Source of the DNA: Mycobacterium dioxanotrophicus
Lineage (GTDB): Bacteria > Actinomycetota > Actinomycetes > Mycobacteriales > Mycobacteriaceae
Assembly: GCF_002157835.1 (NCBI RefSeq)
Contig: NZ_CP020809.1
Span: 3,844,001 to 3,908,000 of the forward strand
Length of the DNA stretch: 64,000 nucleotides
Direction of reading: 5' to 3'
Shown: positions 1 through 64,000 of the stretch, piece by piece
Layout: each line of letters opens with the position of its first letter
Position numbering within the stretch: position 1 is the first letter of the stretch
Translations under genes and position numbers: made by a program
The notes under the pieces: model-generated
Told to the model about the DNA's origin: nothing
Database searches by the model: none
What the model saw: only the letters and a program-made list of their open reading frames with translations

Positions 1-636
1 CACCGCGGTGATCACCTCGACCGGGAACCGGGTGCGCGCGGCAACCGATCCCCCATACCCGTCGGTGCGCTGATTCGTTCTTTCCCAAAGGAATTCGTCG
101 AGCAGATAACCATGTGCGCCGTGCAGTTCGACGGCGTCGAACCCGGCCGCCTTGGCGTTGCGGGCAGCTTCGGCGAAGCCCGCGGCCACACCGGCGAGCT
201 CGTCGGTTCCCAACGCGCGCCCCTTGGCCTCGCCGAGCGAGTTGAGGCCGGACGGACTCACCGGGACCAGCCCGTCGCGGTCGTCGCGTTCAGCACCTTG
301 ATGCCACAGCTGCGCCGCGATCGTCGCGCCGTGAGCGTGTACGGCGTCGGTCACGGCCCGCCAGCCGGCGAGCACCTCTGGACCAGCGAGGGTCGGTATG
401 CTGAACGGCCAGCCGGCGACGGGATCGGACAGCCGCACGCCCTCGGTGATGATCAGACCGACACCCCCGGCAGCGCGTCGCGCGTAGTACGCGGCGACAT
501 CGGGGCCCGGGATACCGCCCGGCGAAGCACGACGGGTCATCGGGGCCATGGCAAACCGATTGGGGATCGTCAGAGAGCCGACGGTGATCGGGCTGAACAA
601 CTCTGGGCGTGGCTGATTCACAAGTCCAACCAACAT
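1..636 (-). CDS. NADH:flavin oxidoreductase / old yellow enzyme family (partial, C-terminus outside window)
   Basis: The first 212 residues of an FMN-dependent old-yellow-enzyme TIM barrel are present; the gene runs off the left edge. The reading frame gives LFSPITVGSLTIPNRFAMAP near the N-terminus, a classical OYE opening. Around residue 170 comes HGAHGYLLDEFLWER, whose HxAHGYL motif forms the flavin/substrate pocket, followed by TDGYGGS. The ATG at 636 is the first start after an in-frame TAA that is also the stop of the upstream MarR-GNAT gene, 24 nt away, so the two are probably co-transcribed. Such enzymes reduce activated alkenes with NAD(P)H; the substrate cannot be read from sequence. 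Confidence 0.85.
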   Translation of the reverse strand, partial: MLVGLVNQPRPELFSPITVGSLTIPNRFAMAPMTRRASPGGIPGPDVAAYYARRAAGGVGLIITEGVRLSDPVAGWPFSIPTLAGPEVLAGWRAVTDAVHAHGATIAAQLWHQGAERDDRDGLVPVSPSGLNSLGEAKGRALGTDELAGVAAGFAEAARNAKAAGFDAVELHGAHGYLLDEFLWERTNQRTDGYGGSVAARTRFPVEVITAV

Positions 637-660
637 CGGGCGCTGCGCCGGGATTCCGTT

Positions 661-1560
661 TTATTCACCGCGAGTCTCGCTCGGTAACGACTTCTCGAAC
701 CAGTGATCGGCATACACCTCGTCGTTGAACGGTTCGACCTCCCGATATCCGCAGCTGCGGTACATCCGAAGGGCTTCGGCCAGCTCAGTCTTGGTCTCCA
801 GCCGCATCAGCCGGTCCCCGTGAGCGCGTGCGCGGGCCTCGAGTTCGCTCAGGATGCGCCTGCCGAGGCCGAGGTCGCGCACAGCTGGGGCGACCCACAT
901 CCGCTTGACCAGCGCAACGCCGCCCGGATACCAGATCACCGCACCGCAGCCCACCGGCCGCCCGTGCAGGGATGCGACGAGCAGCATCCCCGCGGGCGCC
1001 GTCATCTCGTCGTCGGCGACCGGACTGACCGCCGGGTCGTAGCCGCCGGTGAACCGCTGCGCCAGTTCGGCGTAGTAGGTGGCCAGGCAGTACCGGGCGT
1101 CGGGATGGCGTGGGTCGCATGCCTCCACTCGCACCGCCGATACCGTGAGCAGCCGCTCGACCTGGGCCATCGCCGTCACCAGCCGGTCCTGCTGGCTGTC
1201 GGTCAGCGTACGCAGCACGCCGGCCGCCGCATCGTCGGAGCGCTCGTTGAGCGTGTCGAGCTCGCGGCGTCCGGCCGCGGTGAGTTGCGCGGTGCGCACG
1301 CGCCCGTCGGCGTCACTGGGTGCGACGGCCACAAGACCCTCCCGCTGCAGTGCCCGCAGGAGCCGGCTCAGGTATCCCGAATCCAGCCCGAGCCGCTCCC
1401 GCAGATCCCTCACGTCGCTTCCGTCGGTGCCGATCTCCCACAGCAGCCGGTCTTGGCCGAGGGACCGACCGCTGGCCAGGAAGTTCTCGTTGAGCACGCC
1501 CGCGCTGCGGGTGACGACCCGGTTGAATCTACGGACCTGCGCGACCATCTCCGCGGACAT
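661..1560 (-). CDS. MarR-type regulator fused to a GNAT acetyltransferase
   Basis: The 299-residue protein has two domains. Residues about 1-140 are a MarR winged helix (DVRDLRERLGLDSGYLSRLL is the recognition-helix region, and DADGRVRTAQLT the wing). Residues about 145-290 are a GNAT fold, with VKRMWVAPAVRDLGLGRRIL as the acetyl-CoA-binding segment and LRMYRSCGYREVEPF as the usual end. The fusion is a known actinobacterial architecture and suggests that a ligand or acetyl-CoA chemistry is coupled to DNA binding. A perfect palindrome lies directly upstream of the ATG, consistent with autoregulation. The old yellow enzyme gene follows after 24 nt. Target and acetyl acceptor are unknown. Confidence 0.85.
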   Translation of the reverse strand: MSAEMVAQVRRFNRVVTRSAGVLNENFLASGRSLGQDRLLWEIGTDGSDVRDLRERLGLDSGYLSRLLRALQREGLVAVAPSDADGRVRTAQLTAAGRRELDTLNERSDDAAAGVLRTLTDSQQDRLVTAMAQVERLLTVSAVRVEACDPRHPDARYCLATYYAELAQRFTGGYDPAVSPVADDEMTAPAGMLLVASLHGRPVGCGAVIWYPGGVALVKRMWVAPAVRDLGLGRRILSELEARARAHGDRLMRLETKTELAEALRMYRSCGYREVEPFNDEVYADHWFEKSLPSETRGE

Positions 1561-1565
1561 ATCTC

Positions 1566-1581
1566 TGACCTTAGTCAGATA
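1566..1581. promoter_or_regulatory. Candidate MarR operator (16-bp palindrome)
   Basis: TCTGAC-CTTA-GTCAGA is a perfect inverted repeat with 6-bp arms, 5 nt upstream of the start codon of the MarR-GNAT gene. Size and position suit a MarR dimer site that blocks transcription of its own gene. Binding is inference. Confidence 0.5.
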
Positions 1582-1619
1582 AATGCCGAGCGCGAAGAAC
1601 TTTCGTCAGGATGAGCAGC

Positions 1620-2318
1620 TCATGCAGTGGACGGCAGCTCGCGCTGGTCCCGACGTGCCGATTCGAACCGCCAGATCGCGTGGTGCAGTGCCGCAGCGTC
1701 CCAGCCTGCGCTCTCGGACACGTCCCGCAGCAGCCGGGCCACGCCCGCGGGATCCGCCGCGCCGAGTTCGCGGTCCACGTAGCCGGCGACCGACGGATCC
1801 GCAGCGACCTCGGGCTGTTGAGCGAGCAGCACGAGGTACCGCCAGGTGAAACCTGACCGCTGCCCCGGCACCGCACACCACGCCGCCTTCGCTTGGGCGT
1901 AGCGTTCACTGTCCTCGGTGACCCGACGGAGGTCCGCGGTGGTGCGGATCCCGAGCCCGACGAGAGCCTGGGCAACTTCGATGAGCGCCGCCGACCGCAG
2001 CGGCGCACCCTTCACCGTCGACGTGGGACGGCGATTGCCGATCTCCGCCGCCCACTGCACCGGACCACCGAGCTCCTCGACATTCGCGAGGAGTTCCGGC
2101 GCGCCGTCGGTATCGGCGTCACCACCTTGGGCCGCTCGGTAGCCGCGGTATCGCTCGACCACTTTCTCGACTGTCAGGTGCCGCGCTCCGGTCACGTAGA
2201 TCGCGTCAATGATGCACAGCGCCAAGGCATCTGGGTATCCGAACGGACCCGGCCAGTCGGCCGGATCGCCGAGATCGCGTTCGCATGCAGCCCGTAACCG
2301 CTCAACGTCAGTACTCAT
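1620..2318 (-). CDS. Conserved hypothetical protein, 232 aa
   Basis: I do not recognise the family. The ATG at 2318 (MSTDVERLRAACERDL) was chosen over the longer open frame because the upstream part has no coding character. The protein has no signal peptide or membrane segment. Residues about 135-150 (VGLGIRTTADLRRV) resemble a helix-hairpin-helix turn, so a nucleic-acid-related role is possible, but this is weak. The C-terminal half is helical and rich in Trp and Arg. It lies about 60 nt before the MarR-GNAT gene on the same strand and may share its transcript. Soluble cytoplasmic location is inferred. Confidence 0.7.
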   Translation of the reverse strand: MSTDVERLRAACERDLGDPADWPGPFGYPDALALCIIDAIYVTGARHLTVEKVVERYRGYRAAQGGDADTDGAPELLANVEELGGPVQWAAEIGNRRPTSTVKGAPLRSAALIEVAQALVGLGIRTTADLRRVTEDSERYAQAKAAWCAVPGQRSGFTWRYLVLLAQQPEVAADPSVAGYVDRELGAADPAGVARLLRDVSESAGWDAAALHHAIWRFESARRDQRELPSTA

Positions 2319-2410
2319 ATCGGTGCCTTCCGAACCTGCGGGCCCGCCATCGGTCCCGTCTGGCCGAAAGCTAACGAGGACAGCCGACAAAAACAGAACG
2401 GAATCGGAAG

Positions 2411-2938
2411 TTATCCACAGGCCTGGTCGACATTGGCAAGTAGTTGTTCGCGGTGCTTCGGCCACCAGAACATTTCGACCAGCAAGGCCACGAGATAGAT
2501 CACCGAGGCCACGGCGTTGCCCCACGAACCGAACACCGCGTCCCAGGCTGCGGTCGCGGCCGCGACGACCAGAACCACCGGGAACAGCCACCTCAGCGGC
2601 CGTGCGTCAGCCGCCGCGGCGTGCATACCGCGGTGATAGTCGACCAACGCGGGAACCAGTCGGGGATCGTCGATCCGGTCACCGTTGCGGGCCGCCGTCA
2701 CCACCGCGACCCGGTCGTCGCCATTGAGCTGCTTGGCGGCAGGCCAGTACCTGGCCATCCGCCGCGGCATCCATATCCCGTAGAAGACGCCCATGATCAC
2801 GAACACCGCGACGCCTGCCACCCAGAACCCGGAGTCCAACAGGGCCAGCACCGCCAGGCACACGCCGACAGCGCCCCCGATGATCACCGCGCGGTAGAAG
2901 AAGCCACCTCGCCACACGAAGGCCGGGACCGTCAGCAC
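2411..2938 (-). CDS. Small integral membrane protein, 175 aa
   Basis: Four hydrophobic segments are visible: AVIIGGAVGVCLAVLALL near residue 15, WVAGVAVFVIMGVFYGIW near 40, a segment LFPVVLVVAAATAAW near 118, and VASVIYLVALLVEMFWW near 143. Between the pairs lies a soluble loop of about 60 residues with WMPRRMARYWPAAKQL. GTG at 2938 is taken as start because the longer frame upstream overlaps the end of sufT and has no coding character. No enzymatic motif is visible, and no function is assigned. It follows sufT by 28 nt on the same strand. Confidence 0.7.
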   Translation of the reverse strand: MLTVPAFVWRGGFFYRAVIIGGAVGVCLAVLALLDSGFWVAGVAVFVIMGVFYGIWMPRRMARYWPAAKQLNGDDRVAVVTAARNGDRIDDPRLVPALVDYHRGMHAAAADARPLRWLFPVVLVVAAATAAWDAVFGSWGNAVASVIYLVALLVEMFWWPKHREQLLANVDQACG

Positions 2939-2966
2939 ACCGTCATTGTGACGGGGAGGAGAGCGG

Positions 2967-3304
2967 CTAGACGGTGAAACCGAGCGCGCGCAGCTGTTCG
3001 CGACCGTCGTCGGTGATCTTGTCGGGGCCCCACGGCGGGTTCCACACCCAGTTGATGCGGAGCTCGTCGACCAGCCCGGCACCGACGAGCGCGGTCCGCG
3101 ACTGGTCCTCGATCACGTCGGTCAGCGGGCACGCTGCCGATGTCAGGGTCATGTCGATCAGCGCGACGGTTCCGGTGTCTGCCTGTTCGACGTTCAGGCC
3201 GTACACCAGACCGAGGTCGACGACGTTGATCCCCAGCTCCGGGTCGACCACGTCGCGCATGGCCTCTTCGAGGTCGGCGAGGAATGCCTCATTGGTGGTC
3301 TCGG

Positions 3305-3308
<4 letters not shown>
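2967..3308 (-). CDS. sufT: SufT, DUF59/MIP18-family iron-sulfur maturation factor
   Basis: The 113-residue protein is one complete DUF59 domain. Diagnostic parts are DVVDPELGINVVDLGLVYGL, MTLTSAACPLTDVIEDQ with the conserved cysteine, and the C-terminal VWNPPWGPDKIT. Members assist Fe-S cluster delivery or maturation in the cytoplasm. Its ATG overlaps the sufU stop by 4 bp (ATGA), making it the last gene of the suf operon, as Rv1466 is in M. tuberculosis. Length matches a stand-alone SufT. Confidence 0.93.
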
Positions 3309-5782
<2,474 letters not shown>

Positions 5783-5786
<4 letters not shown>

Positions 5787-6982
5787 GCGTGGGTGATTCC
5801 TTCAGTTAGCTCAAGTTCGTGTTCGATGGCCGCGGTGAGGCGCTCTCGGACCGCGGGGACGGAGATCTTCTGGATCAGCTCACCGAAGAATCCGCGCACC
5901 ACCAGGCGGCGGGCCTGGTCTTCGGGGATACCGCGGGCCTGCAGGTAGAACAGCTGCTCATCGTCGAATCGTCCGGTGGCACTGGCGTGCCCGGCACCGA
6001 TGATCTCGCCGGTCTCGATCTCCAGGTTGGGCACCGAGTCGGCGCGCGCGCCGTCGGTGAGCACCAGGTTCCGGTTCACCTCATAGGTGTCGGTGCCGGT
6101 TGCCTCGGCCCGAATCAGCACGTCACCGATCCACACGGTGTGGGTGTCGGGCTTGTTCGACTGCGGATCCCCTTGCAGCGCACCCTTGTACGTCACATGC
6201 GACCGGCAGTTGGGCTGGGCGTGGTCGACCAGCAGCCGCGACTCGAAGTGCTGACCGTCGTCGGCGAAGTACAGGCCAAGCAGTTCGGCATCGCCGCCCG
6301 GAGCGGTGAACCGGACCCGACCGGTGAGCCGTGCGACGTCGCCACCGAGGGTGACCGCGAAATGCCGCAGCACCGAATCCTTGCCCAGCGTCGCGTGATG
6401 CGTGCTCACGTGGACGGTGTCGTCGTCCCAGTCGGCGATGGACACGACCTTCAGCTGTGCTGCGTCGCCGACGACGAATTCGACGTTGTCGGCGTAGGTT
6501 CCGCCGCCACGGTGGTCGAGGACAACGACCGCCTCGGCGAGTTCGTGCACCCGCACCTGCAGGTGGCCATAGGCCGTCGAGCCCTCACCGGGCCCGTTGA
6601 CGGTGATCTCGATGGGCTCTGCGACCTGGGTGTTGCGCCCCACCGTGACGATCGTGGCGTGGCCGAATGACGAGAACGCCTGGGCCGCAACCCGGTCCGC
6701 GGGCACCCCACCCTGACCGAGTCGCTCGTCGCCGCGCTCGACGGTCTCGACGGTGACGCCGGGACGCTCGGACACCTCGATCAGCGCGCTGCCGGTCACC
6801 GGGGCGGACCCGTTGTGCAGGCCACGCAACCGCTTCAGCGGCGTGAAGCGCCAGATCTCGTCGCGGCCGTGCGGCACCTCGAACGCGTTGACGTCGAAGG
6901 ACGTGAAAATCTCGCCCTTGTTGGCGCCGGCCAACGCCGAACCGGTTTTGGTGCCTTCAACAGCTTCCGTAAGCCCTGCCAC
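5783..6982 (-). CDS. sufD: SufD, Fe-S scaffold subunit
   Basis: SufD (399 aa) pairs with SufB and SufC in the assembly scaffold. The C-terminal SUF core is clear: GDVARLTGRVRFTAPGG, then HVTYKGALQGDPQSNKPDTH, LVLTDGARADSVPNLEIETG and GHASATGRFDDEQLFYLQAR. GTG at 6982 (VAGLTEAVEGTKTG) was chosen because a repeat element occupies the space upstream and the longer frame reads through it. The gap to sufB (31 nt) is the only notable break in the operon and is filled by that repeat. Confidence 0.94.
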
Positions 6983-6990
6983 TAGATATC

Positions 6991-7011
6991 TCCCCGTCGC
7001 TTCGCTCGCCC
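6991..7011. repeat. Short extragenic repeat (copy 1) between sufB and sufD
   Basis: Read on the minus strand the element is GGGCGAGCGAAGCGACGGGG plus A. A near-identical copy with one substitution lies at 13981-14001. It fills almost all of the sufB-sufD gap. It resembles the short dispersed repeats seen in fast-growing mycobacteria; family assignment is inference. Confidence 0.6.
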
Positions 7012-7013
7012 CA

Positions 7014-8444
7014 CTAGCCGACCGCGCCTTCCATTTGCAGCTCGATGAGCCGGTTGAGCTCAAGTGCGTATTCCATCGGCAGTTCCTTGGCGATCGGCTC
7101 GACGAAGCCGCGCACCACCATTGCCATTGCCTCGTCCTCGGTCATGCCGCGGCTCATCAGGTAGAACAGCTGATCCTCGCTGACCTTGGACACCGTGGCC
7201 TCGTGGCCCATCGTCACGTCGTCCTCGCGGATGTCGACGTACGGGTAGGTGTCCGAGCGGCTGATCGTATCGACCAGCAGCGCATCACATTTCACGCTGG
7301 AGCGCGATCCGTGCGCACCCTTGTTCACCTGGACCAGGCCCCGGTAGGAGGCGCGGCCACCGCCGCGGGCCACCGACTTGGACACGATGTTGGACGACGT
7401 GTTGGGCGCCAGGTGCAGCATCTTGGCACCGGTGTCCTGGTGCTGCCCCTCGCCCGCGAACGCCACCGAGAGCACCTCGCCCTTGGCGTGCTCGCCGGTC
7501 ATCCACACCGCCGGGTACTTCATGGTGACCTTGGAGCCGATGTTGCCGTCGATCCACTCCATGGTGGCGCCTGCTTCGGCCCGGGCCCGCTTGGTGACCA
7601 GGTTGTAGACGTTGTTCGACCAGTTCTGGATGGTGGTGTACCGAACCCGTGCGCCGGGCTTCACCACGATCTCGACGACCGCCGAGTGCAGCGAATCCGA
7701 CTTGTAGATCGGCGCGGTGCAACCCTCGACGTAGTGCACGTAGGAGCCCTCGTCGGCGATGATCAGCGTCCGCTCGAACTGGCCCATGTTCTCGGTGTTG
7801 ATCCGGAAGTACGCCTGCAGCGGGATGTCGACGTGCACGCCCGGCGGCACGTAGATGAACGACCCGCCCGACCACACCGCGGTGTTCAGCGCGGAGAACT
7901 TGTTGTCGCCGGCCGGGATCACGGTGCCGAAGTACTGCTTGAAGATCTCCGGATGCTCGCGCAGGCCCGAGTCGGTATCCAGGAAGATGACGCCTTGCGC
8001 CTCAAGGTCTTCGCGGATCTGGTGGTACACCACCTCGGACTCGTACTGGGCCGCCACACCGGCAACCAGCCGCTGCTTCTCCGCCTCGGGGATGCCGAGG
8101 CGGTCGTAGGTGTTGCGGATGTCCTCGGGCAGTTCCTCCCAGGACGCGGCCTGCTTCTCGGTGGACCGCACGAAGTACTTGATGTTGTCGAAGTCGATGC
8201 CCTCGAGGTTGGAACCCCAGTGCGGCATCGGCTTCTTGTCGAACGTGCGCAGCGCCTTCAGCCGGCTCTCCAGCATCCATTCCGGCTCGTTCTTCTTGCC
8301 CGAGATGTCACGCACGACGGCCTCGGACAGGCCGCGTTGCGCACTGGCGCCCGCGGCATCGGAATCCGACCAGCCGTAGCCGTACTTCCCCAGTGACGCG
8401 ATGGCCTCTTCCTGGGTCAGTGGCGTATCGGGCGTGATGGTCAT
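7014..8444 (-). CDS. sufB: SufB, Fe-S scaffold subunit (no intein)
   Basis: The 476-residue SufB nucleates Fe-S clusters on the SufBC2D scaffold. Typical blocks are [39 protein letters not shown] with the conserved cysteine, [19 protein letters not shown], and [20 protein letters not shown]. The reading frame is continuous across these regions, so there is no intein; the M. tuberculosis orthologue (Rv1461) carries one. The ATG overlaps the sufR stop by 4 bp (ATGA), so the repressor and the scaffold are translationally coupled. Confidence 0.97.
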
Positions 8445-9271
8445 GTCGACGCTCCTTGGTTGTTGGTGATGGCGGTTCGGGCGTGGGCCGCGCTCCGAAC
8501 ATCGGACGAATTGTCGGTGTCGAGTGGAACGTGGGTGGTGCAGGCGCAGTCACCGTTGACGATGGTGGCCAGCCGCTGGACATGGGTTCCCAGGATTTCG
8601 GCGAACGCCTCGCGCTCCGTCTCGCACAGTTCGGGGAATTCCTCGGCGACGTGCGACACCGGGCAGTGGTGTTGGCAGATCTGCACACCGCGCACGGGCC
8701 CGCTGACCGGATTGGTCGTGGTCGCGTAGCCGGCCTTGGTCATCGCCGCCGCGACGCGGTCGGCGGTTTCGGCCACATCACCGGAGCCAGCGGTGACCCC
8801 GGCCAGGATGGTGTCGATGCGCCTGCGGGCGAACGTCCGGACCGCATCCTTGCCGCCGATCTCGCGCAGCTGTCGGATGGCCGCCACCGCCAGATCGTCG
8901 TAGGTGTGCCCGAGCTTGGCCCGCCCGGCCGACGTCAGCCGGTAACGCTTGGCCGGCCGGCCGCGGCCGTTGTGCTGCCAGGGCGCCGCAGCACTGGCCT
9001 GTGCATCGCCTGCGTCGATGAGGGCGTCGAGATGGCGGCGCACCCCCGCGGCCGAGATGCCGAGCCGGTCGCCGATCTGGCCCGCGGTGATGGGACCCTC
9101 GAGCAGCAACTGGATGATGGCCCGGCGGGTTTGTCCGTCAGAGGCGGGCACGACGTCGCCAGCGGCCGCCGGCGAGCCGGCAAAACCAGCTGAAGCCGGC
9201 ACGCCGGCAACGCCGACAGGGGTCGGCGTACCGACCCCAGCCTTGCGCGTACCGTCCGAGCGGATTTTCAC
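8441..9271 (-). CDS. sufR: SufR, iron-sulfur-sensing repressor of the suf operon
   Basis: The 276-residue protein has an N-terminal winged helix ([20 protein letters not shown], then [19 protein letters not shown]) and a C-terminal cluster-binding region. Four cysteines suitable for a 4Fe-4S cluster lie in [21 protein letters not shown] and NGDCACTTH. The family represses suf when the cluster is intact. GTG at 9271 starts the protein; an ATG 8 nt further upstream is out of frame and stops at once. A palindrome overlaps this start, which fits autoregulation. Corresponds to Rv1460 by position and motifs. Confidence 0.93.
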
Positions 9272-9284
9272 AACACCATTGTGA
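9268..9284. promoter_or_regulatory. Candidate SufR operator
   Basis: TCACAA-CACCA-TTGTGA is a perfect inverted repeat (6-bp arms, 5-nt spacer) overlapping the sufR start codon. It lies at the head of the suf operon and in the divergent region towards mptB. SufR proteins bind inverted repeats of this general form, so it is the best operator candidate. Occupancy is inferred. Confidence 0.6.
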
Positions 9285-9391
9285 CGGAATTCGGCGACAG
9301 GTTCTAGCAAGGGTGGCCTTACGTGACCTGGGCCACTCGCGCGCGCCCTCGCCGACCCGGACCACTCGATCCTGGCGGTTACTCTGCTCTG

Positions 9392-11068
9392 ATGGCCAGC
9401 CGCCTGTCGTCCTTCAGCTCGTCGATCGCCCGGTGGCACGGCGACGAACGTGCGGTCGGCTCCCCACTGAACGACGCCGAGGTCGTCGCGCTGCGCCGGA
9501 CCAGGCTCTTCGGCGCCACCGGCACCGTGCTGATGGCCATCGGGGCGCTGGGCGCAGGCGCTCGCCCGGTGGTGCAGGATCCGACGTTTGGGGTACGGCT
9601 GCTCAACCTGCCGTCCCGGATCCAGACGGTGTCGCTGACCATGACCACCACCGGTGCGGTCATGATGGCGCTCGCGTGGCTGATGCTGGGCCGGTTCGCG
9701 CTGGGCCCCCGCCGCATGTCCCGCAGCCAGCTCGACCGCACGCTGCTGCTGTGGGCGCTGCCGCTGCTGATCGCCCCACCGATGTACAGCAAGGACGTCT
9801 ACTCCTACCTGGCCCAGAGCGAGATCGCGCTGCTCGGGCTCGACCCGTACCGCGTGGGCCCGGCCACCGGCCTCGGTCTCGACCACGTCTTCACCCTGTC
9901 CGTCCCCAGCCTGTGGCGCGAGACGCCGGCCCCCTACGGTCCGCTTTTCCTGTGGATCGGTCAGACCATCTCGGGAGTGACCGGCGAGAACATCGTCGCG
10001 GCCGTGCTGTGTCACCGCCTGGTCGTGCTCTTCGGCGTCGGCCTCATCGTGTGGGCCACCCCACGGCTCGCGCACCGCTGCGGCGTCGCCGAAGTCAGTG
10101 CGCTGTGGCTGGGGCCGTGTAACCCACTGCTGTTCATGCACCTGGTCGCGGGCATCCACAACGAGGCGCTGATGCTGGGCCTCATGCTCGCCGGCACCGA
10201 GTTCGCGCTGCGGGGGATCGATTCGAGCCACCCGCTGCTTCCGCGACCGTTGGCCTGGCCACACGGTTCGGCCGAGTGGGTCCGCTGGCGACCGATGGCG
10301 ATGCTGCTCCTCGGCGCGGTGCTCATCACGATGTCCTCGCAGGTCAAACTCCCGTCGCTGCTGGCGCTCGGGTTCGTCGCGATGGCCCTGGCGTGGCGCT
10401 GGGGCGGCACCGTCAAAGCGTTCTTCCTCGCGAGCTTCTCCTTGGGCGCGGTATCGCTGGTGGTGATGGCGATCATCGGCTGGGCCAGCGGGCTCGGGTT
10501 CGGCTGGCTGTTCACCCTGGGCACCGCGAACGTCGTGCGCAGCTGGATGTCGCCGCCGACCCTGCTGGCCCTGGGCACCGGCCAGGTCGGCATCCTGCTC
10601 GGGCTCGGCGACCACACCACCGCCGTCCTGGCGTTGACCCGCGCGATCGGCGTCTCGATCATCGCCGTCGTCGTCACCTGGCTGCTCCTGGCAGTCATGC
10701 GTGGCCGGCTACATCCGGTCGGCGGCCTCGGCGTCGCCCTCGGAGCGACCGTCCTGCTATTCCCGGTGGTGCAGCCGTGGTACCTGCTGTGGGCCATCGT
10801 GCCGCTGGCCGCGTGGGCCACCCGCCCCGGCTTCCGCGGCGCCACCATCGTGCTCACACTGGTCGTCGGTATCTTCGGGCCCACCGCCAACGGCGACCGG
10901 TTCGCGCTGTTCCAGATCGTGATGGCGACGCTGGCGAGCACGGTGATCGTCCTCATCCTGATCGGGCTGACCTGGCGCCGGTTGCCCTGGCGCAAGCTGC
11001 CCGACACCACCACCAGCCCACCAGCGGCACCGGCCACCACCTCCGACGCCTACGCTGAGTCCCCGTGA
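9392..11068 (+). CDS. mptB: MptB-like alpha-(1->6)-mannopyranosyltransferase (polytopic GT-C)
   Basis: The 558-residue polytopic membrane protein belongs to the mycobacterial MptB family, which adds alpha-1,6-mannose to the lipomannan/LAM backbone using polyprenyl-phosphomannose. It has more than ten hydrophobic segments. An early extracellular loop holds MYSKDVYSYLAQSEIALLG, with the acidic pair region expected of GT-C enzymes, and later GIHNEALMLGLMLAGTEFAL. ATG 9392 was preferred to the earlier 9323 because it starts directly before the conserved cytoplasmic segment. Position next to sufR matches Rv1459c. Its stop overlaps the next gene's GTG. Confidence 0.88.
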   Translation: MASRLSSFSSSIARWHGDERAVGSPLNDAEVVALRRTRLFGATGTVLMAIGALGAGARPVVQDPTFGVRLLNLPSRIQTVSLTMTTTGAVMMALAWLMLGRFALGPRRMSRSQLDRTLLLWALPLLIAPPMYSKDVYSYLAQSEIALLGLDPYRVGPATGLGLDHVFTLSVPSLWRETPAPYGPLFLWIGQTISGVTGENIVAAVLCHRLVVLFGVGLIVWATPRLAHRCGVAEVSALWLGPCNPLLFMHLVAGIHNEALMLGLMLAGTEFALRGIDSSHPLLPRPLAWPHGSAEWVRWRPMAMLLLGAVLITMSSQVKLPSLLALGFVAMALAWRWGGTVKAFFLASFSLGAVSLVVMAIIGWASGLGFGWLFTLGTANVVRSWMSPPTLLALGTGQVGILLGLGDHTTAVLALTRAIGVSIIAVVVTWLLLAVMRGRLHPVGGLGVALGATVLLFPVVQPWYLLWAIVPLAAWATRPGFRGATIVLTLVVGIFGPTANGDRFALFQIVMATLASTVIVLILIGLTWRRLPWRKLPDTTTSPPAAPATTSDAYAESP

Positions 11069-12015
11069 ACTCGCGTTCCGACGCTTCGCCGACTGATACA
11101 CCCGTGCTGCTGCGCGGCGTCACCAAGCAGTACGGCACGACGACAGCGGTATCCGGCCTCGACCTCGAAGTACACAAGGCCGAGGTGCTGGCCCTGCTCG
11201 GCCCCAACGGGGCAGGCAAGACCACCACCGTCGAGATGTGCGAGGGCTTCATCCGGCCCGACGGCGGCACCATCGAAATCCTGGGCCTGGACCCCGTCGG
11301 CGACAACGCGCGGCTGCGTGAGCGGATCGGGGTGATGCTGCAGGGTGGCGGCGGATATCCGGCGGCGCGGGCCGGCGAGATGCTCGACCTCGTGGCGTCG
11401 TACGCGGCCAACCCACTCGATCCGGCCTGGCTGATGGATACCCTCGGCCTCACCGAATCGGCCCGCACCACCTACCGGCGGCTCTCCGGCGGGCAACAGC
11501 AGCGGCTGGCGCTGGCATGCGCCGTGGTAGGGCGCCCCGAGCTGGTCTTCCTCGACGAGCCGACCGCGGGCATGGACGCGCACGCGCGAATCGTGGTGTG
11601 GGAGTTGATCGATGCCCTGCGCCGTGACGGCGTGACAGTGGTGTTGACCACGCATCAGCTGACCGAGGCCGAGGAACTCGCCGACCGCATCGTGATCATC
11701 GACCACGGCGTGGCGGTGGCCACCGGCACGCCCGCCGAACTGATGCGCACCGGCGCCGAAAACCAGCTGCGGTTCAGCGCGCCCCGCAAGCTCGATCTGT
11801 CGCTGCTGGTCGGCGCATTACCGGAGAACTACAAGGCCAGCGAGACCGCACCGGGCGAATACCTCGTCGAGGGCTTTATCGACCCGCAGGTGCTGGCCAC
11901 CGTGACGGCGTGGTGTGCCCGGCTCGACGTGCTGGCCACCGACATGCGGGTGGAGCAACGCAGCCTGGAGGACGTGTTCCTGGACCTCACCGGCCGCGAG
12001 CTACGGGGCGGCTGA
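11065..12015 (+). CDS. ABC transporter ATP-binding protein (exporter type)
   Basis: The 316-residue ATPase has Walker A GPNGAGKTTTVEM, signature RLSGGQQQRLALA, Walker B LVFLDEPTAGMDAHAR and switch TTHQLTEAEEL. The C-terminal 80 residues resemble the DUF4162-type extension of DrrA-like exporters. The GTG start overlaps the mptB stop (GTGA). The permease is encoded 40 nt downstream. Corresponds to Rv1458c in place and type. The cargo is unknown; an antibiotic- or lipid-export role would be guesswork. Confidence 0.92.
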   Translation: MNSRSDASPTDTPVLLRGVTKQYGTTTAVSGLDLEVHKAEVLALLGPNGAGKTTTVEMCEGFIRPDGGTIEILGLDPVGDNARLRERIGVMLQGGGGYPAARAGEMLDLVASYAANPLDPAWLMDTLGLTESARTTYRRLSGGQQQRLALACAVVGRPELVFLDEPTAGMDAHARIVVWELIDALRRDGVTVVLTTHQLTEAEELADRIVIIDHGVAVATGTPAELMRTGAENQLRFSAPRKLDLSLLVGALPENYKASETAPGEYLVEGFIDPQVLATVTAWCARLDVLATDMRVEQRSLEDVFLDLTGRELRGG

Positions 12016-12054
12016 CGAGCGCTCGCGCGAGGAACTGACGACGATACGGACGAC

Positions 12055-12849
12055 ATGACGGACAACGAGATGACCACGACCAACCGTTTCGAACCCGGGA
12101 CGTTCTCCCCCGATCCGCGGCCGGCCGGCGTGCCGAAGATGCTGGCCGCGCAGTACGGGCTCGAGCTCAAGCTGCTGCTGCGCAACGGCGAGCAGCTGCT
12201 ACTGACCATGTTCATCCCCATCACACTGCTGATCGGCCTGACCCTGCTGCCGCTCGGGTCGTTCGGGGACCACCGCGCTGCGGCGTTCACCCCGCCGATC
12301 ATGGCGCTGGCCGTGATCTCCACGGCCTTCACCGGGCAGGCCATCGCCGTGGCGTTCGATCGCCGGTACGGCGCGCTCAAACGACTCGGCGCGACGGCGC
12401 TGCCGGTGTGGGGCATCATCGCGGGCAAGGCGCTGGCCGTGGTCACGGTCGTCTTCCTGCAGGCGATCCTGTTGGGTGCCATCGGTGTCGCACTGGGTTG
12501 GCGGCCGCCGGTCGCGGGTCTGGCGCTGGGCGCGGTGATCATCGCGCTCGGCACGGCCGGGTTCGCGGCATTGGGACTGCTGCTCGGCGGCACGCTCAAG
12601 GCGGAGATCGTGCTGGCGTTGGCGAACCTGTTGTGGTTCGTGTTCGCCGGGTTGGGCGCGCTGACGCTGGAAGGCGGCCTGGTGCCGTCGGCCCTGCAGT
12701 GGGCCGCGCGGCTCACCCCGTCGGGTGCCCTCACCGAGGCGCTGACCCGTGCGATGTCGCTGTCGGTGGACTGGTTCGGCATCCTCGTACTGGTGGTGTG
12801 GGGCGCCGTCGCGGCCGTGTGCGCCATGCGCTGGTTCCGATTCACCTGA
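12055..12849 (+). CDS. ABC-2 type transporter permease
   Basis: The 264-residue protein has about six membrane helices (for example LLTMFIPITLLIGLTLLPL and AGLALGAVIIALGTAGFAAL). It ends in WFGILVLVVWGAVAAVCAM and a short basic tail. The arrangement matches ABC-2 permeases such as DrrB. It is the partner of the preceding ATPase and corresponds to Rv1457c. The ATG at 12055 is in frame with a hydrophilic N-terminal tail of about 25 residues. The 39-nt gap before it carries no obvious terminator. Confidence 0.88.
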   Translation: MTDNEMTTTNRFEPGTFSPDPRPAGVPKMLAAQYGLELKLLLRNGEQLLLTMFIPITLLIGLTLLPLGSFGDHRAAAFTPPIMALAVISTAFTGQAIAVAFDRRYGALKRLGATALPVWGIIAGKALAVVTVVFLQAILLGAIGVALGWRPPVAGLALGAVIIALGTAGFAALGLLLGGTLKAEIVLALANLLWFVFAGLGALTLEGGLVPSALQWAARLTPSGALTEALTRAMSLSVDWFGILVLVVWGAVAAVCAMRWFRFT

Positions 12850-12904
12850 TGCGCCGGGCGGCCCCTACTACGAGCTGTAGTTCCGGTTCATCTACGATCA
12901 GCCC

Positions 12905-13915
12905 GTGACCGTCGGACGTCTTTTTCTGCGACTGGTCGATCTGCTGCCACTACCGAGCCTGCGGGTCCAGCGCATCATCGCGTTCCTGGTGATCCTCACC
13001 CAGGGCGGCATCGCGGTGACCGGCGCGATCGTCCGTGTGACCGCCTCGGGTCTGGGTTGCCCGACATGGCCCCAGTGCTTCCCCGGCAGTTTCACCCCGG
13101 TACCGCACGCCGAGGTCGCCGTGGTGCATCAGGCCGTCGAATTCGGCAACCGGATGATCACTTTCCTGGTGGTGTTCACCGCGATAGCCGCCGTGCTGGC
13201 CGTCACCCGGGCCCGGCGCCGCCGCGAGGTGCTGATCTACGCGTGGCTGATGCCGGCCTCGACGGTGGTCCAGGCCATCATCGGCGGCATCACCGTGCGG
13301 ACCGGCCTGCTGTGGTGGACCGTCGCCATCCACCTGGTGGCCTCGATGACCATGGTGTGGCTGTCGGTGCTGCTGTACGTGAAGGTCGGCCAGCCCGACG
13401 CCGGATCCCCCGCCGTGCGCGTGGCAAAACCCTTGCGGCAGTTGACCGCGCTGAGCGCCGTCATCCTCGCCGCGATCCTGGTGACCGGGACGCTGGTCAC
13501 CGGCGCAGGTCCGCACGCAGGTGACAAGAGCCTCGACCGTGTGGTGCCGCGCCTGCAGGTGGAGATCACCACCCTGGTGCACGCCCACTCGTCGCTTCTG
13601 ATCGCCTACCTGTCGATGATCATCGCGCTCGGGTTCGCGCTCGCCGCGGTGCACGCGGCCCGGCCGATCATGGTCCGGCTCGGTGTGCTGCTGGCCCTGG
13701 TGTGCGCGCAGGGACTGGTCGGGATCGTGCAGTTCTACACCGGCGTGCCGGCCGCGCTGGTCGCCGTGCACGTTGCCGGCGCAGCGGCCTGCACGGCCGC
13801 CACGGCGGCACTATGGGCGTCGATGCGAGAGCGGACCGAGGCCGAGCCGCTCGAGGGCCGATTCGACCCCGAGCGCGAATCGACGTTCGGCGTCAGCCCG
13901 GTTGACAGCGCTTAG
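12905..13915 (+). CDS. ctaA: Heme A synthase CtaA
   Basis: CtaA (336 aa) oxidises the C8 methyl of heme O to give heme A for the aa3-type cytochrome oxidase. Eight membrane helices are visible. Conserved elements are GAIVRVTASGLGCPTWPQC with the paired cysteines, HQAVEFGNRM with the first heme-ligand histidine, and VTGAGPHAGD after the fifth helix. A later HAHSSLLIAYL segment supplies another histidine. The start is GTG 12905. Together with ctaB about 4 kb downstream it completes heme A synthesis. The last 105 bp overlap the convergent ATP-grasp gene. Confidence 0.95.
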   Translation: MTVGRLFLRLVDLLPLPSLRVQRIIAFLVILTQGGIAVTGAIVRVTASGLGCPTWPQCFPGSFTPVPHAEVAVVHQAVEFGNRMITFLVVFTAIAAVLAVTRARRRREVLIYAWLMPASTVVQAIIGGITVRTGLLWWTVAIHLVASMTMVWLSVLLYVKVGQPDAGSPAVRVAKPLRQLTALSAVILAAILVTGTLVTGAGPHAGDKSLDRVVPRLQVEITTLVHAHSSLLIAYLSMIIALGFALAAVHAARPIMVRLGVLLALVCAQGLVGIVQFYTGVPAALVAVHVAGAAACTAATAALWASMRERTEAEPLEGRFDPERESTFGVSPVDSA

Positions 13916-14779
13916 CTGACGGAAACCCAGGGACGGCTCGACCAACTCGAGTTCCAAGAGCCGAGGATCGTCGAGACCATTCCCCGTCGCTGCGCTCGCC
14001 CGGGCCCCGCCGATCACGTCCACCCGGGCGTACAGCAGATCGCTCGCGGCGATGTCGAAAATCCGTGTCACGGCCGCAATGGCCAGCCGGCCGACTTCCC
14101 AGATGGCATCCTCGGGCTCGGCCGGTGACAAGGTTTCGGTGGCATAGGTTCCGGTCTCCTCGAATTCCGGGGCGCTGCCCGCCGGCGGAAGGATCGGTCC
14201 CTTGATGAACGCATGGGACTCCTCGCCGTTGATGAACACCAGGGCGGTCTCCCCGTCGGCGATGCGCGCGTCGTAGGGCTGCACCAGCACGGCGCGTCCC
14301 TGTGCGTGCAGCTGGGCGGCGTGTGCGACGGCGGCGTCGGCGTCGACGAAGCGTTGCGCCCCTTGTGAACCCGCCCCGACCGCAGGTTTGACCACCACCT
14401 CGCCGGCCGGAACGGTCACGGCATGGCCGACCGGGAAATGCTGTGTAGGCACCACCGGCACACCGAGCTTGTCCAGGTCGATCAGGTAGTGCTTGTCGAC
14501 GTTCCAGGTGACCAGCGCAGGCGCATTGATCAGGTTGCGCACCGAGCGGGTCCACGACAGGTATTCGTCGAGCCGGTCGGCGTAGTCCCACGTGGCCCTG
14601 AGCACCACCAGATCCGCATCCCGGGTCGCAGGGTCGTCCCAGGACAGCCACCGCGCATGCAGGCCCCGCGTGCGCAGCGCGGCGACCAGACCCGCGTCGT
14701 CGCCGTCGCCGTCGGGCAGTGACGGACAACCGGCGAACACGATGCGCGGATGGAAGATGTCCGGGCGGGCGAGCTTCAC
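13811..14779 (-). CDS. ATP-grasp domain protein, with a short in-frame repeat insertion
   Basis: The 322-residue protein resembles RimK/glutathione-synthetase-like ATP-grasp ligases. It has an N-terminal preATP-grasp fold (IVFAGCPSLPDGDGDDAGL), KPAVGAGSQGAQRF as the ATP-binding loop, and LLELELVEPSLGF as the metal-binding end. It would ligate a carboxylate to an amine or thiol, substrate unknown. About nine residues (ARASAATGN, near 259-267) between VDVIGG and GLDDPRLLE are encoded by a dispersed repeat. Its 3' end overlaps ctaA antisense by 105 bp. Position matches Rv1455. Confidence 0.82.
   Translation of the reverse strand: MKLARPDIFHPRIVFAGCPSLPDGDGDDAGLVAALRTRGLHARWLSWDDPATRDADLVVLRATWDYADRLDEYLSWTRSVRNLINAPALVTWNVDKHYLIDLDKLGVPVVPTQHFPVGHAVTVPAGEVVVKPAVGAGSQGAQRFVDADAAVAHAAQLHAQGRAVLVQPYDARIADGETALVFINGEESHAFIKGPILPPAGSAPEFEETGTYATETLSPAEPEDAIWEVGRLAIAAVTRIFDIAASDLLYARVDVIGGARASAATGNGLDDPRLLELELVEPSLGFRQLSAVNRADAERRFALGVESALERLGLGPLSHRRP
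13981..14001. repeat. Short repeat (copy 2) inserted in frame in the ATP-grasp gene
   Basis: On the minus strand this reads GGGCGAGCGCAGCGACGGGG plus A, one substitution from the copy at 6991-7011. It sits inside the ATP-grasp coding region and keeps the frame, adding residues RASAATG and neighbours. Confidence 0.6.
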
Positions 14780-14884
14780 ACAATCCTCCAGGGTCGGTGG
14801 CGACGGGCTAAACCAAGAGTGTCACGGGATCCGGCGGGGTGTTGCGGCACACGCGAACGGCCGAGGCTTGGCAGGATGGTCACC

Positions 14885-15859
14885 ATGCACGCGATCGAAG
14901 TCGCCGAGACCGGTGGACCCGAGGTCCTCAATTTCATCGAACTGGCCGAGCCCACCCCCGGGCCCGGCGAGATATTGATCAAGGCCGAAGCGATCGGCGT
15001 GAACTTCATCGACACCTACTTCCGGTCCGGGCTGTACCCGCGGGAGCTGCCGTTCGTCGTCGGCACCGAGGTGTGCGGCACCGTCGCCGCCGTCGGTGAC
15101 GACGTGGCGGCACTGGCGGTCGGCGACCGGGTGGTGACCGCCAACGCGACCGGGGCATACGCCGAATATTGCGTCGCCCCGGCCGATTTCAGCGCCTACG
15201 TGCCGGACGGCGTGGCGCCGGACGCGGTGGCTTCCGCACTACTCAAGGGCATGACCGCGCACTACCTCATCAAGTCGACCTATCCGGTGCAACCGTCGGA
15301 CACCGTGCTGCTGCACGCCGGCGCAGGCGGCGTGGGACTGATCCTCACGCAGTGGGCCACCAGCATCGGCACCCGGGTGATCACCACGGCATCCACGCCG
15401 CAGAAAGCCGAGCTGTCCCGGCAGGCCGGAGCCGTCGAGGTGCTCGACTACCCCGATGACCCGGCAGAGTTCGCCGACAAGATCCGCGATCTCACCGGCG
15501 GCCTCGGGGTCGCCGCCGTCTACGACGGGGTGGGCAAGTCGACGTTCGACGCGAGCCTGGCCAGTTTGGCCGTGCGCGGGACGCTGGCGTTGTTCGGCGC
15601 CGCCAGTGGCCCGGTCCCGCCGGTCGACCCGCAGCGCCTCAACTCGTCGGGTTCGGTGTTCCTGACCCGCCCGACGCTGGCGCACTACACCCGCACACCC
15701 GACGAATTCTCCTGGCGGGCCGGGGAACTGATCAACGCGATCGCCGACGGGACCATCAACATCACCGTGGGCGGACGCTATCCGCTCGCCGAGGCCGCCC
15801 AGGCCCACACCGATCTGCAGGGCCGCAAGACCGTCGGCTCGATCGTGCTGGTGCCCTAG
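14885..15859 (+). CDS. qor: Zinc-less quinone oxidoreductase (NADPH:quinone reductase family)
   Basis: The 324-residue medium-chain reductase has the GroES-like N-terminus (MHAIEVAETGGPEVL, GVNFIDTYFRSGLYP), a Rossmann motif in HAGAGGVGLILTQWA, and RLNSSGSVFLTRPTLAHYTR near the end. Zinc ligands of alcohol dehydrogenases are absent, as expected for the Qor (QorA) group. ATG 14885 was chosen because the conserved N-terminus begins there; an in-frame ATG lies three codons earlier. Equivalent to Rv1454c. It converges on the DUF1254 gene over a large hairpin. Confidence 0.9.
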   Translation: MHAIEVAETGGPEVLNFIELAEPTPGPGEILIKAEAIGVNFIDTYFRSGLYPRELPFVVGTEVCGTVAAVGDDVAALAVGDRVVTANATGAYAEYCVAPADFSAYVPDGVAPDAVASALLKGMTAHYLIKSTYPVQPSDTVLLHAGAGGVGLILTQWATSIGTRVITTASTPQKAELSRQAGAVEVLDYPDDPAEFADKIRDLTGGLGVAAVYDGVGKSTFDASLASLAVRGTLALFGAASGPVPPVDPQRLNSSGSVFLTRPTLAHYTRTPDEFSWRAGELINAIADGTINITVGGRYPLAEAAQAHTDLQGRKTVGSIVLVP

Positions 15860-15878
15860 AGTCGCCTACGCGCGACGC

Positions 15879-15935
15879 CGAGTTCGACGAAAACGTCGCT
15901 GCGCCGCGGGCGCTACGACGCTTTCGTCGAACTCG
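15879..15935. terminator. Long near-perfect hairpin between convergent genes
   Basis: Outer arms GAGTTCGACGAAA (15880-15892) and TTTCGTCGAACTC (15922-15934) are perfect complements. An inner stem CGTCG/CGACG and a GCGCC/GGCGC-like core follow, so almost the whole 57 bp folds on itself. It lies between the stops of qor (+) and the DUF1254 gene (-), as expected of a bidirectional terminator. It lacks a U-tract and may also be a dispersed repeat. Confidence 0.6.
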
Positions 15936-15951
15936 CGGACAGTCCAGTCCG

Positions 15952-16887
15952 CTAAATGGGCTCGGCCACCGGGAACGTCCATGACCCGTCGAGGATCTGC
16001 TGGCGGGGCCGGTAGAGCCGCACGATGTAGTTCCAGCCGTCGGTGATCGGCAGCAGGTTCACCGCGTCGGCACCGCCGAACTGGATGACGGTCGCACCGT
16101 CGGAGCCCTTCGCCGCGGTGATGTTGTTCAGCGAGTACGCGTTCCGGGCATTCGGTGTGAAGTACCCGTCCTTGTTGTAAACGGTCACCGACCAGAACCC
16201 GTCCACCGGAACATCTTCGACGGTGAGCCGGTGCACGGTGGCGCCGTCGTTGGCGGCGGGGAAGACCGGTAGGTACAGCGCGTCACGTTCCGGGTTGCCG
16301 CCCCAGGCGTACGCCGAACCGATCAGGTGCCGCACCGGGTCGACGGAGTCCCGCGGCCCGAAGGTCGCCTTGCTGTCCGGAAGCGTGGTCGACAACGTGA
16401 TCAGTGCGTCGCGGACCGTCTTCTGGCTGACCGGATCCCATTGCGGCACTTCGAAGCTGCCCTGCGCGGCCTGGCTGACCGAGATCGCGTCCTGCAGCGC
16501 ATGCACCGCCTCGACGTCTGCCGGGTCGTTGGGGTCGACGAGGGTCCGGATCGCTGTTGCGACATATCGGGTGCCGATATCCGCCCGGGTGAGGGTGAGC
16601 TCCGCAGGCGCATAGACGACTGTCGGAACGTAGTGATCCTCGGTGATGATCTGCAGGGCCATGAAGCGCCCGGCGCTGTCGGGAAGGGTCACCGTGACCG
16701 GCCCGGCGTCCAGATCGAACACCCCTGCCGAGTAGAGGGTGTCCCGGTTCTGCCGGATCACCAGTTGGTTGTCGAGCGGACTCAACTCACGGATGTGGTG
16801 CAGCGCCGCGAAGCCGCCGTCTTTGACGATATTGGCGAAATAGAGGTCGGATTCGGCGCGGGCGAAGTTGTCGGGGGTGACCAGCAC
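15952..16887 (-). CDS. DUF1254/DUF1214 domain protein
   Basis: The 311-residue protein has the two linked domains. The N-terminal part (DNFARAESDLYFANIVKDGG, NRDTLYSAGVFDLDAGPVTV) is DUF1254. The C-terminal part (DGFWSVTVYNKDGYFTPNA and NAYSLNNITAAKGSDGAT) is DUF1214. No signal peptide is visible, although many family members are exported. The function is unknown. The start is GTG 16887. Its stop faces qor, and ctaB ends 9 nt upstream of it on the same strand, so it may be read through from ctaB. Confidence 0.85.
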   Translation of the reverse strand: MLVTPDNFARAESDLYFANIVKDGGFAALHHIRELSPLDNQLVIRQNRDTLYSAGVFDLDAGPVTVTLPDSAGRFMALQIITEDHYVPTVVYAPAELTLTRADIGTRYVATAIRTLVDPNDPADVEAVHALQDAISVSQAAQGSFEVPQWDPVSQKTVRDALITLSTTLPDSKATFGPRDSVDPVRHLIGSAYAWGGNPERDALYLPVFPAANDGATVHRLTVEDVPVDGFWSVTVYNKDGYFTPNARNAYSLNNITAAKGSDGATVIQFGGADAVNLLPITDGWNYIVRLYRPRQQILDGSWTFPVAEPI

Positions 16888-16896
16888 GCCCGCAGA

Positions 16897-17829
16897 TTAC
16901 CGCCCGAACAGCGTCGGCAGTGCCAGTGCCGAGTCCACGGCGAGCGCGCAGAACACCACGGCCAGGTAGTTGTTGGACTGCAGGAACAGGCGCAAGGGCT
17001 TGACCGGCTCGCCGCGCTTGACGCCGGAGTACAGCTGGTGGGCCATCACCAGGAACCATGCCCCTGCCAGCAGCGCGACCGACGCGTAGAGCCAGCCGGT
17101 GGCCAGTGCGAGCACCATCGTGGTCAGCACGGTGAGCCACGTGTAGATCAGGATCTGCTTGGTCACCTGGCGTTCGGTGGCCACCGCGGGCAGCATCGGC
17201 ACGCCGGCCGCCTTGTAGTCGTCCTTGTAGCGCATCGCCAGGGCCCAGGTATGCGGCGGCGTCCAGAAGAAGATGACCAGGAACATCACCAGCGCGGGCC
17301 ATTGGATGGTTCCGGTGACCGCCGACCAGCCGATCATCACGGGCATGCAGCCCGCCGCCCCGCCCCACACCACGTTCTGCGACGTGCGCCGCTTGAGCAG
17401 CAGGGTGTAGACGAAGACGTAGAACGCGATGGTCACCAGGCCCAGCACACCCGAGAGCAGGTTGGTGGTCCACCACAGCCATGCGAACGAGGCGACCGTC
17501 AGGGCGAGCCCGAAGATCAGCGCGTGCCGGGTCGGCACCGACGCCTTGGCCAGCGGCCTGCGCGCGGTGCGCTTCATGACCTTGTCGATGTCGGCGTCGG
17601 CCACGCAGTTGAGGGTGTTGGCACCCGCCGCCGCCATCATGCCGCCGATCAGCGTGTTGAGGATCAGCAGCGGATCAACGACACCGCGATGCGCCAGCAG
17701 CATGGCCGGTATCGCCGTCACCAGCAACAGCTCGATGACACGCGGCTTGGTGAGTGCCACATACGCCAGGAAAGTGCTGCGTATTCGGCTCGGCGCCCCA
17801 CCGAGGGAACGGCGCTCGCGAATGCTCAC
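16897..17829 (-). CDS. ctaB: Protoheme IX farnesyltransferase (heme O synthase) CtaB
   Basis: CtaB (310 aa) transfers the farnesyl group to protoheme, the first step to heme A. It is a UbiA-family membrane prenyltransferase: [18 protein letters not shown] carries the first Asp-rich metal site with TARRPL, and [19 protein letters not shown] the second. About nine membrane helices are present. GTG 17829 is the start. It is divergent from tkt with a 234-bp intergenic region, the order found at Rv1451-Rv1449c. Confidence 0.95.
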
Positions 17830-18063
17830 GCAAATAACTCCTCGGGTGACTGCACGCGACTTCTACTACAGACGATGGTAGACCGCATGGCTGAGTGCCC
17901 GACACCGCAGGGTCGGATTTGCGAACCCGGCCGAGGTGAACGGCGGCCTAATCGTGCCCCAACCAACCGCACTCGATGACCCGGTGGCACTAGGGTGTTG
18001 GATGGAGCTGCGGGCCGGCCGCGCACAGCTCAGCACATGCAATCGGAACTTAGGAGCGAGGTA

Positions 18064-20157
18064 GTGACCACCGTCGAAGAGATCTCCGCCCTCACCCGCC
18101 CGAACCATCCGGACGACTGGACGGACCTCGATTCGGCCGCCGTCGATACGGTCCGCGTACTGGCCGCCGATGCGGTGCAGAAGGTCGGCAACGGCCACCC
18201 CGGCACCGCCATGAGCCTGGCCCCGCTGGCCTACTCGCTGTTTCAGCGCCAGATGCGCCACGACCCCAGCGACACCCACTGGATCGGCCGCGACCGGTTC
18301 GTGCTGTCGTGTGGGCACTCCAGCCTCACGCTGTACATCCAGCTGTACCTCGGCGGGTTCGGCCTGGAGCTGGCCGACATCGAGGCGCTGCGCACGTGGG
18401 GTTCGCTGACCCCCGGACACCCCGAGTACCGCCACACCAAGGGCGTCGAGATCACCACGGGCCCGCTGGGCCAGGGCCTGGCGTCGGCCGTCGGCATGGC
18501 GATGGCCGCCCGCTACGAGCGTGGCCTGTTCGACCCCGACACCGCTCCCGGTGAGAGCCCGTTCGACCACTACATCTACGTGATCGCCTCCGACGGCGAC
18601 ATCGAGGAGGGCGTCACCAGCGAAGCGTCGTCGCTGGCAGGCACCCAAGAGCTGGGCAACCTCATCGTGTTCTGGGACGACAACAAGATCTCCATCGAGC
18701 ACGACACCCAGATCGCGCTGACCGAGGACACCCCGGCGCGGTACCGGGCCTACGGCTGGCATGTCCAGGAAGTCGAAGGCGGCGAGAACGTCGCCGGCAT
18801 CGAGGCGGCCATCGCGGAAGCCAAGAAGGTGACCGACAAGCCGTCGTTCATCGCGGTGCGCACCATCATCGGCTACCCCGCACCCACCAAGATGAACACC
18901 GGTGGCGTGCACGGCGCGGCGCTGGGCGCCGACGAGGTCGCGGCCACCAAGAAGGTGCTCGGCTTCGACCCCGACAAGAGCTTCGAGGTGCGCGATGACG
19001 TCATCGCCCACACGCGCGAGCTGGTCGCCCGCGGCAAGAAGGCCCACGAGGACTGGCAGATCTCGTTCGACGCCTGGGCCAAGCGGGAGCCGGAGCGCAA
19101 GGCGCTGCTCGACCGCCTGCTGGCCCACGAACTGCCCGAGGGCTGGGACGCCGACCTGCCGCACTGGGAGGCCGACTCCAAGCCGGTGGCCACCCGCGCC
19201 GCCTCCGGTGCGGTGCTCGCCGCCGTCGGGCCGAAGCTGCCCGAACTGTGGGGTGGTTCGGCGGACCTCGCCGGCAGCAACAACACCACCATCAAGGGCG
19301 CCAAATCCTTTGGCCCGCCGTCACAGTCGACCCACGACTGGACCATGAGCTGGTACGGCCGCACCCTGCACTTCGGTATCCGCGAACACGCCATGGGCGC
19401 CATCCTGTCCGGCATCGTGCTGCACGGCCCGACCCGGGCGTACGGCGGGACGTTCCTGCAGTTCTCGGACTACATGCGGCCCGCGGTGCGGCTGGCTTCC
19501 CTGATGGACATCGACCCGATTTACGTGTGGACACACGATTCGATCGGTCTCGGCGAGGACGGTCCGACCCATCAGCCGATCGAGCACCTGGCGGCCCTGC
19601 GGTCCATCCCGAACCTGTCGGTGGTCCGCCCGGGTGATCCGAATGAGACCGCGTACGCGTGGAAGACCGTGCTCGAGCGCACGGCCAACACCGGCCCCGT
19701 CGGATTGATCCTGACCCGACAGGGTGTCCCGGTACTGGAGGGAACCAGCGCCGAAGGCGTGGCCCGTGGTGGCTACGTGCTCGGTGGCGGCAAGCCCGCC
19801 GACGACGCCGACGTCGTCATCATCGCGACCGGCTCGGAGCTGCAACTGGCCGTCGCGGCGCAGAAGGCGCTGGCCGAGAAGGACATCGTCGCCGCCGTGG
19901 TGTCGATGCCGTGTGTGGAGTGGTTCGAGAAGCAGCCGCAGGATTACCAGGACTCGGTGCTGCCGCCGAGCGTGTCGGCGCGCGTCGCGGTCGAGGCGGG
20001 TATCGCCCAGCCGTGGCACAAGCTGGTCGGCGACACCGGGCAGATCGTGTCCATCGAGCACTACGGCGCATCGGCCGACGACAAGACCCTGTTCCGCGAG
20101 TTCGGCTTCACGCCAGAGGCTGTGGTCGCCGCGGCGGAACGATCCCTGAACAACTAG
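18064..20157 (+). CDS. tkt: Transketolase
   Basis: This full-length transketolase (697 aa) moves two-carbon units in the non-oxidative pentose phosphate pathway with thiamine diphosphate. The N-terminal domain has VQKVGNGHPGTAMSLAPL and the TPP motif SDGDIEEGVTSEASSLAG with DDNKIS. The central domain carries GIREHAMGAILSG with the catalytic Glu. GTG 18064 follows an AGGAGCGAG ribosome-binding site, so it is preferred to the longer frame. It heads the tkt-tal-zwf-opcA-pgl operon. It is distinct from the split transketolase at 56033-57894. Confidence 0.96.
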   Translation: MTTVEEISALTRPNHPDDWTDLDSAAVDTVRVLAADAVQKVGNGHPGTAMSLAPLAYSLFQRQMRHDPSDTHWIGRDRFVLSCGHSSLTLYIQLYLGGFGLELADIEALRTWGSLTPGHPEYRHTKGVEITTGPLGQGLASAVGMAMAARYERGLFDPDTAPGESPFDHYIYVIASDGDIEEGVTSEASSLAGTQELGNLIVFWDDNKISIEHDTQIALTEDTPARYRAYGWHVQEVEGGENVAGIEAAIAEAKKVTDKPSFIAVRTIIGYPAPTKMNTGGVHGAALGADEVAATKKVLGFDPDKSFEVRDDVIAHTRELVARGKKAHEDWQISFDAWAKREPERKALLDRLLAHELPEGWDADLPHWEADSKPVATRAASGAVLAAVGPKLPELWGGSADLAGSNNTTIKGAKSFGPPSQSTHDWTMSWYGRTLHFGIREHAMGAILSGIVLHGPTRAYGGTFLQFSDYMRPAVRLASLMDIDPIYVWTHDSIGLGEDGPTHQPIEHLAALRSIPNLSVVRPGDPNETAYAWKTVLERTANTGPVGLILTRQGVPVLEGTSAEGVARGGYVLGGGKPADDADVVIIATGSELQLAVAAQKALAEKDIVAAVVSMPCVEWFEKQPQDYQDSVLPPSVSARVAVEAGIAQPWHKLVGDTGQIVSIEHYGASADDKTLFREFGFTPEAVVAAAERSLNN

Positions 20158-20172
20158 TAGAGGAAGCGAATC

Positions 20173-21288
20173 ATGACTCAGAACCCGAATCTCGCGGCGC
20201 TGAGTGCCGCGGGAGTATCCGTGTGGCTCGACGACCTGTCGCGTGAGCGGCTGCAATCAGGGAACCTCACGGACCTGATCAACACCCGCAGCGTGGTCGG
20301 CGTCACCACGAACCCGTCGATCTTCCAGGCCGCTCTGTCCAAGGGCACGGCCTACGACGCGCAGGTCAAGGAGCTCGCCGAGCGGGGCGCCGACGTCGAT
20401 GCCACCATCCGTACCGTCACCACCGACGACGTCCGCAACGCGTGCGACGTGCTGGCCAAGACCTTCGAGGCCACCGACGGCATCGACGGCCGGGTGTCCA
20501 TCGAGGTCGACCCGCGGCTCGCGCACGAGACCGACAAGACGATCCTGCAGGCCATCGAGCTGTGGAAGATCGTCGACCGGCCCAATGTGCTGATCAAGAT
20601 CCCGGCGACGCTGGCCGGCCTGCCCGCCATCACCGCCGTGATCGCCGAGGGCATCTCGGTGAACGTCACGCTAATCTTCTCGGTGGAGCGTCACCGGGCC
20701 GTCATGGACGCCTACCTGGAAGGCCTGGAGAAGGCCCGCGAAGCCGGCCACGACCTGTCCAAGATCCATTCCGTCGCATCGTTTTTCGTATCCCGCGTGG
20801 ACACCGAGATCGACGCCCGGCTGGAGAAGATCGGCTCCGAGGAGGCGCTGGCCCTGCGCGGCCAGGCCGGGGTCGCCAACGCCCGGCTGGCCTACGCCGC
20901 CTACGAAGAGGTGTTCGGCGGCGACCGGTATGCGGCGCTCAAGGCTGACGGCGCACGCGTGCAGCGGCCGCTGTGGGCGTCGACCGGCGTGAAGAACCCG
21001 GACTACTCCGACACGCTGTACGTCACCGAGTTGGTGGCCCCGAACACCGTGAACACCATGCCGGAGAAGACCATCGAGGCCGTCGCCGACCACGGTGTCG
21101 TGACCGGTGACACGATCTCCGGCACGGCCGCGGCCTCGCAGGAGACCTTCGACAAGCTCGCAGCGATCGGCGTCGATCTGCCCGATGTGTTCAAACTTCT
21201 CGAAGACGAGGGCCTGGACAAGTTCGAGAAGTCGTGGCAGGAACTGCTCGACGCAACTCAGGGCCAGCTCGACGCCGCGAAGAAATGA
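20173..21288 (+). CDS. tal: Transaldolase
   Basis: Transaldolase (371 aa) exchanges dihydroxyacetone units between sugar phosphates. [14 protein letters not shown] marks the N-terminal barrel strand, and the Schiff-base lysine is K142 in [16 protein letters not shown]. The length is that of actinobacterial TalB-like long forms. A GAGGAAGCG ribosome-binding site precedes the ATG, 15 nt after tkt. The stop overlaps the zwf start (ATGA). Confidence 0.96.
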
Positions 21289-22832
21289 CCGAGACCAACA
21301 GGCGTCCGGCAGACTGGGTCAACCCGCTGTGGGACAAACGTGACAAGCGCATGCCCAGGATCGCCGGGCCGTGTGCGGTAGTGATCTTCGGCGTCACCGG
21401 CGACTTGGCCCGCAAGAAGCTGATGCCGGCGATCTACGACCTGGCCAACCGCGGCCTGCTGCCGCCGAACTTCGCCCTGGTGGGCTTCGCCCGCCGCGAC
21501 TGGGCGGACGAGGACTTCAGCAAGATCGTCTACGACGCGGTGCGGCAGCACGCCCGGACCCCGTTCCACCAGGAGGTCTGGGACCGGCTGGCGGAGGGTT
21601 TCCGGTTCGTCCAGGGCACGTTCGACGACGACGCGTCCTTCGATCGGCTCAAGGACACCCTCAACAAGCTCGATGAGGAGCGCGGCACCAGCGGCAATCA
21701 CGCGTTCTACCTGTCGATCCCGCCCAAGGCGTTCCCCCAGGTCTGCGAACAGCTCTCCCGCAGCGGGCTGGCCGAGAAGCCGGACTGCAGCTGGAGCCGG
21801 GTGGTCATCGAGAAGCCGTTCGGCCATGACCTCAAGAGCGCCGAGGAGCTCAACAGCGTCGTCAACAGCGTCTTCCCGGAGTCGTCGGTGTTCCGCATCG
21901 ACCACTACCTGGGCAAGGAGACGGTGCAGAACATCCTGGCGCTGCGCTTCGCCAACGAGCTGTTCGAGCCGGTGTGGAACTCGCACTATGTGGACAGCGT
22001 GCAGATCACCATGGCCGAGGACATCGGCCTCGGTGGGCGCGGCGGCTACTACGACGGTGTCGGCGCGGCCCGCGACGTGATCCAGAACCATCTGCTGCAG
22101 CTGCTCGCGCTCACGGCGCTGGAGGAGCCGGTGAGCTTCTCCCCCGCCGAGTTGCAGGCCGAGAAGATCAAGGTGCTTTCGGCCACCAAGCTGGTCGAGC
22201 CGCTCGACGAGACCACCTCGCGCGGTCAATACGTCGGTGGCTGGCAGGGCGGCGAGAAGGTCGTGGGCCTGCTCGACGAGGAGGGCTTCTCCCAGACCTC
22301 GACGACCGAGACGTTCGCGGCCATCACCCTGGAGGTGGACACCCGCCGCTGGGCCGGTGTGCCGTTCTATCTGCGCACCGGAAAGCGGTTGGGCCGCAGG
22401 GTCACCGAGATCGCGTTGGTGTTCAAGCGTGCGCCGCACCTGCCGTTCGATGCCAGCATGACCGATGAGCTCGGCCAGAACGCACTGGTGATCCGCGTGC
22501 AGCCCGACGAAGGCATCACGCTGCGGTTCGGATCCAAGGTTCCGGGCCACATCATGGAAGTGCGCGATGTCAGCATGGACTTCTCCTACGGTTCGGCATT
22601 CGCCGAGGAATCGCCGGAGGCCTACGAGCGGCTGATCCTCGACGTGCTGCTCGGTGAGCCGTCGCTGTTCCCGGTCAACGCCGAGGTCGAATTGTCGTGG
22701 AAGATCCTCGATCCCGCGCTGGAGTACTGGGCCACGCACGGTAAGCCCGACCCGTACGAATCCGGGACATGGGGCCCGGACTCTGCGTTCGAGATGTTGC
22801 GTCGCTCCGGCCGGGAATGGAGGCGGCCCTAA
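21285..22832 (+). CDS. zwf: Glucose-6-phosphate 1-dehydrogenase
   Basis: The 515-residue enzyme starts the oxidative pentose phosphate pathway and makes NADPH. The coenzyme motif is [19 protein letters not shown], and the substrate signature is [13 protein letters not shown] with the active-site His/Lys. The C-terminal half ([20 protein letters not shown]) is typical. ATG 21285 overlaps the tal stop by 4 bp, which fixes the start. It is followed after 2 nt by opcA. Confidence 0.96.
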
Positions 22833-22834
22833 CT

Positions 22835-23746
22835 ATGATTCTCGATCTGCCCGACACCAACACCGGTGCCATCAACAAGAAGATCGTCGCGCTGCGCGAA
22901 GAGGGCGGTGCCATCACGCTGGGCCGGGTGTTGACGCTGGTCGTCGCGCCCAACAACGAGTCGCTGCTCGAAGAGTCCATCGAGGCGGCCAATGCCGCGA
23001 GCCGCGAGCATCCCTGCCGCGTCATCGTGGTCATTCCGGGTGACCGGCTGGCCACCGAGGCTCGGCTGGATGCCCAGCTGCGGGTTGGTCGTGACGCGGG
23101 CGCCAACGAGGTGGTGGTGCTGCGGTTGTCCGGCCCGCTGGCCAACCATGCCAGCAGCGTGGTGACCCCGTTCCTGCTGCCCGACACCCCAGTGGTGACG
23201 TGGTGGCCGGATCTGGCTCCGAAGGTTCCGTCAAAGGATCCGTTGGGCAAGTTGGCCATTCGCCGAATCACCGATGCCACCAACGGCGAGAATCCGTTGG
23301 CCTGCATCAAGAGCAGGCTGGCCGGCTACAGCACCGGCGATACCGACCTGGCGTGGAGCCGGGTGACGTACTGGCGGGCCCTGCTGACCGCAGCAGTGGA
23401 CCAGGGCCCCTACGAACCGATCACGTCGGCGCTGGTGTCCGGGCTGAAAGACGAACCGGCACTTGACGTCCTGGCGGGGTGGCTGGCCAGCCGTATCGAC
23501 GGTCCGGTGACCAGGGCCGTCGGTGAGCTGAAGGTCGAGCTCACCCGGGCCAGTGAGACCATCACGTTGACCCGGCCGCAGGAGGGTGTCACCGCGACAC
23601 TGACCCGCACCGGTCGGCCCGACGCTCAGATTCCGTTGGCCCGCAGGGAGACTCGTGATTGCCTTGCCGAGGACATGCGCCGGCTCGACGACGACGAGAT
23701 CTATTTCGAAGCGCTGCAGGGTATCGAGAAGGTGACATATGCCTGA
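22835..23746 (+). CDS. opcA: OpcA, glucose-6-phosphate dehydrogenase assembly protein
   Basis: OpcA (303 aa) is the activator/assembly partner of Zwf in actinobacteria and cyanobacteria. Recognisable parts are [33 protein letters not shown] and [20 protein letters not shown]. It has no catalytic motif, as expected. Gene order zwf-opcA-pgl is conserved. The start ATG follows the zwf stop by 2 nt; the end overlaps pgl by 8 bp. Confidence 0.94.
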
Positions 23747-24452
23747 GAGCGTGATCGAAACCTACGTCGACGCAGAGCAATTGGCGGCTGCGGCAGGAGC
23801 CCGGCTGGTCGGGGCGATCACGTCGGCCATCGCGGCCCGCGACGAGGCGTCCATCGTGCTGACCGGCGGCACCGTCGGGATCGCGATGCTGCGCCACGTC
23901 GCCGGGGCGGAGATCGACTGGTCCAAGGTGCAGCTGTTCTGGGGCGACGACCGCTTCGTACCGGCCGGCGACGCCGACCGCAACGATCAGCAGGCACACG
24001 ACGCCCTGCTGGAGTCCGTCAACATACCGCCGGCCAATGTGCACCGGATGGCCACCAGCGACGGTGAATTCGGCGATGCGATCGACGACGCCGCTGCGGC
24101 ATACGCCGAGGTGCTGCCCGCGGAGTTCGACGTGCATCTCCTCGGAATGGGGGGCGAGGGACACATCAACTCGCTGTTCCCCGACACCGCCGCGGTGCGG
24201 GAAACCGAGCGGCTGGTGGTCGCGGTGACCGACTCCCCCAAGCCACCGCCCCGGCGCATCACGCTGACGCTGCCGGCGATACACCGCGCGCGTGAGGTCT
24301 GGCTCGTGGTGGCCGGCGCCGAGAAGGCCGAAGCAGTGGCCGCTGCGGTGGGCGGGGCCGCCCCGGTCGACGTGCCCGCCGCCGGGGCGATCGGCCGTGA
24401 CCGCACGGTGTGGCTGCTCGACGAGCAGGCCGCCTCCAAGCTGCCCGCCTGA
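23739..24452 (+). CDS. pgl: 6-phosphogluconolactonase
   Basis: The 237-residue lactonase hydrolyses 6-phosphoglucono-lactone. Family motifs are [33 protein letters not shown] and [17 protein letters not shown], which belong to the NagB/SugB fold. It closes the tkt-tal-zwf-opcA operon (devB in older M. tuberculosis annotation). The ATG overlaps the end of opcA by 8 bp. Confidence 0.95.
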
Positions 24453-24505
24453 GCCTGTGACACGGATCTCCCGCGTAGGGCTTGCCCGGCGTACCCGGTG
24501 ATAAC

Positions 24506-24524
24506 TTAGGCTTGCCTCACCTAA
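24506..24524. promoter_or_regulatory. IdeR-type iron box upstream of the FprA paralogue
   Basis: The 19-bp site begins TTAGG and ends CCTAA, with centre CTTGCCTCA. It matches the mycobacterial IdeR consensus (TTAGGTTAGSCTAACCTAA) at 16 of 19 positions by eye. It lies 14 nt before the start codon at 24539, where binding would block initiation, so iron repression is inferred. Confidence 0.7.
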
Positions 24525-24538
24525 TACGTGAGGCGGTT

Positions 24539-25894
24539 ATGAGGACGATCCAGGTAGCAGTCATCGGTGCAGGTCCCGCGGGAATCTATGCCGCAGACAT
24601 CCTGACCAAGGAGTACGGGCACGCACGCGTCGACGTATTCGACCGTCTCCCAGCCCCTTACGGTCTGGTCCGGTACGGCGTCGCTCCCGATCACCCGCGG
24701 ATCAAGGAGATCATCAAGGCGCTGCGCAGGGTGCTGTCGCGCGACGAGATCCGGTTCATCGGCAACGTGCACTACGGCTCCGACGTTGCGCTGCCGGACC
24801 TGCGCCGTCACTACGACGCGGTGATCTTCTCCACCGGTGCACGCGCCGACCGTGACCTCGACATCCCCGGTATCGAACTTCCGGGCAGCTACGGCGCGGC
24901 AGACTTCGTGTCCTGGTACGACGGACATCCCGACGTACCGCGGAGCTGGCCGCTCACCGCGAAGAATGTCGCGGTCCTGGGCGCGGGCAACGTCGCCCTC
25001 GACGTCGCCCGCATGCTCGCGAAGCCCGCCGACGAACAACTCACGACCGAGATCGCCGGCAACGTCTACCAGGGTCTGGCCGCCAACGCCGCGACCGATG
25101 TGCACGTGTTCGCCCGGCGCGGTCCCGCGCAGATCAAGTTCAGCCCCATGGAATTTCGCGAACTGTCGCACTCGCCGAACGTGGACGTCATCGTGCATCC
25201 CGAGGGTTTCGAGATCGACGAGGCCAGCCAGCGGACCATCAACACCAGCAAGTCGACCAAGCTCGTCGTCGACACCATGATGAAGTACCTGGAGCGGGAA
25301 CCGACCGGCGCACCGCACCGCATTCACATCCACCTGTGCCAGGCGCCGGTCGCGGTGCTGGGTGAAGACCGGGTAGAAGGGCTGCGCACGGAACGTACCG
25401 AGCTCATCGGCGACGGGACCGTCCGCGGCACAGGCGAATTCACCGAATGGCCCGTCGAGGCCGTGTATCGCGCAGTGGGCTACCTGTCGTCGCATCTGGC
25501 GGGGCTGCCGTTCGACCACCATGCCGGGGTGATTCCGCACGACGCCGGCCGCGTGCTCGACATCGACGGCGGCCTCATCGACGCGACCTATGTGACCGGC
25601 TGGATCAAGCGCGGTCCGATCGGGCTCATCGGACACACCAAGTCCGACGCCGCCGAGACCGTCAACAGCTTGCTGAGCGATCTACCCGGGCTGCGTGTTC
25701 CCGAGGTCACCGACCCCGATGCGATCCTCGAGCACCTAGCGGCCAAGGATGTCGACTACACCACCTGGGCAGAGTGGGAACGCCTTGACGCACACGAGAT
25801 CAGCCTCGGCGAGGTGCAGGGCCGCGAGCGCGTCAAGGTGGTCGCGCGCGAGGAGATGATCCGCGCCGGGCGCGACGCGCTGGTCCGCGACTAA
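24539..25894 (+). CDS. FprA-type NADPH:ferredoxin reductase (adrenodoxin reductase family)
   Basis: The 451-residue FAD enzyme passes electrons from NADPH to ferredoxin-like acceptors. The FAD Rossmann motif VIGAGPAGIYAADIL is at residues 8-22. RLPAPYGLVRYGVAPDHP follows, and the NADPH-binding VAVLGAGNVALDVARML is near residue 145. The FAD-contacting C-terminal YVTGWIKRGPIGLIGHTKSD is present. Length agrees with M. tuberculosis FprA. A 19-bp iron box overlaps its promoter, suggesting induction in low iron, perhaps for siderophore or heme iron reduction. Its electron acceptor is not encoded nearby. It is transcribed alone. Confidence 0.9.
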   Translation: MRTIQVAVIGAGPAGIYAADILTKEYGHARVDVFDRLPAPYGLVRYGVAPDHPRIKEIIKALRRVLSRDEIRFIGNVHYGSDVALPDLRRHYDAVIFSTGARADRDLDIPGIELPGSYGAADFVSWYDGHPDVPRSWPLTAKNVAVLGAGNVALDVARMLAKPADEQLTTEIAGNVYQGLAANAATDVHVFARRGPAQIKFSPMEFRELSHSPNVDVIVHPEGFEIDEASQRTINTSKSTKLVVDTMMKYLEREPTGAPHRIHIHLCQAPVAVLGEDRVEGLRTERTELIGDGTVRGTGEFTEWPVEAVYRAVGYLSSHLAGLPFDHHAGVIPHDAGRVLDIDGGLIDATYVTGWIKRGPIGLIGHTKSDAAETVNSLLSDLPGLRVPEVTDPDAILEHLAAKDVDYTTWAEWERLDAHEISLGEVQGRERVKVVAREEMIRAGRDALVRD

Positions 25895-26101
25895 TTGCCC
25901 GGCGCCTCATGTGTCCTCGGCGTCACACCGTCGCCCATGACCGGCGTCCACCAGCGCCTCCCGGTACCCCGCCAGGTAATCGGACGGGGCCCGCTCGGGG
26001 CGCTCACACCTCAGTTGCCAGCGGTACGAACAGTATTTCGTCACACCCGTTCAGACGCACCGATGCCGGGTTCGGTTCCGTCACCGGCCATACTGACTGT
26101 C

Positions 26102-26476
26102 ATGGCAGACAGAGGCGACAGCCGGGCCCGTCCCGCGCCGCGCCGGCGGATCAAGACACTCACCCAGGCGGCGCTGAACGCCGACGCCACGGTCGATCAG
26201 ATCGATGCCCTGTTGACCGACCTCGACACCACGGTGACCAGCCTCAACAACTCGATCGGCGACTTGGATGTCACCCTCGAGCGGTTCAATCGGACCATCA
26301 CCAGCATCGATGAGCTGGCCCCGCGGCTGATCGCCATGGTCGAGCGGCTCGAAGGCATCGTGAACCGCGTCGAAGCCATCGTGGACATCGGCGAGGCGGT
26401 CGCATCGCCGATGGCCACGGCCGAGAATGCGGTGCGCCGGGTGGTCGACGTGGTGCGCCGTACGGCGGGAATCTAG
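26102..26476 (+). CDS. Small coiled-coil hypothetical protein, 124 aa
   Basis: After a basic N-terminus (RARPAPRRRIKTLTQAAL) the protein is almost entirely amphipathic helix with heptad-like leucines and isoleucines (for example DQIDALLTDLDTTVTSLNNS and RLIAMVERLEGIVNRVEAIV). It therefore probably forms a coiled coil or helical bundle. No signal peptide, membrane segment or catalytic motif is seen. I do not recognise its function; coiled-coil proteins of this type often associate with membranes or lipid inclusions, which is speculative. The 207 bp before it show no recognisable element. It converges on ppc with a 9-nt gap. Confidence 0.75.
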   Translation: MADRGDSRARPAPRRRIKTLTQAALNADATVDQIDALLTDLDTTVTSLNNSIGDLDVTLERFNRTITSIDELAPRLIAMVERLEGIVNRVEAIVDIGEAVASPMATAENAVRRVVDVVRRTAGI

Positions 26477-26485
26477 TGGCCGGGT

Positions 26486-29275
26486 CTAACCGCTGTTGCG
26501 CAACGCGGTGGCCAGCCCACTCATGGTGAGCAGGATGCCACGCTGCACCAGCTCGTCGGTGTCCCCGGAACGGTAGCGCCGCAACAGTTCCACCTGCAGA
26601 TGGTTGAGCGGCTCCAGGTACGGGAACCGGTTGAACACCGAGCGGGCCAGCGCCGGGTTGTCGGCCAGCAGATCGTCCTGGCCGGTGATCAGCCGGTGCA
26701 TGCGAATGGTGCGCTCGTGTTCGGCGACGATCTTGTCGAACACCCGGGCCCGCAGATCCTCATCGTCGACCAGCTCTGAATACCGCGCTGCCAGGCCCAT
26801 ATCGGACTTGGCGAGCACCTGGGCCATGTTGGACAGCACGGTCGCGAAGAATGGCCAGCGCTGGTACAGATCTTGCAGCACCTCCAGTCGCCCGTCCCCC
26901 TCGGCGATCCATTCCTCGAACGCCGTCCCGGTGCCGTACCAGCCCGGCAGCATGACGCGCGACTGGCTCCAGGCCAGCACCCAGGGGATGGCACGCAGAT
27001 CGGCAATCGAGGTGGTCGGCTTGCGAGAAGTCGGCCTGCTGCCGATGTTGAGCGCGCCGATCTCGCTGACCGGTGTGGACGCCTTGAAGTAATCGACGAA
27101 ACCCGGTGTGTCGTGCACCAATTCGGCGTAGGCCCGCTGAGCCCGGGCCGCGAGGTCGTCGAGCACGGCGTACGCAGGCCCGGCCTCGTCGCCGAGGCCT
27201 TCGACGTCGAGCAGGGTCGATTCCAGGGTGGCCGCCAGTAGAGTCTCCAGGTTGCGGTGCGCGATCCGGGGTTCGGCGTACTTGGCCGCGATCACCTCGC
27301 CCTGTTCGGTGATGCGCAGCGAGCCCTTCACCGCGCCGGGCGGTTGGGCCAGGATGGCGTCATAGCTGGGGCCGCCGCCGCGGCCGACGGTCCCACCGCG
27401 ACCGTGGAAGAGCCGCAACCGGATTCCGGTCTTACGTGCCGACTCCACGAGGTCGAGTTCGGCACGGTACAGGGCCCAGTTGGCGGCCAGATAGCCACCG
27501 TCCTTGTTGGAGTCCGAGTAGCCGAGCATCACTTCCTGCTGCTGGTCGCGCGCGGTGACGATCTCGCGGTACACCGGCAGGTCCAGCGCATCCTCCAGGA
27601 TCGTCGAACCGCGCTGCAGGTCGTCGATGGTCTCGAACAGCGGCACGATCCCGACCGGGCAGTACCCGGTCGAAACATCCAGCAGCCCAGCCTCTTTCAG
27701 CAGCACCGCGGCCTCCAGCAGATCGGAGACCGACTGGCACATCGAGATGATGTAGTTGGGCACCGCCTCGGGGCCGAGCACCTTGACCGCCCTGGCCGCC
27801 GCGGCGACGATCCCGAGTTCCTTGCGCGCCAGTTCCGAGAGCTGCGCGCCCTCGCCGATCAGCGGGCGGCGGGTGGCCACCTCGGCGGCGAGCAGCTCGA
27901 CCCGCTCGGCCTCCGGCAACGACGCGTAGTCGGGATGCACTCCGGCCCAGGCCAGTAGCTCGGCGACGACCTGCTCGTGTGTCTCCGAGTTCTGCCGCAT
28001 GTCCAAGCCGCACAGATGAAAACCGAAGACCCGCACGGCCTCTCGCAGGCGGCCCAAGCGATCATCGGCCAGTACGGCGCTGCCGTGCCCGCGCAGTGAC
28101 GCATCGACGGTATCGAGGTCGGCGAGCAATTCGGCGGGCGTGCGGTACGCGGTCAGCCCCAGGTCGAGCACCTGTTCGGGCTGCTCGTCGAGGATCTCGG
28201 CGGCGGTGGCCGTGAGACGCCCGTGGATCACGCGCAGCGCGCGCCGATACGGCTCGTCGGCGCGTGCCGGCTCGGTGCAGGCATCGGCGAGCGCGGTGAG
28301 CTCCGGGCTGACCCGGACGAGGCGCACCGACAGGGACAGCTCTTCCTCCAGAGCGGTGATCTCGGTGAAGTAGTGCCCGAGCGCCGTGTACGCGGCCCGG
28401 CCGGTGGCCAGCCGGACGATCTCCGGTGTGACGTTGGGGTTGCCGTCGCGGTCGCCGCCGATCCACGACCCCGGCCGCAGGATCGGGACCTCCAACAGTC
28501 CGGCGTCGGGCCAGCGGCTCTGCAGCTCGCTGCGCACCTGGGCGTTGACCTGCGGTATGACCTCGAAGAACGCCGCCGGGTAGTACCGCAGGCCGGTTTC
28601 GATCTCGTCGGAGATCTTCAGCCGGGACAGCCGCACCAACGCCGTCTGCCACAGCGTCAGGATGTGGCGTCTCAGCTCGACCTCGATGTCGCGGTCGTCG
28701 GCGGTGCGGGTCTGGCCGTGCAGCCGCAACCGCATCAGCTCGGTGATGCGGTGCTGGGTGTCGAACACCGTGCGGCGCCGAGTTTCGGTGGGATGCGCGG
28801 TGATGACGGGCGAGACCAGCGCGCCCGTCAGCGCGTCGGCAACGGCGGCAGCGTCGAGAGCCGCCGAGTCCAGCTTGCGGTAGGTGGCCGCCAGGCTGCT
28901 GTCCTGCGGGGGTTCGCCTGCCGCCACGTGCACCGCGCGGCGCCGTTCCCGGTGGATGTCCTCGGCCACGTTGGCCAGCAGCGCGAAGTGGGTGAAGGCC
29001 CGGATGACCGGAATGGCCTGGTGGACATCGATACCGCCGAACAGGCCGGCCAGCTCCGCTCGGTCGATCTCGGAGCGCCGGACGCGGAACGATTCCACCC
29101 GGGCACGTTCGATGAGGTCGAACACCTCCTCGCCGTTCTGTTCCCGCACGGTGTCGCCGAGGATCGTGCCGAGCAGTCTGATGTCCTCGCGCATCGGCTC
29201 GGTGGCTTCCCGGCCCACCTGGGTGCGGTACACCGAACCGATGGGCAACAGGGTGGTGTCGAAAGCCTCTGCCAT
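26486..29275 (-). CDS. ppc: Phosphoenolpyruvate carboxylase
   Basis: The 929-residue enzyme carboxylates PEP with bicarbonate to oxaloacetate, an anaplerotic reaction. Catalytic elements are [55 protein letters not shown] and the Gly-rich loop [19 protein letters not shown]. The C-terminus is NSG rather than the usual NTG. ATG 29275 follows the end of any upstream coding signal; the longer frame is non-coding. It sits near tpiA-pgk-gap and the pentose phosphate genes. M. tuberculosis is thought to lack this gene, so its presence points to another mycobacterium. Confidence 0.95.
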
Positions 29276-29327
29276 GTGTCCCAGTATCGGGGGTCGGCGA
29301 ACCGGGCGCACAGCGGGTGGTACCCGC

Positions 29328-29750
29328 CTACGGGGTGGGCGACGTGGGCCCGACGATCGGTGTGGGCGTCGGGACTGCCGCCGACGGCGCACCGCCCACC
29401 GGCACGATCGGTGTCGGACTTGTCGATGTGCCGACTGAATCACCCTGGCCCGCCGACGATTTGGCATGCGGCGCGGGCCGGCCGTCCGGCAGCACGATCG
29501 GGGTCGCGGCGCCCTGGTCGGTGTCCTTGGCCCCGGCCTCGGAGTCGGAGCTGAAGTCAGGCGGCCAATCCACCGACGTCGGTGGCCAGCTTTCGGTCTT
29601 CCCCGATCCGTCGCCCGGCGCCGCACAGCCCGCAGCTGCCCCGAAATCACCTGCGCCCGTGCAATTGTCGGCACTGGCTGCGGGCATGTTGATGACCATC
29701 GCGGCCACCCACGTGACAAGTACCGCTATCCGGAAGGGTCGGGCCGTCAT
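29328..29750 (-). CDS. Secreted Pro/Ser/Thr-rich protein, 140 aa
   Basis: An N-terminal signal peptide is clear ([19 protein letters not shown] followed by MPAASA, with likely cleavage after ASA before DNCTGAG). Two cysteines follow in [19 protein letters not shown]. The rest is low in structure and rich in proline, serine and threonine, ending in [17 protein letters not shown] is repeated four times ([24 protein letters not shown] and similar). The start overlaps the upstream porin-like gene by 4 bp (ATGA), so the two are co-expressed. No function is assigned. Confidence 0.75.
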
Positions 29751-30382
29751 AGCGAGAGGATGTCCCCGTAGGCGTTGACGCTGTCGTCGGAGGTATCCGT
29801 GTCGATCATCGCGGTGGCGAAGAACCGGATGGGCACCGGGCCACCGCACGCATCGACCTTGACGTGCGCATCGTGCACGACGATCTCCCCGGTGCGGCCC
29901 TTGAGTTCTTTCTTGCCGAGTCCGATGTTGGTGATGGTGCCCGGCAACAGGTTCACCGACACGTTGCCACCAAGATCCGCATACGGCCCGATGTCGTTCA
30001 GCACGTTGCCGTTGATGCCGGGGTTGATCCCGATGTCCGCGTTGCCGCCGACGCTGGCACCCTCGCTGAGGTCGATCTGGCAGCCCAATTGGAGCCCGAG
30101 GACCAGGGTGCCGGAGTTGACGGCGACGCCGCCGTTGCCGTCGATCGTGGCCGCGGCCTTGCCCGTGACGAATCCCTCGCGGGTGAACGCGGTTGCTGCC
30201 ATGTTCGGCACCGAATTGATGGTCATCCGGGTCAGCGACGCGCTGAGATGCCACCCGTCGTCGGTGTCAGCCGACTGCGTGACGTCGGCCACCGGAAGCG
30301 GATCCGCGACGGCTACCCCACCTGCCAGGCAGAGCAGCGACACCGCACCGACGCCGGCGCCGAGAAGTCTGAACACGTGCAC
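29747..30382 (-). CDS. MspA-family outer membrane porin homologue
   Basis: The 211-residue protein has a signal peptide (GAGVGAVSLLCLAGGVAVA, then DPLPV). The mature part resembles MspA: FTREGFVTGKAAATIDG, then LVLGLQLGCQIDLS, GINPGINGNVLNDIGPY, and the C-terminal CGGPVPIRFFATAMIDTDTS with VNAYGDIL. MspA forms the octameric channel of the mycobacterial outer membrane. This member is diverged: it has cysteines at two positions that may pair, and a longer N-terminus than MspA. Channel function is inferred. The stop overlaps the secreted Pro-rich protein gene. Confidence 0.85.
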   Translation of the reverse strand: MHVFRLLGAGVGAVSLLCLAGGVAVADPLPVADVTQSADTDDGWHLSASLTRMTINSVPNMAATAFTREGFVTGKAAATIDGNGGVAVNSGTLVLGLQLGCQIDLSEGASVGGNADIGINPGINGNVLNDIGPYADLGGNVSVNLLPGTITNIGLGKKELKGRTGEIVVHDAHVKVDACGGPVPIRFFATAMIDTDTSDDSVNAYGDILSL

Positions 30383-30537
30383 CCCGCCTAAGCCCCAAAA
30401 AGGTCTGGTCGGTGACTGATTCAGGCACCGACGGCGATCCTAGGAGGCTGTGCTGAGTGGTTCCTGGTACCCGAATGCGGATGACCGGTGGACTGGCGCG
30501 GCGGGGTGGTGACGGGCCGAGCTGTGCGCCCGAACCG

Positions 30538-30771
30538 TCAGGCGTATTTGATCTGCAGGGCAACGCCGACGATCGACACCAGCCAGATGCCGGTGACGAA
30601 CAGCGTCAGTCGGTCGAGGTTCTTCTCGACCACCGTGGAGCCGGACAGGCTGGACTGGACGCCGCCGCCGAACAGGGTGGACAGGCCGCCACCCTTGGCA
30701 CGGTGCAGCAGGACCAGCAGCACGACCAGCACACTGGTCACGACCAGGATGATCTGCAGCGCCAATTGCAT
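30538..30771 (-). CDS. secG: SecG, preprotein translocase subunit
   Basis: SecG (77 aa) is the small two-helix subunit of SecYEG. LALQIILVVTSVLVVLLVLL is the first helix, HRAKGGGLSTLFGGG the conserved cytoplasmic loop, and LFVTGIWLVSIVGVALQI the second helix. It follows tpiA in the gap-pgk-tpiA-secG order typical of actinobacteria. The 155 bp after it, before the porin gene, show no recognisable element. Confidence 0.95.
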   Translation of the reverse strand: MQLALQIILVVTSVLVVLLVLLHRAKGGGLSTLFGGGVQSSLSGSTVVEKNLDRLTLFVTGIWLVSIVGVALQIKYA

Positions 30772-30815
30772 GGCCGCCAGAATACCTGGTCAGGCTGCCG
30801 GTCCCGGCCCCGGGG

Positions 30816-31601
30816 TTACGGCAGGGGTCCACCTGCGGCGATGGCCGACAGGGTGGCGAACTGCTCGCCGTCCAGCGACGCACCACCGACGAGGGCACCG
30901 TCGATATCGGGCTGCGCAACGATCTCACCGGCGTTCTTGGCGTTCACCGAGCCGCCGTAGAGCACCCGGATACCCGCGGCGAGCTCGGGCGTCGACAGGT
31001 TGCCGAGTTCGTCGCGGATGGCCTTGCAGACCTCCTGCGCGTCGGCTGCGCTGGCCACCCGGCCCGTGCCGATGGCCCACACCGGCTCGTAGGCGATGAC
31101 GACCTGGCCGATCTGCTCTTTCGACAGCCCGGCAAGCGAGCCGCGCAGCGAGTTGATGTTGAACTCGACGTGGTCGCCGGCCTCACGCACCTCGAGCTGC
31201 TCACCGATGCAGACGATCGGCGTGACGCCATGCTTGAACGCCGCGGCGGTCTTGGCGGCCACCAGCGCATCGTCCTCGTGGTGATACGTGCGTCGCTCGG
31301 AGTGCCCCACCACGACGTAGCTGCAGCCCAGCTTGGCCAGGAACGCGCCGCTGATGTCGCCGGTGTAGGCACCGGAGTCGTGTTGCGACAGGTCCTGGGC
31401 GCCGTACGTCAGGCGCAGCTTGTCACCGTCGACGAGCGTCTGCACACTGCGCAGATCGGTGAACGGCGGGATGACGGTCACATCAACCTTGTCAAAGTAC
31501 TTGTCCGGCAAGGCGAATGCGATCTTCTGCACCAGAGCGATGGCCTCGAAGTGATTGAGGTTCATCTTCCAGTTGCCGGCGATGAGCGGCTTGCGCGCCA
31601 C
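30816..31601 (-). CDS. tpiA: Triosephosphate isomerase
   Basis: The 261-residue enzyme interconverts glyceraldehyde 3-phosphate and dihydroxyacetone phosphate. Catalytic residues are the Lys of [16 protein letters not shown], the His of [15 protein letters not shown] and the Glu of [12 protein letters not shown]. The phosphate loop is [15 protein letters not shown]. The start is GTG 31601, 30 nt after pgk. It is part of the glycolytic operon. Confidence 0.96.
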
Positions 31602-31631
31602 GGGTCTCCTCGTTGATCTTGAGTGGACGAA

Positions 31632-32855
31632 CTACTGCAAAATTTCGATACCGGGCAGGTCTTTGCCCTCTAGATATTCCAGCGACGCACCGCCACCGGT
31701 GGAGATGTGCGAGAAACCGTCCTCGGGCAGCCCGAGCTGACGCACAGCCGCGGCCGAGTCTCCGCCGCCCACGACGCTGAAGGCCCCCTTGGCCGTGGCA
31801 CCGATGATGGCCTCGGCCACCCCCTTGGTGCCTGCCGCGAATGCCGGGAACTCGAACACACCCATCGGGCCGTTCCAGAACACCGTTTTGGCGTTCGAAA
31901 GCAGCGCGCTGAACCGCTTGACCGACTCCGGGCCGATGTCGAGGCCCATCTTGCCGTCCGGGATACGGTCCGAAGCGACCGTCTCGGGCTCGGCGTCGGC
32001 GGCGAACTTGTCGGCGACGACGATGTCGACCGGCAGGTGGATCACGTCGGCGTAGGTCTCCAGCAGGCGCTTGCAGGTGTCGATCATCTCCTCCTGGCAC
32101 AGCGAGGTTCCTACCGAAACGCCTTGTGCCGCAAGGAAGGTGAAGCACATGCCGCCACCGATGATGAGGCTGTCGGCCTTGGTGGCGAGGTTCTCGATGA
32201 CCGCGAGCTTGTCGGACACCTTGGAGCCGCCCAGCACCACGGCGTACGGCCGTTCGGTCGAGCTGGTCAGCTGCTCGAGCACCTTGACCTCGGCGTCCAC
32301 GAGCGTGCCCGCGTAATGCGGCAACAGCGTCGCGATGTCGTACACCGACGCCTGCTTGCGGTGCACCACACCGAAGCCGTCGGACACGAAGGCACCCGGC
32401 GACCCGTCGGCGCCTTCCACGAGGGCGGCGAGTTCGTTGGCCAGCGCGAGCCGCTCGGCGTCGTCCTTGCTGGTCTCACGCGGATCGAAGCGGATGTTCT
32501 CCAGCAGCAGGACGTCGCCGTCAGTGAGGCCTTCGGCGCGGGCCAGTGCGTCGGTCCCGACCACGTCGCCGGCCAGCTGCACGTGCCGGCCCAGCTTCTC
32601 CCCCAGCGCCACGGCCACCGGGGCCAGCGAGAACTTGGGGTCGGGGCCGCCCTTGGGGCGCCCGAGGTGGGCGGTGACGACGACCTTCGCGCCCGCCTCG
32701 GCCAACGCCTGCAGCGTCGGGACAGAGGCGATGATGCGGCCCGGATCGGTGATGTTGCCCTGGTCGTCGAGCGGGACATTCAGGTCCGAGCGCACCAACA
32801 CGCCCCGACCTTCCACACCCTCGGCCAACAGATCGTTGAGTGTCTTGACGCCCAT
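31632..32855 (-). CDS. pgk: Phosphoglycerate kinase
   Basis: The 407-residue kinase makes ATP from 1,3-bisphosphoglycerate. [19 protein letters not shown] gives the substrate-binding region, [20 protein letters not shown] the hinge region, and [13 protein letters not shown] with [19 protein letters not shown] the nucleotide site. ATG 32855 opens with [10 protein letters not shown] and lies 5 nt after the gap stop; the longer frame would overlap gap. Translation is probably coupled to gap. Confidence 0.96.
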
Positions 32856-32860
32856 CTTGC

Positions 32861-33979
<1,119 letters not shown>

Positions 33980-34031
33980 TCAGTGTGGGTGCCGTCACGC
34001 GCCGCCGACCGGACTGGTTGACAATCTGGGC

Positions 34032-35693
34032 ATGGCACTGACCGCTGCGGTGATCATCGTCGTCACGTTGGTCGTGATGACAACCGGCCGAACACCCGCG
34101 GTGCTGGCCCTGATCTGTGCGCTGGTGGCGGCCGGCCTGCTAGGTATCGCAACACCCAACGAATTGTTTGCCGGACTCAGCAACGGTGGGGTCGTCACGA
34201 TCGCCGCGATGCTGGTCATCGCCAAGGGCGTGCTGCACACCGGGGTGGTGTCACGCGTGACGTTCCGGTTGCTGTCCGGGGTGAGCACCGCCGGGCAGGC
34301 GTTGCGCCGGTTGATCCCGCCGGTCGGTTTCGTCTCGGCGCTGATCAACACCACACCGATCGTGGCGATGCTGATCCCGGCCGCCAAGGAACTCCAGCAG
34401 CAGTCCGGAGTGCCGGCCCGCGGTGTCCTGCTGCCCGTCGCGCACGCCACGACCCTGGCCGGTTCGGCGACCCTGATCGGTACCAGCTCAAACCTCCTGA
34501 TCGCCGCGCTGGCCGCCCCGTCGGGCGTGATGCTGTCGATGTTCTCGTTCGTCCCCGTCGCCGTGCCGGTCGCGATCATCGGCTGGCTGGTCCTGCTCGT
34601 CACCGCCCCGGTGATGCTGCGGGGCCGTGCCGACGAGGCCGAACGGGAGCTGTCCTGGCGTGCTGAGATCCCGGTATCGGTCAGCGCCAACGCCATCGGC
34701 CGCACCGCCGCGGAATTGGGCGTGCACACCACGCTGGAATACCAGCTGCTGGAAATCCGCCGGTGGGGCAAGGCGGTGACGTCCGATTCGGTGCTGGCCG
34801 CCGACGACGTGCTGGTCTACAAGTGCACCGAGGACGGCGTCCGAATGCTTTGGGGCAGTCCACGATTCGGGTTGTCGCCGCAGCGCCTTTACCTCGTCGC
34901 GGTGGCGAACAACGAGCAGGCCACGGTGCGCGATCTGGAGGAGGACGAGGACATCGTGGTGGTCGCGGCGCAGACCGACAAATTGCTGCGCGAGGCCCAC
35001 GCCGAACCTGGGGAACTGTGCCTGGTGACCGCCAGTTCGGCCGAGGCGCTCTCCGAGCAGCCGCTCGTCGGGCTGTGGCAGCAGGCCACCGGCACCGCAC
35101 CGCAGACCGGCAAAACCTGGATCGCCCTGGCCATCCTGACCGCTGTCATCGTCGCCGGGTCTCTCGGCCTGGCCGCTGTCGAGCTCGTCGCCGTGACCGG
35201 CGCAGTGCTGATGGTGCTCAGCGGGGTGCTCACGCCGCGCTCCGCGGCCCGTGCGCTGAACTGGAACATCCTGGCCATCATCGCGGGGTCGATCGGCCTT
35301 GGCACGATCGTGGTGAACAGCGGCCTGGGCGGCTACATCTCCGACGCGATCCTGCGGTTGTCGGGCAGCAGCATCCCGCTGGTCGTGCTCGTCGTGGTGG
35401 TGGGCACCACGCTGCTGACCAACGTCGTCACCAACGCCGCCGCCGCGGCGATCCTGACACCGGTCGTGCTGACCATCGCCACCTCCACCGGGCTGAATCC
35501 GGTTCTGCTGCTGATCCTGGTCGGGACGTGCATCTCGTTCACGTTCCTCAACCCGTTCAGCCACCAGTCCAACCTGATGGTGATGCGCCCCGGCGGGTAC
35601 AGCTCGGCGACCTTCGTGCGCTTCGGCCTGCCGCTCACCGCGGTGTCGGTGCTGACGGCTTTCGGCGTCGGCTGGGCGCTGCTGTCGGTGTAG
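34032..35693 (+). CDS. SLC13/DASS-type anion permease with RCK (TrkA-C) insert
   Basis: The 553-residue protein has two blocks of membrane helices flanking a soluble region. The N-terminal block includes LIPPVGFVSALINTTPIVAM and the C-terminal one LLTNVVTNAAAAAILTPVVL, matching the two NTP-type signatures of the ion transporter superfamily. The central 230-350 region (TTLEYQLLEIRRWGKAV, VYKCTEDGVRMLWGS) looks like one or two TrkA-C domains. Relatives move dicarboxylates, sulfate or other anions with sodium or protons. The substrate is unresolved. It converges on whiA with a 10-nt gap. Confidence 0.82.
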   Translation: MALTAAVIIVVTLVVMTTGRTPAVLALICALVAAGLLGIATPNELFAGLSNGGVVTIAAMLVIAKGVLHTGVVSRVTFRLLSGVSTAGQALRRLIPPVGFVSALINTTPIVAMLIPAAKELQQQSGVPARGVLLPVAHATTLAGSATLIGTSSNLLIAALAAPSGVMLSMFSFVPVAVPVAIIGWLVLLVTAPVMLRGRADEAERELSWRAEIPVSVSANAIGRTAAELGVHTTLEYQLLEIRRWGKAVTSDSVLAADDVLVYKCTEDGVRMLWGSPRFGLSPQRLYLVAVANNEQATVRDLEEDEDIVVVAAQTDKLLREAHAEPGELCLVTASSAEALSEQPLVGLWQQATGTAPQTGKTWIALAILTAVIVAGSLGLAAVELVAVTGAVLMVLSGVLTPRSAARALNWNILAIIAGSIGLGTIVVNSGLGGYISDAILRLSGSSIPLVVLVVVVGTTLLTNVVTNAAAAAILTPVVLTIATSTGLNPVLLLILVGTCISFTFLNPFSHQSNLMVMRPGGYSSATFVRFGLPLTAVSVLTAFGVGWALLSV

Positions 35694-35703
35694 CCGAACC
35701 GGC

Positions 35704-36687
35704 TCAGGCGTCGTCGAGCAGGTCCGGGGTGACCGCCGACTCGGTGTCGGGAATGCCGTCCTGTTTGGCCTTGCGGTCGGCCATCGACAGCAAACGCCGA
35801 ATCCGGCCTGCCACAGCATCTTTGGTCATCGGCGGGTCCGCCAGCCGACCCAGCTCCTCGAGGGAGGCCTGCCGATGCTCGACGCGCAGCTTGCCCGCGG
35901 CCGCCAGGTGGTCGGGCACCCCGTCGCCGAGGATGTGCAGCGCACGCTCGACGCGGGCGGCGGCGGCCACCGCGGCGCGTGCCGACCGGCGCAGGTTCGC
36001 GTCGTCGAAGTTCGCCAGCCGGTTGGCCGTGGCCCGGACCTCCCGGCGCATGCGGCGTTCCTCCCAGGTCAGTCGGGTGTCCTGGGCGCCCATCCGGGTC
36101 AGCAGGGCACCGATGGCCTCACCGTCCCGGACCACCACGCGGTCACTGCCGCGCACCTCGCGAGCCTTGGCGTTGACCCCGAGCCGCCGCGCCGCGCCCA
36201 CCAGCGCCAGCGCCGCCTCGGGCCCCGGGCAGCTGACCTCAAGCGCCGACGACCGGCCGGGCTCGGTCAGCGAACCGTGCGCCAGAAACGCTCCTCGCCA
36301 GGCGGCTTCGGCGTCGCCGACGCTACCGCCCACCACCTGCGCGGGCAGCCCGCGCACGGGACGGCCACGCAGATCGAGCAGGCCGGTCTGCCGCGCGAGC
36401 GCTTCGCCGTCGGTGGCGACCCGCACCACGTAGCGGGTGTTCTTGCGGATACCGCTGGCCGACAGCACGTGCACCACCGCGTTGTAGCCGTAGAGGTCGT
36501 GGATGTCCTTGCGGAGCCGGCGCGCGATGATGCCGAGATCCACCTCGGCTTCGACCACGACGCGTCCCGCGACGATGTGCAATCCGCCGGCGAACCGCAA
36601 CAGCGACGCGACCTCGGCGCGACGAGCACTCACCGAATTGACCACCAGCCGGCTCAGCTCGTCCTTGACCTCGGCTGTCATCGCCAC
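35704..36687 (-). CDS. whiA: WhiA, sporulation-type transcriptional regulator
   Basis: WhiA (327 aa) has an N-terminal LAGLIDADG-like fold ([20 protein letters not shown]) and a C-terminal helix-turn-helix ([20 protein letters not shown] and [20 protein letters not shown]). It is conserved in all actinobacteria, including non-sporulating ones, where it affects cell division genes. The start may be GTG 36687 or ATG 36681; the latter would overlap the cuvA stop as ATGA. It is the last gene of the uvrC-rapZ-cuvA-whiA cluster. Confidence 0.95.
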
Positions 36688-37769
36688 GGATCGTCCCCTC
36701 TCGATCTGTTTGGTGCCGGTTCCTGCCGCACGACATCAACCGACCTGGCGGTGGGCGTAGGAACCGTGGGTTCCTGCACGATGCCGCCGTCGGGTGTCTT
36801 GGCGCGCAGGCCGACTCCTTCCAGGGCCGCGGCCAACCTCGCCGGGTCATGTAAAGGTGTACCAGGTCGGCACACGTCAGCAAACTCAACGCGGGCGTTG
36901 AGGATCTTGGCCGTGCGGCTGAGCTGCTCGCGTTCGCGCTGGCTCGGCACGCTGCCGGCGTCCACGATGATGTCATGCACCGTGAACTCCGGCGCATGCT
37001 GGGCCAGCACATGGATGTGCCGTTCCACCGAGAAGCCCGCAGTCTCGCCGGGCTCGGCCACCAGATTCAGCACCAACGCCCGTCGGGCCGTCGTCGCCTG
37101 CAGCGCAGCCGCCAACTGGGGCACCAGCACATGCGGGATGACGCTGGTGAACCACGAGCCGGGGCCGAGCACCACCAGGTCGGCGGCCATGATCGCGTCG
37201 ATGGCCTGTCGCGTGGCGGGAGGGTCACCCGGCAGCAACCGGACTCGGCGCACCTGGCCGACGGTGGTCGCGATGGCCACCTGCCCGCGGATGACCCGGC
37301 TCATCCGGGGATCGGATTCCAGCCCGGCCACGTCGGCCTCGATCTGCAGCGCGATGGGGCACATCGGCAGCACCCGACCCTTGACCCCGAGGATGCGGCC
37401 GAGCTCGTCGAGCGCCGCCACCGGATCGGCCAGGACCTCGTTGAGCCCGGCCAGGATCAGGTTCCCGATGGGATGGCCGGCCAGGGCTCCGCTGCCACCG
37501 AACCGGTGCTGGATGATGGTTGCCCACAGCCTGCCGTGCGGGCTGTCCGATGCCAACGCCGCCAACGCCATTCGAAGATCGCCGGGCGGGACGACGTCCA
37601 GCTCCGAGCGCAGCCGGCCCGACGAGCCACCGTCGTCGGCCACCGTGACCACCGCGGTCACGTGCGGCGTGAGCCGCCGAGCCGCCGACAACGTCGCGTA
37701 CAGGCCGTGTCCACCGCCCAGGGCGACGATGCGGATGGGTGAATTGCCCTCCTCGCGTCCGGGCCTCAT
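36678..37769 (-). CDS. cuvA: CuvA/YvcK, UDP-sugar-binding cell-envelope growth factor
   Basis: The 363-residue protein is of the YvcK/CofD-like fold: [20 protein letters not shown] at the N-terminus, [20 protein letters not shown] with the nucleotide-sugar site, and [18 protein letters not shown]. Homologues bind UDP-GlcNAc and affect cell shape, peptidoglycan synthesis and growth on gluconeogenic carbon. The C-terminus has an extra tail rich in Pro and Arg, absent in shorter homologues. The ATG overlaps the rapZ stop by 4 bp. Position matches Rv1422. Confidence 0.92.
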
Positions 37770-38683
37770 TCGCGACCCAAATCCCGGTGCAGCACCCGCA
37801 CCGTGAGTTTGTCGCCGCCGGCCAACCGCTGCGCCAGGGCTTCGGCGATCGCGACACTGCGATGTTTGCCGCCGGTGCACCCGATGGCCACGGTCATATA
37901 GCGCTTCCCCTCCCTGCGGTATCCGTCGATCACGACGTCCAACAGCCGATGGTAGGTCTCCAGAAACTCGTGGGCCCCGGGCTGACCGAGCACGTAGTCC
38001 CGCACCGCCGCATGCTGACCGGTGTGCGGGCGCAACTCGTCCACCCAGTGCGGATTGGGCAGGAACCGCACATCCATCACCGTGTCGGCGTCCATCGGCA
38101 GCCCGTACTTGTAGCCGAACGACTCTACTGTCACGTTGGTGTCCGACACTGTCTCACTGCCGAAGGCGCGCTCGATGCTGGCCCGCAGCGCGGGCACCGG
38201 CAGCGCCGAGGTGTCGATCACGAGGTCGGCCACCGCGCGGACCGGGGCCAGCATCGCGCGCTCCGCGGCGATCCCCTCGGCCAGGGTCTGATTGCCCTGC
38301 AACGGGTGGCTGCGCCGGTTCTGCTCGTAGCGGCGCACCAGGATGGCGTCGGACGCCTCCAGGAACAGCACCCGCGGCGTGATGTTCCGCGTGGCAAGTT
38401 CGTTGCGCACCGAATCCAGGTCGCCGGTGAAGCCCCGGGACCGCGCATCCATCACCACCGCCAATTGGGTGATGCGCGAGCCCGCCGCCAGACCGAACTC
38501 GACCATTCGGGCGATCAGCTCGGGCGGCAGATTGTCGGCGACATACCAGCCGAGGTCCTCGAGCACCTTGGCCGCGGTGCCGCGTCCCGCCCCCGACAAG
38601 CCGGTGACCAGGACCACGTCGATGCCGGAATCGGCGACCGCCCCCGTGCTGTCGAGAGGGTCCCGATGTGGCTGTTCTGTCAC
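37766..38683 (-). CDS. rapZ: RapZ-family nucleotide-binding protein
   Basis: The 305-residue protein is of the RapZ/YvcJ family: Walker [20 protein letters not shown], then [10 protein letters not shown], and the C-terminal [20 protein letters not shown] domain. In E. coli RapZ regulates GlmS through small RNAs; whether this happens in mycobacteria is unclear. The glycine-rich loop has GRGT in place of the GKS/T type, so the lysine is an arginine at that position. The start is GTG 38683, overlapping the uvrC stop as GTGA. Confidence 0.92.
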
Positions 38684-40701
38684 GCCCGATCCACCTGCCG
38701 CTCACTGGTGTCCATGTCCGCCCCTGTCATCGCATTGCCCCTCGATCGATCATCCTGGATAACGGTTGCAGGTGCGCCGGAATCCGGCGCGCTGAGCGCC
38801 TCGCGGACGGCCCGCGCCGTGGCGACGCCGATGCCCGGCACCGCGGTGATCTCCTCCACGGTCGCTTCTTTGAGCCGGGCCACGGACCCGAAATGTGTCA
38901 CCAGCGCCTTGCGCCGATTCTCCCCCAGCCCGCGCACCGCATCGAGAGCCGACGCCGTCATCCGCTTGGACCGCTTACTGCGGTGGTAGCTGATGGCGAA
39001 GCGGTGCGCCTCGTCACGCACCCGCTGCAACAGGTAGAGCCCTTCGCTGGTGCGCGGCAGGATCACCGGATCGGGCTCGGAGGGCACCCACACCTCTTCG
39101 AGACGCTTGGCCAGACCGATCACCGCGACATCGTGGACGCCGAGTTCTTCCAGTACCGCGGCCGCGGCGTTGACCTGCGGTGCGCCGCCGTCGACGACGA
39201 ACAGGTTGGGCGGGTAGGCGAACCGGCGCGGCCGCTGCTCGGCCGTCGCATCGGGTTTCGTGTCGGCGAGGTGCCGCTGGAACCGCCGCCGGGTGACCTC
39301 GGCGATGGACGCGACGTCGTCGGAACGTCCCTCTCCCGCGGCCTCCCGGATGGCGTAGTGGCGGTAGTCGCTCTTGCGCGGCAGCCCGTCCTCGAAGACC
39401 ACCAGCGACGCCACCACGTCGGTCCCCTGGACGTGGCTGATGTCGATGCACTCGATGCGCAGCGGCGCGTCGGCCAGCCCGAGCGATTCCTGGATGCTCT
39501 GCAGAGCTTCGGACCTGGCGTTGAAATCCCCGGCCCGCTTGAGTTTGTGCTGGGCCAGCGCCTCCTGCGCGTTGCGCTGCACGGTCTCGGCCAGCGCGCG
39601 CTTGTCACCGCGCACCGGCACCCGCAGCGCCACCCGCGAGCCACGCAACCCCGACAGCCACACCGCCAGCTCGTCGGCGTTGGGCGGCAGCACCGGCACC
39701 AGCACCTGTCGCGGCACCGGATTGGTCGCCTCGTCGGCGGCCCCACCCAGCTCGGCCTGATCACCGTAGAACTGGGTGAGAAACTGCTCGACCAACTGCT
39801 CCTGACCAGATTGCTCCGGGTCACCCGACTTCTCCACGATCCAGCCACGCTGGCCGCGCACCCGGCCACCGCGGACGTGGAACACCTGGACGGCAGCCTC
39901 CAGGTCGTCGTCCGCGAAGGCCACCAGGTCGGCGTCGGTCCCGTCGCCGAACACCACCGCCTGCTTCTCCAGCGCCCGCTTGAGCGCAGAGATGTTGTCC
40001 CGCAAGCGTGCTGCCCGCTCGAAGTCGAGCTCCTCGGCAGCGGCGAGCATCTGCTGCTCCAGGTCGCGGGCCAGCCGGTCGGTGCGGCCGGCCAGGAAGT
40101 CGCAGAAGTCCAGCACGATCTGCCGATGCTGCTCGGCGGTGACCCTGCCGATACAGGGCGCCGAGCACTTGTCGATGTACCCGAGCAGGCAGGGACGGCC
40201 GATCTGGTTGTGCCGCTTGAAGACTCCCGCCGAGCAGGTGCGGGCCGGGAACACCCGGGTGAGCAGGTCCAGGGTTTCGCGGATGGCCCAGGCATGCGAG
40301 TACGGACCGAAGTAGCGGACGCCCTTCTTGCGCGGGCCGCGGTACACCATCAACCGCGGGTATTCCTCGTTGAGCGTGACGGCCAGCACCGGATACGACT
40401 TGTCGTCGCGGTAACGGATGTTGAAGCGGGGGTCGAACTCCTTGATCCAGTTGTACTCGAGCTGCAGCGCCTCGACTTCGGTGTTCACCACCGTCCACTC
40501 GACGCTGCCCGCGGTCATCACCATCTGCCGGGTGCGCGGCGCCAGGCCGGTGAGGTCGGCGAAGTACGACGTCAGCCTGCTGCGGAGGCTCTTGGCCTTG
40601 CCGACATAGATGACCCGCCCATGGGGATCGCGAAACCGGTAGACGCCCGGTTCAACTGGGATCGATCCGGGCGCCGGCCGGTATGTCGCTGGATCGGGCA
40701 C
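38680..40701 (-). CDS. uvrC: UvrABC excinuclease subunit C
   Basis: The 673-residue endonuclease makes both incisions in nucleotide excision repair. The N-terminal GIY-YIG domain ([20 protein letters not shown]) is followed by a cysteine-containing [16 protein letters not shown], a UVR segment, an RNase-H-like domain with [18 protein letters not shown], and a C-terminal helix-hairpin-helix ([17 protein letters not shown]). GTG 40701 ([15 protein letters not shown]) opens the family's conserved start; the longer frame would run into ggt. Confidence 0.96.
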
Positions 40702-40758
40702 GGATTCAAGGTTACTGCCGCGATCCGACTGATCTCCGCTACCGTCGAGAGGGTGCGG

Positions 40759-42738
40759 ATGCTGGCGTCCACGCGATTGGTCATCGCCCTGCTCACTGGC
40801 GTCGTGTTGGTTCTCGGCGGATGCGCCGGCGACGCTCAGCGCCGAAGCGCGACCACGCCCGCGCCGTGCACCATCGCCTCCAACGGCACCCCGACACCCA
40901 AGACACCGACCGCGCCCGCACCACCACCCGCACCACCACCCGCGCCGGGCACGACCGCCAACCTGGCCACCAATCCCGAAGTGGCGACGGGCTACCGCCG
41001 TGACATGACCGCCGTCCACACCGCCACGTACGCGGTGGCCACCGCCAACCCGCTTGCCACCGAAGCCGCCTGCAAGGTGCTGCGCAACGGCGGCACCGCA
41101 GCCGACGCCCTGGTGACCGCGCAGGCCGTGCTGGGCCTGGTGGAGCCGCAGTCCTCCGGTATCGGCGGCGGCGGGTTCCTGGTCTACTACGACGCCGCCT
41201 CCGGGGCGGTGCGGACGTTCGACGGCCGCGAAACCGCACCGGCCGCGGCCACCGAGAACTATTTACGGTGGGTGTCGGACACCGAGCGCGTCGAGCCCCG
41301 TCCCGATACCAGGGCCTCGGGACGCTCCATCGGCGTACCCGGCATCGTGCGAATGCTCGACGACGTCCACCGCACCTTCGGGAAGAAGTCGTGGCGGGAC
41401 CTGTTCGATCCCGCGGTGCGACTGGCCGACGACGGCTTCGACATCAGCCCACGGATGGCCGAGGCCATCGCCGACGCCTCACCTCAACTGCGCGGTGATC
41501 CCGCCGCCGCGGCATACCTGCTGAACCCTGATGGCAGCCCCAAACCGGTGGCCACCCGGCTGACCAATCCCGCATACGCCAAAACCCTGGGCGCCATCGG
41601 ATCCGGCGGCGCCCAGGCCTTCTACACCGGCGACATCGCCAGGGCCATCGTCGCGGCCGCGACCAACACTGCCGGTGGGCGCACGCCGAGCCTGATGACC
41701 GAACAGGACCTCGCCGGCTACACCGCCAAGGAACGCCCACCGTTGTGTACGGGGTACCGCGGTCGGGAGATCTGCGGCATGCCGCCACCGTCGTCCGGCG
41801 GGATGGCCGTGGCCGCCACGCTGGGCATCCTCGAACACTTCGCGATGAGTGCCGACCGGCCCACCGACATCGACCTCAACGGCGGGCACCCCACCGTGAT
41901 GGGCGTGCACCTGGTCTCCGAAGCCGAACGCCTGGCCTACGCCGACCGCGACCGCTACGTCGCCGACACCGACTTCGTGCCGCTGCCCGGCGGAACCCCC
42001 GCGACCCTGCTGGGCAGCGCATACCTGACCGGGCGCGCCGCGCTGATCTCCCAGCAGCACACCATGGGCACCGCGCAGCCCGGCGAGTTCGGCCCGCCGG
42101 CCACCGCAGCGCCGGCCCGTGAACACGGCACCAGCCAGGTCAGCATCGTCGACAGCTACGGCAATGCGGCGTCATTGACCACCACGATCGAATCGTCGTT
42201 CGGCTCGTTCCACATGGTCGACGGATTCCTGCTCAACAATCAGCTCACCGACTTCGCGGCCGATCCGGTCAGCCCCGAGGGAGTCCCGGTGGCCAACCGG
42301 GTGCAGCCGGGCAAGCGACCGCGCAGCTCCATGGCGCCGACGCTGGTGTTCGACAAGACCGGGCCTGGGCGTGGGCCGCTGTACGCGGTGCTGGGATCCC
42401 CGGGTGGCTCGGTGATCATCCAGTTCGTCGTCAAAACGATTGTCGGCATGCTGGATTGGGGCTTGGATCCGCAGCAGGCGGTGTCCATGGTCGATTTCGG
42501 TGCCGCCAACACCCCGGAGACCAATGTCGGCGGCGAGCATCCCGCCGTCGACGCCTCCGGTCCACCGGGCGCCCAGGGCGATCACGATCCGCTCGTGGCC
42601 GGGCTGCGCAAGCTGGGCCATCGGGTCAACGTCGCCGACCAGTCCAGCGGGCTCTCGGCGATCATGCGCGCACAGCCGGGCTGGGTGGGCGGCGCGGACC
42701 CGCGCCGAGAAGGTCTGGTGATGGGCGACGCCCGCTGA
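40759..42738 (+). CDS. ggt: Gamma-glutamyltranspeptidase, lipoprotein
   Basis: The 659-residue N-terminal-nucleophile hydrolase splits gamma-glutamyl bonds such as in glutathione. A lipoprotein signal is visible ([18 protein letters not shown], cysteine after LGG), so it is anchored outside the membrane. A linker of Pro/Ala repeats follows. The maturation site is the Thr in [17 protein letters not shown]. The substrate-binding [12 protein letters not shown] and [20 protein letters not shown] are present. ATG 40759 has a GAGAGG site 6 nt upstream; GTG 40753 is an alternative. It is divergent from uvrC. Confidence 0.92.
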
Positions 42739-42750
42739 GTCGTGCATTCA

Positions 42751-42808
42751 CCGAGGCTCACGCGAGGGACAGATCCGGCTTCCGATTCGTCCCTCTTGTG
42801 AATCTCGG
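42751..42808. terminator. Hairpin between convergent genes
   Basis: Two 20-nt arms (42751-42770 and 42789-42808) are complementary at about 16 of 20 positions, with the perfect core GAGGGAC/GTCCCTC. The loop of 18 nt contains CCGG and TCCG. It lies between the stops of ggt (+) and the membrane protein gene (-), which suggests a bidirectional terminator; it may also belong to a dispersed repeat family. Confidence 0.55.
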
Positions 42809-42837
42809 CACGCCCCAGCGGGCAAGGCCGGTTGAAA

Positions 42838-45178
<2,341 letters not shown>

Positions 45179-45303
45179 CTTCGCCACCTTGCCTGTTCCA
45201 GTGCCGGCTCCGGCAGGGAACCCGTCGTCGCCTGTTCCGGCACGGAACCCATTGTCATCGTGTCCAGTATGAACCACCGGAACCCAGCGGTTATTGCCAG
45301 CTC

Positions 45304-45903
45304 TTACTGAGCCGCGCCGCCCATCAGCCGCTCAACATATTTGGCGATGATGTCCACCTCGAGGTTCACCCGGGTGCCCACCGCGGCCGTGCCGAGGGTG
45401 GTGAGCTCACGCGTGGTGGGAATCAACGACACCTCGAACCACTCGTCGCTCACCGCGGACACTGTGAGCGAAATCCCGTCGACGGTGATGGAGCCCTTCT
45501 CGACCACGTACCGCGACAGCTCGCGTGGCAGCGCGATCCGCACCACTTCCCAGTGTTCGGAGGGGGTGCGGGAGACCACCTCGCCGGTGCCGTCGACGTG
45601 GCCCTGCACGATGTGGCCGCCGAGCCGGCTGTTGACGGCCGCCGCGCGCTCCAGGTTCACCTGGCTGCCCACCCCGACAACCCCCAGGCTGGACCGGTTG
45701 AGGGTCTCGCCCATGACGTCGGCGGTGAAGGCACCGTCGGGCAGCACGTCCACCACGGTCAGACACACGCCGTTCACCGCGATCGAATCGCCATGGCCCG
45801 CGTCAGCAGTGACGACAGGCCCGCGGATGGTCAATCGCGCCGCATCGGTCAGCTCTTGCTTGTCGACCAATACGCCCAGCTCTTCAACGATTCCGGTGAA
45901 CAC
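45304..45903 (-). CDS. ribC: Riboflavin synthase, alpha chain
   Basis: Riboflavin synthase (199 aa) converts two lumazines to riboflavin plus the pyrimidine. The duplicated lumazine-binding domains are visible: [12 protein letters not shown] at the start, [20 protein letters not shown] in the first, and [20 protein letters not shown] in the second. The N-terminal FTGIVEE is diagnostic. GTG 45903 gives this start. It precedes ribBA and ribH on the same strand and is divergent from lprG. No FMN riboswitch was seen in the 73-bp upstream gap. The symbol follows mycobacterial usage (ribE elsewhere). Confidence 0.95.
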
Positions 45904-45976
45904 GGCCCCCAGAGTATTGGAGCCTGCCTGCGGTCGGAGAAAGCAGCCCGTCACCACGAGCCTCTACGATGCAGAC

Positions 45977-46693
45977 ATGCAGACGCGCCCACGCTTCGCT
46001 GTCCAATCCTTGCTCGCAATCCTTTTCGCCGCGGTCGCATTGATCGCCGGATGTTCTGGCAAATCCGCGGACAAATCCAACGAACCGTTGCCGGACGGGG
46101 CCACCCTGATCCAGGAGTCCACCACGACCACGAAGGGCCAGCAGAGCGTTCACCTGCAGCTGACCACGCAGGGCACCGTCAGCGGGCTGCCGATCCAGAA
46201 GCTCGACGGCGACCTCACCAATTCCCCGGCGGTCGCCGCCCAGGGCACGGCCGACGTCACCGTGGCCGGCCAGAAGATCAGCGACGCCAAGTTCGCGGTC
46301 GTCGACAACGATCTGTGGGCGGCGCTGACCCCCGGTGATCCGCTGTCGAACTGGGGCCCGGCGGCCAACATCTACGACATCGCGGCCATCCTCAGCCCTG
46401 ACAAGGGCCTGGCCAACATCCTCGCCAACTTCACCGACCCCAAGGCCGAGGGCCGCGAGACCATCGGCGGCGTCGACACCGTGCGAGTCACCGGCCAGGT
46501 CTCGGCCGACGCGGTCAATGCGATCGCCCCGTCGATCAAGGCCACCGCGCCGGTCCCGGCCGTGGCGTGGATCAAGTCCGACGGCGACCACGCGCTGATG
46601 CAGGCCAAGCTGACCCCGAGTGAGGGCAACAGCGTCACCATGACGCTGTCCGACTGGGGCAAGCAGGTCACCGTCGCCAAGCCCGCGGGCTGA
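45977..46693 (+). CDS. lprG: LprG, lipid-binding lipoprotein
   Basis: The 238-residue lipoprotein carries triacylated glycolipids in the envelope. The lipobox is visible in [20 protein letters not shown]. The mature half-barrel includes [20 protein letters not shown], then [15 protein letters not shown], and [19 protein letters not shown]. It matches Rv1411c. TGATG joins it to the P55 gene, and lprG and P55 are known to work together in lipid transport and drug tolerance. Confidence 0.94.
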
Positions 46694-48315
46694 TGCCGAT
46701 GCCCCGGACATCAAGCCGCGGAATCGCGATCAGCGCAGGCAGCCTCGCCGTGCTGCTCGGCGCCCTCGACACCTATGTCGTGATCACGATCATCGTCGAC
46801 ATCATGAAAGACGTCGGGATCGCGGTCAATCAGATCCAACGGGTCACCCCGATCATCACGGGCTACCTGCTGGGCTATATCGCCGCGATGCCGCTGTTGG
46901 GCCGCGCGTCGGACCGGTTCGGCCGCAAGATGCTGATCCAGGTGGGCCTGGCCGGTTTTGCGGTCGGCTCGGTCGTGACCGCGCTGTCCACCGACGTGAC
47001 CGTGCTGGTCATCGGCCGGCTCATCCAGGGCTCGGCCAGTGGCGCCCTGCTTCCCGTGACGCTGGCGCTGGCGGCCGATCTGTGGTCCGCACGTAACCGC
47101 GCCGGCGTGCTGGGCGGGGTGGGTGCGGCGCAGGAATTGGGCGCGGTGCTCGGCCCGATGTACGGCATCGCGCTGGTGTGGCTGTTCAACCACTGGCAGG
47201 CGGTCTTCTGGGTCAACGTGCCGCTGGCTCTCATCGCGATGGTGATGATCCACTTCAGCCTGCCGCCGAAGGACAAGGATCAGGCGCCCGAGAAGGTCGA
47301 CGTCGTTGGCGGCGTGCTGCTCGCGATCGCGCTCGGGCTCACGGTCGTAGGGCTTTACAACCCGGAACCCGACGGCAAGCACGTGCTGCCGTCCTGGGGT
47401 GTTCCGGTGCTCATCGGCGCTGCCGTGGCGACGGTCGCCTTCTTCGCGTGGGAGAAGGTGGCCCGGACGCGGCTGATCGATCCCGCGGGCGTGCACTTCC
47501 GGCCGTTCCTGGCGGCCCTGGCCGCGTCCCTGTGCGCGGGCGCGGCGCTGATGGTCACCCTGGTCAATGTCGAACTGTTCGGCCAGGGCGTGCTGGGCCA
47601 GGATCAGAACCACTCGGCGTTCCTGCTGCTGCGTTTCCTGATCGCACTGCCGATCGGCGCGCTCATCGGCGGCTGGTTGGCCACCAAGCTGGGCGACCGA
47701 CTCATGGTGTTCGCCGGTCTGCTGATCGCGGCGGGCGGTTTCGTCCTGGTCTCGCACTGGTCGGTCAACGTTCTGGCCGACCGGCACAACCTGGGCCTGT
47801 TCACTCTGCCGGTGCTCGATACCGACCTGGCGATCGTGGGTCTCGGTCTGGGTGTCGTGATCGGCCCGCTGACCTCGGCGGCGCTGCGGGCCGTCCCCTC
47901 CGCCGAGCACGGCATCGCGTCGGCGGCCGTGGTGGTTTCCCGCATGATCGGCATGCTGATCGGCATCGCGGCGCTGGGGGCCTGGGGCTTCTACCGGTTC
48001 AATCAGCACCTGGCGACGCTCGCCGTCGCGCATGCCAACCCGAACATGTCCCTCGTCGAGCGCCTGACCGCGCAAGCGGCCCGCTACCGCGAGGCGTACG
48101 TGATGATGTACGGCGACATCTTCCTCAGCGCGGCAATCGTATGTGTCATCGGTGCGCTGGTCGGTCTGCTCATCGCGGGGCGGCATGAGCACGCCGAGGA
48201 GATCCCCGCCGAGGGATCCGAGGATGCCGATGATGCCGCGACCGAGCTGACCAGCGCACCGACTCCGGTGACCAACGGGCCGGCCGACCACCCGGGCCGG
48301 CACCGCAGTCAGTAG
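46693..48315 (+). CDS. P55, major facilitator efflux pump
   Basis: The 540-residue MFS protein has 14 predicted helices, of DHA2 type. Conserved points are [20 protein letters not shown] in helix 1 (acidic D), [20 protein letters not shown] in the loop 2-3, and [20 protein letters not shown] in helix 4. The hydrophilic C-terminal tail ends in about 45 acidic and Pro/Thr residues. Rv1410c (P55) is the orthologue. Start ATG 46693 overlaps the lprG stop. Confidence 0.93.
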
Positions 48316-48316
48316 G

Positions 48317-48484
48317 TCAGCAACGCTCGATGCCGGGCCGGATGCGCGGTGGTTCTTCACGGACCGCCGCGCGCCGGGCCGGGAGTACCCCACGTAGCTG
48401 GGCGCACACCAGGGCTTTGACGGTTCGCTGGGATATTCGTGGGTTCAGCGGGGAGGTACTGAGCCAGTCCTGCAGAGCGGTCAC
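48317..48484 (-). CDS. Putative small basic protein, 55 aa
   Basis: A GTG at 48484 has a good AAAGGA site about 8 nt upstream and opens a 55-residue frame (VTALQDWLSTSPLNPRIS, then QRTVKALVCAQLRGVLPARR). It converges on P55 with no gap between stops. It has 11 Arg and a single Lys and no signal or membrane segment. I do not recognise a family. The ribosome-binding site is the main support; the frame could still be chance. Confidence 0.4.
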   Translation of the reverse strand: MTALQDWLSTSPLNPRISQRTVKALVCAQLRGVLPARRAAVREEPPRIRPGIERC

Positions 48485-48660
48485 GCTCGTGTTCCTTTGC
48501 TCAAGTTCACCGGGCGCACGTTCGTCGGCGAAAGCGCTTTGGTACGAGTGTACCGAGACCGACCGACAACCGGCCGCCCCAGAACGCTCCTGCACCCCGT
48601 GAAATCGGCCCCTGGCCCCACTGCCGCTCGGTAATCTCCAGCCATGGCCGAGGCGTCGAC

Positions 48661-49710
48661 ATGCTGATGGCGGCACTGCGTGACCTGCAGTGGCGACGCC
48701 GACGCTTCGCCATCGCGGTCGTCGGCACCGGCCTGGTGTTCGCCATGACCCTGGTGCTGACGGGGTTGGCCAACGGCTTCCGCGTCGAGGCCCAGCGCAC
48801 CGTCGACGCGCTGGGTTTGGACGCGTTCATGATCAAGGCCGGCGCGGCGGGTCCGTTCCTGGGTTCGGCACCGATTCCGATGGCCGAAGTCCAACGGGCC
48901 GAACGCCTTCCGGGCGTCACGGCCGCGGTGCCGCTGGTGTACGGCAGCTCGACGATCCCCGACGGCTCGTCGCCGCGCAACGTCAACGTGTTCGGCGTGC
49001 CGGAGCGGGGCCCGGGCGCGCCCGCAGTGATCACCGGCCGCTCCCCCGCAGCGCCCGACGAGGTCGCCGCCTCGACGACCATGGGGCGCGACGTCGGCGC
49101 CGTCGTCGACATCGGCGCCCGGAGGCTGCGTGTCGTCGGCCTCGTCGACGATTCGACCGCCCTGGCCGGTCAGGCCAACGTCTACCTCACCGTCACCGGC
49201 GCGCAGCAGCTGCTGTTCTCCGGGCAACCATTGATCTCGTCGATCGGCTTGCGGGGCAAGCCCACCGGGGCGCTCGACGGCTACCGAGTGGTCGACCGCG
49301 GCGGCGCGGTGGACGACATGGTGCGGCCGCTGCGGGGCGCCAACCAGGCGATGACCCTGATGGCGGGGCTGTTGTGGGCCGTCGCCGCGATGATCGTCGG
49401 CTCGGTGGTCTACCTGTCCGCGCTCGAACGCACCCGTGATTTCGCGGTGTTCAAGGCGGTCGGGGTGGCCACCCGGTCGATCCTCGCCGGGCTCGCGATG
49501 CAGGCCGTTCTGGTGGCGGTGTTGGCGGCCCTGCTCGGCAGCGCCCTATCGATCGTGCTGGGCCCGTTGTTCCCGATGCGCTGCGACGTCCCGACAGTGG
49601 CCTTCACCGCGCTGCCGGTCATCGCGGTGGTGATCGGTCTGCTGGCCAGCATCGCCGGGCTGCGCCGCGCCGTCGGGGTCGACCCCGCACTCGCGTTCGG
49701 AGGGCCCTGA
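48661..49710 (+). CDS. FtsX/MacB-type ABC permease
   Basis: The 349-residue protein has one N-terminal helix (FAIAVVGTGLVFAMTLVLTG), then about 200 extracytoplasmic residues (GLDAFMIKAGAAGPFLGS to DGYRVVDRGGAVDD). Three C-terminal helices follow (LLWAVAAMIVGSVVYLSAL, then LAMQAVLVAVLAALLG, and ALPVIAVVIGLLASIAG). This four-helix layout is that of MacB/LolE-like mechanotransducing permeases, not solute importers. Similar genes in M. tuberculosis (Rv0072) are labelled glutamine transport, a name not supported by topology. It forms a pair with the ATPase 2 nt downstream. Confidence 0.85.
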   Translation: MLMAALRDLQWRRRRFAIAVVGTGLVFAMTLVLTGLANGFRVEAQRTVDALGLDAFMIKAGAAGPFLGSAPIPMAEVQRAERLPGVTAAVPLVYGSSTIPDGSSPRNVNVFGVPERGPGAPAVITGRSPAAPDEVAASTTMGRDVGAVVDIGARRLRVVGLVDDSTALAGQANVYLTVTGAQQLLFSGQPLISSIGLRGKPTGALDGYRVVDRGGAVDDMVRPLRGANQAMTLMAGLLWAVAAMIVGSVVYLSALERTRDFAVFKAVGVATRSILAGLAMQAVLVAVLAALLGSALSIVLGPLFPMRCDVPTVAFTALPVIAVVIGLLASIAGLRRAVGVDPALAFGGP

Positions 49711-49712
49711 CC

Positions 49713-50705
49713 GTGTCCGATCTGCGTATCAAGGATCTCGTCGTCGAATACTCCAGCGGCGACTACGCCGTGCGGCCCATCGACGGCCTTGACCTCGGGG
49801 TCGAGGCCGGGTCGTTAGCAATTCTGTTGGGCCCCAGCGGATGTGGCAAGACCACCCTGCTGTCGTGCCTCGGCGGGATCCTCAAACCGGCGGCCGGACG
49901 CATCGAGTTCGGCGATGTCGACGTGACGGCGCTGGGCGGCCGGGAGCTCTCCGCGTATCGACGCGACACGGTCGGCATCGTCTTCCAGGCGTTCAACCTC
50001 GTGCCCAGTCTGACCGCGCTGGAGAACGTGATGGTGCCGATGCACGCCGCGGGGATGTTCCGGCAGGACGCGCGCCGGCGCGCCGAGGAGCTGCTCGCCC
50101 GGGTCGGCCTCGAACACCGGATGCGCCACCGCCCAGGCGATTTGAGTGGCGGGCAGCAGCAGCGGGTCGCGGTGGCACGGGCCATCGCGCTGGACCCGCC
50201 GCTCATCCTGGCCGACGAGCCCACCGCCCACCTGGACTTCATCCAGGTCGAGGAGGTACTGCGGCTGATCCGCGAACTCGCCGAGGACGAGCGCGTTGTG
50301 GTCGTCGCCACACACGACACGCGCATCCTGCCACTGGCCGACCAGGTGGTCGAGTTGGTGCCGCACGCGACCGAGGCCCACGAGGGGCCCGAAACGGTGC
50401 GGCTGCGGGCCGGCGACGTGTTGTTCGCCCAGGGCACGATGGGTGACCTGATCTACGTGGTGACCGCCGGTGAGATTTCCATCTCCCGCGAATTGGCAAC
50501 CGGCGGAGAGGAAATGGTCAGAATCTCCACACCGGGCGATTACTTCGGTGAAATGGGTCCGCTGTTCGGGCTGCCCCGGTCGGCCACCGCTCGGGCCCGC
50601 ACCGACGCCACCGTCGTGGGCTACACCGTGCAGACATTCCGGGAACGGCTCGGCCCCACCGGGGTGCGCAACCTCATCGAGCACCGGTCGCTGGACGACG
50701 AATAG
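49713..50705 (+). CDS. MacB/LolD-like ABC ATPase with C-terminal cyclic-nucleotide-type domain
   Basis: The 330-residue protein has an ABC domain (Walker A GPSGCGKTTLL, Q-loop VFQAFNLVPSLTALEN, signature LSGGQQQRVAVARA, Walker B LILADEPTAHLD) up to about residue 220. It is followed by a domain of the CRP/cNMP-binding fold (LRAGDVLFAQGTMGDLIYVV, then RISTPGDYFGEMGPLFGLPR, and SATARARTDATVVGYT). The phosphate cassette FGEMGPL..PRSATA looks intact, so cAMP or another nucleotide could tune the pump. The start is GTG 49713. The partner is the permease upstream. It resembles Rv0073. Confidence 0.88.
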   Translation: MSDLRIKDLVVEYSSGDYAVRPIDGLDLGVEAGSLAILLGPSGCGKTTLLSCLGGILKPAAGRIEFGDVDVTALGGRELSAYRRDTVGIVFQAFNLVPSLTALENVMVPMHAAGMFRQDARRRAEELLARVGLEHRMRHRPGDLSGGQQQRVAVARAIALDPPLILADEPTAHLDFIQVEEVLRLIRELAEDERVVVVATHDTRILPLADQVVELVPHATEAHEGPETVRLRAGDVLFAQGTMGDLIYVVTAGEISISRELATGGEEMVRISTPGDYFGEMGPLFGLPRSATARARTDATVVGYTVQTFRERLGPTGVRNLIEHRSLDDE

Positions 50706-50848
50706 ACCGACACGAGTTGAGGCCATCGCGGCGTCCGGCCTAGGGATGGCCGCAGAAAGCGACCTCTAGCCCGTCACCGGCGTCGACGGCCAGGTCCCCA
50801 ACGGCCGTCCGGGTCCGTGACCGTTATCACTGCGGCTCATTGACGCGG

Positions 50849-50877
50849 TTGACATCACACTCGATCAGGTCCACAAT
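50849..50877 (+). promoter_or_regulatory. Sigma-A-like promoter of the sugar operon
   Basis: TTGACA (50849-50854) is a perfect -35 box. A 17-nt spacer separates it from CACAAT (50872-50877), a 4-of-6 match to the -10 box. It precedes a palindrome at the expected start of transcription and the first gene by about 50 nt. The rest of the 222-bp gap upstream shows no other signal I recognise. Confidence 0.6.
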
Positions 50878-50878
50878 T

Positions 50879-50892
50879 TGATTATCCAATCA
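50879..50892. promoter_or_regulatory. Candidate operator of the sugar operon
   Basis: TGATT-ATCC-AATCA is a perfect inverted repeat immediately downstream of the -10 box in an AT-rich stretch that contrasts with its surroundings. It would overlap the transcription start. The SorC-type regulator encoded in the same operon is the obvious candidate binder. No second copy was noticed in the window. Confidence 0.5.
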
Positions 50893-50927
50893 TAGACGAT
50901 TATTTATTCACTCAACGGAGGCTCTCA

Positions 50928-51740
50928 ATGCCCGACACTGGCGACGCCACATCCCTGTTCCGCGGACATTTCTCCGGCCGGCGGGTCGCGGTCACCGGCT
51001 CAGCGCACGGCATCGGCCACACCATCGCTCGCGGGTTCGCCGAAAACGGCGCGTCGGTCTTCCTGATCGACCGGGACGAGCACGTCACCCAGGCCGTCGA
51101 GACGCTGTGCGCCGACGGATTCGACGCCCTCGGCGCGCAAGCCGACGTGACCGACGAGCACCAGATGGCCGCGGCATTCGACCAAATGGCCTCCACCTGG
51201 GGCAAATTGGACGTGCTGGTCAACAACGCAGGCATCATCACCATCAACGACCTGGAGAACACCAGCCTCGAGGACTTCGAACGGGTTCTGCGCGTCAACA
51301 CGACGGCAATGTTCATCGCCATAAGGGCAGCCGCTCCCCTGCTGCGGACCGCAGGCGGCGGCAGCATCCTCAATGCCGCCAGCGGCCAGGCCCGCCAAGG
51401 CTTCATCTACACACCGTCCTACGCGGCGAGCAAGTTCGGTGTACTTGGGCTGACCCAGTCCTTGGCCAAGGAGCTCGCCAAAGACAACATCCGGGTCAAC
51501 GCCTACTGCCCGGGCATCGTGCACACCGAGATGTGGGAGTACAACGACCGAGAGTGGGGTCGCCGCCTGGGCGACTACAAGCCGGGCGAATTGATCGCAG
51601 AATGGATCGCCGACATCCCGCTGGGCCGGCCTGCTAGCGAAACCGACGTCACGAATCTTGTTCTGTTCCTGGCTTCTTCAGCTGCTGAATACATCACCGG
51701 ACAAGCCGTCAACGTCGACGGCGGCATGTTCATGAGCTGA
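50928..51740 (+). CDS. Short-chain dehydrogenase, probably NAD-dependent polyol oxidoreductase
   Basis: The 270-residue SDR has the coenzyme motif TGSAHGIG at 23-30, Asp at the end of strand 2 (FLIDRD, favouring NAD), NNAG at 99-102, Ser152, and Tyr165/Lys169 in SYAASK. The C-terminus ITGQAVNVDGGMFMS is that of classical sugar-alcohol and diol dehydrogenases. GGAGG at 50917-50921 sits 6 nt before the ATG. It is the first gene of the accessory sugar operon, directly behind the promoter. It most likely oxidises an imported polyol to a ketose; the exact substrate is unknown. Confidence 0.88.
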   Translation: MPDTGDATSLFRGHFSGRRVAVTGSAHGIGHTIARGFAENGASVFLIDRDEHVTQAVETLCADGFDALGAQADVTDEHQMAAAFDQMASTWGKLDVLVNNAGIITINDLENTSLEDFERVLRVNTTAMFIAIRAAAPLLRTAGGGSILNAASGQARQGFIYTPSYAASKFGVLGLTQSLAKELAKDNIRVNAYCPGIVHTEMWEYNDREWGRRLGDYKPGELIAEWIADIPLGRPASETDVTNLVLFLASSAAEYITGQAVNVDGGMFMS

Positions 51741-51785
51741 CAGTTTCTGGTCCCCCACCCGCACAACCCCCGAATCGGAGACACC

Positions 51786-52784
51786 ATGACCAGCGCCATC
51801 GCCACGCCCCCGACGACCAGCCAGTCACCCCGCATCAAAGAGCTGACCAGCAGAGCTCTCGCCGGATCCGGCGGTGCGTTCGCCGGGCTTCTACTGCTGA
51901 TCGTCGCGCTTTCGGTCACCGCACCGAACTTCCTGTCCGCGCGCAACTTCACCAACATCGTCGATCAGGTGACGGTGTTGGGCATCCTGGCGCTGGGCGC
52001 GACGTTCGTCATCATCATCGGCGGCATCGACCTGTCGGTGGGTTCGGTCCTCGCTCTCTCCGGCATTGTGATGGGCTGGTTGTCCCATAACGCAGGCGTA
52101 CCACTGCCAGTCGCAATGCTGGCCGCAATCGTCGTCGGCGGCATCGCCGGCCTGATAAACGGCCTGGGCGTCACCATCTTCAAATTACCCGCGTTCATCG
52201 CGACCTTGGCGATGATGTCGGTGGCCCGGGGCCTGGCCAACCTGATCACCGACGGCCAGCAGATCGTCGGCTATCCCGAGTGGTTCTACAAGCTTTCCAC
52301 CGCAAGGTATTTCGGATTCATCAGTGTCACTGTCGCCGTGCTCGTCATCCTCTACATCGCCGGCTGGATGTTTCTCCGGTATCGCCGGGCGGGTCGCGCC
52401 CTGTATGCCATCGGCGGTGGCCCGGAGGTGGCCCGCCTCGCCGGTCTCAACGTCCGCCGAATCACCACCATGGTGTACGTCACCGCCGGCCTGATGGCGG
52501 GGGTCGGCGCGGTGGTCTTGTCCTCGCGCCTGGATGCCTCCGCCCCCAGCGCGGCAACGGGATACGAACTCGACGTCATCGCCGCAGTCGTGATCGGCGG
52601 GGCCAGCCTGATGGGCGGCACCGGACGAGTTACCGGCACGGTCATCGGTGTGCTCATCATCGGGGTGCTGCGCAACGGCCTGAACCTGCTCGGCGTATCC
52701 CCGTTCATTCAGCAGATCGTCATCGGCTGCGTCATCGCGATCGCTGTCGGAGCAGATGTGCTGCGGCGCAAGAACAATCGGTGA
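51786..52784 (+). CDS. Ribose-class ABC sugar transporter permease
   Basis: The 332-residue permease belongs to the RbsC/AraH (BPD-2) family. It has about 9-10 helices. Conserved segments are LGATFVIIIGGIDLSVGSVL near residue 75, AIVVGGIAGLINGLGVTIF, then LPAFIATLAMMSVARG, and VIGGASLMGGTGRVTG with VLRNGLNLLGVSPFIQQIV near the C-terminus. It pairs with the binding protein that follows by a 4-bp GTGA overlap. A hydrophilic N-terminus of about 35 residues precedes the first helix. Confidence 0.92.
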   Translation: MTSAIATPPTTSQSPRIKELTSRALAGSGGAFAGLLLLIVALSVTAPNFLSARNFTNIVDQVTVLGILALGATFVIIIGGIDLSVGSVLALSGIVMGWLSHNAGVPLPVAMLAAIVVGGIAGLINGLGVTIFKLPAFIATLAMMSVARGLANLITDGQQIVGYPEWFYKLSTARYFGFISVTVAVLVILYIAGWMFLRYRRAGRALYAIGGGPEVARLAGLNVRRITTMVYVTAGLMAGVGAVVLSSRLDASAPSAATGYELDVIAAVVIGGASLMGGTGRVTGTVIGVLIIGVLRNGLNLLGVSPFIQQIVIGCVIAIAVGADVLRRKNNR

Positions 52785-53737
52785 TCGCCATGACCCGACG
52801 CATCCTCGCCGCACTTGCCACGCTGATCGTGACACTGGCACTGTGCACCGGCTGCAAGACGTTGCTGAACAACAACAGTGACGGCCGTCCGACGATCGGC
52901 CTCGCAGTCGCCAACCAGCAAGCCGACTTCTTCAACATGATCCGGCAAGCCGTTCAGGCCGCCGCTGACGAGGCCGGATTCCGCGTTGTGGTGGCCGATG
53001 CCAAAGGCGACGGCGATACTCAAGTCAGCCAGGTGCAGAACTTCATCACCCAGAACGTGGACGCCATCATCTACATCCCGGCGGGCGCCACCGCCGCGAC
53101 CGTGCCGGTGCGCGATGCCAAGGCGGCAGGCATCCCGATCATCGCCGTCGACCGCAACCCGGCAGGCGCACCCGCCGACACCTTCATCGCCACCGACAGT
53201 GTCGCCGCGGCGAAGCAACTCGGCCAGTACGTAATCGACATCACCAACGGCAAGGCCAACATCGGCGTCATTCAGGGCCAGATCGGCACCACCCCTGAAC
53301 AGGCCCGCGACCAGGGTTTCAGCGAAGCACTCAAGACAGCACCGGGGATGCATGAAGTCGCCCGCCAGGCGTCCCAGCAGTGGTCACAGAGCGAAGGCTT
53401 CGACATCACCACCGACATGCTCCAGGCCCATCCCGACATCACAGTGCTGTTCGGTCGGGCGGACGCCCTGGCGCTGGGGGCGGCGTCCGCCGCACGCGCC
53501 GCCGGACGCCCGGACATCAAGGTCGTCGGATTCGACGGGGACATCGCCGGGCTCAAGGCGGTCAGCGATGGCCAGCTGGCCGCGACGATCACCCAGCCCA
53601 CGTTCGCGATCGGTCGACTGGCCGTGAAATCGGCGCGCGAGCTGATCGACAAGCAAGCAGTGCCCGCCGAACAGCTGCAAAAGGGCGTGCTGACGACCCG
53701 CGAGAATGCTGCCCACTTCCTCGAACAGCACCCCTGA
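52781..53737 (+). CDS. Ribose-class periplasmic sugar-binding lipoprotein
   Basis: The 318-residue protein is a peripla_BP_4 (RbsB-like) binding protein. The N-terminus is a lipoprotein signal (LAALATLIVTLALCTGCKTL); the likely acylated cysteine is that of CTGC, although the -3 residue is not the usual Leu. The mature part has GLAVANQQADFFNMIRQAVQ, then QVQNFITQNVDAIIYIPAGA, IIAVDRNPAGAP and VVGFDGDIAGLKAVSDGQLA. GTG 52781 overlaps the permease stop; ATG 52790 is an alternative start. It determines the sugar taken up by this operon. Confidence 0.92.
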   Translation: MIAMTRRILAALATLIVTLALCTGCKTLLNNNSDGRPTIGLAVANQQADFFNMIRQAVQAAADEAGFRVVVADAKGDGDTQVSQVQNFITQNVDAIIYIPAGATAATVPVRDAKAAGIPIIAVDRNPAGAPADTFIATDSVAAAKQLGQYVIDITNGKANIGVIQGQIGTTPEQARDQGFSEALKTAPGMHEVARQASQQWSQSEGFDITTDMLQAHPDITVLFGRADALALGAASAARAAGRPDIKVVGFDGDIAGLKAVSDGQLAATITQPTFAIGRLAVKSARELIDKQAVPAEQLQKGVLTTRENAAHFLEQHP

Positions 53738-53763
53738 ACCGACGAAAGTTTCTGGAGCACATC

Positions 53764-55245
53764 ATGACTGAGAAATCAACACTGGTGGTCACCGGAGTCG
53801 CCAAACACTACCCCGGCACCATCGCGCTCGACGGCGTCGACCTCACCGTCGGACCCGGCCAGGTCATCGCCCTGCTTGGGGAGAACGGCGCGGGCAAGTC
53901 GACCCTGTCGAGCATCATCGCCGGGTCCACGACACCGACTGCGGGCAGCATGACCTGGGGCGGACAGCCCTACGCGCCCACCTCGCCTCGAGATGCCATC
54001 GACGCGGGTATCGGCATGATCCATCAGGAGATGCGGCTGCTGCCGGAGCTCAGCGTCGCCGAGAACGTGATGGTCGGCCGGTGGCCCATGCGTGGGGGCC
54101 GGGTATCGCAGGCAGAGATGGCCCGCGAAGCCAAGAAACATCTCGACCGGCTCGGTTTCACCGGACGGATGAACCAGCTCGTCGGCGAACTGAGCGTGGC
54201 AGGCCAGCAACAGGTCGAGATCGCCAAGGCGCTCGCACTACGCGCACGACTACTGGTCCTCGACGAACCCACAGCTGCCCTGGGCCAGGACGAGACCGAT
54301 GCGCTTTTCGCCACCGTGGACGCGCTGCGCCAGGAAGGTGTCTCGTTCATCTACGTGAGCCACCGGCTCGCCGAGATCGCCCGGATCGCCGACCGCATCG
54401 TGGTCCTGCGCGACGGACACAAGATCAGCGAACACGCCAGCGGCCAGGTGCCACCAGACCAGCTGGTCCGCGAGATGGTGGGACGTCCGGTGGACCGCCT
54501 GTTTCCCGACACGGCCGACCCTTCGGACCGGGTGGTGCTCTCGGTTCGCGAACTATCCTCCCCCACAGGTCGATTCGTCGACATCTCGTTCGACGTGCAC
54601 GCCGGTGAGATCTTCGGTATCGCCGGTATCGTCGGCGCCGGAAGGACCGAGATCGTGCGCGCGATCGCTGGAGCAGACTCCTACTCCAGCGGTACCGTCA
54701 CCCTCGACGGCAGGACGGTCAAGCCCGGGTTGCGCGCGGCTATCGACGCCGGGATCGTCCTGGTCCCAGAAGACCGCAAACAGCAGGGTCTCATCGTCTC
54801 CGACACCATCGAGGACAACATCGCGCTGCCGAATCTCGACAGTGTGCAGCGCCAGGGTTGGGTCGCACCGAAAACCGTGCGCACATTGGGTATCGAAGTC
54901 GGTAAGCGTCTCGGCATCAAAGGCAGACCGGACAATCCGGTCTCGTCGCTGTCCGGCGGCAACCAACAAAAGGTCGTGCTCGGCAAATGGCTCCAGCGCA
55001 ATCCCCGCTTGGTCATCCTCGACGAGCCGACCCGCGGGATCGATGTCGGCGCCCGCTCGGCCATCTATGAACTCATCGCCGAGCTGACGAAAGCAGGTAC
55101 TGCCGTGATCGTGGTCAGCTCCGACCTCGACGAAATCCTCGGACTTTCCCACCGTGTCATGGTTCTGGCCCGGGGCCGCTGCCAAGGAATGCTCGACGGC
55201 GAAGGGCTCACCGGCCCCGCCGTGATGGAAATGGCGGTCCGCTGA
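53764..55245 (+). CDS. Ribose-class ABC sugar transporter ATPase (two fused nucleotide-binding domains)
   Basis: The 493-residue protein has two ABC domains like RbsA/XylG/AraG. Domain 1 has Walker A GENGAGKSTLSSII and Walker B LLVLDEPTAALGQDE with a degenerate signature LSVAGQQQVE. Domain 2 has a degenerate Walker A GIVGAGRTEIVRA and the canonical LSGGNQQKVVLGKWL and VILDEPTRGID. This asymmetry is standard for the family. A GGAG site precedes the ATG, 26 nt after the binding protein. Its stop overlaps the next gene (TGATG). Confidence 0.94.
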   Translation: MTEKSTLVVTGVAKHYPGTIALDGVDLTVGPGQVIALLGENGAGKSTLSSIIAGSTTPTAGSMTWGGQPYAPTSPRDAIDAGIGMIHQEMRLLPELSVAENVMVGRWPMRGGRVSQAEMAREAKKHLDRLGFTGRMNQLVGELSVAGQQQVEIAKALALRARLLVLDEPTAALGQDETDALFATVDALRQEGVSFIYVSHRLAEIARIADRIVVLRDGHKISEHASGQVPPDQLVREMVGRPVDRLFPDTADPSDRVVLSVRELSSPTGRFVDISFDVHAGEIFGIAGIVGAGRTEIVRAIAGADSYSSGTVTLDGRTVKPGLRAAIDAGIVLVPEDRKQQGLIVSDTIEDNIALPNLDSVQRQGWVAPKTVRTLGIEVGKRLGIKGRPDNPVSSLSGGNQQKVVLGKWLQRNPRLVILDEPTRGIDVGARSAIYELIAELTKAGTAVIVVSSDLDEILGLSHRVMVLARGRCQGMLDGEGLTGPAVMEMAVR

Positions 55246-56006
55246 TGCCCGGCTTTGATCTCAGCGGTCGGGTCGCGCTGATCACCGGTGGTGCCAGCGG
55301 AATCGGTCGGGCCATCGCTTTCGCCGTCGCCGAGCACGGCGCAGACGTCGCTGTTCTTGACCTGCCGGGCGCCGATGCCACTGCAACCCTTGAGGGCCTG
55401 ACGGCACGCGGGTCGCGGGCCGTCTTCACGCCGGCCAGCGTGGAATCGGCCGAACAGCTGCGCGACGCTGTCGCCCAGACAGAATCTGAATTGGGTCCGC
55501 TGACGCTGGCGGTCAACGCCGCAGGAATCGCCAATGCCTGCCCCGCGGAGGACATGCCGGTAGAGCAATGGCAGCGGGTGTACTCGATCGACGCAACCGG
55601 GGTGTTCCTAAGCTGCCAAGCCGAGGCAAATGCGATGTTGCGCAACGGCACAGGATCAATCGTCAACATCTCTTCGATGTCGGGCACCATCGTCAACCGG
55701 GGTCTGTTCCAGTGCCACTACAACAGCGCAAAAGCCGCAGTCACCCACCTTTCGAAATCGCTCGCCATGGAATGGGCGACGCGCGGTATCCGGGTCAACT
55801 CACTAAGCCCGGGTTACACCGCCACTCCGATGAACACCCGACCCGAGATGGTCGACAGCATGGCGGTGTTCGCCTCCGAGACACCCATGCAGCGCATCGC
55901 CGACCCGGCCGAAATGGGCGGGCCCGCAGTGTTTCTGCTTTCTGACGCGGCCAGCTTCGTCACCGGCATCGACCTGCTGGTCGACGGCGGATTCTGCGCC
56001 CAGTAA
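55245..56006 (+). CDS. Second short-chain dehydrogenase of the sugar operon
   Basis: The 253-residue SDR carries TGGASGIG at 14-21, Asp39 after strand 2 (VAVLDLPGAD, NAD preference), NAAG at 91-94, the catalytic Ser144 region ISSMSG, and Tyr159/Lys163 in YNSAK. The C-terminus is VTGIDLLVDGGFCAQ. It is closer to D-arabinitol/xylulose-reductase-like SDRs than the first one. With two SDRs in one operon, two stereochemical forms or two successive oxidations are possible. It overlaps the ATPase stop as TGATG. Confidence 0.87.
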   Translation: MPGFDLSGRVALITGGASGIGRAIAFAVAEHGADVAVLDLPGADATATLEGLTARGSRAVFTPASVESAEQLRDAVAQTESELGPLTLAVNAAGIANACPAEDMPVEQWQRVYSIDATGVFLSCQAEANAMLRNGTGSIVNISSMSGTIVNRGLFQCHYNSAKAAVTHLSKSLAMEWATRGIRVNSLSPGYTATPMNTRPEMVDSMAVFASETPMQRIADPAEMGGPAVFLLSDAASFVTGIDLLVDGGFCAQ

Positions 56007-56032
56007 TCCCGAACCCCAATGAAGGAAGAAAG

Positions 56033-56938
56033 ATGACGCAAACAGTTCAACCATCGCAACTCAGCGTCGACCGCGCTGCCGCCGAGGCTTATCTGGCGAA
56101 GATGCAGAAACATCGGGTCATGCCGCCCGAACAACTCGCACCGGTGCTTGCCGATATCGCAACAGGCATTCGACGTGACATTGTCCGAACGATCCAGCAG
56201 GCCGGAATCGGCCATATCGGCGGCGACTTGTCGGTTACCGACATCCTCGTCGCCGCCTACTGGGGTGCCATGTCGGTCAATCCACTCGATCCCAACGACC
56301 CGAACCGAGACAGGTTCATCCTCAGCAAGGGGCACTGCGCCGCCGCGCTCTACTCGACTCTGGCATCGGCCGGCTTCTTTCCGCACGACGCCCTCAGCAC
56401 ATTCGCCAAGCCGCTGTCGGCTCTCAACGGCCACCCCAATCGGGTGAAAGTGCCTGGCGTGGAGACCAATACCGGACCCCTGGGGCATGGGTTTCCGGTG
56501 GCCACCGGATGTGCGTTGGGCGCCAAACTCAGTGGCGCCGACTACCGCACCATCGTCGTGATGGGTGACGGGGAGATGCAGGAGGGTAGCAACTGGGAGG
56601 CAGCGATGACTGCGGCGCACTACGGCCTTGCCTCCCTCACTGCGATCGTCGACCGTAACCGGCTCCAGCAGGGCGACCGCACCGAAGAGACCAAAACCCT
56701 TGAGCCCCTGCATGACAAGTGGACTAGCTTCGGCTTCGAGACACGTCGCATCGACGGCCACGACCATCGGGCGCTGCTGGAGGCGCTCGGTCCGTCCACA
56801 ACCGGCAAACCGGTGGCGATTGTCGCCGACACCATCAAAGGCAAGGGCGTTTCCTTCATCGAAGATCGCGTCGAATGGCACCACAAGGTGCCGAGCGACG
56901 ACCAAGTTCAAGCCGCACTCGAGGAGCTCTCCGCATGA
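56033..56938 (+). CDS. Split transketolase, N-terminal (TPP-binding) subunit
   Basis: The 301-residue protein matches the first half of a transketolase. It has GHIGGDLSVTDILVAAYWG at 60-78, SKGHCAAALYS at 98-108, NTGPLGHGFPVATGCALGAK near 146-165, and the TPP motif MGDGEMQEGSNWEAAM with VDRNRLQ. The C2-transfer active site needs the second subunit, encoded next with a 4-bp overlap. Split transketolases of this kind occur in specialised sugar pathways, such as apulose-4-phosphate transketolase. A GAAGGAAGAAAG site precedes the ATG. Confidence 0.92.
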   Translation: MTQTVQPSQLSVDRAAAEAYLAKMQKHRVMPPEQLAPVLADIATGIRRDIVRTIQQAGIGHIGGDLSVTDILVAAYWGAMSVNPLDPNDPNRDRFILSKGHCAAALYSTLASAGFFPHDALSTFAKPLSALNGHPNRVKVPGVETNTGPLGHGFPVATGCALGAKLSGADYRTIVVMGDGEMQEGSNWEAAMTAAHYGLASLTAIVDRNRLQQGDRTEETKTLEPLHDKWTSFGFETRRIDGHDHRALLEALGPSTTGKPVAIVADTIKGKGVSFIEDRVEWHHKVPSDDQVQAALEELSA

Positions 56939-57894
56939 CCACCGTGACCACCGACGCGCCCACCTTCGACTGCCGTGCCGATTTCGCCGATGAACTGGCT
57001 GCGCTCGCCCGTGCCGACGAGCGAATCGTCGCGGTCTGCAACGACTCCGTCGGTTCCAGCAACCTGGTGAAGTTCCGGGAGGAGTTCCCCGACCGTCTGA
57101 TCAACGTCGGTATCGCCGAGCAGGATCTGGTCGGTGTCGGTGCAGGCCTGGCCAATGCCGGCAGGATCCCGTTCGTCTGCGCTGCCGCACCGTTCTTGAC
57201 CGGACGTGCGACCGAACAGATCAAGGCCGACGTGGCCTACAGCCAGCGTCATGTGGTGCTGTGCGGGCAGAGTCCGGGCATGGCCTACGGCGAGCTCGGC
57301 CCGACCCACCATTCCATCGAGGACTTGTCCTGGATGCGTGCGGTGTCCGGACTGCCAGTGGTGGTTCCGGCCGACGGCGCGCAGACCCGCGCCGCCGTGC
57401 GTTGGGCCGTCGAGCACGGCAAGGGCTCCTACCTGCGCATCCCGCGCTTCAAGGTGCCTGCGATCAGCGATCCGGCAGATACGTTCGCCTTCGGACGGGC
57501 CGTCATCGCCCGACCGGGCAACGACGTAACCATCATCGCCATCGGCACGATGGTCTCACGCGCCCTGTGGGCCGCTGATCAGCTTGCCGCCGAAGGTGTT
57601 TCGGCACGCGTACTGAACATGGCGTTCGTTGAGCCGCTCGATGAGGCAGCCGTGCTGGCCGCAGCGCGGGAGACCGCGGGCATCGTCACCGTCGAGGAGA
57701 GCATCGTCAGCGGAGGCCTCGGGGCCGCAGTGGCATCCCTGGTGTCGCAGTCACATCCATCACGGATGCGGATTCTCGGCGTGCCCGGATTCGCTCCGAC
57801 CGGGGATGCGGCGTTCCTACTGGACTATTTCAATCTCAACGCCGACGGCATCGCCGACGCAGCCCGTAGTGTGATTCACGATGGCCGCGCCTAG
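56935..57894 (+). CDS. Split transketolase, C-terminal subunit
   Basis: The 319-residue protein holds the pyrimidine-binding and C-terminal domains. The TPP-activating glutamate is Glu62 in NVGIAEQDLVGVGAGLA. GELGPTHHSIEDLSWMRAV is the second conserved block, and DVTIIAIGTMVSRALWAADQ begins the C-terminal domain. The ATG overlaps the N-terminal subunit by 4 bp, so equal expression is expected. The sizes (301+319) add up to near a single transketolase less the linker. The ketose donor cannot be read from sequence. Confidence 0.92.
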   Translation: MTTVTTDAPTFDCRADFADELAALARADERIVAVCNDSVGSSNLVKFREEFPDRLINVGIAEQDLVGVGAGLANAGRIPFVCAAAPFLTGRATEQIKADVAYSQRHVVLCGQSPGMAYGELGPTHHSIEDLSWMRAVSGLPVVVPADGAQTRAAVRWAVEHGKGSYLRIPRFKVPAISDPADTFAFGRAVIARPGNDVTIIAIGTMVSRALWAADQLAAEGVSARVLNMAFVEPLDEAAVLAAARETAGIVTVEESIVSGGLGAAVASLVSQSHPSRMRILGVPGFAPTGDAAFLLDYFNLNADGIADAARSVIHDGRA

Positions 57895-59380
57895 CAGCTT
57901 CATCCTCGCGATCGATCAGGGCACCAGCTCGACCAAGGCGATGCTGGTGGACAGCCGGGGTGCGGTGTTCCGCACCGCCAGTGTGGCATTGAGCCAGGTG
58001 CACCCTAATCCCGGTTGGGTCGAACAGAGTGCAGGCGAGATCTGGGCGAGCATCACTCGGTCGGTCCGCGACTGCGTCACCGACGAGATCGCGCCGGCCG
58101 TGGTGGGGGTGGCATTGAGCGTGCAGCGTGAGACGGTTGCGATGTGGGACACCAACACCGGTGACACCATCGGGCCGATCCTCAGCTGGCAGGATCAACG
58201 CACCGCCGCGGCAGCCGCCCGGATCGAGGATGACGGGCATGCCCCGTATATCTTCGATACCACCGGCTTGCCGCTGGATCCGATGTTCTCGGCACTCAAG
58301 GCGTCCTGGCTGCTCGATGAATACGATCCGCTCCGCACCCGCGCCAAGTCGGGCCGCTGGCGCGTAGGCACGATCGACGCCTGGATCCTCTCGCGGTTCG
58401 GCGGCGAGCCGGTGACCGAGGCCGGGAACGCCTCGCGCACCCAGTTGCTCGATATCACCACCCGTACCTGGGATGAAGCTCTGCTCAACATCTTCGGGGT
58501 TCCCCGCGAGGCACTTCCCACGGTGGTGGCCTCGACCGGTCCGTTCCCGGGCGTGCGTGATCTGGATCCGCTGCCCGACGGTGTGCCGGTGCTTGCGGTG
58601 CTGGCCGATTCGCATGCCGCCTTGTTCGCCCACGCCGGCTGGCGTCCGGGGGTGGTGAAGGCCACCTACGGCACCGGCAGCTCGGTGATGGCGTTGGGGC
58701 CCAGGCCTGCGGCGTCCACCGGGGTGTGCTCGACGATCGCTTGGGATGTCGACGGCACCGCCCATGCCTTGGAAGCCAACATCCGCTCCACCGGGAAAAC
58801 CATGTCCTGGTTGGCGGACTTGTTCAACGTTGACATCGACACACTCTGGGACGAAGCCACCACCGCGACGAGCGACGGGGTTGCAGTGGTGCCGGCCTTC
58901 GGAGGGCTCGGCGCACCGCATTGGGACCGCGACGCCACGCCGGTCATCGCTGGGCTGTCGCTTGGCACTCGCAGACCGCAACTGGCCCGAGCCGCGATGG
59001 AGGCCATTGCCTTCCAGATCGACGACGTGGTGGCTGCTTTCGAGACCGTGACCGGTCCGTTGGCGCAACTGCGGTGCGACGGCGGCATGACGAAATCGCG
59101 GGCGTTGATGCAACTGCAATCCGATGTCAGCGCACTGCCGGTAGCGATCTCGTCGACCGCGAACCTCTCGGCCATGGGTGCCGCGCACCTGGCCGGTTTG
59201 CGTCTGGGCTGGTGGACGGCTGCTCAGCTGGAAACCGGCCTGCCCGGGTCCGGCGAATCCGCTCTCGAGCTGGCACCTGCCATAACCGACGACGACCGCC
59301 AGGCGCGACGCCGCGCCTGGGCGGAGGCGGTCGCACGGACCAGGGCTCGCGTTGACCCTACGATTGAGGCGAATGTCTAG
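57881..59380 (+). CDS. FGGY-family carbohydrate kinase
   Basis: The 499-residue kinase has AIDQGTSSTKAMLVD at its N-terminus, HPNPGWVEQSAGEIW near 41-55, SWQDQRT near 102-108, and the catalytic Asp244 in LADSHAALF. The second-domain ATP site is TYGTGSSVMALGP, with CDGGMTKSRALMQLQSDV near the end. It resembles glycerol kinases and ketose (xylulose/apulose) kinases, and operon context favours a ketose. It overlaps the transketolase gene by 14 bp in another frame and lacks a clear ribosome-binding site, so translation is likely coupled. Confidence 0.92.
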   Translation: MAAPSSFILAIDQGTSSTKAMLVDSRGAVFRTASVALSQVHPNPGWVEQSAGEIWASITRSVRDCVTDEIAPAVVGVALSVQRETVAMWDTNTGDTIGPILSWQDQRTAAAAARIEDDGHAPYIFDTTGLPLDPMFSALKASWLLDEYDPLRTRAKSGRWRVGTIDAWILSRFGGEPVTEAGNASRTQLLDITTRTWDEALLNIFGVPREALPTVVASTGPFPGVRDLDPLPDGVPVLAVLADSHAALFAHAGWRPGVVKATYGTGSSVMALGPRPAASTGVCSTIAWDVDGTAHALEANIRSTGKTMSWLADLFNVDIDTLWDEATTATSDGVAVVPAFGGLGAPHWDRDATPVIAGLSLGTRRPQLARAAMEAIAFQIDDVVAAFETVTGPLAQLRCDGGMTKSRALMQLQSDVSALPVAISSTANLSAMGAAHLAGLRLGWWTAAQLETGLPGSGESALELAPAITDDDRQARRRAWAEAVARTRARVDPTIEANV

Positions 59381-59416
59381 TCTCTGATGACTCTGTACGC
59401 ATGGGAGGAGGCCGTG

Positions 59417-60394
59417 GTGACGCGCAGTACCCGCCGTCCACCCGGCGACGATCAGTCGCGTCTCATGGTCAAAGTCGCCCGGCTGTATCACGAACGCGGC
59501 CAGAAGCAGGCGCAGATCGCCGAGGCTCTCGGAATCACCCAGGTGCGGGTGTCGCGTTTGCTCCGGCGCGCGGTCGACGTCGGCGTCGTCAAGACGGTCG
59601 TAGTCTCCCCGCCTGGCGTCCACACCGAGTTGGAGGACCAGCTCCAAGACCGGTTCGGCCTCAACGAAGCGGTTGTCGTCGATGTGATGAGCACCGACGA
59701 ACGCGACATCGCACAAAATCTGGGCGCCGCGGCCGCGGCCTACCTCGACAACACTCTGTTGGGGGACGAAGTCCTTGGTATCTCGTCATGGAGCGCGAAC
59801 CTGCTGGCCGCAGCAACCTTCCTCCGCCCGACCAGCAGCCCGGTGGTCAGCGATGTCGTGCAGTTGGTCGGCGGCGTTGGGGATCCGCAGGTCCAGATCG
59901 AGGCCAACAGGCTGCTGACCACCTTCGCAGCCGCCACTGGAGCCACCCCGATCTTCCTGCCCGCACCCGGCCTGCTCGGCACCGCTGACGCCCGCCGAAG
60001 CCTGATGTCCGACCCGGCAGTGCAACAAGTGACTGCTCGCTGGGCGGAGCTGACCACCGCACTGGTCGGTATCGGAGCTCTGGAGCCGTCACCTTTGCTG
60101 GCCCAGAGCGGAAACAGCATCGCGGCGGCCGACCAGGACACCCTGCGAAAGCTTGGCGCGGTCGGTGACATCTGTCTGCGGTTCTTCGACGAGTCCGGCC
60201 GGCTAGTGGCTTCCGACCTGGACGACAGGGTGATGGGCATCGAACCCGAGCAGCTGATGACCGTGCCGCGACGGATCGGTGTGGCCGGGGGCACGCGCAA
60301 GCTTTCCGCACTACGCGGCGTGCTGCAGGGCGGATGGATCAACGTACTGGTCACCGACATCACCGCGGCGCGCCATCTACTCGGTACCCAGTGA
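59417..60394 (+). CDS. SorC/DeoR-family sugar-responsive regulator
   Basis: The 325-residue protein has an N-terminal helix-turn-helix (QKQAQIAEALGITQVRVSRL) and a SorC-type sugar-phosphate-binding domain. The latter shows GDEVLGISSWSANLLAAATF, then VVQLVGGVGDPQVQIEANRL, and RRIGVAGGTRKLSALRGVL at the end. GTG 59417 follows GGAGGAGG (59404-59411) at good spacing; the earlier ATG 59387 has no such site. It most likely binds the palindrome at 50879-50892 and responds to a phosphorylated pathway intermediate. Both points are inference. Confidence 0.88.
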   Translation: MTRSTRRPPGDDQSRLMVKVARLYHERGQKQAQIAEALGITQVRVSRLLRRAVDVGVVKTVVVSPPGVHTELEDQLQDRFGLNEAVVVDVMSTDERDIAQNLGAAAAAYLDNTLLGDEVLGISSWSANLLAAATFLRPTSSPVVSDVVQLVGGVGDPQVQIEANRLLTTFAAATGATPIFLPAPGLLGTADARRSLMSDPAVQQVTARWAELTTALVGIGALEPSPLLAQSGNSIAAADQDTLRKLGAVGDICLRFFDESGRLVASDLDDRVMGIEPEQLMTVPRRIGVAGGTRKLSALRGVLQGGWINVLVTDITAARHLLGTQ

Positions 60395-60415
60395 CGGTGC
60401 GATAGCGTCATCGGC

Positions 60416-60868
60416 ATGACTGAGGCAGCCACCCAGATCGCGTTCGTTCAGGCCACCTGGCACCGCAATATCGTCGACCAGGCACGCCACGGCTTCACCG
60501 ACAAAATCCAAACCCTCGGTGTCACCGAAAACGAACTCGAATACTTCGAAGTACCGGGCGCCTTCGAAATCCCCTTGACCGCAAAACGTCTCGCGCTCAC
60601 CGGGCGCTATCGCGCCATCGTCGCCGCCGCCCTGGTGGTCGACGGGGGGATCTATCGCCACGAATTCGTGGCCACCGCGGTGATCGACGGACTCATGCGG
60701 GTGCAACTCGACACCGACGTGCCGGTGTTCTCCGTGGTGCTGACTCCGCACCATTTCCACGAGCATGACGAGCACGTCGGCTATTTCACGAAGCATTTCG
60801 TGCAGAAGGGCGCCGAGGCCGCCAGTGCAGTAACTACCACCCTGGAGCTTCACGCCTCGCTGAGGTAG
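60416..60868 (+). CDS. ribH2: RibH2-type lumazine synthase paralogue, last gene of the sugar operon
   Basis: The 150-residue protein has the lumazine synthase fold: AFVQATWHRNIVDQAR, then VPGAFEIPLTAKRLALTGRY, and GGIYRHEFVATAVIDGLMRV with the catalytic histidine. It differs from the housekeeping RibH in this window by VVLTPHHFHEHDEHVGYFTK, where that protein has [13 protein letters not shown]. The VLTPHHFHE block is characteristic of the RibH2 group known from Brucella and rhizobia. It begins 21 nt after the regulator, so it is part of the operon, and converges on ribG. Whether it makes lumazine or works on a pathway ketose phosphate is open. Confidence 0.88.
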   Translation: MTEAATQIAFVQATWHRNIVDQARHGFTDKIQTLGVTENELEYFEVPGAFEIPLTAKRLALTGRYRAIVAAALVVDGGIYRHEFVATAVIDGLMRVQLDTDVPVFSVVLTPHHFHEHDEHVGYFTKHFVQKGAEAASAVTTTLELHASLR

Positions 60869-60882
60869 TCCAACCGCACCGC

Positions 60883-61893
60883 TCAGCCTGGTACGAGACT
60901 CAGCAGCACGTCCGGGCCGATCGGTTCGACCCCGTCGAAGCGCCAGCGCTGGGCATGGGCGATGCTGAGCACGCCGACATCGTCGACCGCAGTGATCGGG
61001 CCGCCCAACAGAATCGGTGCCACATAGGCGATGATCCGGTCGACCGCACCGGCCCGCAGGAACGCGCCGGCCAACGTCGGCCCACCCTCCAACAGCACAT
61101 CGGTGCGGTCGGCGAGGAACTTGATCACTTCGTGCGGGTCATGGGTACGAATCACCATCGTGCGCGAATCATCGTTGAGCACTTTGGCTTCCGACGACAC
61201 CTCGCGATACCCGACCACGACGCGCAGGGGCTGGTGCTCGGCGAGGCTGCCGTCGGCCAGGCGCGCCGTGAGCGCCGGATCATCGGCGAACACCGTGCCG
61301 GTGCCGACCACGATGGCATCGATCACCGCACGCCTGCGGTGCACGTCCGCGCGCGCCGCCGGGCTGGTGATCCACTGGCTGGATCCGTCGGCTGCGGCGC
61401 TGCGACCATCCACGCTGGTGGCGAACTTCCAGGTGACGTGCGGCAGACCCGTGCGCTGTTTGTGCAGCCATTCGCGCAGCGGACCACGCGTGACCTCGTC
61501 GGTCAGCACGCCGGGCACCACCTCGATACCCGCATCGGCCAGCCGTGCCGCACCGCCGGCAGCCACCTCGTTGGGATCGGAGACGGCGTACACCACTCTC
61601 GAAACACCAGCTGCCACAAGCGCATCTACGCACGGCGGGGTACGGCCGTGGTGATTGCACGGTTCCAGGGTGACCACCGCGGTGCCGCCGAGCGCCCGCT
61701 GCCCGGCCCGGCGCAACGCCATCACCTCGGCGTGCGGCCCGCTGGGCGGCTGGGTGGCGCCCACCCCGGCGACCTGACCGTCGCGGTCGACGATGACCGC
61801 GCCGACGGGCGGGTTGGGATAGGTCGTGCCCTTGACCCCGTTGGCCTGCTCGACCGCCAGGCGCATCATGGCGTCGGTCGTCGGTGTGGTCAT
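60883..61893 (-). CDS. ribG: Bifunctional riboflavin deaminase/reductase RibG (RibD)
   Basis: RibG (336 aa) performs the deaminase and reductase steps of riboflavin synthesis. The zinc deaminase motif HAEVMALRRAGQRALGGTAV with CNHHGRTPPCVDAL supplies His and Cys ligands. The reductase half has SVDGRSAAADGSSQWITSP and LLEGGPTLAGAFLRAGAVDR. ATG 61893 overlaps the rsmB stop by 4 bp. In M. tuberculosis rpe lies between these two genes; here it is absent. Confidence 0.94.
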   Translation of the reverse strand: MTTPTTDAMMRLAVEQANGVKGTTYPNPPVGAVIVDRDGQVAGVGATQPPSGPHAEVMALRRAGQRALGGTAVVTLEPCNHHGRTPPCVDALVAAGVSRVVYAVSDPNEVAAGGAARLADAGIEVVPGVLTDEVTRGPLREWLHKQRTGLPHVTWKFATSVDGRSAAADGSSQWITSPAARADVHRRRAVIDAIVVGTGTVFADDPALTARLADGSLAEHQPLRVVVGYREVSSEAKVLNDDSRTMVIRTHDPHEVIKFLADRTDVLLEGGPTLAGAFLRAGAVDRIIAYVAPILLGGPITAVDDVGVLSIAHAQRWRFDGVEPIGPDVLLSLVPG

Positions 61894-63281
61894 CGCACCC
61901 TCAGGGCCGCGGCGAACATCGCGTCGGTGCCGTGCTGGTGTGGCCACAATTGCACGTACGGCCCGGCGCCGAGGTCGTCGGCCGGGGCGAACAGTTCGCG
62001 GGTGTCCAGCGCGGTCACAGGCTGCCGGCGCAGCGCATCGGCCACCACCCCGACCGTCTCGGCCAGGTGCGGGGAACAGGTTGCGTAGAGCACCACCCCG
62101 CCGGGGCGGGTCAGCTTGATGGCCGCGGCCAGCAGCTCCTTCTGCAGTTTCGCCAGGCCGGGCACATCGCCGGGGGCGCGCCGCCAGCGGGCTTCCGGAC
62201 GGCGCCGCAGCGCACCGAGGCCGGTGCAGGGTGCGTCGACCAGCACCCGGTCGAAGCCCGGGGTGAGGCCCGATTCGCGGCCGTCCACCCGGTGCACGTC
62301 GACGCCCAGGCCGCGGGTGTTCTCCTCGACCAGATCAGCGCGGCGCTCCCCCGGCTCGACGGCGGTGATCCTGGCGCCCGAGGCCGTCCCCATCGCGGCC
62401 AGCAGCGCGGTCTTGCCACCCGGTCCGGCACACAGATCCAGCCACCGACCGGTGTCCGGCCCGTCGAGCGCGGCCAGCGTCAAAGCCCGGGCCACCAACT
62501 GGCTGCCCTCGTCCTGAACCTGGGCGCCGCCGTCGCGCACCGCACTGAGCCGCCCCGGATCGCCGCCGGGCAGATACACCGCGTACGGCGAGTACTTGCC
62601 GACGGTGCCGCCGGACTGCTCGGCGAGAGCATCGGCCGTCAACACGCCGGGCCGGGCCGCCAGATGCACCAGTGGGCGCTCGTCGTCGCTGGTCAGCAGG
62701 GCGTCGAGTTCACTGGCCCGTGCACCGAGCGCGTCGGTGAACGCCTGGGCGATCCAGCGTGGATGGGCATGGACGAACGCCGCGTGCCCGACCGGGTCGG
62801 TGTCCGCCGCCGGGGCCAGCTCGTCGGTCCAGGCCTGCTCGTCGCGCGAGGAGATGGTGCGCATCACCCCGTTGACGAAACCCGCTCGGGCCGTGTCGAA
62901 TTCGATACCGGCCTGGTCGACGGTGGTGGACACCGCGGCGTGCGGCTCGACCCGCGTGCGCAGTAATTGGTAGGCACCTAGCCGCAGCAGATCGAGCAAC
63001 ACGGGATCGATGCGATCGGTGGGCCGCCCGGACGCCTTTTCGATCACCGCGTCGAGCAGACCGCGGGCCCGGCAGGCGCCGTAGGTCAGTTCGGTGGCGA
63101 AAGCGGCGTCCCGGCCTTCGATCTTGCGTTCGGTCAGCAGTGCGGGCAGTGCCAGGTTGGCGTACGCATCGCGTTCGGACACCGCGCGCAGCACATCGAA
63201 CGCCGCGCGGCGCGCCGGGTCCAGCGGCGTGCGTCGCGGCTGACGCTTGCGTTGCGGTGGCCGCTTGTCGGGGCGCGTCAT
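61890..63281 (-). CDS. rsmB: 16S rRNA m5C methyltransferase RsmB (Fmu/Sun)
   Basis: The 463-residue enzyme methylates C967 of 16S rRNA with SAM. A NusB-like N-terminal domain ([20 protein letters not shown], then [15 protein letters not shown]) precedes the methyltransferase. The SAM site is [18 protein letters not shown], and the two catalytic cysteines are in [18 protein letters not shown] and [19 protein letters not shown] basic N-terminal tail ([13 protein letters not shown]) is typical. Its ATG overlaps the fmt stop. Confidence 0.95.
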
Positions 63282-64000
63282 GAAGCGCGTACCGATTCGT
63301 CGAGCCGGGCGCCTCGCGCCCAGTCGGCGGCATTCATCAGTTTCTTGCCCGGCGGCTGGATCTGACCCAATCGCACCGGCTGAGAACCCGTGCCTACAAC
63401 CACATCTTTGCGGTGCGCCTGGATCACGCCCGGAGCCAATGGATCTGCGTCCTCGACCACCGTCACCGGGCCGACCTTGACCCGTTGATCACCGATCATC
63501 GTCCAGGCGCCCGGGTTGGGGGTGACCGCGCGGATGTGGCGGTCGACGACATGGGCCGGTAGGTCCCAGCGCACCTTGGCCGACTCGACGGTGATCTTGG
63601 GCGCGACGGTGATGCCGTCGGTCGGTTGCGGCACCGCGGTCAGTGAGCCGTCGGCGATCCCGTCGATCGTGGCCTCGAGCAGTGCTGCGCCCGAAACGGC
63701 AAGGCGGCCAAGCAGATCGCCCGCGGTGTCGGATGTGCCGACGGCTTCGGTGACCACGCCGTAGACGGGGCCCGAATCCAGCGCGGGTTCGATGAGGAAT
63801 GTGGTCGCACCGGTCACGGTGTCCCCCGCGCCGATCGCTGCCTGCACCGGCGCTGCACCGCGCCAGGCCGGCAGCAGCGAGAAGTGCAGATTGACCCAGC
63901 CTCGCGCCGGGACCGCCAGCAGCCGCCGGCTCAGCAAGGCGCCATAGGCCACCACGGCGCAGCAGTCCGGGGCCAGTTCGGTCAGCTCGGCGACGAAGTC
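63278..64000 (-). CDS. fmt: Methionyl-tRNA formyltransferase (partial, N-terminus outside window)
   Basis: The last 241 residues are present; the gene continues beyond 64000. The fragment contains [20 protein letters not shown] with the catalytic-loop Asn/His region, then [20 protein letters not shown], as in Fmt, and a C-terminal OB-like domain with [20 protein letters not shown]. It formylates the initiator methionyl-tRNA. An internal ATG at 63955 is not the start because the conserved frame continues upstream ([20 protein letters not shown]). Confidence 0.94.

Follow-up and report, generated by a model that had tools for sequence, protein, structure and literature searches.

What does the sugar operon described here degrade, and why does it end in a gene for a lumazine synthase? 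The operon lies in a 64,000-nucleotide stretch of the Mycobacterium dioxanotrophicus genome (the window). Open reading frames and family models define a block of 10 co-directional genes at 50928-60868, all on the plus strand, in the order SDR1, ribose-class importer, SDR2, split transketolase, FGGY kinase, SorC regulator, and RibH2 (Table 1). Content, strand, and order agree with the initial annotation, as does its span except at the 5' end, where the start that it placed at 50849 falls upstream of the first open reading frame (50928). SDR2 scored 397 bits against NF004774 (cut-off 360). The FGGY kinase is glycerol-kinase-like, yet scored under the GlpK cut-off, and shares 39% identity with E. 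coli aplK over 98%. The RibH2 gene lies 21 bases 3' of the regulator gene, and the nearest solved relative of its product is PDB 1t13 (174 bits); we take 1t13 and 1di0 to be Brucella RibH2.

Table 1. Genes of the operon and extent of the insert that carries them (window positions).
Feature	Position	Strand	Basis and assignment
SDR1	50928..51740	+	Proposed to act as apiitol 2-dehydrogenase (apiitol to apulose); predicted orthologue of ECSF_RS02675 (E. coli SE15)
ABC permease, ribose/CUT2 class, "type A" importer	51786..52784	+	Pfam PF02653 (BPD_transp_2)
Substrate-binding lipoprotein	52790..53737 (start 52790 or 52781)	+	Pfam PF13407 (Peripla_BP_4); lipobox-like stretch in translation
Double-domain ABC ATPase	~53764..55245	+	Pfam PF00005, two stretches; scan began at 53737, start deduced from the translation
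SDR2	55245..56006	+	Proposed to act as apiose reductase (apiose to apiitol); predicted orthologue of ECSF_RS02670 (E. coli SE15)
Transketolase N-terminal (ThDP) subunit, AptA-like	56033..56938	+	Pfam PF00456; 48% to E. coli aptA; tree
Transketolase C-terminal (pyrimidine/C) subunit, AptB-like	56935..57894	+	Pfam PF02779 + PF02780; 36% to E. coli aptB
FGGY kinase, AplK-like	57881..59380	+	Pfam PF00370/PF02782; proposed apulose kinase
SorC/DeoR-type sugar-binding regulator	59387..60394	+	Pfam PF04198; 37.5% to regulator of E. coli cluster
RibH2-type lumazine synthase	60416..60868	+	NF009084, 246.1 bits (cut-off 160)
Insert, ~10 kb, between ABC-transporter gene and ribD	50706..60882	.	Empty-site comparison with relatives

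We propose that the operon probably degrades D-apiose, a branched pentose of plants, and/or its polyol apiitol, with the SDR pair taking the place of an isomerase, and that the rib genes may back up riboflavin synthesis. The ABC importer would take up apiose or apiitol, SDR2 would reduce apiose to apiitol, and SDR1 would oxidize apiitol at C2 to apulose. Jointly, the two SDRs would do the job of the isomerase, in a conversion that would be redox-neutral with NAD(H) as the cofactor of each. The FGGY kinase would then phosphorylate apulose to apulose-4-phosphate, and the split transketolase would transfer a C2 unit of this compound to glyceraldehyde-3-phosphate, giving DHAP and xylulose-5-phosphate. 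The SorC protein may sense a pathway intermediate. RibH2 (RibB in relatives) would back up riboflavin synthesis, with apulose-4-phosphate possibly inhibiting DHBP synthase and/or competing in lumazine synthase. If apiitol itself is imported, two SDRs would be superfluous.

The operon is horizontally acquired. Among 15 relatives read at ribD, the same ABC gene lies 5-24 bases from ribD in four, a P55 gene lies within about 90 bases of ribD in five and 0.3-1.1 kb from it in four, and neither gene was seen within 1.5 kb of ribD in two. No match to SDR1 or RibH2 was found at ribD in any of the 15. The transketolase, searched at E <= 1e-70, was found in one of 198 sampled genomes of the genus, namely this one. 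The insert boundary places RibH2 inside the insert, ruling out that RibH2 is a mere neighbor from the host rib cluster.

An Escherichia apiose cluster in which two putative oxidoreductases occupy the place of apsI is described in PMC13001218, whose authors hypothesize that the oxidoreductases replace apsI. Carriers of this isomerase-less cluster (SE15, ST131, STc14, and E. fergusonii) grow on D-apiose; that work establishes growth, as distinct from the role of the oxidoreductases (PMC13001218). SDR1 and SDR2 are probably orthologues of the two oxidoreductases of the SE15 cluster, judging by the best matches of the E. coli proteins in this genome (one direction of search). SDR1 shares 49% identity with ECSF_RS02675 and is the best of 54 matches (50% vs 40% for the next), and SDR2 shares 59% identity with ECSF_RS02670 and is the best of 75 (59% vs 44%). 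SDR1 keeps the YxxxK motif and has an Asp at the end of beta-2, which suggests NAD as its cofactor here, although in the E. coli orthologue this Asp is missing.

Besides the SDR pair, the window shares with the Escherichia cluster the kinase, the split transketolase, and the regulator. The importers differ: that of E. coli is of the DUF2291 type, whereas the window importer belongs to another subfamily (identity to the counterparts in E. coli: permease 38%, substrate-binding protein 28%), and no DUF2291 protein is encoded among the ten genes of the window. Therefore, the imported substrate may be another apulose precursor. The E. coli stretch read also holds no riboflavin gene, whereas the window has RibH2. 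The initial annotation had regarded both substrate and gene combination as unassigned, which is true only in part: an orthologous SDR pair is found in the D-apiose cluster of E. coli, whose carriers grow on the sugar (PMC13001218), but the importer is different and the imported form may be too.

Using the N-terminal half of the transketolase as the query, we found 251 relatives and analyzed the loci of the best 80. Thirty of these 80 resemble the window in having the same importer with SDR1 and/or SDR2 (type A), and because so many transketolase loci share these genes, their co-occurrence is not due to chance. The gene set thus recurs in the genome neighborhood of the split transketolase, a check that the initial annotation had proposed. 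Both SDRs are present in 27 of the 30. In 42 of the best 80 loci, a xylose-isomerase-like gene replaces the SDR pair (type B); two carry the isomerase and SDR1 without SDR2 (L042 and L049), which suggests the role of SDR1, and six are unclassified. All 30 type A loci have the type A permease, whereas the 44 isomerase loci lack it, a split that follows partly from how the types were defined. Of the 42 isomerase loci, 20 carry apiosidase- or nucleoside-hydrolase-like genes, which could release sugar (Pfam Apiosidase in five); none of the 30 type A loci does, which counts against our proposal. Among 13 class-sample loci read, we found no further type A locus.

The TIM-barrel gene of type B, which scores far under the xylose isomerase cut-offs, is a putative ApsI. 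Pantoea plasmids carry a relative of about 59% identity, with no transketolase beside it in the one stretch read. The insert itself holds no isomerase, and the best match to the type B isomerase in the genome (27%) is located elsewhere. Because the insert lacks ApsI, we did not file the window under the canonical isomerase pathway.

The 80-row transketolase tree places M. agri and the window in a 13-row branch with 11 isomerase loci (SH-aLRT 99), and at least four changes between the isomerase and SDR-pair types are needed. The AU test rejected a single type A clade (p-AU 5e-11). In alignments of the two transketolase subunits, the kinase, and the regulator, no position distinguished the two types (threshold, >= 80% within each type). 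Collectively, the tree, the AU test, and the lack of type-specific positions rule out type A as one lineage with a transketolase substrate of its own. The SDR pair and the isomerase appear to be exchangeable ways into a single transketolase route, and with the E. coli orthology these results lend good support to the lead in the initial annotation toward D-apiose and apulose-4-phosphate transketolase, with SDRs in place of the isomerase. The surroundings of related operons are consistent with DHAP and xylulose-5-phosphate as the products: tpiA adjoins L059, L066, L081, L134, L136, and the isomerase-type L152; tkt and fsa are near L136; and tkt, transaldolase, TIM, and rpiB genes are near an Arthrobacter locus.

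RibH2 was already named in the initial annotation, and the recurrence of riboflavin genes beside such operons came from the locus comparison. RibB and/or RibH adjoin the operon in 12 of 29 type A genomes (expected, 0.24), or 13 of the 30 type A loci, and of 60 plasmid records among the matches listed, 54 have RibB at a distance of 5.6-7.3 kb from the transketolase. An FMN riboswitch is present at 9 of the 11 alphaproteobacterial linked RibBs examined, three of the 9 being in isomerase-type operons. The three isomerase-type plasmid operons adjoined by RibB and an FMN riboswitch are on plasmids picked for a high-ranking RibB. No FMN riboswitch was detected in the window at 40000-64000 at the gathering score, or at L004, L055, L063, L080, L128, L062, and L067. 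Degeneration of the linked RibB is ruled out by an alignment of 13 copies, all of which keep the RExEGD and GHTEA motifs; these motifs carry weight for RibB function. Contacts for them are named in PMC12268802.

Phosphonothrixin is a competitive inhibitor of DHBP synthase with a Ki of 16.6 uM (PMC12268802). Apulose-4-phosphate, HOCH2-CO-C(OH)(CH2OH)-CH2-OPO3, is a close mimic of phosphonothrixin, CH3-CO-C(OH)(CH2OH)-CH2-PO3, and also resembles a branched intermediate of DHBP synthase. Because of the likeness to this RibB inhibitor, the linked rib genes may guard riboflavin synthesis. We tentatively suggest, with the balance tipping slightly against it, that growth through apulose-4-phosphate is toxic to riboflavin synthesis in the same cell and that the adjoining RibB and/or RibH2 act as a guard, whichever front end is present. 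The linkage was found in 2 of 42 isomerase loci and, in another sample, in 3 of 13, and it is absent from the E. coli and Deinococcus clusters in the stretches read; this counts against a guard, since all of these loci should make apulose-4-phosphate. The rib genes are often under an FMN riboswitch in alphaproteobacteria, and in the window RibH2 is inside the operon.

The linkage may have another origin, in flavin secretion to plants, use of abundant ribulose-5-phosphate, or hitch-hiking, an explanation that is a real contender even if we doubt it. Its scarcity in isomerase loci fits such an origin, as do the many linked loci from plant-associated rhizobia, and separate flavin-secretion modules are argued for in Sinorhizobium (PMC9478397). 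Moreover, the linked RibB is the only RibB found in the genomes of the Rhizobiaceae L059 and L066 and of L062, so that linkage there could be ordinary gene order. Against it, soil actinomycetes also show the linkage, which in places involves only RibH2 and comes in varied arrangements, and on plasmids RibB accompanies the operon with either front end.

Returning to the substrate, it is rather unlikely that apiitol is the only compound imported, with SDR1 producing apulose and SDR2 serving a second stereoisomer or an accessory step. SDR2 is present in 27 of the 30 type A loci and just past the locus edge in a 28th, and the same SDR pair accompanies an apiose-type importer in the cluster whose carriers grow on D-apiose (PMC13001218); these points speak against such a restriction, despite an importer unlike that of E. 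coli, the lack of sugar-releasing genes in type A loci, and the pairing of isomerase and SDR1 in L042 and L049. Apulose is also achiral, and by this reasoning either enantiomer of apiitol, D or L, would yield it. Another branched polyol is very improbable: 2-C-methylerythritol, for example, could on chemical reasoning be converted by the same enzyme classes to xylulose-5-phosphate and hydroxyacetone phosphate, but no position sets the kinase or transketolase apart from its counterparts in isomerase operons, some of which carry apiosidases, and tpiA near relatives fits DHAP, not hydroxyacetone phosphate. A tetritol (erythritol or threitol) operon is scarcely credible, for although known tetritol loci likewise contain rpiB and tpiA-like genes, orthology points to the apiose cluster and family scores concur in ruling it out (Arthrobacter RpiB, 203.6 vs a cut-off of 168.2 for actinobacterial ribose-5-phosphate isomerase and 68.4 vs 240 for D-erythrulose-4-phosphate isomerase; the SDRs, 180.7 and 190.8 bits vs 286 for GolD/DthD). 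Of the "branched or linear sugar alcohol" in the initial annotation, the branched form (apiitol), or apiose itself, is retained and the linear form is dropped.

Degradation of apiose and/or apiitol would mean that a likely class of substrate can be named for an operon found repeatedly in actinomycetes, in rhizobia, and on agrobacterial plasmids. It would also provide a testable tie between sugar catabolism and riboflavin, in which an intermediate resembling a natural herbicide against DHBP synthase arises beside genes for the enzymes at risk. If this is true, the recurrent "extra" ribB and ribH2 genes gain a function, and apiose-rich plant niches would be sites of metabolic attack on vitamin B2 synthesis.

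A literature search, with most subscription papers outside it, returned no work pairing apulose with transketolase, one relevant work pairing apiose with transketolase, and, for apiitol and dehydrogenase, only seagrass cell walls. The closest known route is ApsI-AplK-AptAB, by which D-apiose is reportedly degraded via transketolase (the work of Carter et al. 2018, cited in PMC13001218). By homology and the tree, the window shares its FGGY kinase and split transketolase, and a sugar-binding regulator and CUT2-class importer are present as in the E. coli cluster. In contrast to that route, the window has two SDRs instead of an isomerase, an importer of another subfamily, and an attached RibH2. 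In the split transketolase of PDB 6yak, the N-terminal half likewise forms a chain of its own (258 bits), but nothing in our results ties it to an apiose pathway. The window RibH2 belongs to the same subfamily as the lumazine synthases of 1t13 and 1di0, and differs in sitting inside a sugar-operon insert.

By open reading frame analysis, the window holds an operon of ten genes (see table), and family scans back every gene name. Several adjacent genes overlap by a few bases, and 21 bases separate the end of the regulator gene from the start of RibH2. The initial annotation had listed this co-directional set of importer, two short-chain dehydrogenases (SDR1 and SDR2), split transketolase, FGGY kinase, SorC regulator, and RibH2, all of which are present. 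Its reading of the block as an unassigned combination recalling D-apiose catabolism was right in part. We read the operon as encoding a new version of the apulose-4-phosphate transketolase route. A tRNA search of the whole window found none, and an Rfam scan of positions 40000-64000 gave no match at the gathering score. G+C content is 0.64-0.65 in four 2-kb windows across 50-58 kb and 0.66-0.72 in the remaining 2-kb windows.

Coordinates of the operon and of features noted elsewhere (G000, whole genome of the window, with contig C1; L numbers, loci fetched from other genomes and plasmids)
Feature	Location	Strand	Remark
SDR1, permease, binding lipoprotein, double ATPase, SDR2, transketolase N half, transketolase C half, FGGY kinase, SorC-type regulator, RibH2-type lumazine synthase	window 50928-60868	+	gene order 5' to 3'
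ribD-rsmB junction	window 61890-61947
Sole rpe match	G000:C1:733374-733958
Second transketolase match	G000:C1:729932		about 3 kb from rpe match
Third lumazine synthase	G000:C1:328109		near TetR regulator and alpha/beta hydrolase
Selenocysteine tRNA match	L081:1460-1551		upstream of operon, Rhizobium sp. NFR07
Sde182_NH-like/IU_nuc_hydro-like examples	L005:6223-7821; L042:613-1605		isomerase-type operons
59% relative of type B isomerase	L153:9983-10975		Pantoea sp. At-9b plasmid; adjoins pckA

When genomes were scanned at one per species, the transketolase N half found 251 relatives, and the best 80 loci were kept and typed by tblastn. Among these 80 of 251, 30 had an importer like that of the window along with SDR1, SDR2, or both (type A), 42 carried a xylose-isomerase-like TIM-barrel gene (type B), two carried the isomerase with SDR1, and six were unclassified. 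From its context, we infer that the TIM-barrel gene encodes the apiose isomerase ApsI. The isomerase was found in 0/30 type A loci and the type A permease in 0/44 isomerase loci, a separation that partly follows from how the types were defined. Both SDRs lay within the fetched type A locus in 27/30 cases; SDR2 of L014 (Streptomyces coeruleorubidus) is just past the locus edge. A DUF2291 protein together with a second importer occurred in 21/42 type B loci. Genes of the Apiosidase (5), Sde182_NH-like (12), or IU_nuc_hydro-like (8) kind were present in 20/42 type B loci in all and in 0/30 type A loci. Proteins of the latter two kinds recur in isomerase-type operons, where they may represent a new class of hydrolase that releases apiose.

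Two Pseudactinotalea loci (L042 and L049) hold the isomerase together with an SDR1 67% identical to that of the window, and L042 also has a GH2 beta-galactosidase-like gene upstream, which suggests that both apiose and apiitol may be used. In S. coeruleorubidus (L014 and L129), a second transketolase pair lies downstream of the first transketolase-SDR1-importer set; the kinase and SDR2 come after this pair, and a regulator gene is on the other strand. No transketolase or kinase was found within 10 kb of the Pantoea isomerase relative.

We built an 80-row transketolase tree from the window and 29 type A, 42 type B, two mixed, and six unclassified loci; type A locus L027 was dropped on coverage. 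The window and the Mycolicibacterium agri locus (L004) grouped with 11 type B loci in a branch of 13 rows (SH-aLRT 99). The tree required at least four changes between types. AU tests rejected forcing together all type A rows (p-AU 5e-11) or the 15 actinobacterial type A rows (p-AU 2.5e-52). No alignment column separated the types (80% in each) in either transketolase subunit, the kinase, or the regulator. Because the types are intermixed on the tree and no columns separate them, the transketolase, kinase, and regulator most likely recognize the same compounds whether the locus is type A or type B.

Considering the known apiose pathway and the structures of the intermediates, the operon probably encodes a route in which SDR2 would reduce apiose to apiitol, SDR1 would oxidize apiitol to apulose, the FGGY kinase would form apulose-4-phosphate, and the split transketolase would convert this to DHAP and xylulose-5-phosphate. 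The importer would bring in either apiose or apiitol. The YxxxK motif is kept in both SDRs. Both window enzymes have an aspartate at the end of beta-2, which as a rule marks NAD preference and suggests that they would use NAD, but the E. coli orthologue of SDR1 lacks this residue. Neighboring genes in relatives fit the proposed products: tpiA adjoins SDR2 in L059, L066, L081, and L134 and follows the kinase in isomerase-type L152; tkt, fsa, and tpiA lie near the operon on Sinorhizobium meliloti pRM41A (L136); and in Arthrobacter, tkt, transaldolase, and TIM genes lie at one side and rpiB at the other.

The window operon is an insert. Upstream are an LprG-type lipoprotein gene, an MFS gene that we take to be P55-like, and an FtsX/ABC pair; downstream are ribD, rsmB, and a formyltransferase gene on the opposite strand. 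Among 15 relatives, the ABC gene lies 5-24 bases from ribD in four, P55 lies within about 90 bases in five and 0.3-1.1 kb off in four, and neither was found within the 1.5 kb read in two; SDR1 and RibH2 matches at ribD were found in 0/15. At E ≤ 1e-70, the transketolase occurs in the window genome alone among 198 sampled same-genus genomes, and in 21 of 394 genomes of the class sample, the window genome counted in. The nearest relative seen, M. agri (78% in the transketolase N subunit), has the window's genes in a different arrangement, adjoined by both RibH2 and RibB (DHBP synthase), and its 18.9 kb gave no match to ribD, rsmB, P55, or FtsX/ABC. The ribD and rsmB matches are 649-819 bases apart in all 15 relatives, a gap that holds rpe in M. 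tuberculosis and is missing from the window.

The novelty of the finding lies in the riboflavin genes that recur beside such operons. RibB and/or RibH2 lay within the fetched ~19 kb in 13/30 type A loci: RibB in L004, L059, L062, L064, L066, L067, and L081; RibB cut by the locus edge in L055, L063, L072, L078, and L080 (full-length in extensions of L055 and L080); and RibH2 in L004, L055, L063, L080, and L082. Linkage was found in 12/29 type A genomes searched whole, where gene number and genome size would give an expectation of 0.24; the 12 come from about five lineages and are not independent. Isomerase loci of the same set showed it in 2/42 (RibB directly after the regulator gene in L053; a RibB/RibH pair upstream in L035). 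In a second sample, 13 of 20 other class-sample matches, 12 of them with the isomerase, linkage was seen in 3/13: divergent RibH2 (L138), RibB after the regulator gene (L150), and a RibB/RibH pair (L141). Plasmids gave 88 records with an Agrobacterium-type transketolase; among the 60 listed, RibB lay 5.6-7.3 kb from the transketolase in 54. Among the other six, pRM41A has a ribB where the sequence read ends, and P. qamdonense had no RibB within 9 kb. Six of the top 60 RibB plasmid rows were without a listed transketolase row; in all three read (L151, L152, and L154), RibB adjoins an isomerase-type operon with an apiose-type importer.

An FMN riboswitch precedes RibB in 9/11 alphaproteobacterial loci examined (L059, L064, L066, L081, L132, L134, L151, L152, and L154; none in L062 or L067) and RibH2 in L082; scans of window positions 40000-64000 and of L004, L055, L063, L080, and L128 found none. 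The RExEGD and GHTEA motifs are kept in all 13 linked RibBs aligned. In the stretches read, neither the E. coli SE15 cluster nor that of Deinococcus gobiensis shows a riboflavin gene. Genome-wide, the organism of the window has seven matches to DHBP synthase and three lumazine synthases. S. meliloti Rm41 carries its pRM41A ribB on a plasmid; one study, on strain Rm1021, reports no second RibB in S. meliloti (PMC9478397).

By its structure, apulose-4-phosphate resembles DHBP, the RibH substrate. Phosphonothrixin (2-hydroxy-2-(hydroxymethyl)-3-oxobutylphosphonic acid), described in another study, was chosen for its likeness to a proposed reaction intermediate, competitively inhibits Arabidopsis DHBP synthase (Ki 16.6 uM), and binds the metals of the fungal enzyme via its carbonyl and its tertiary and primary alcohol oxygens (PMC12268802). 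Apulose-4-phosphate shares the carbonyl, tertiary alcohol, and hydroxymethyl, but carries an extra hydroxyl at C1 and, in place of the phosphonate, a phosphate ester. Because of its likeness to phosphonothrixin and DHBP, apulose-4-phosphate could plausibly inhibit RibB and RibH, and the linked RibB/RibH2 could plausibly guard riboflavin synthesis. However, its stereochemistry may not match, and the linkage is absent from most isomerase operons. The riboflavin link is directly testable.

An isomerase search of the window genome gave a best match of 27%, outside the operon. According to a study of E. coli ST131/STc14 and E. fergusonii, these carry an apiose cluster without apsI and with two putative oxidoreductases, which its authors suppose replace apsI; tested cluster carriers grew on D-apiose and K-12 did not (PMC13001218). 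The E. coli SE15 cluster reads SDR, SDR, permease, ATPase, DUF2291, binding protein, kinase, regulator, with the two transketolase genes running divergently from these. Searched against the window genome, one of its SDRs best matched window SDR2 (59% versus 44% for the next, 75 matches) and the other best matched SDR1 (50% versus 40%, 54 matches). The SE15 importer is of the type B kind (permease 54% and binding protein 45% identical to those of L005), and its binding protein is close to PDB 5ibq/4ry0 (270 bits), whereas that of the window is more distant (118 bits); we take 5ibq to have been solved with apiose. Compared with the window, the SE15 proteins are 59% (SDR2), 49% (SDR1), 39% (kinase), 48% and 36% (transketolase halves), and 37.5% (regulator) identical.
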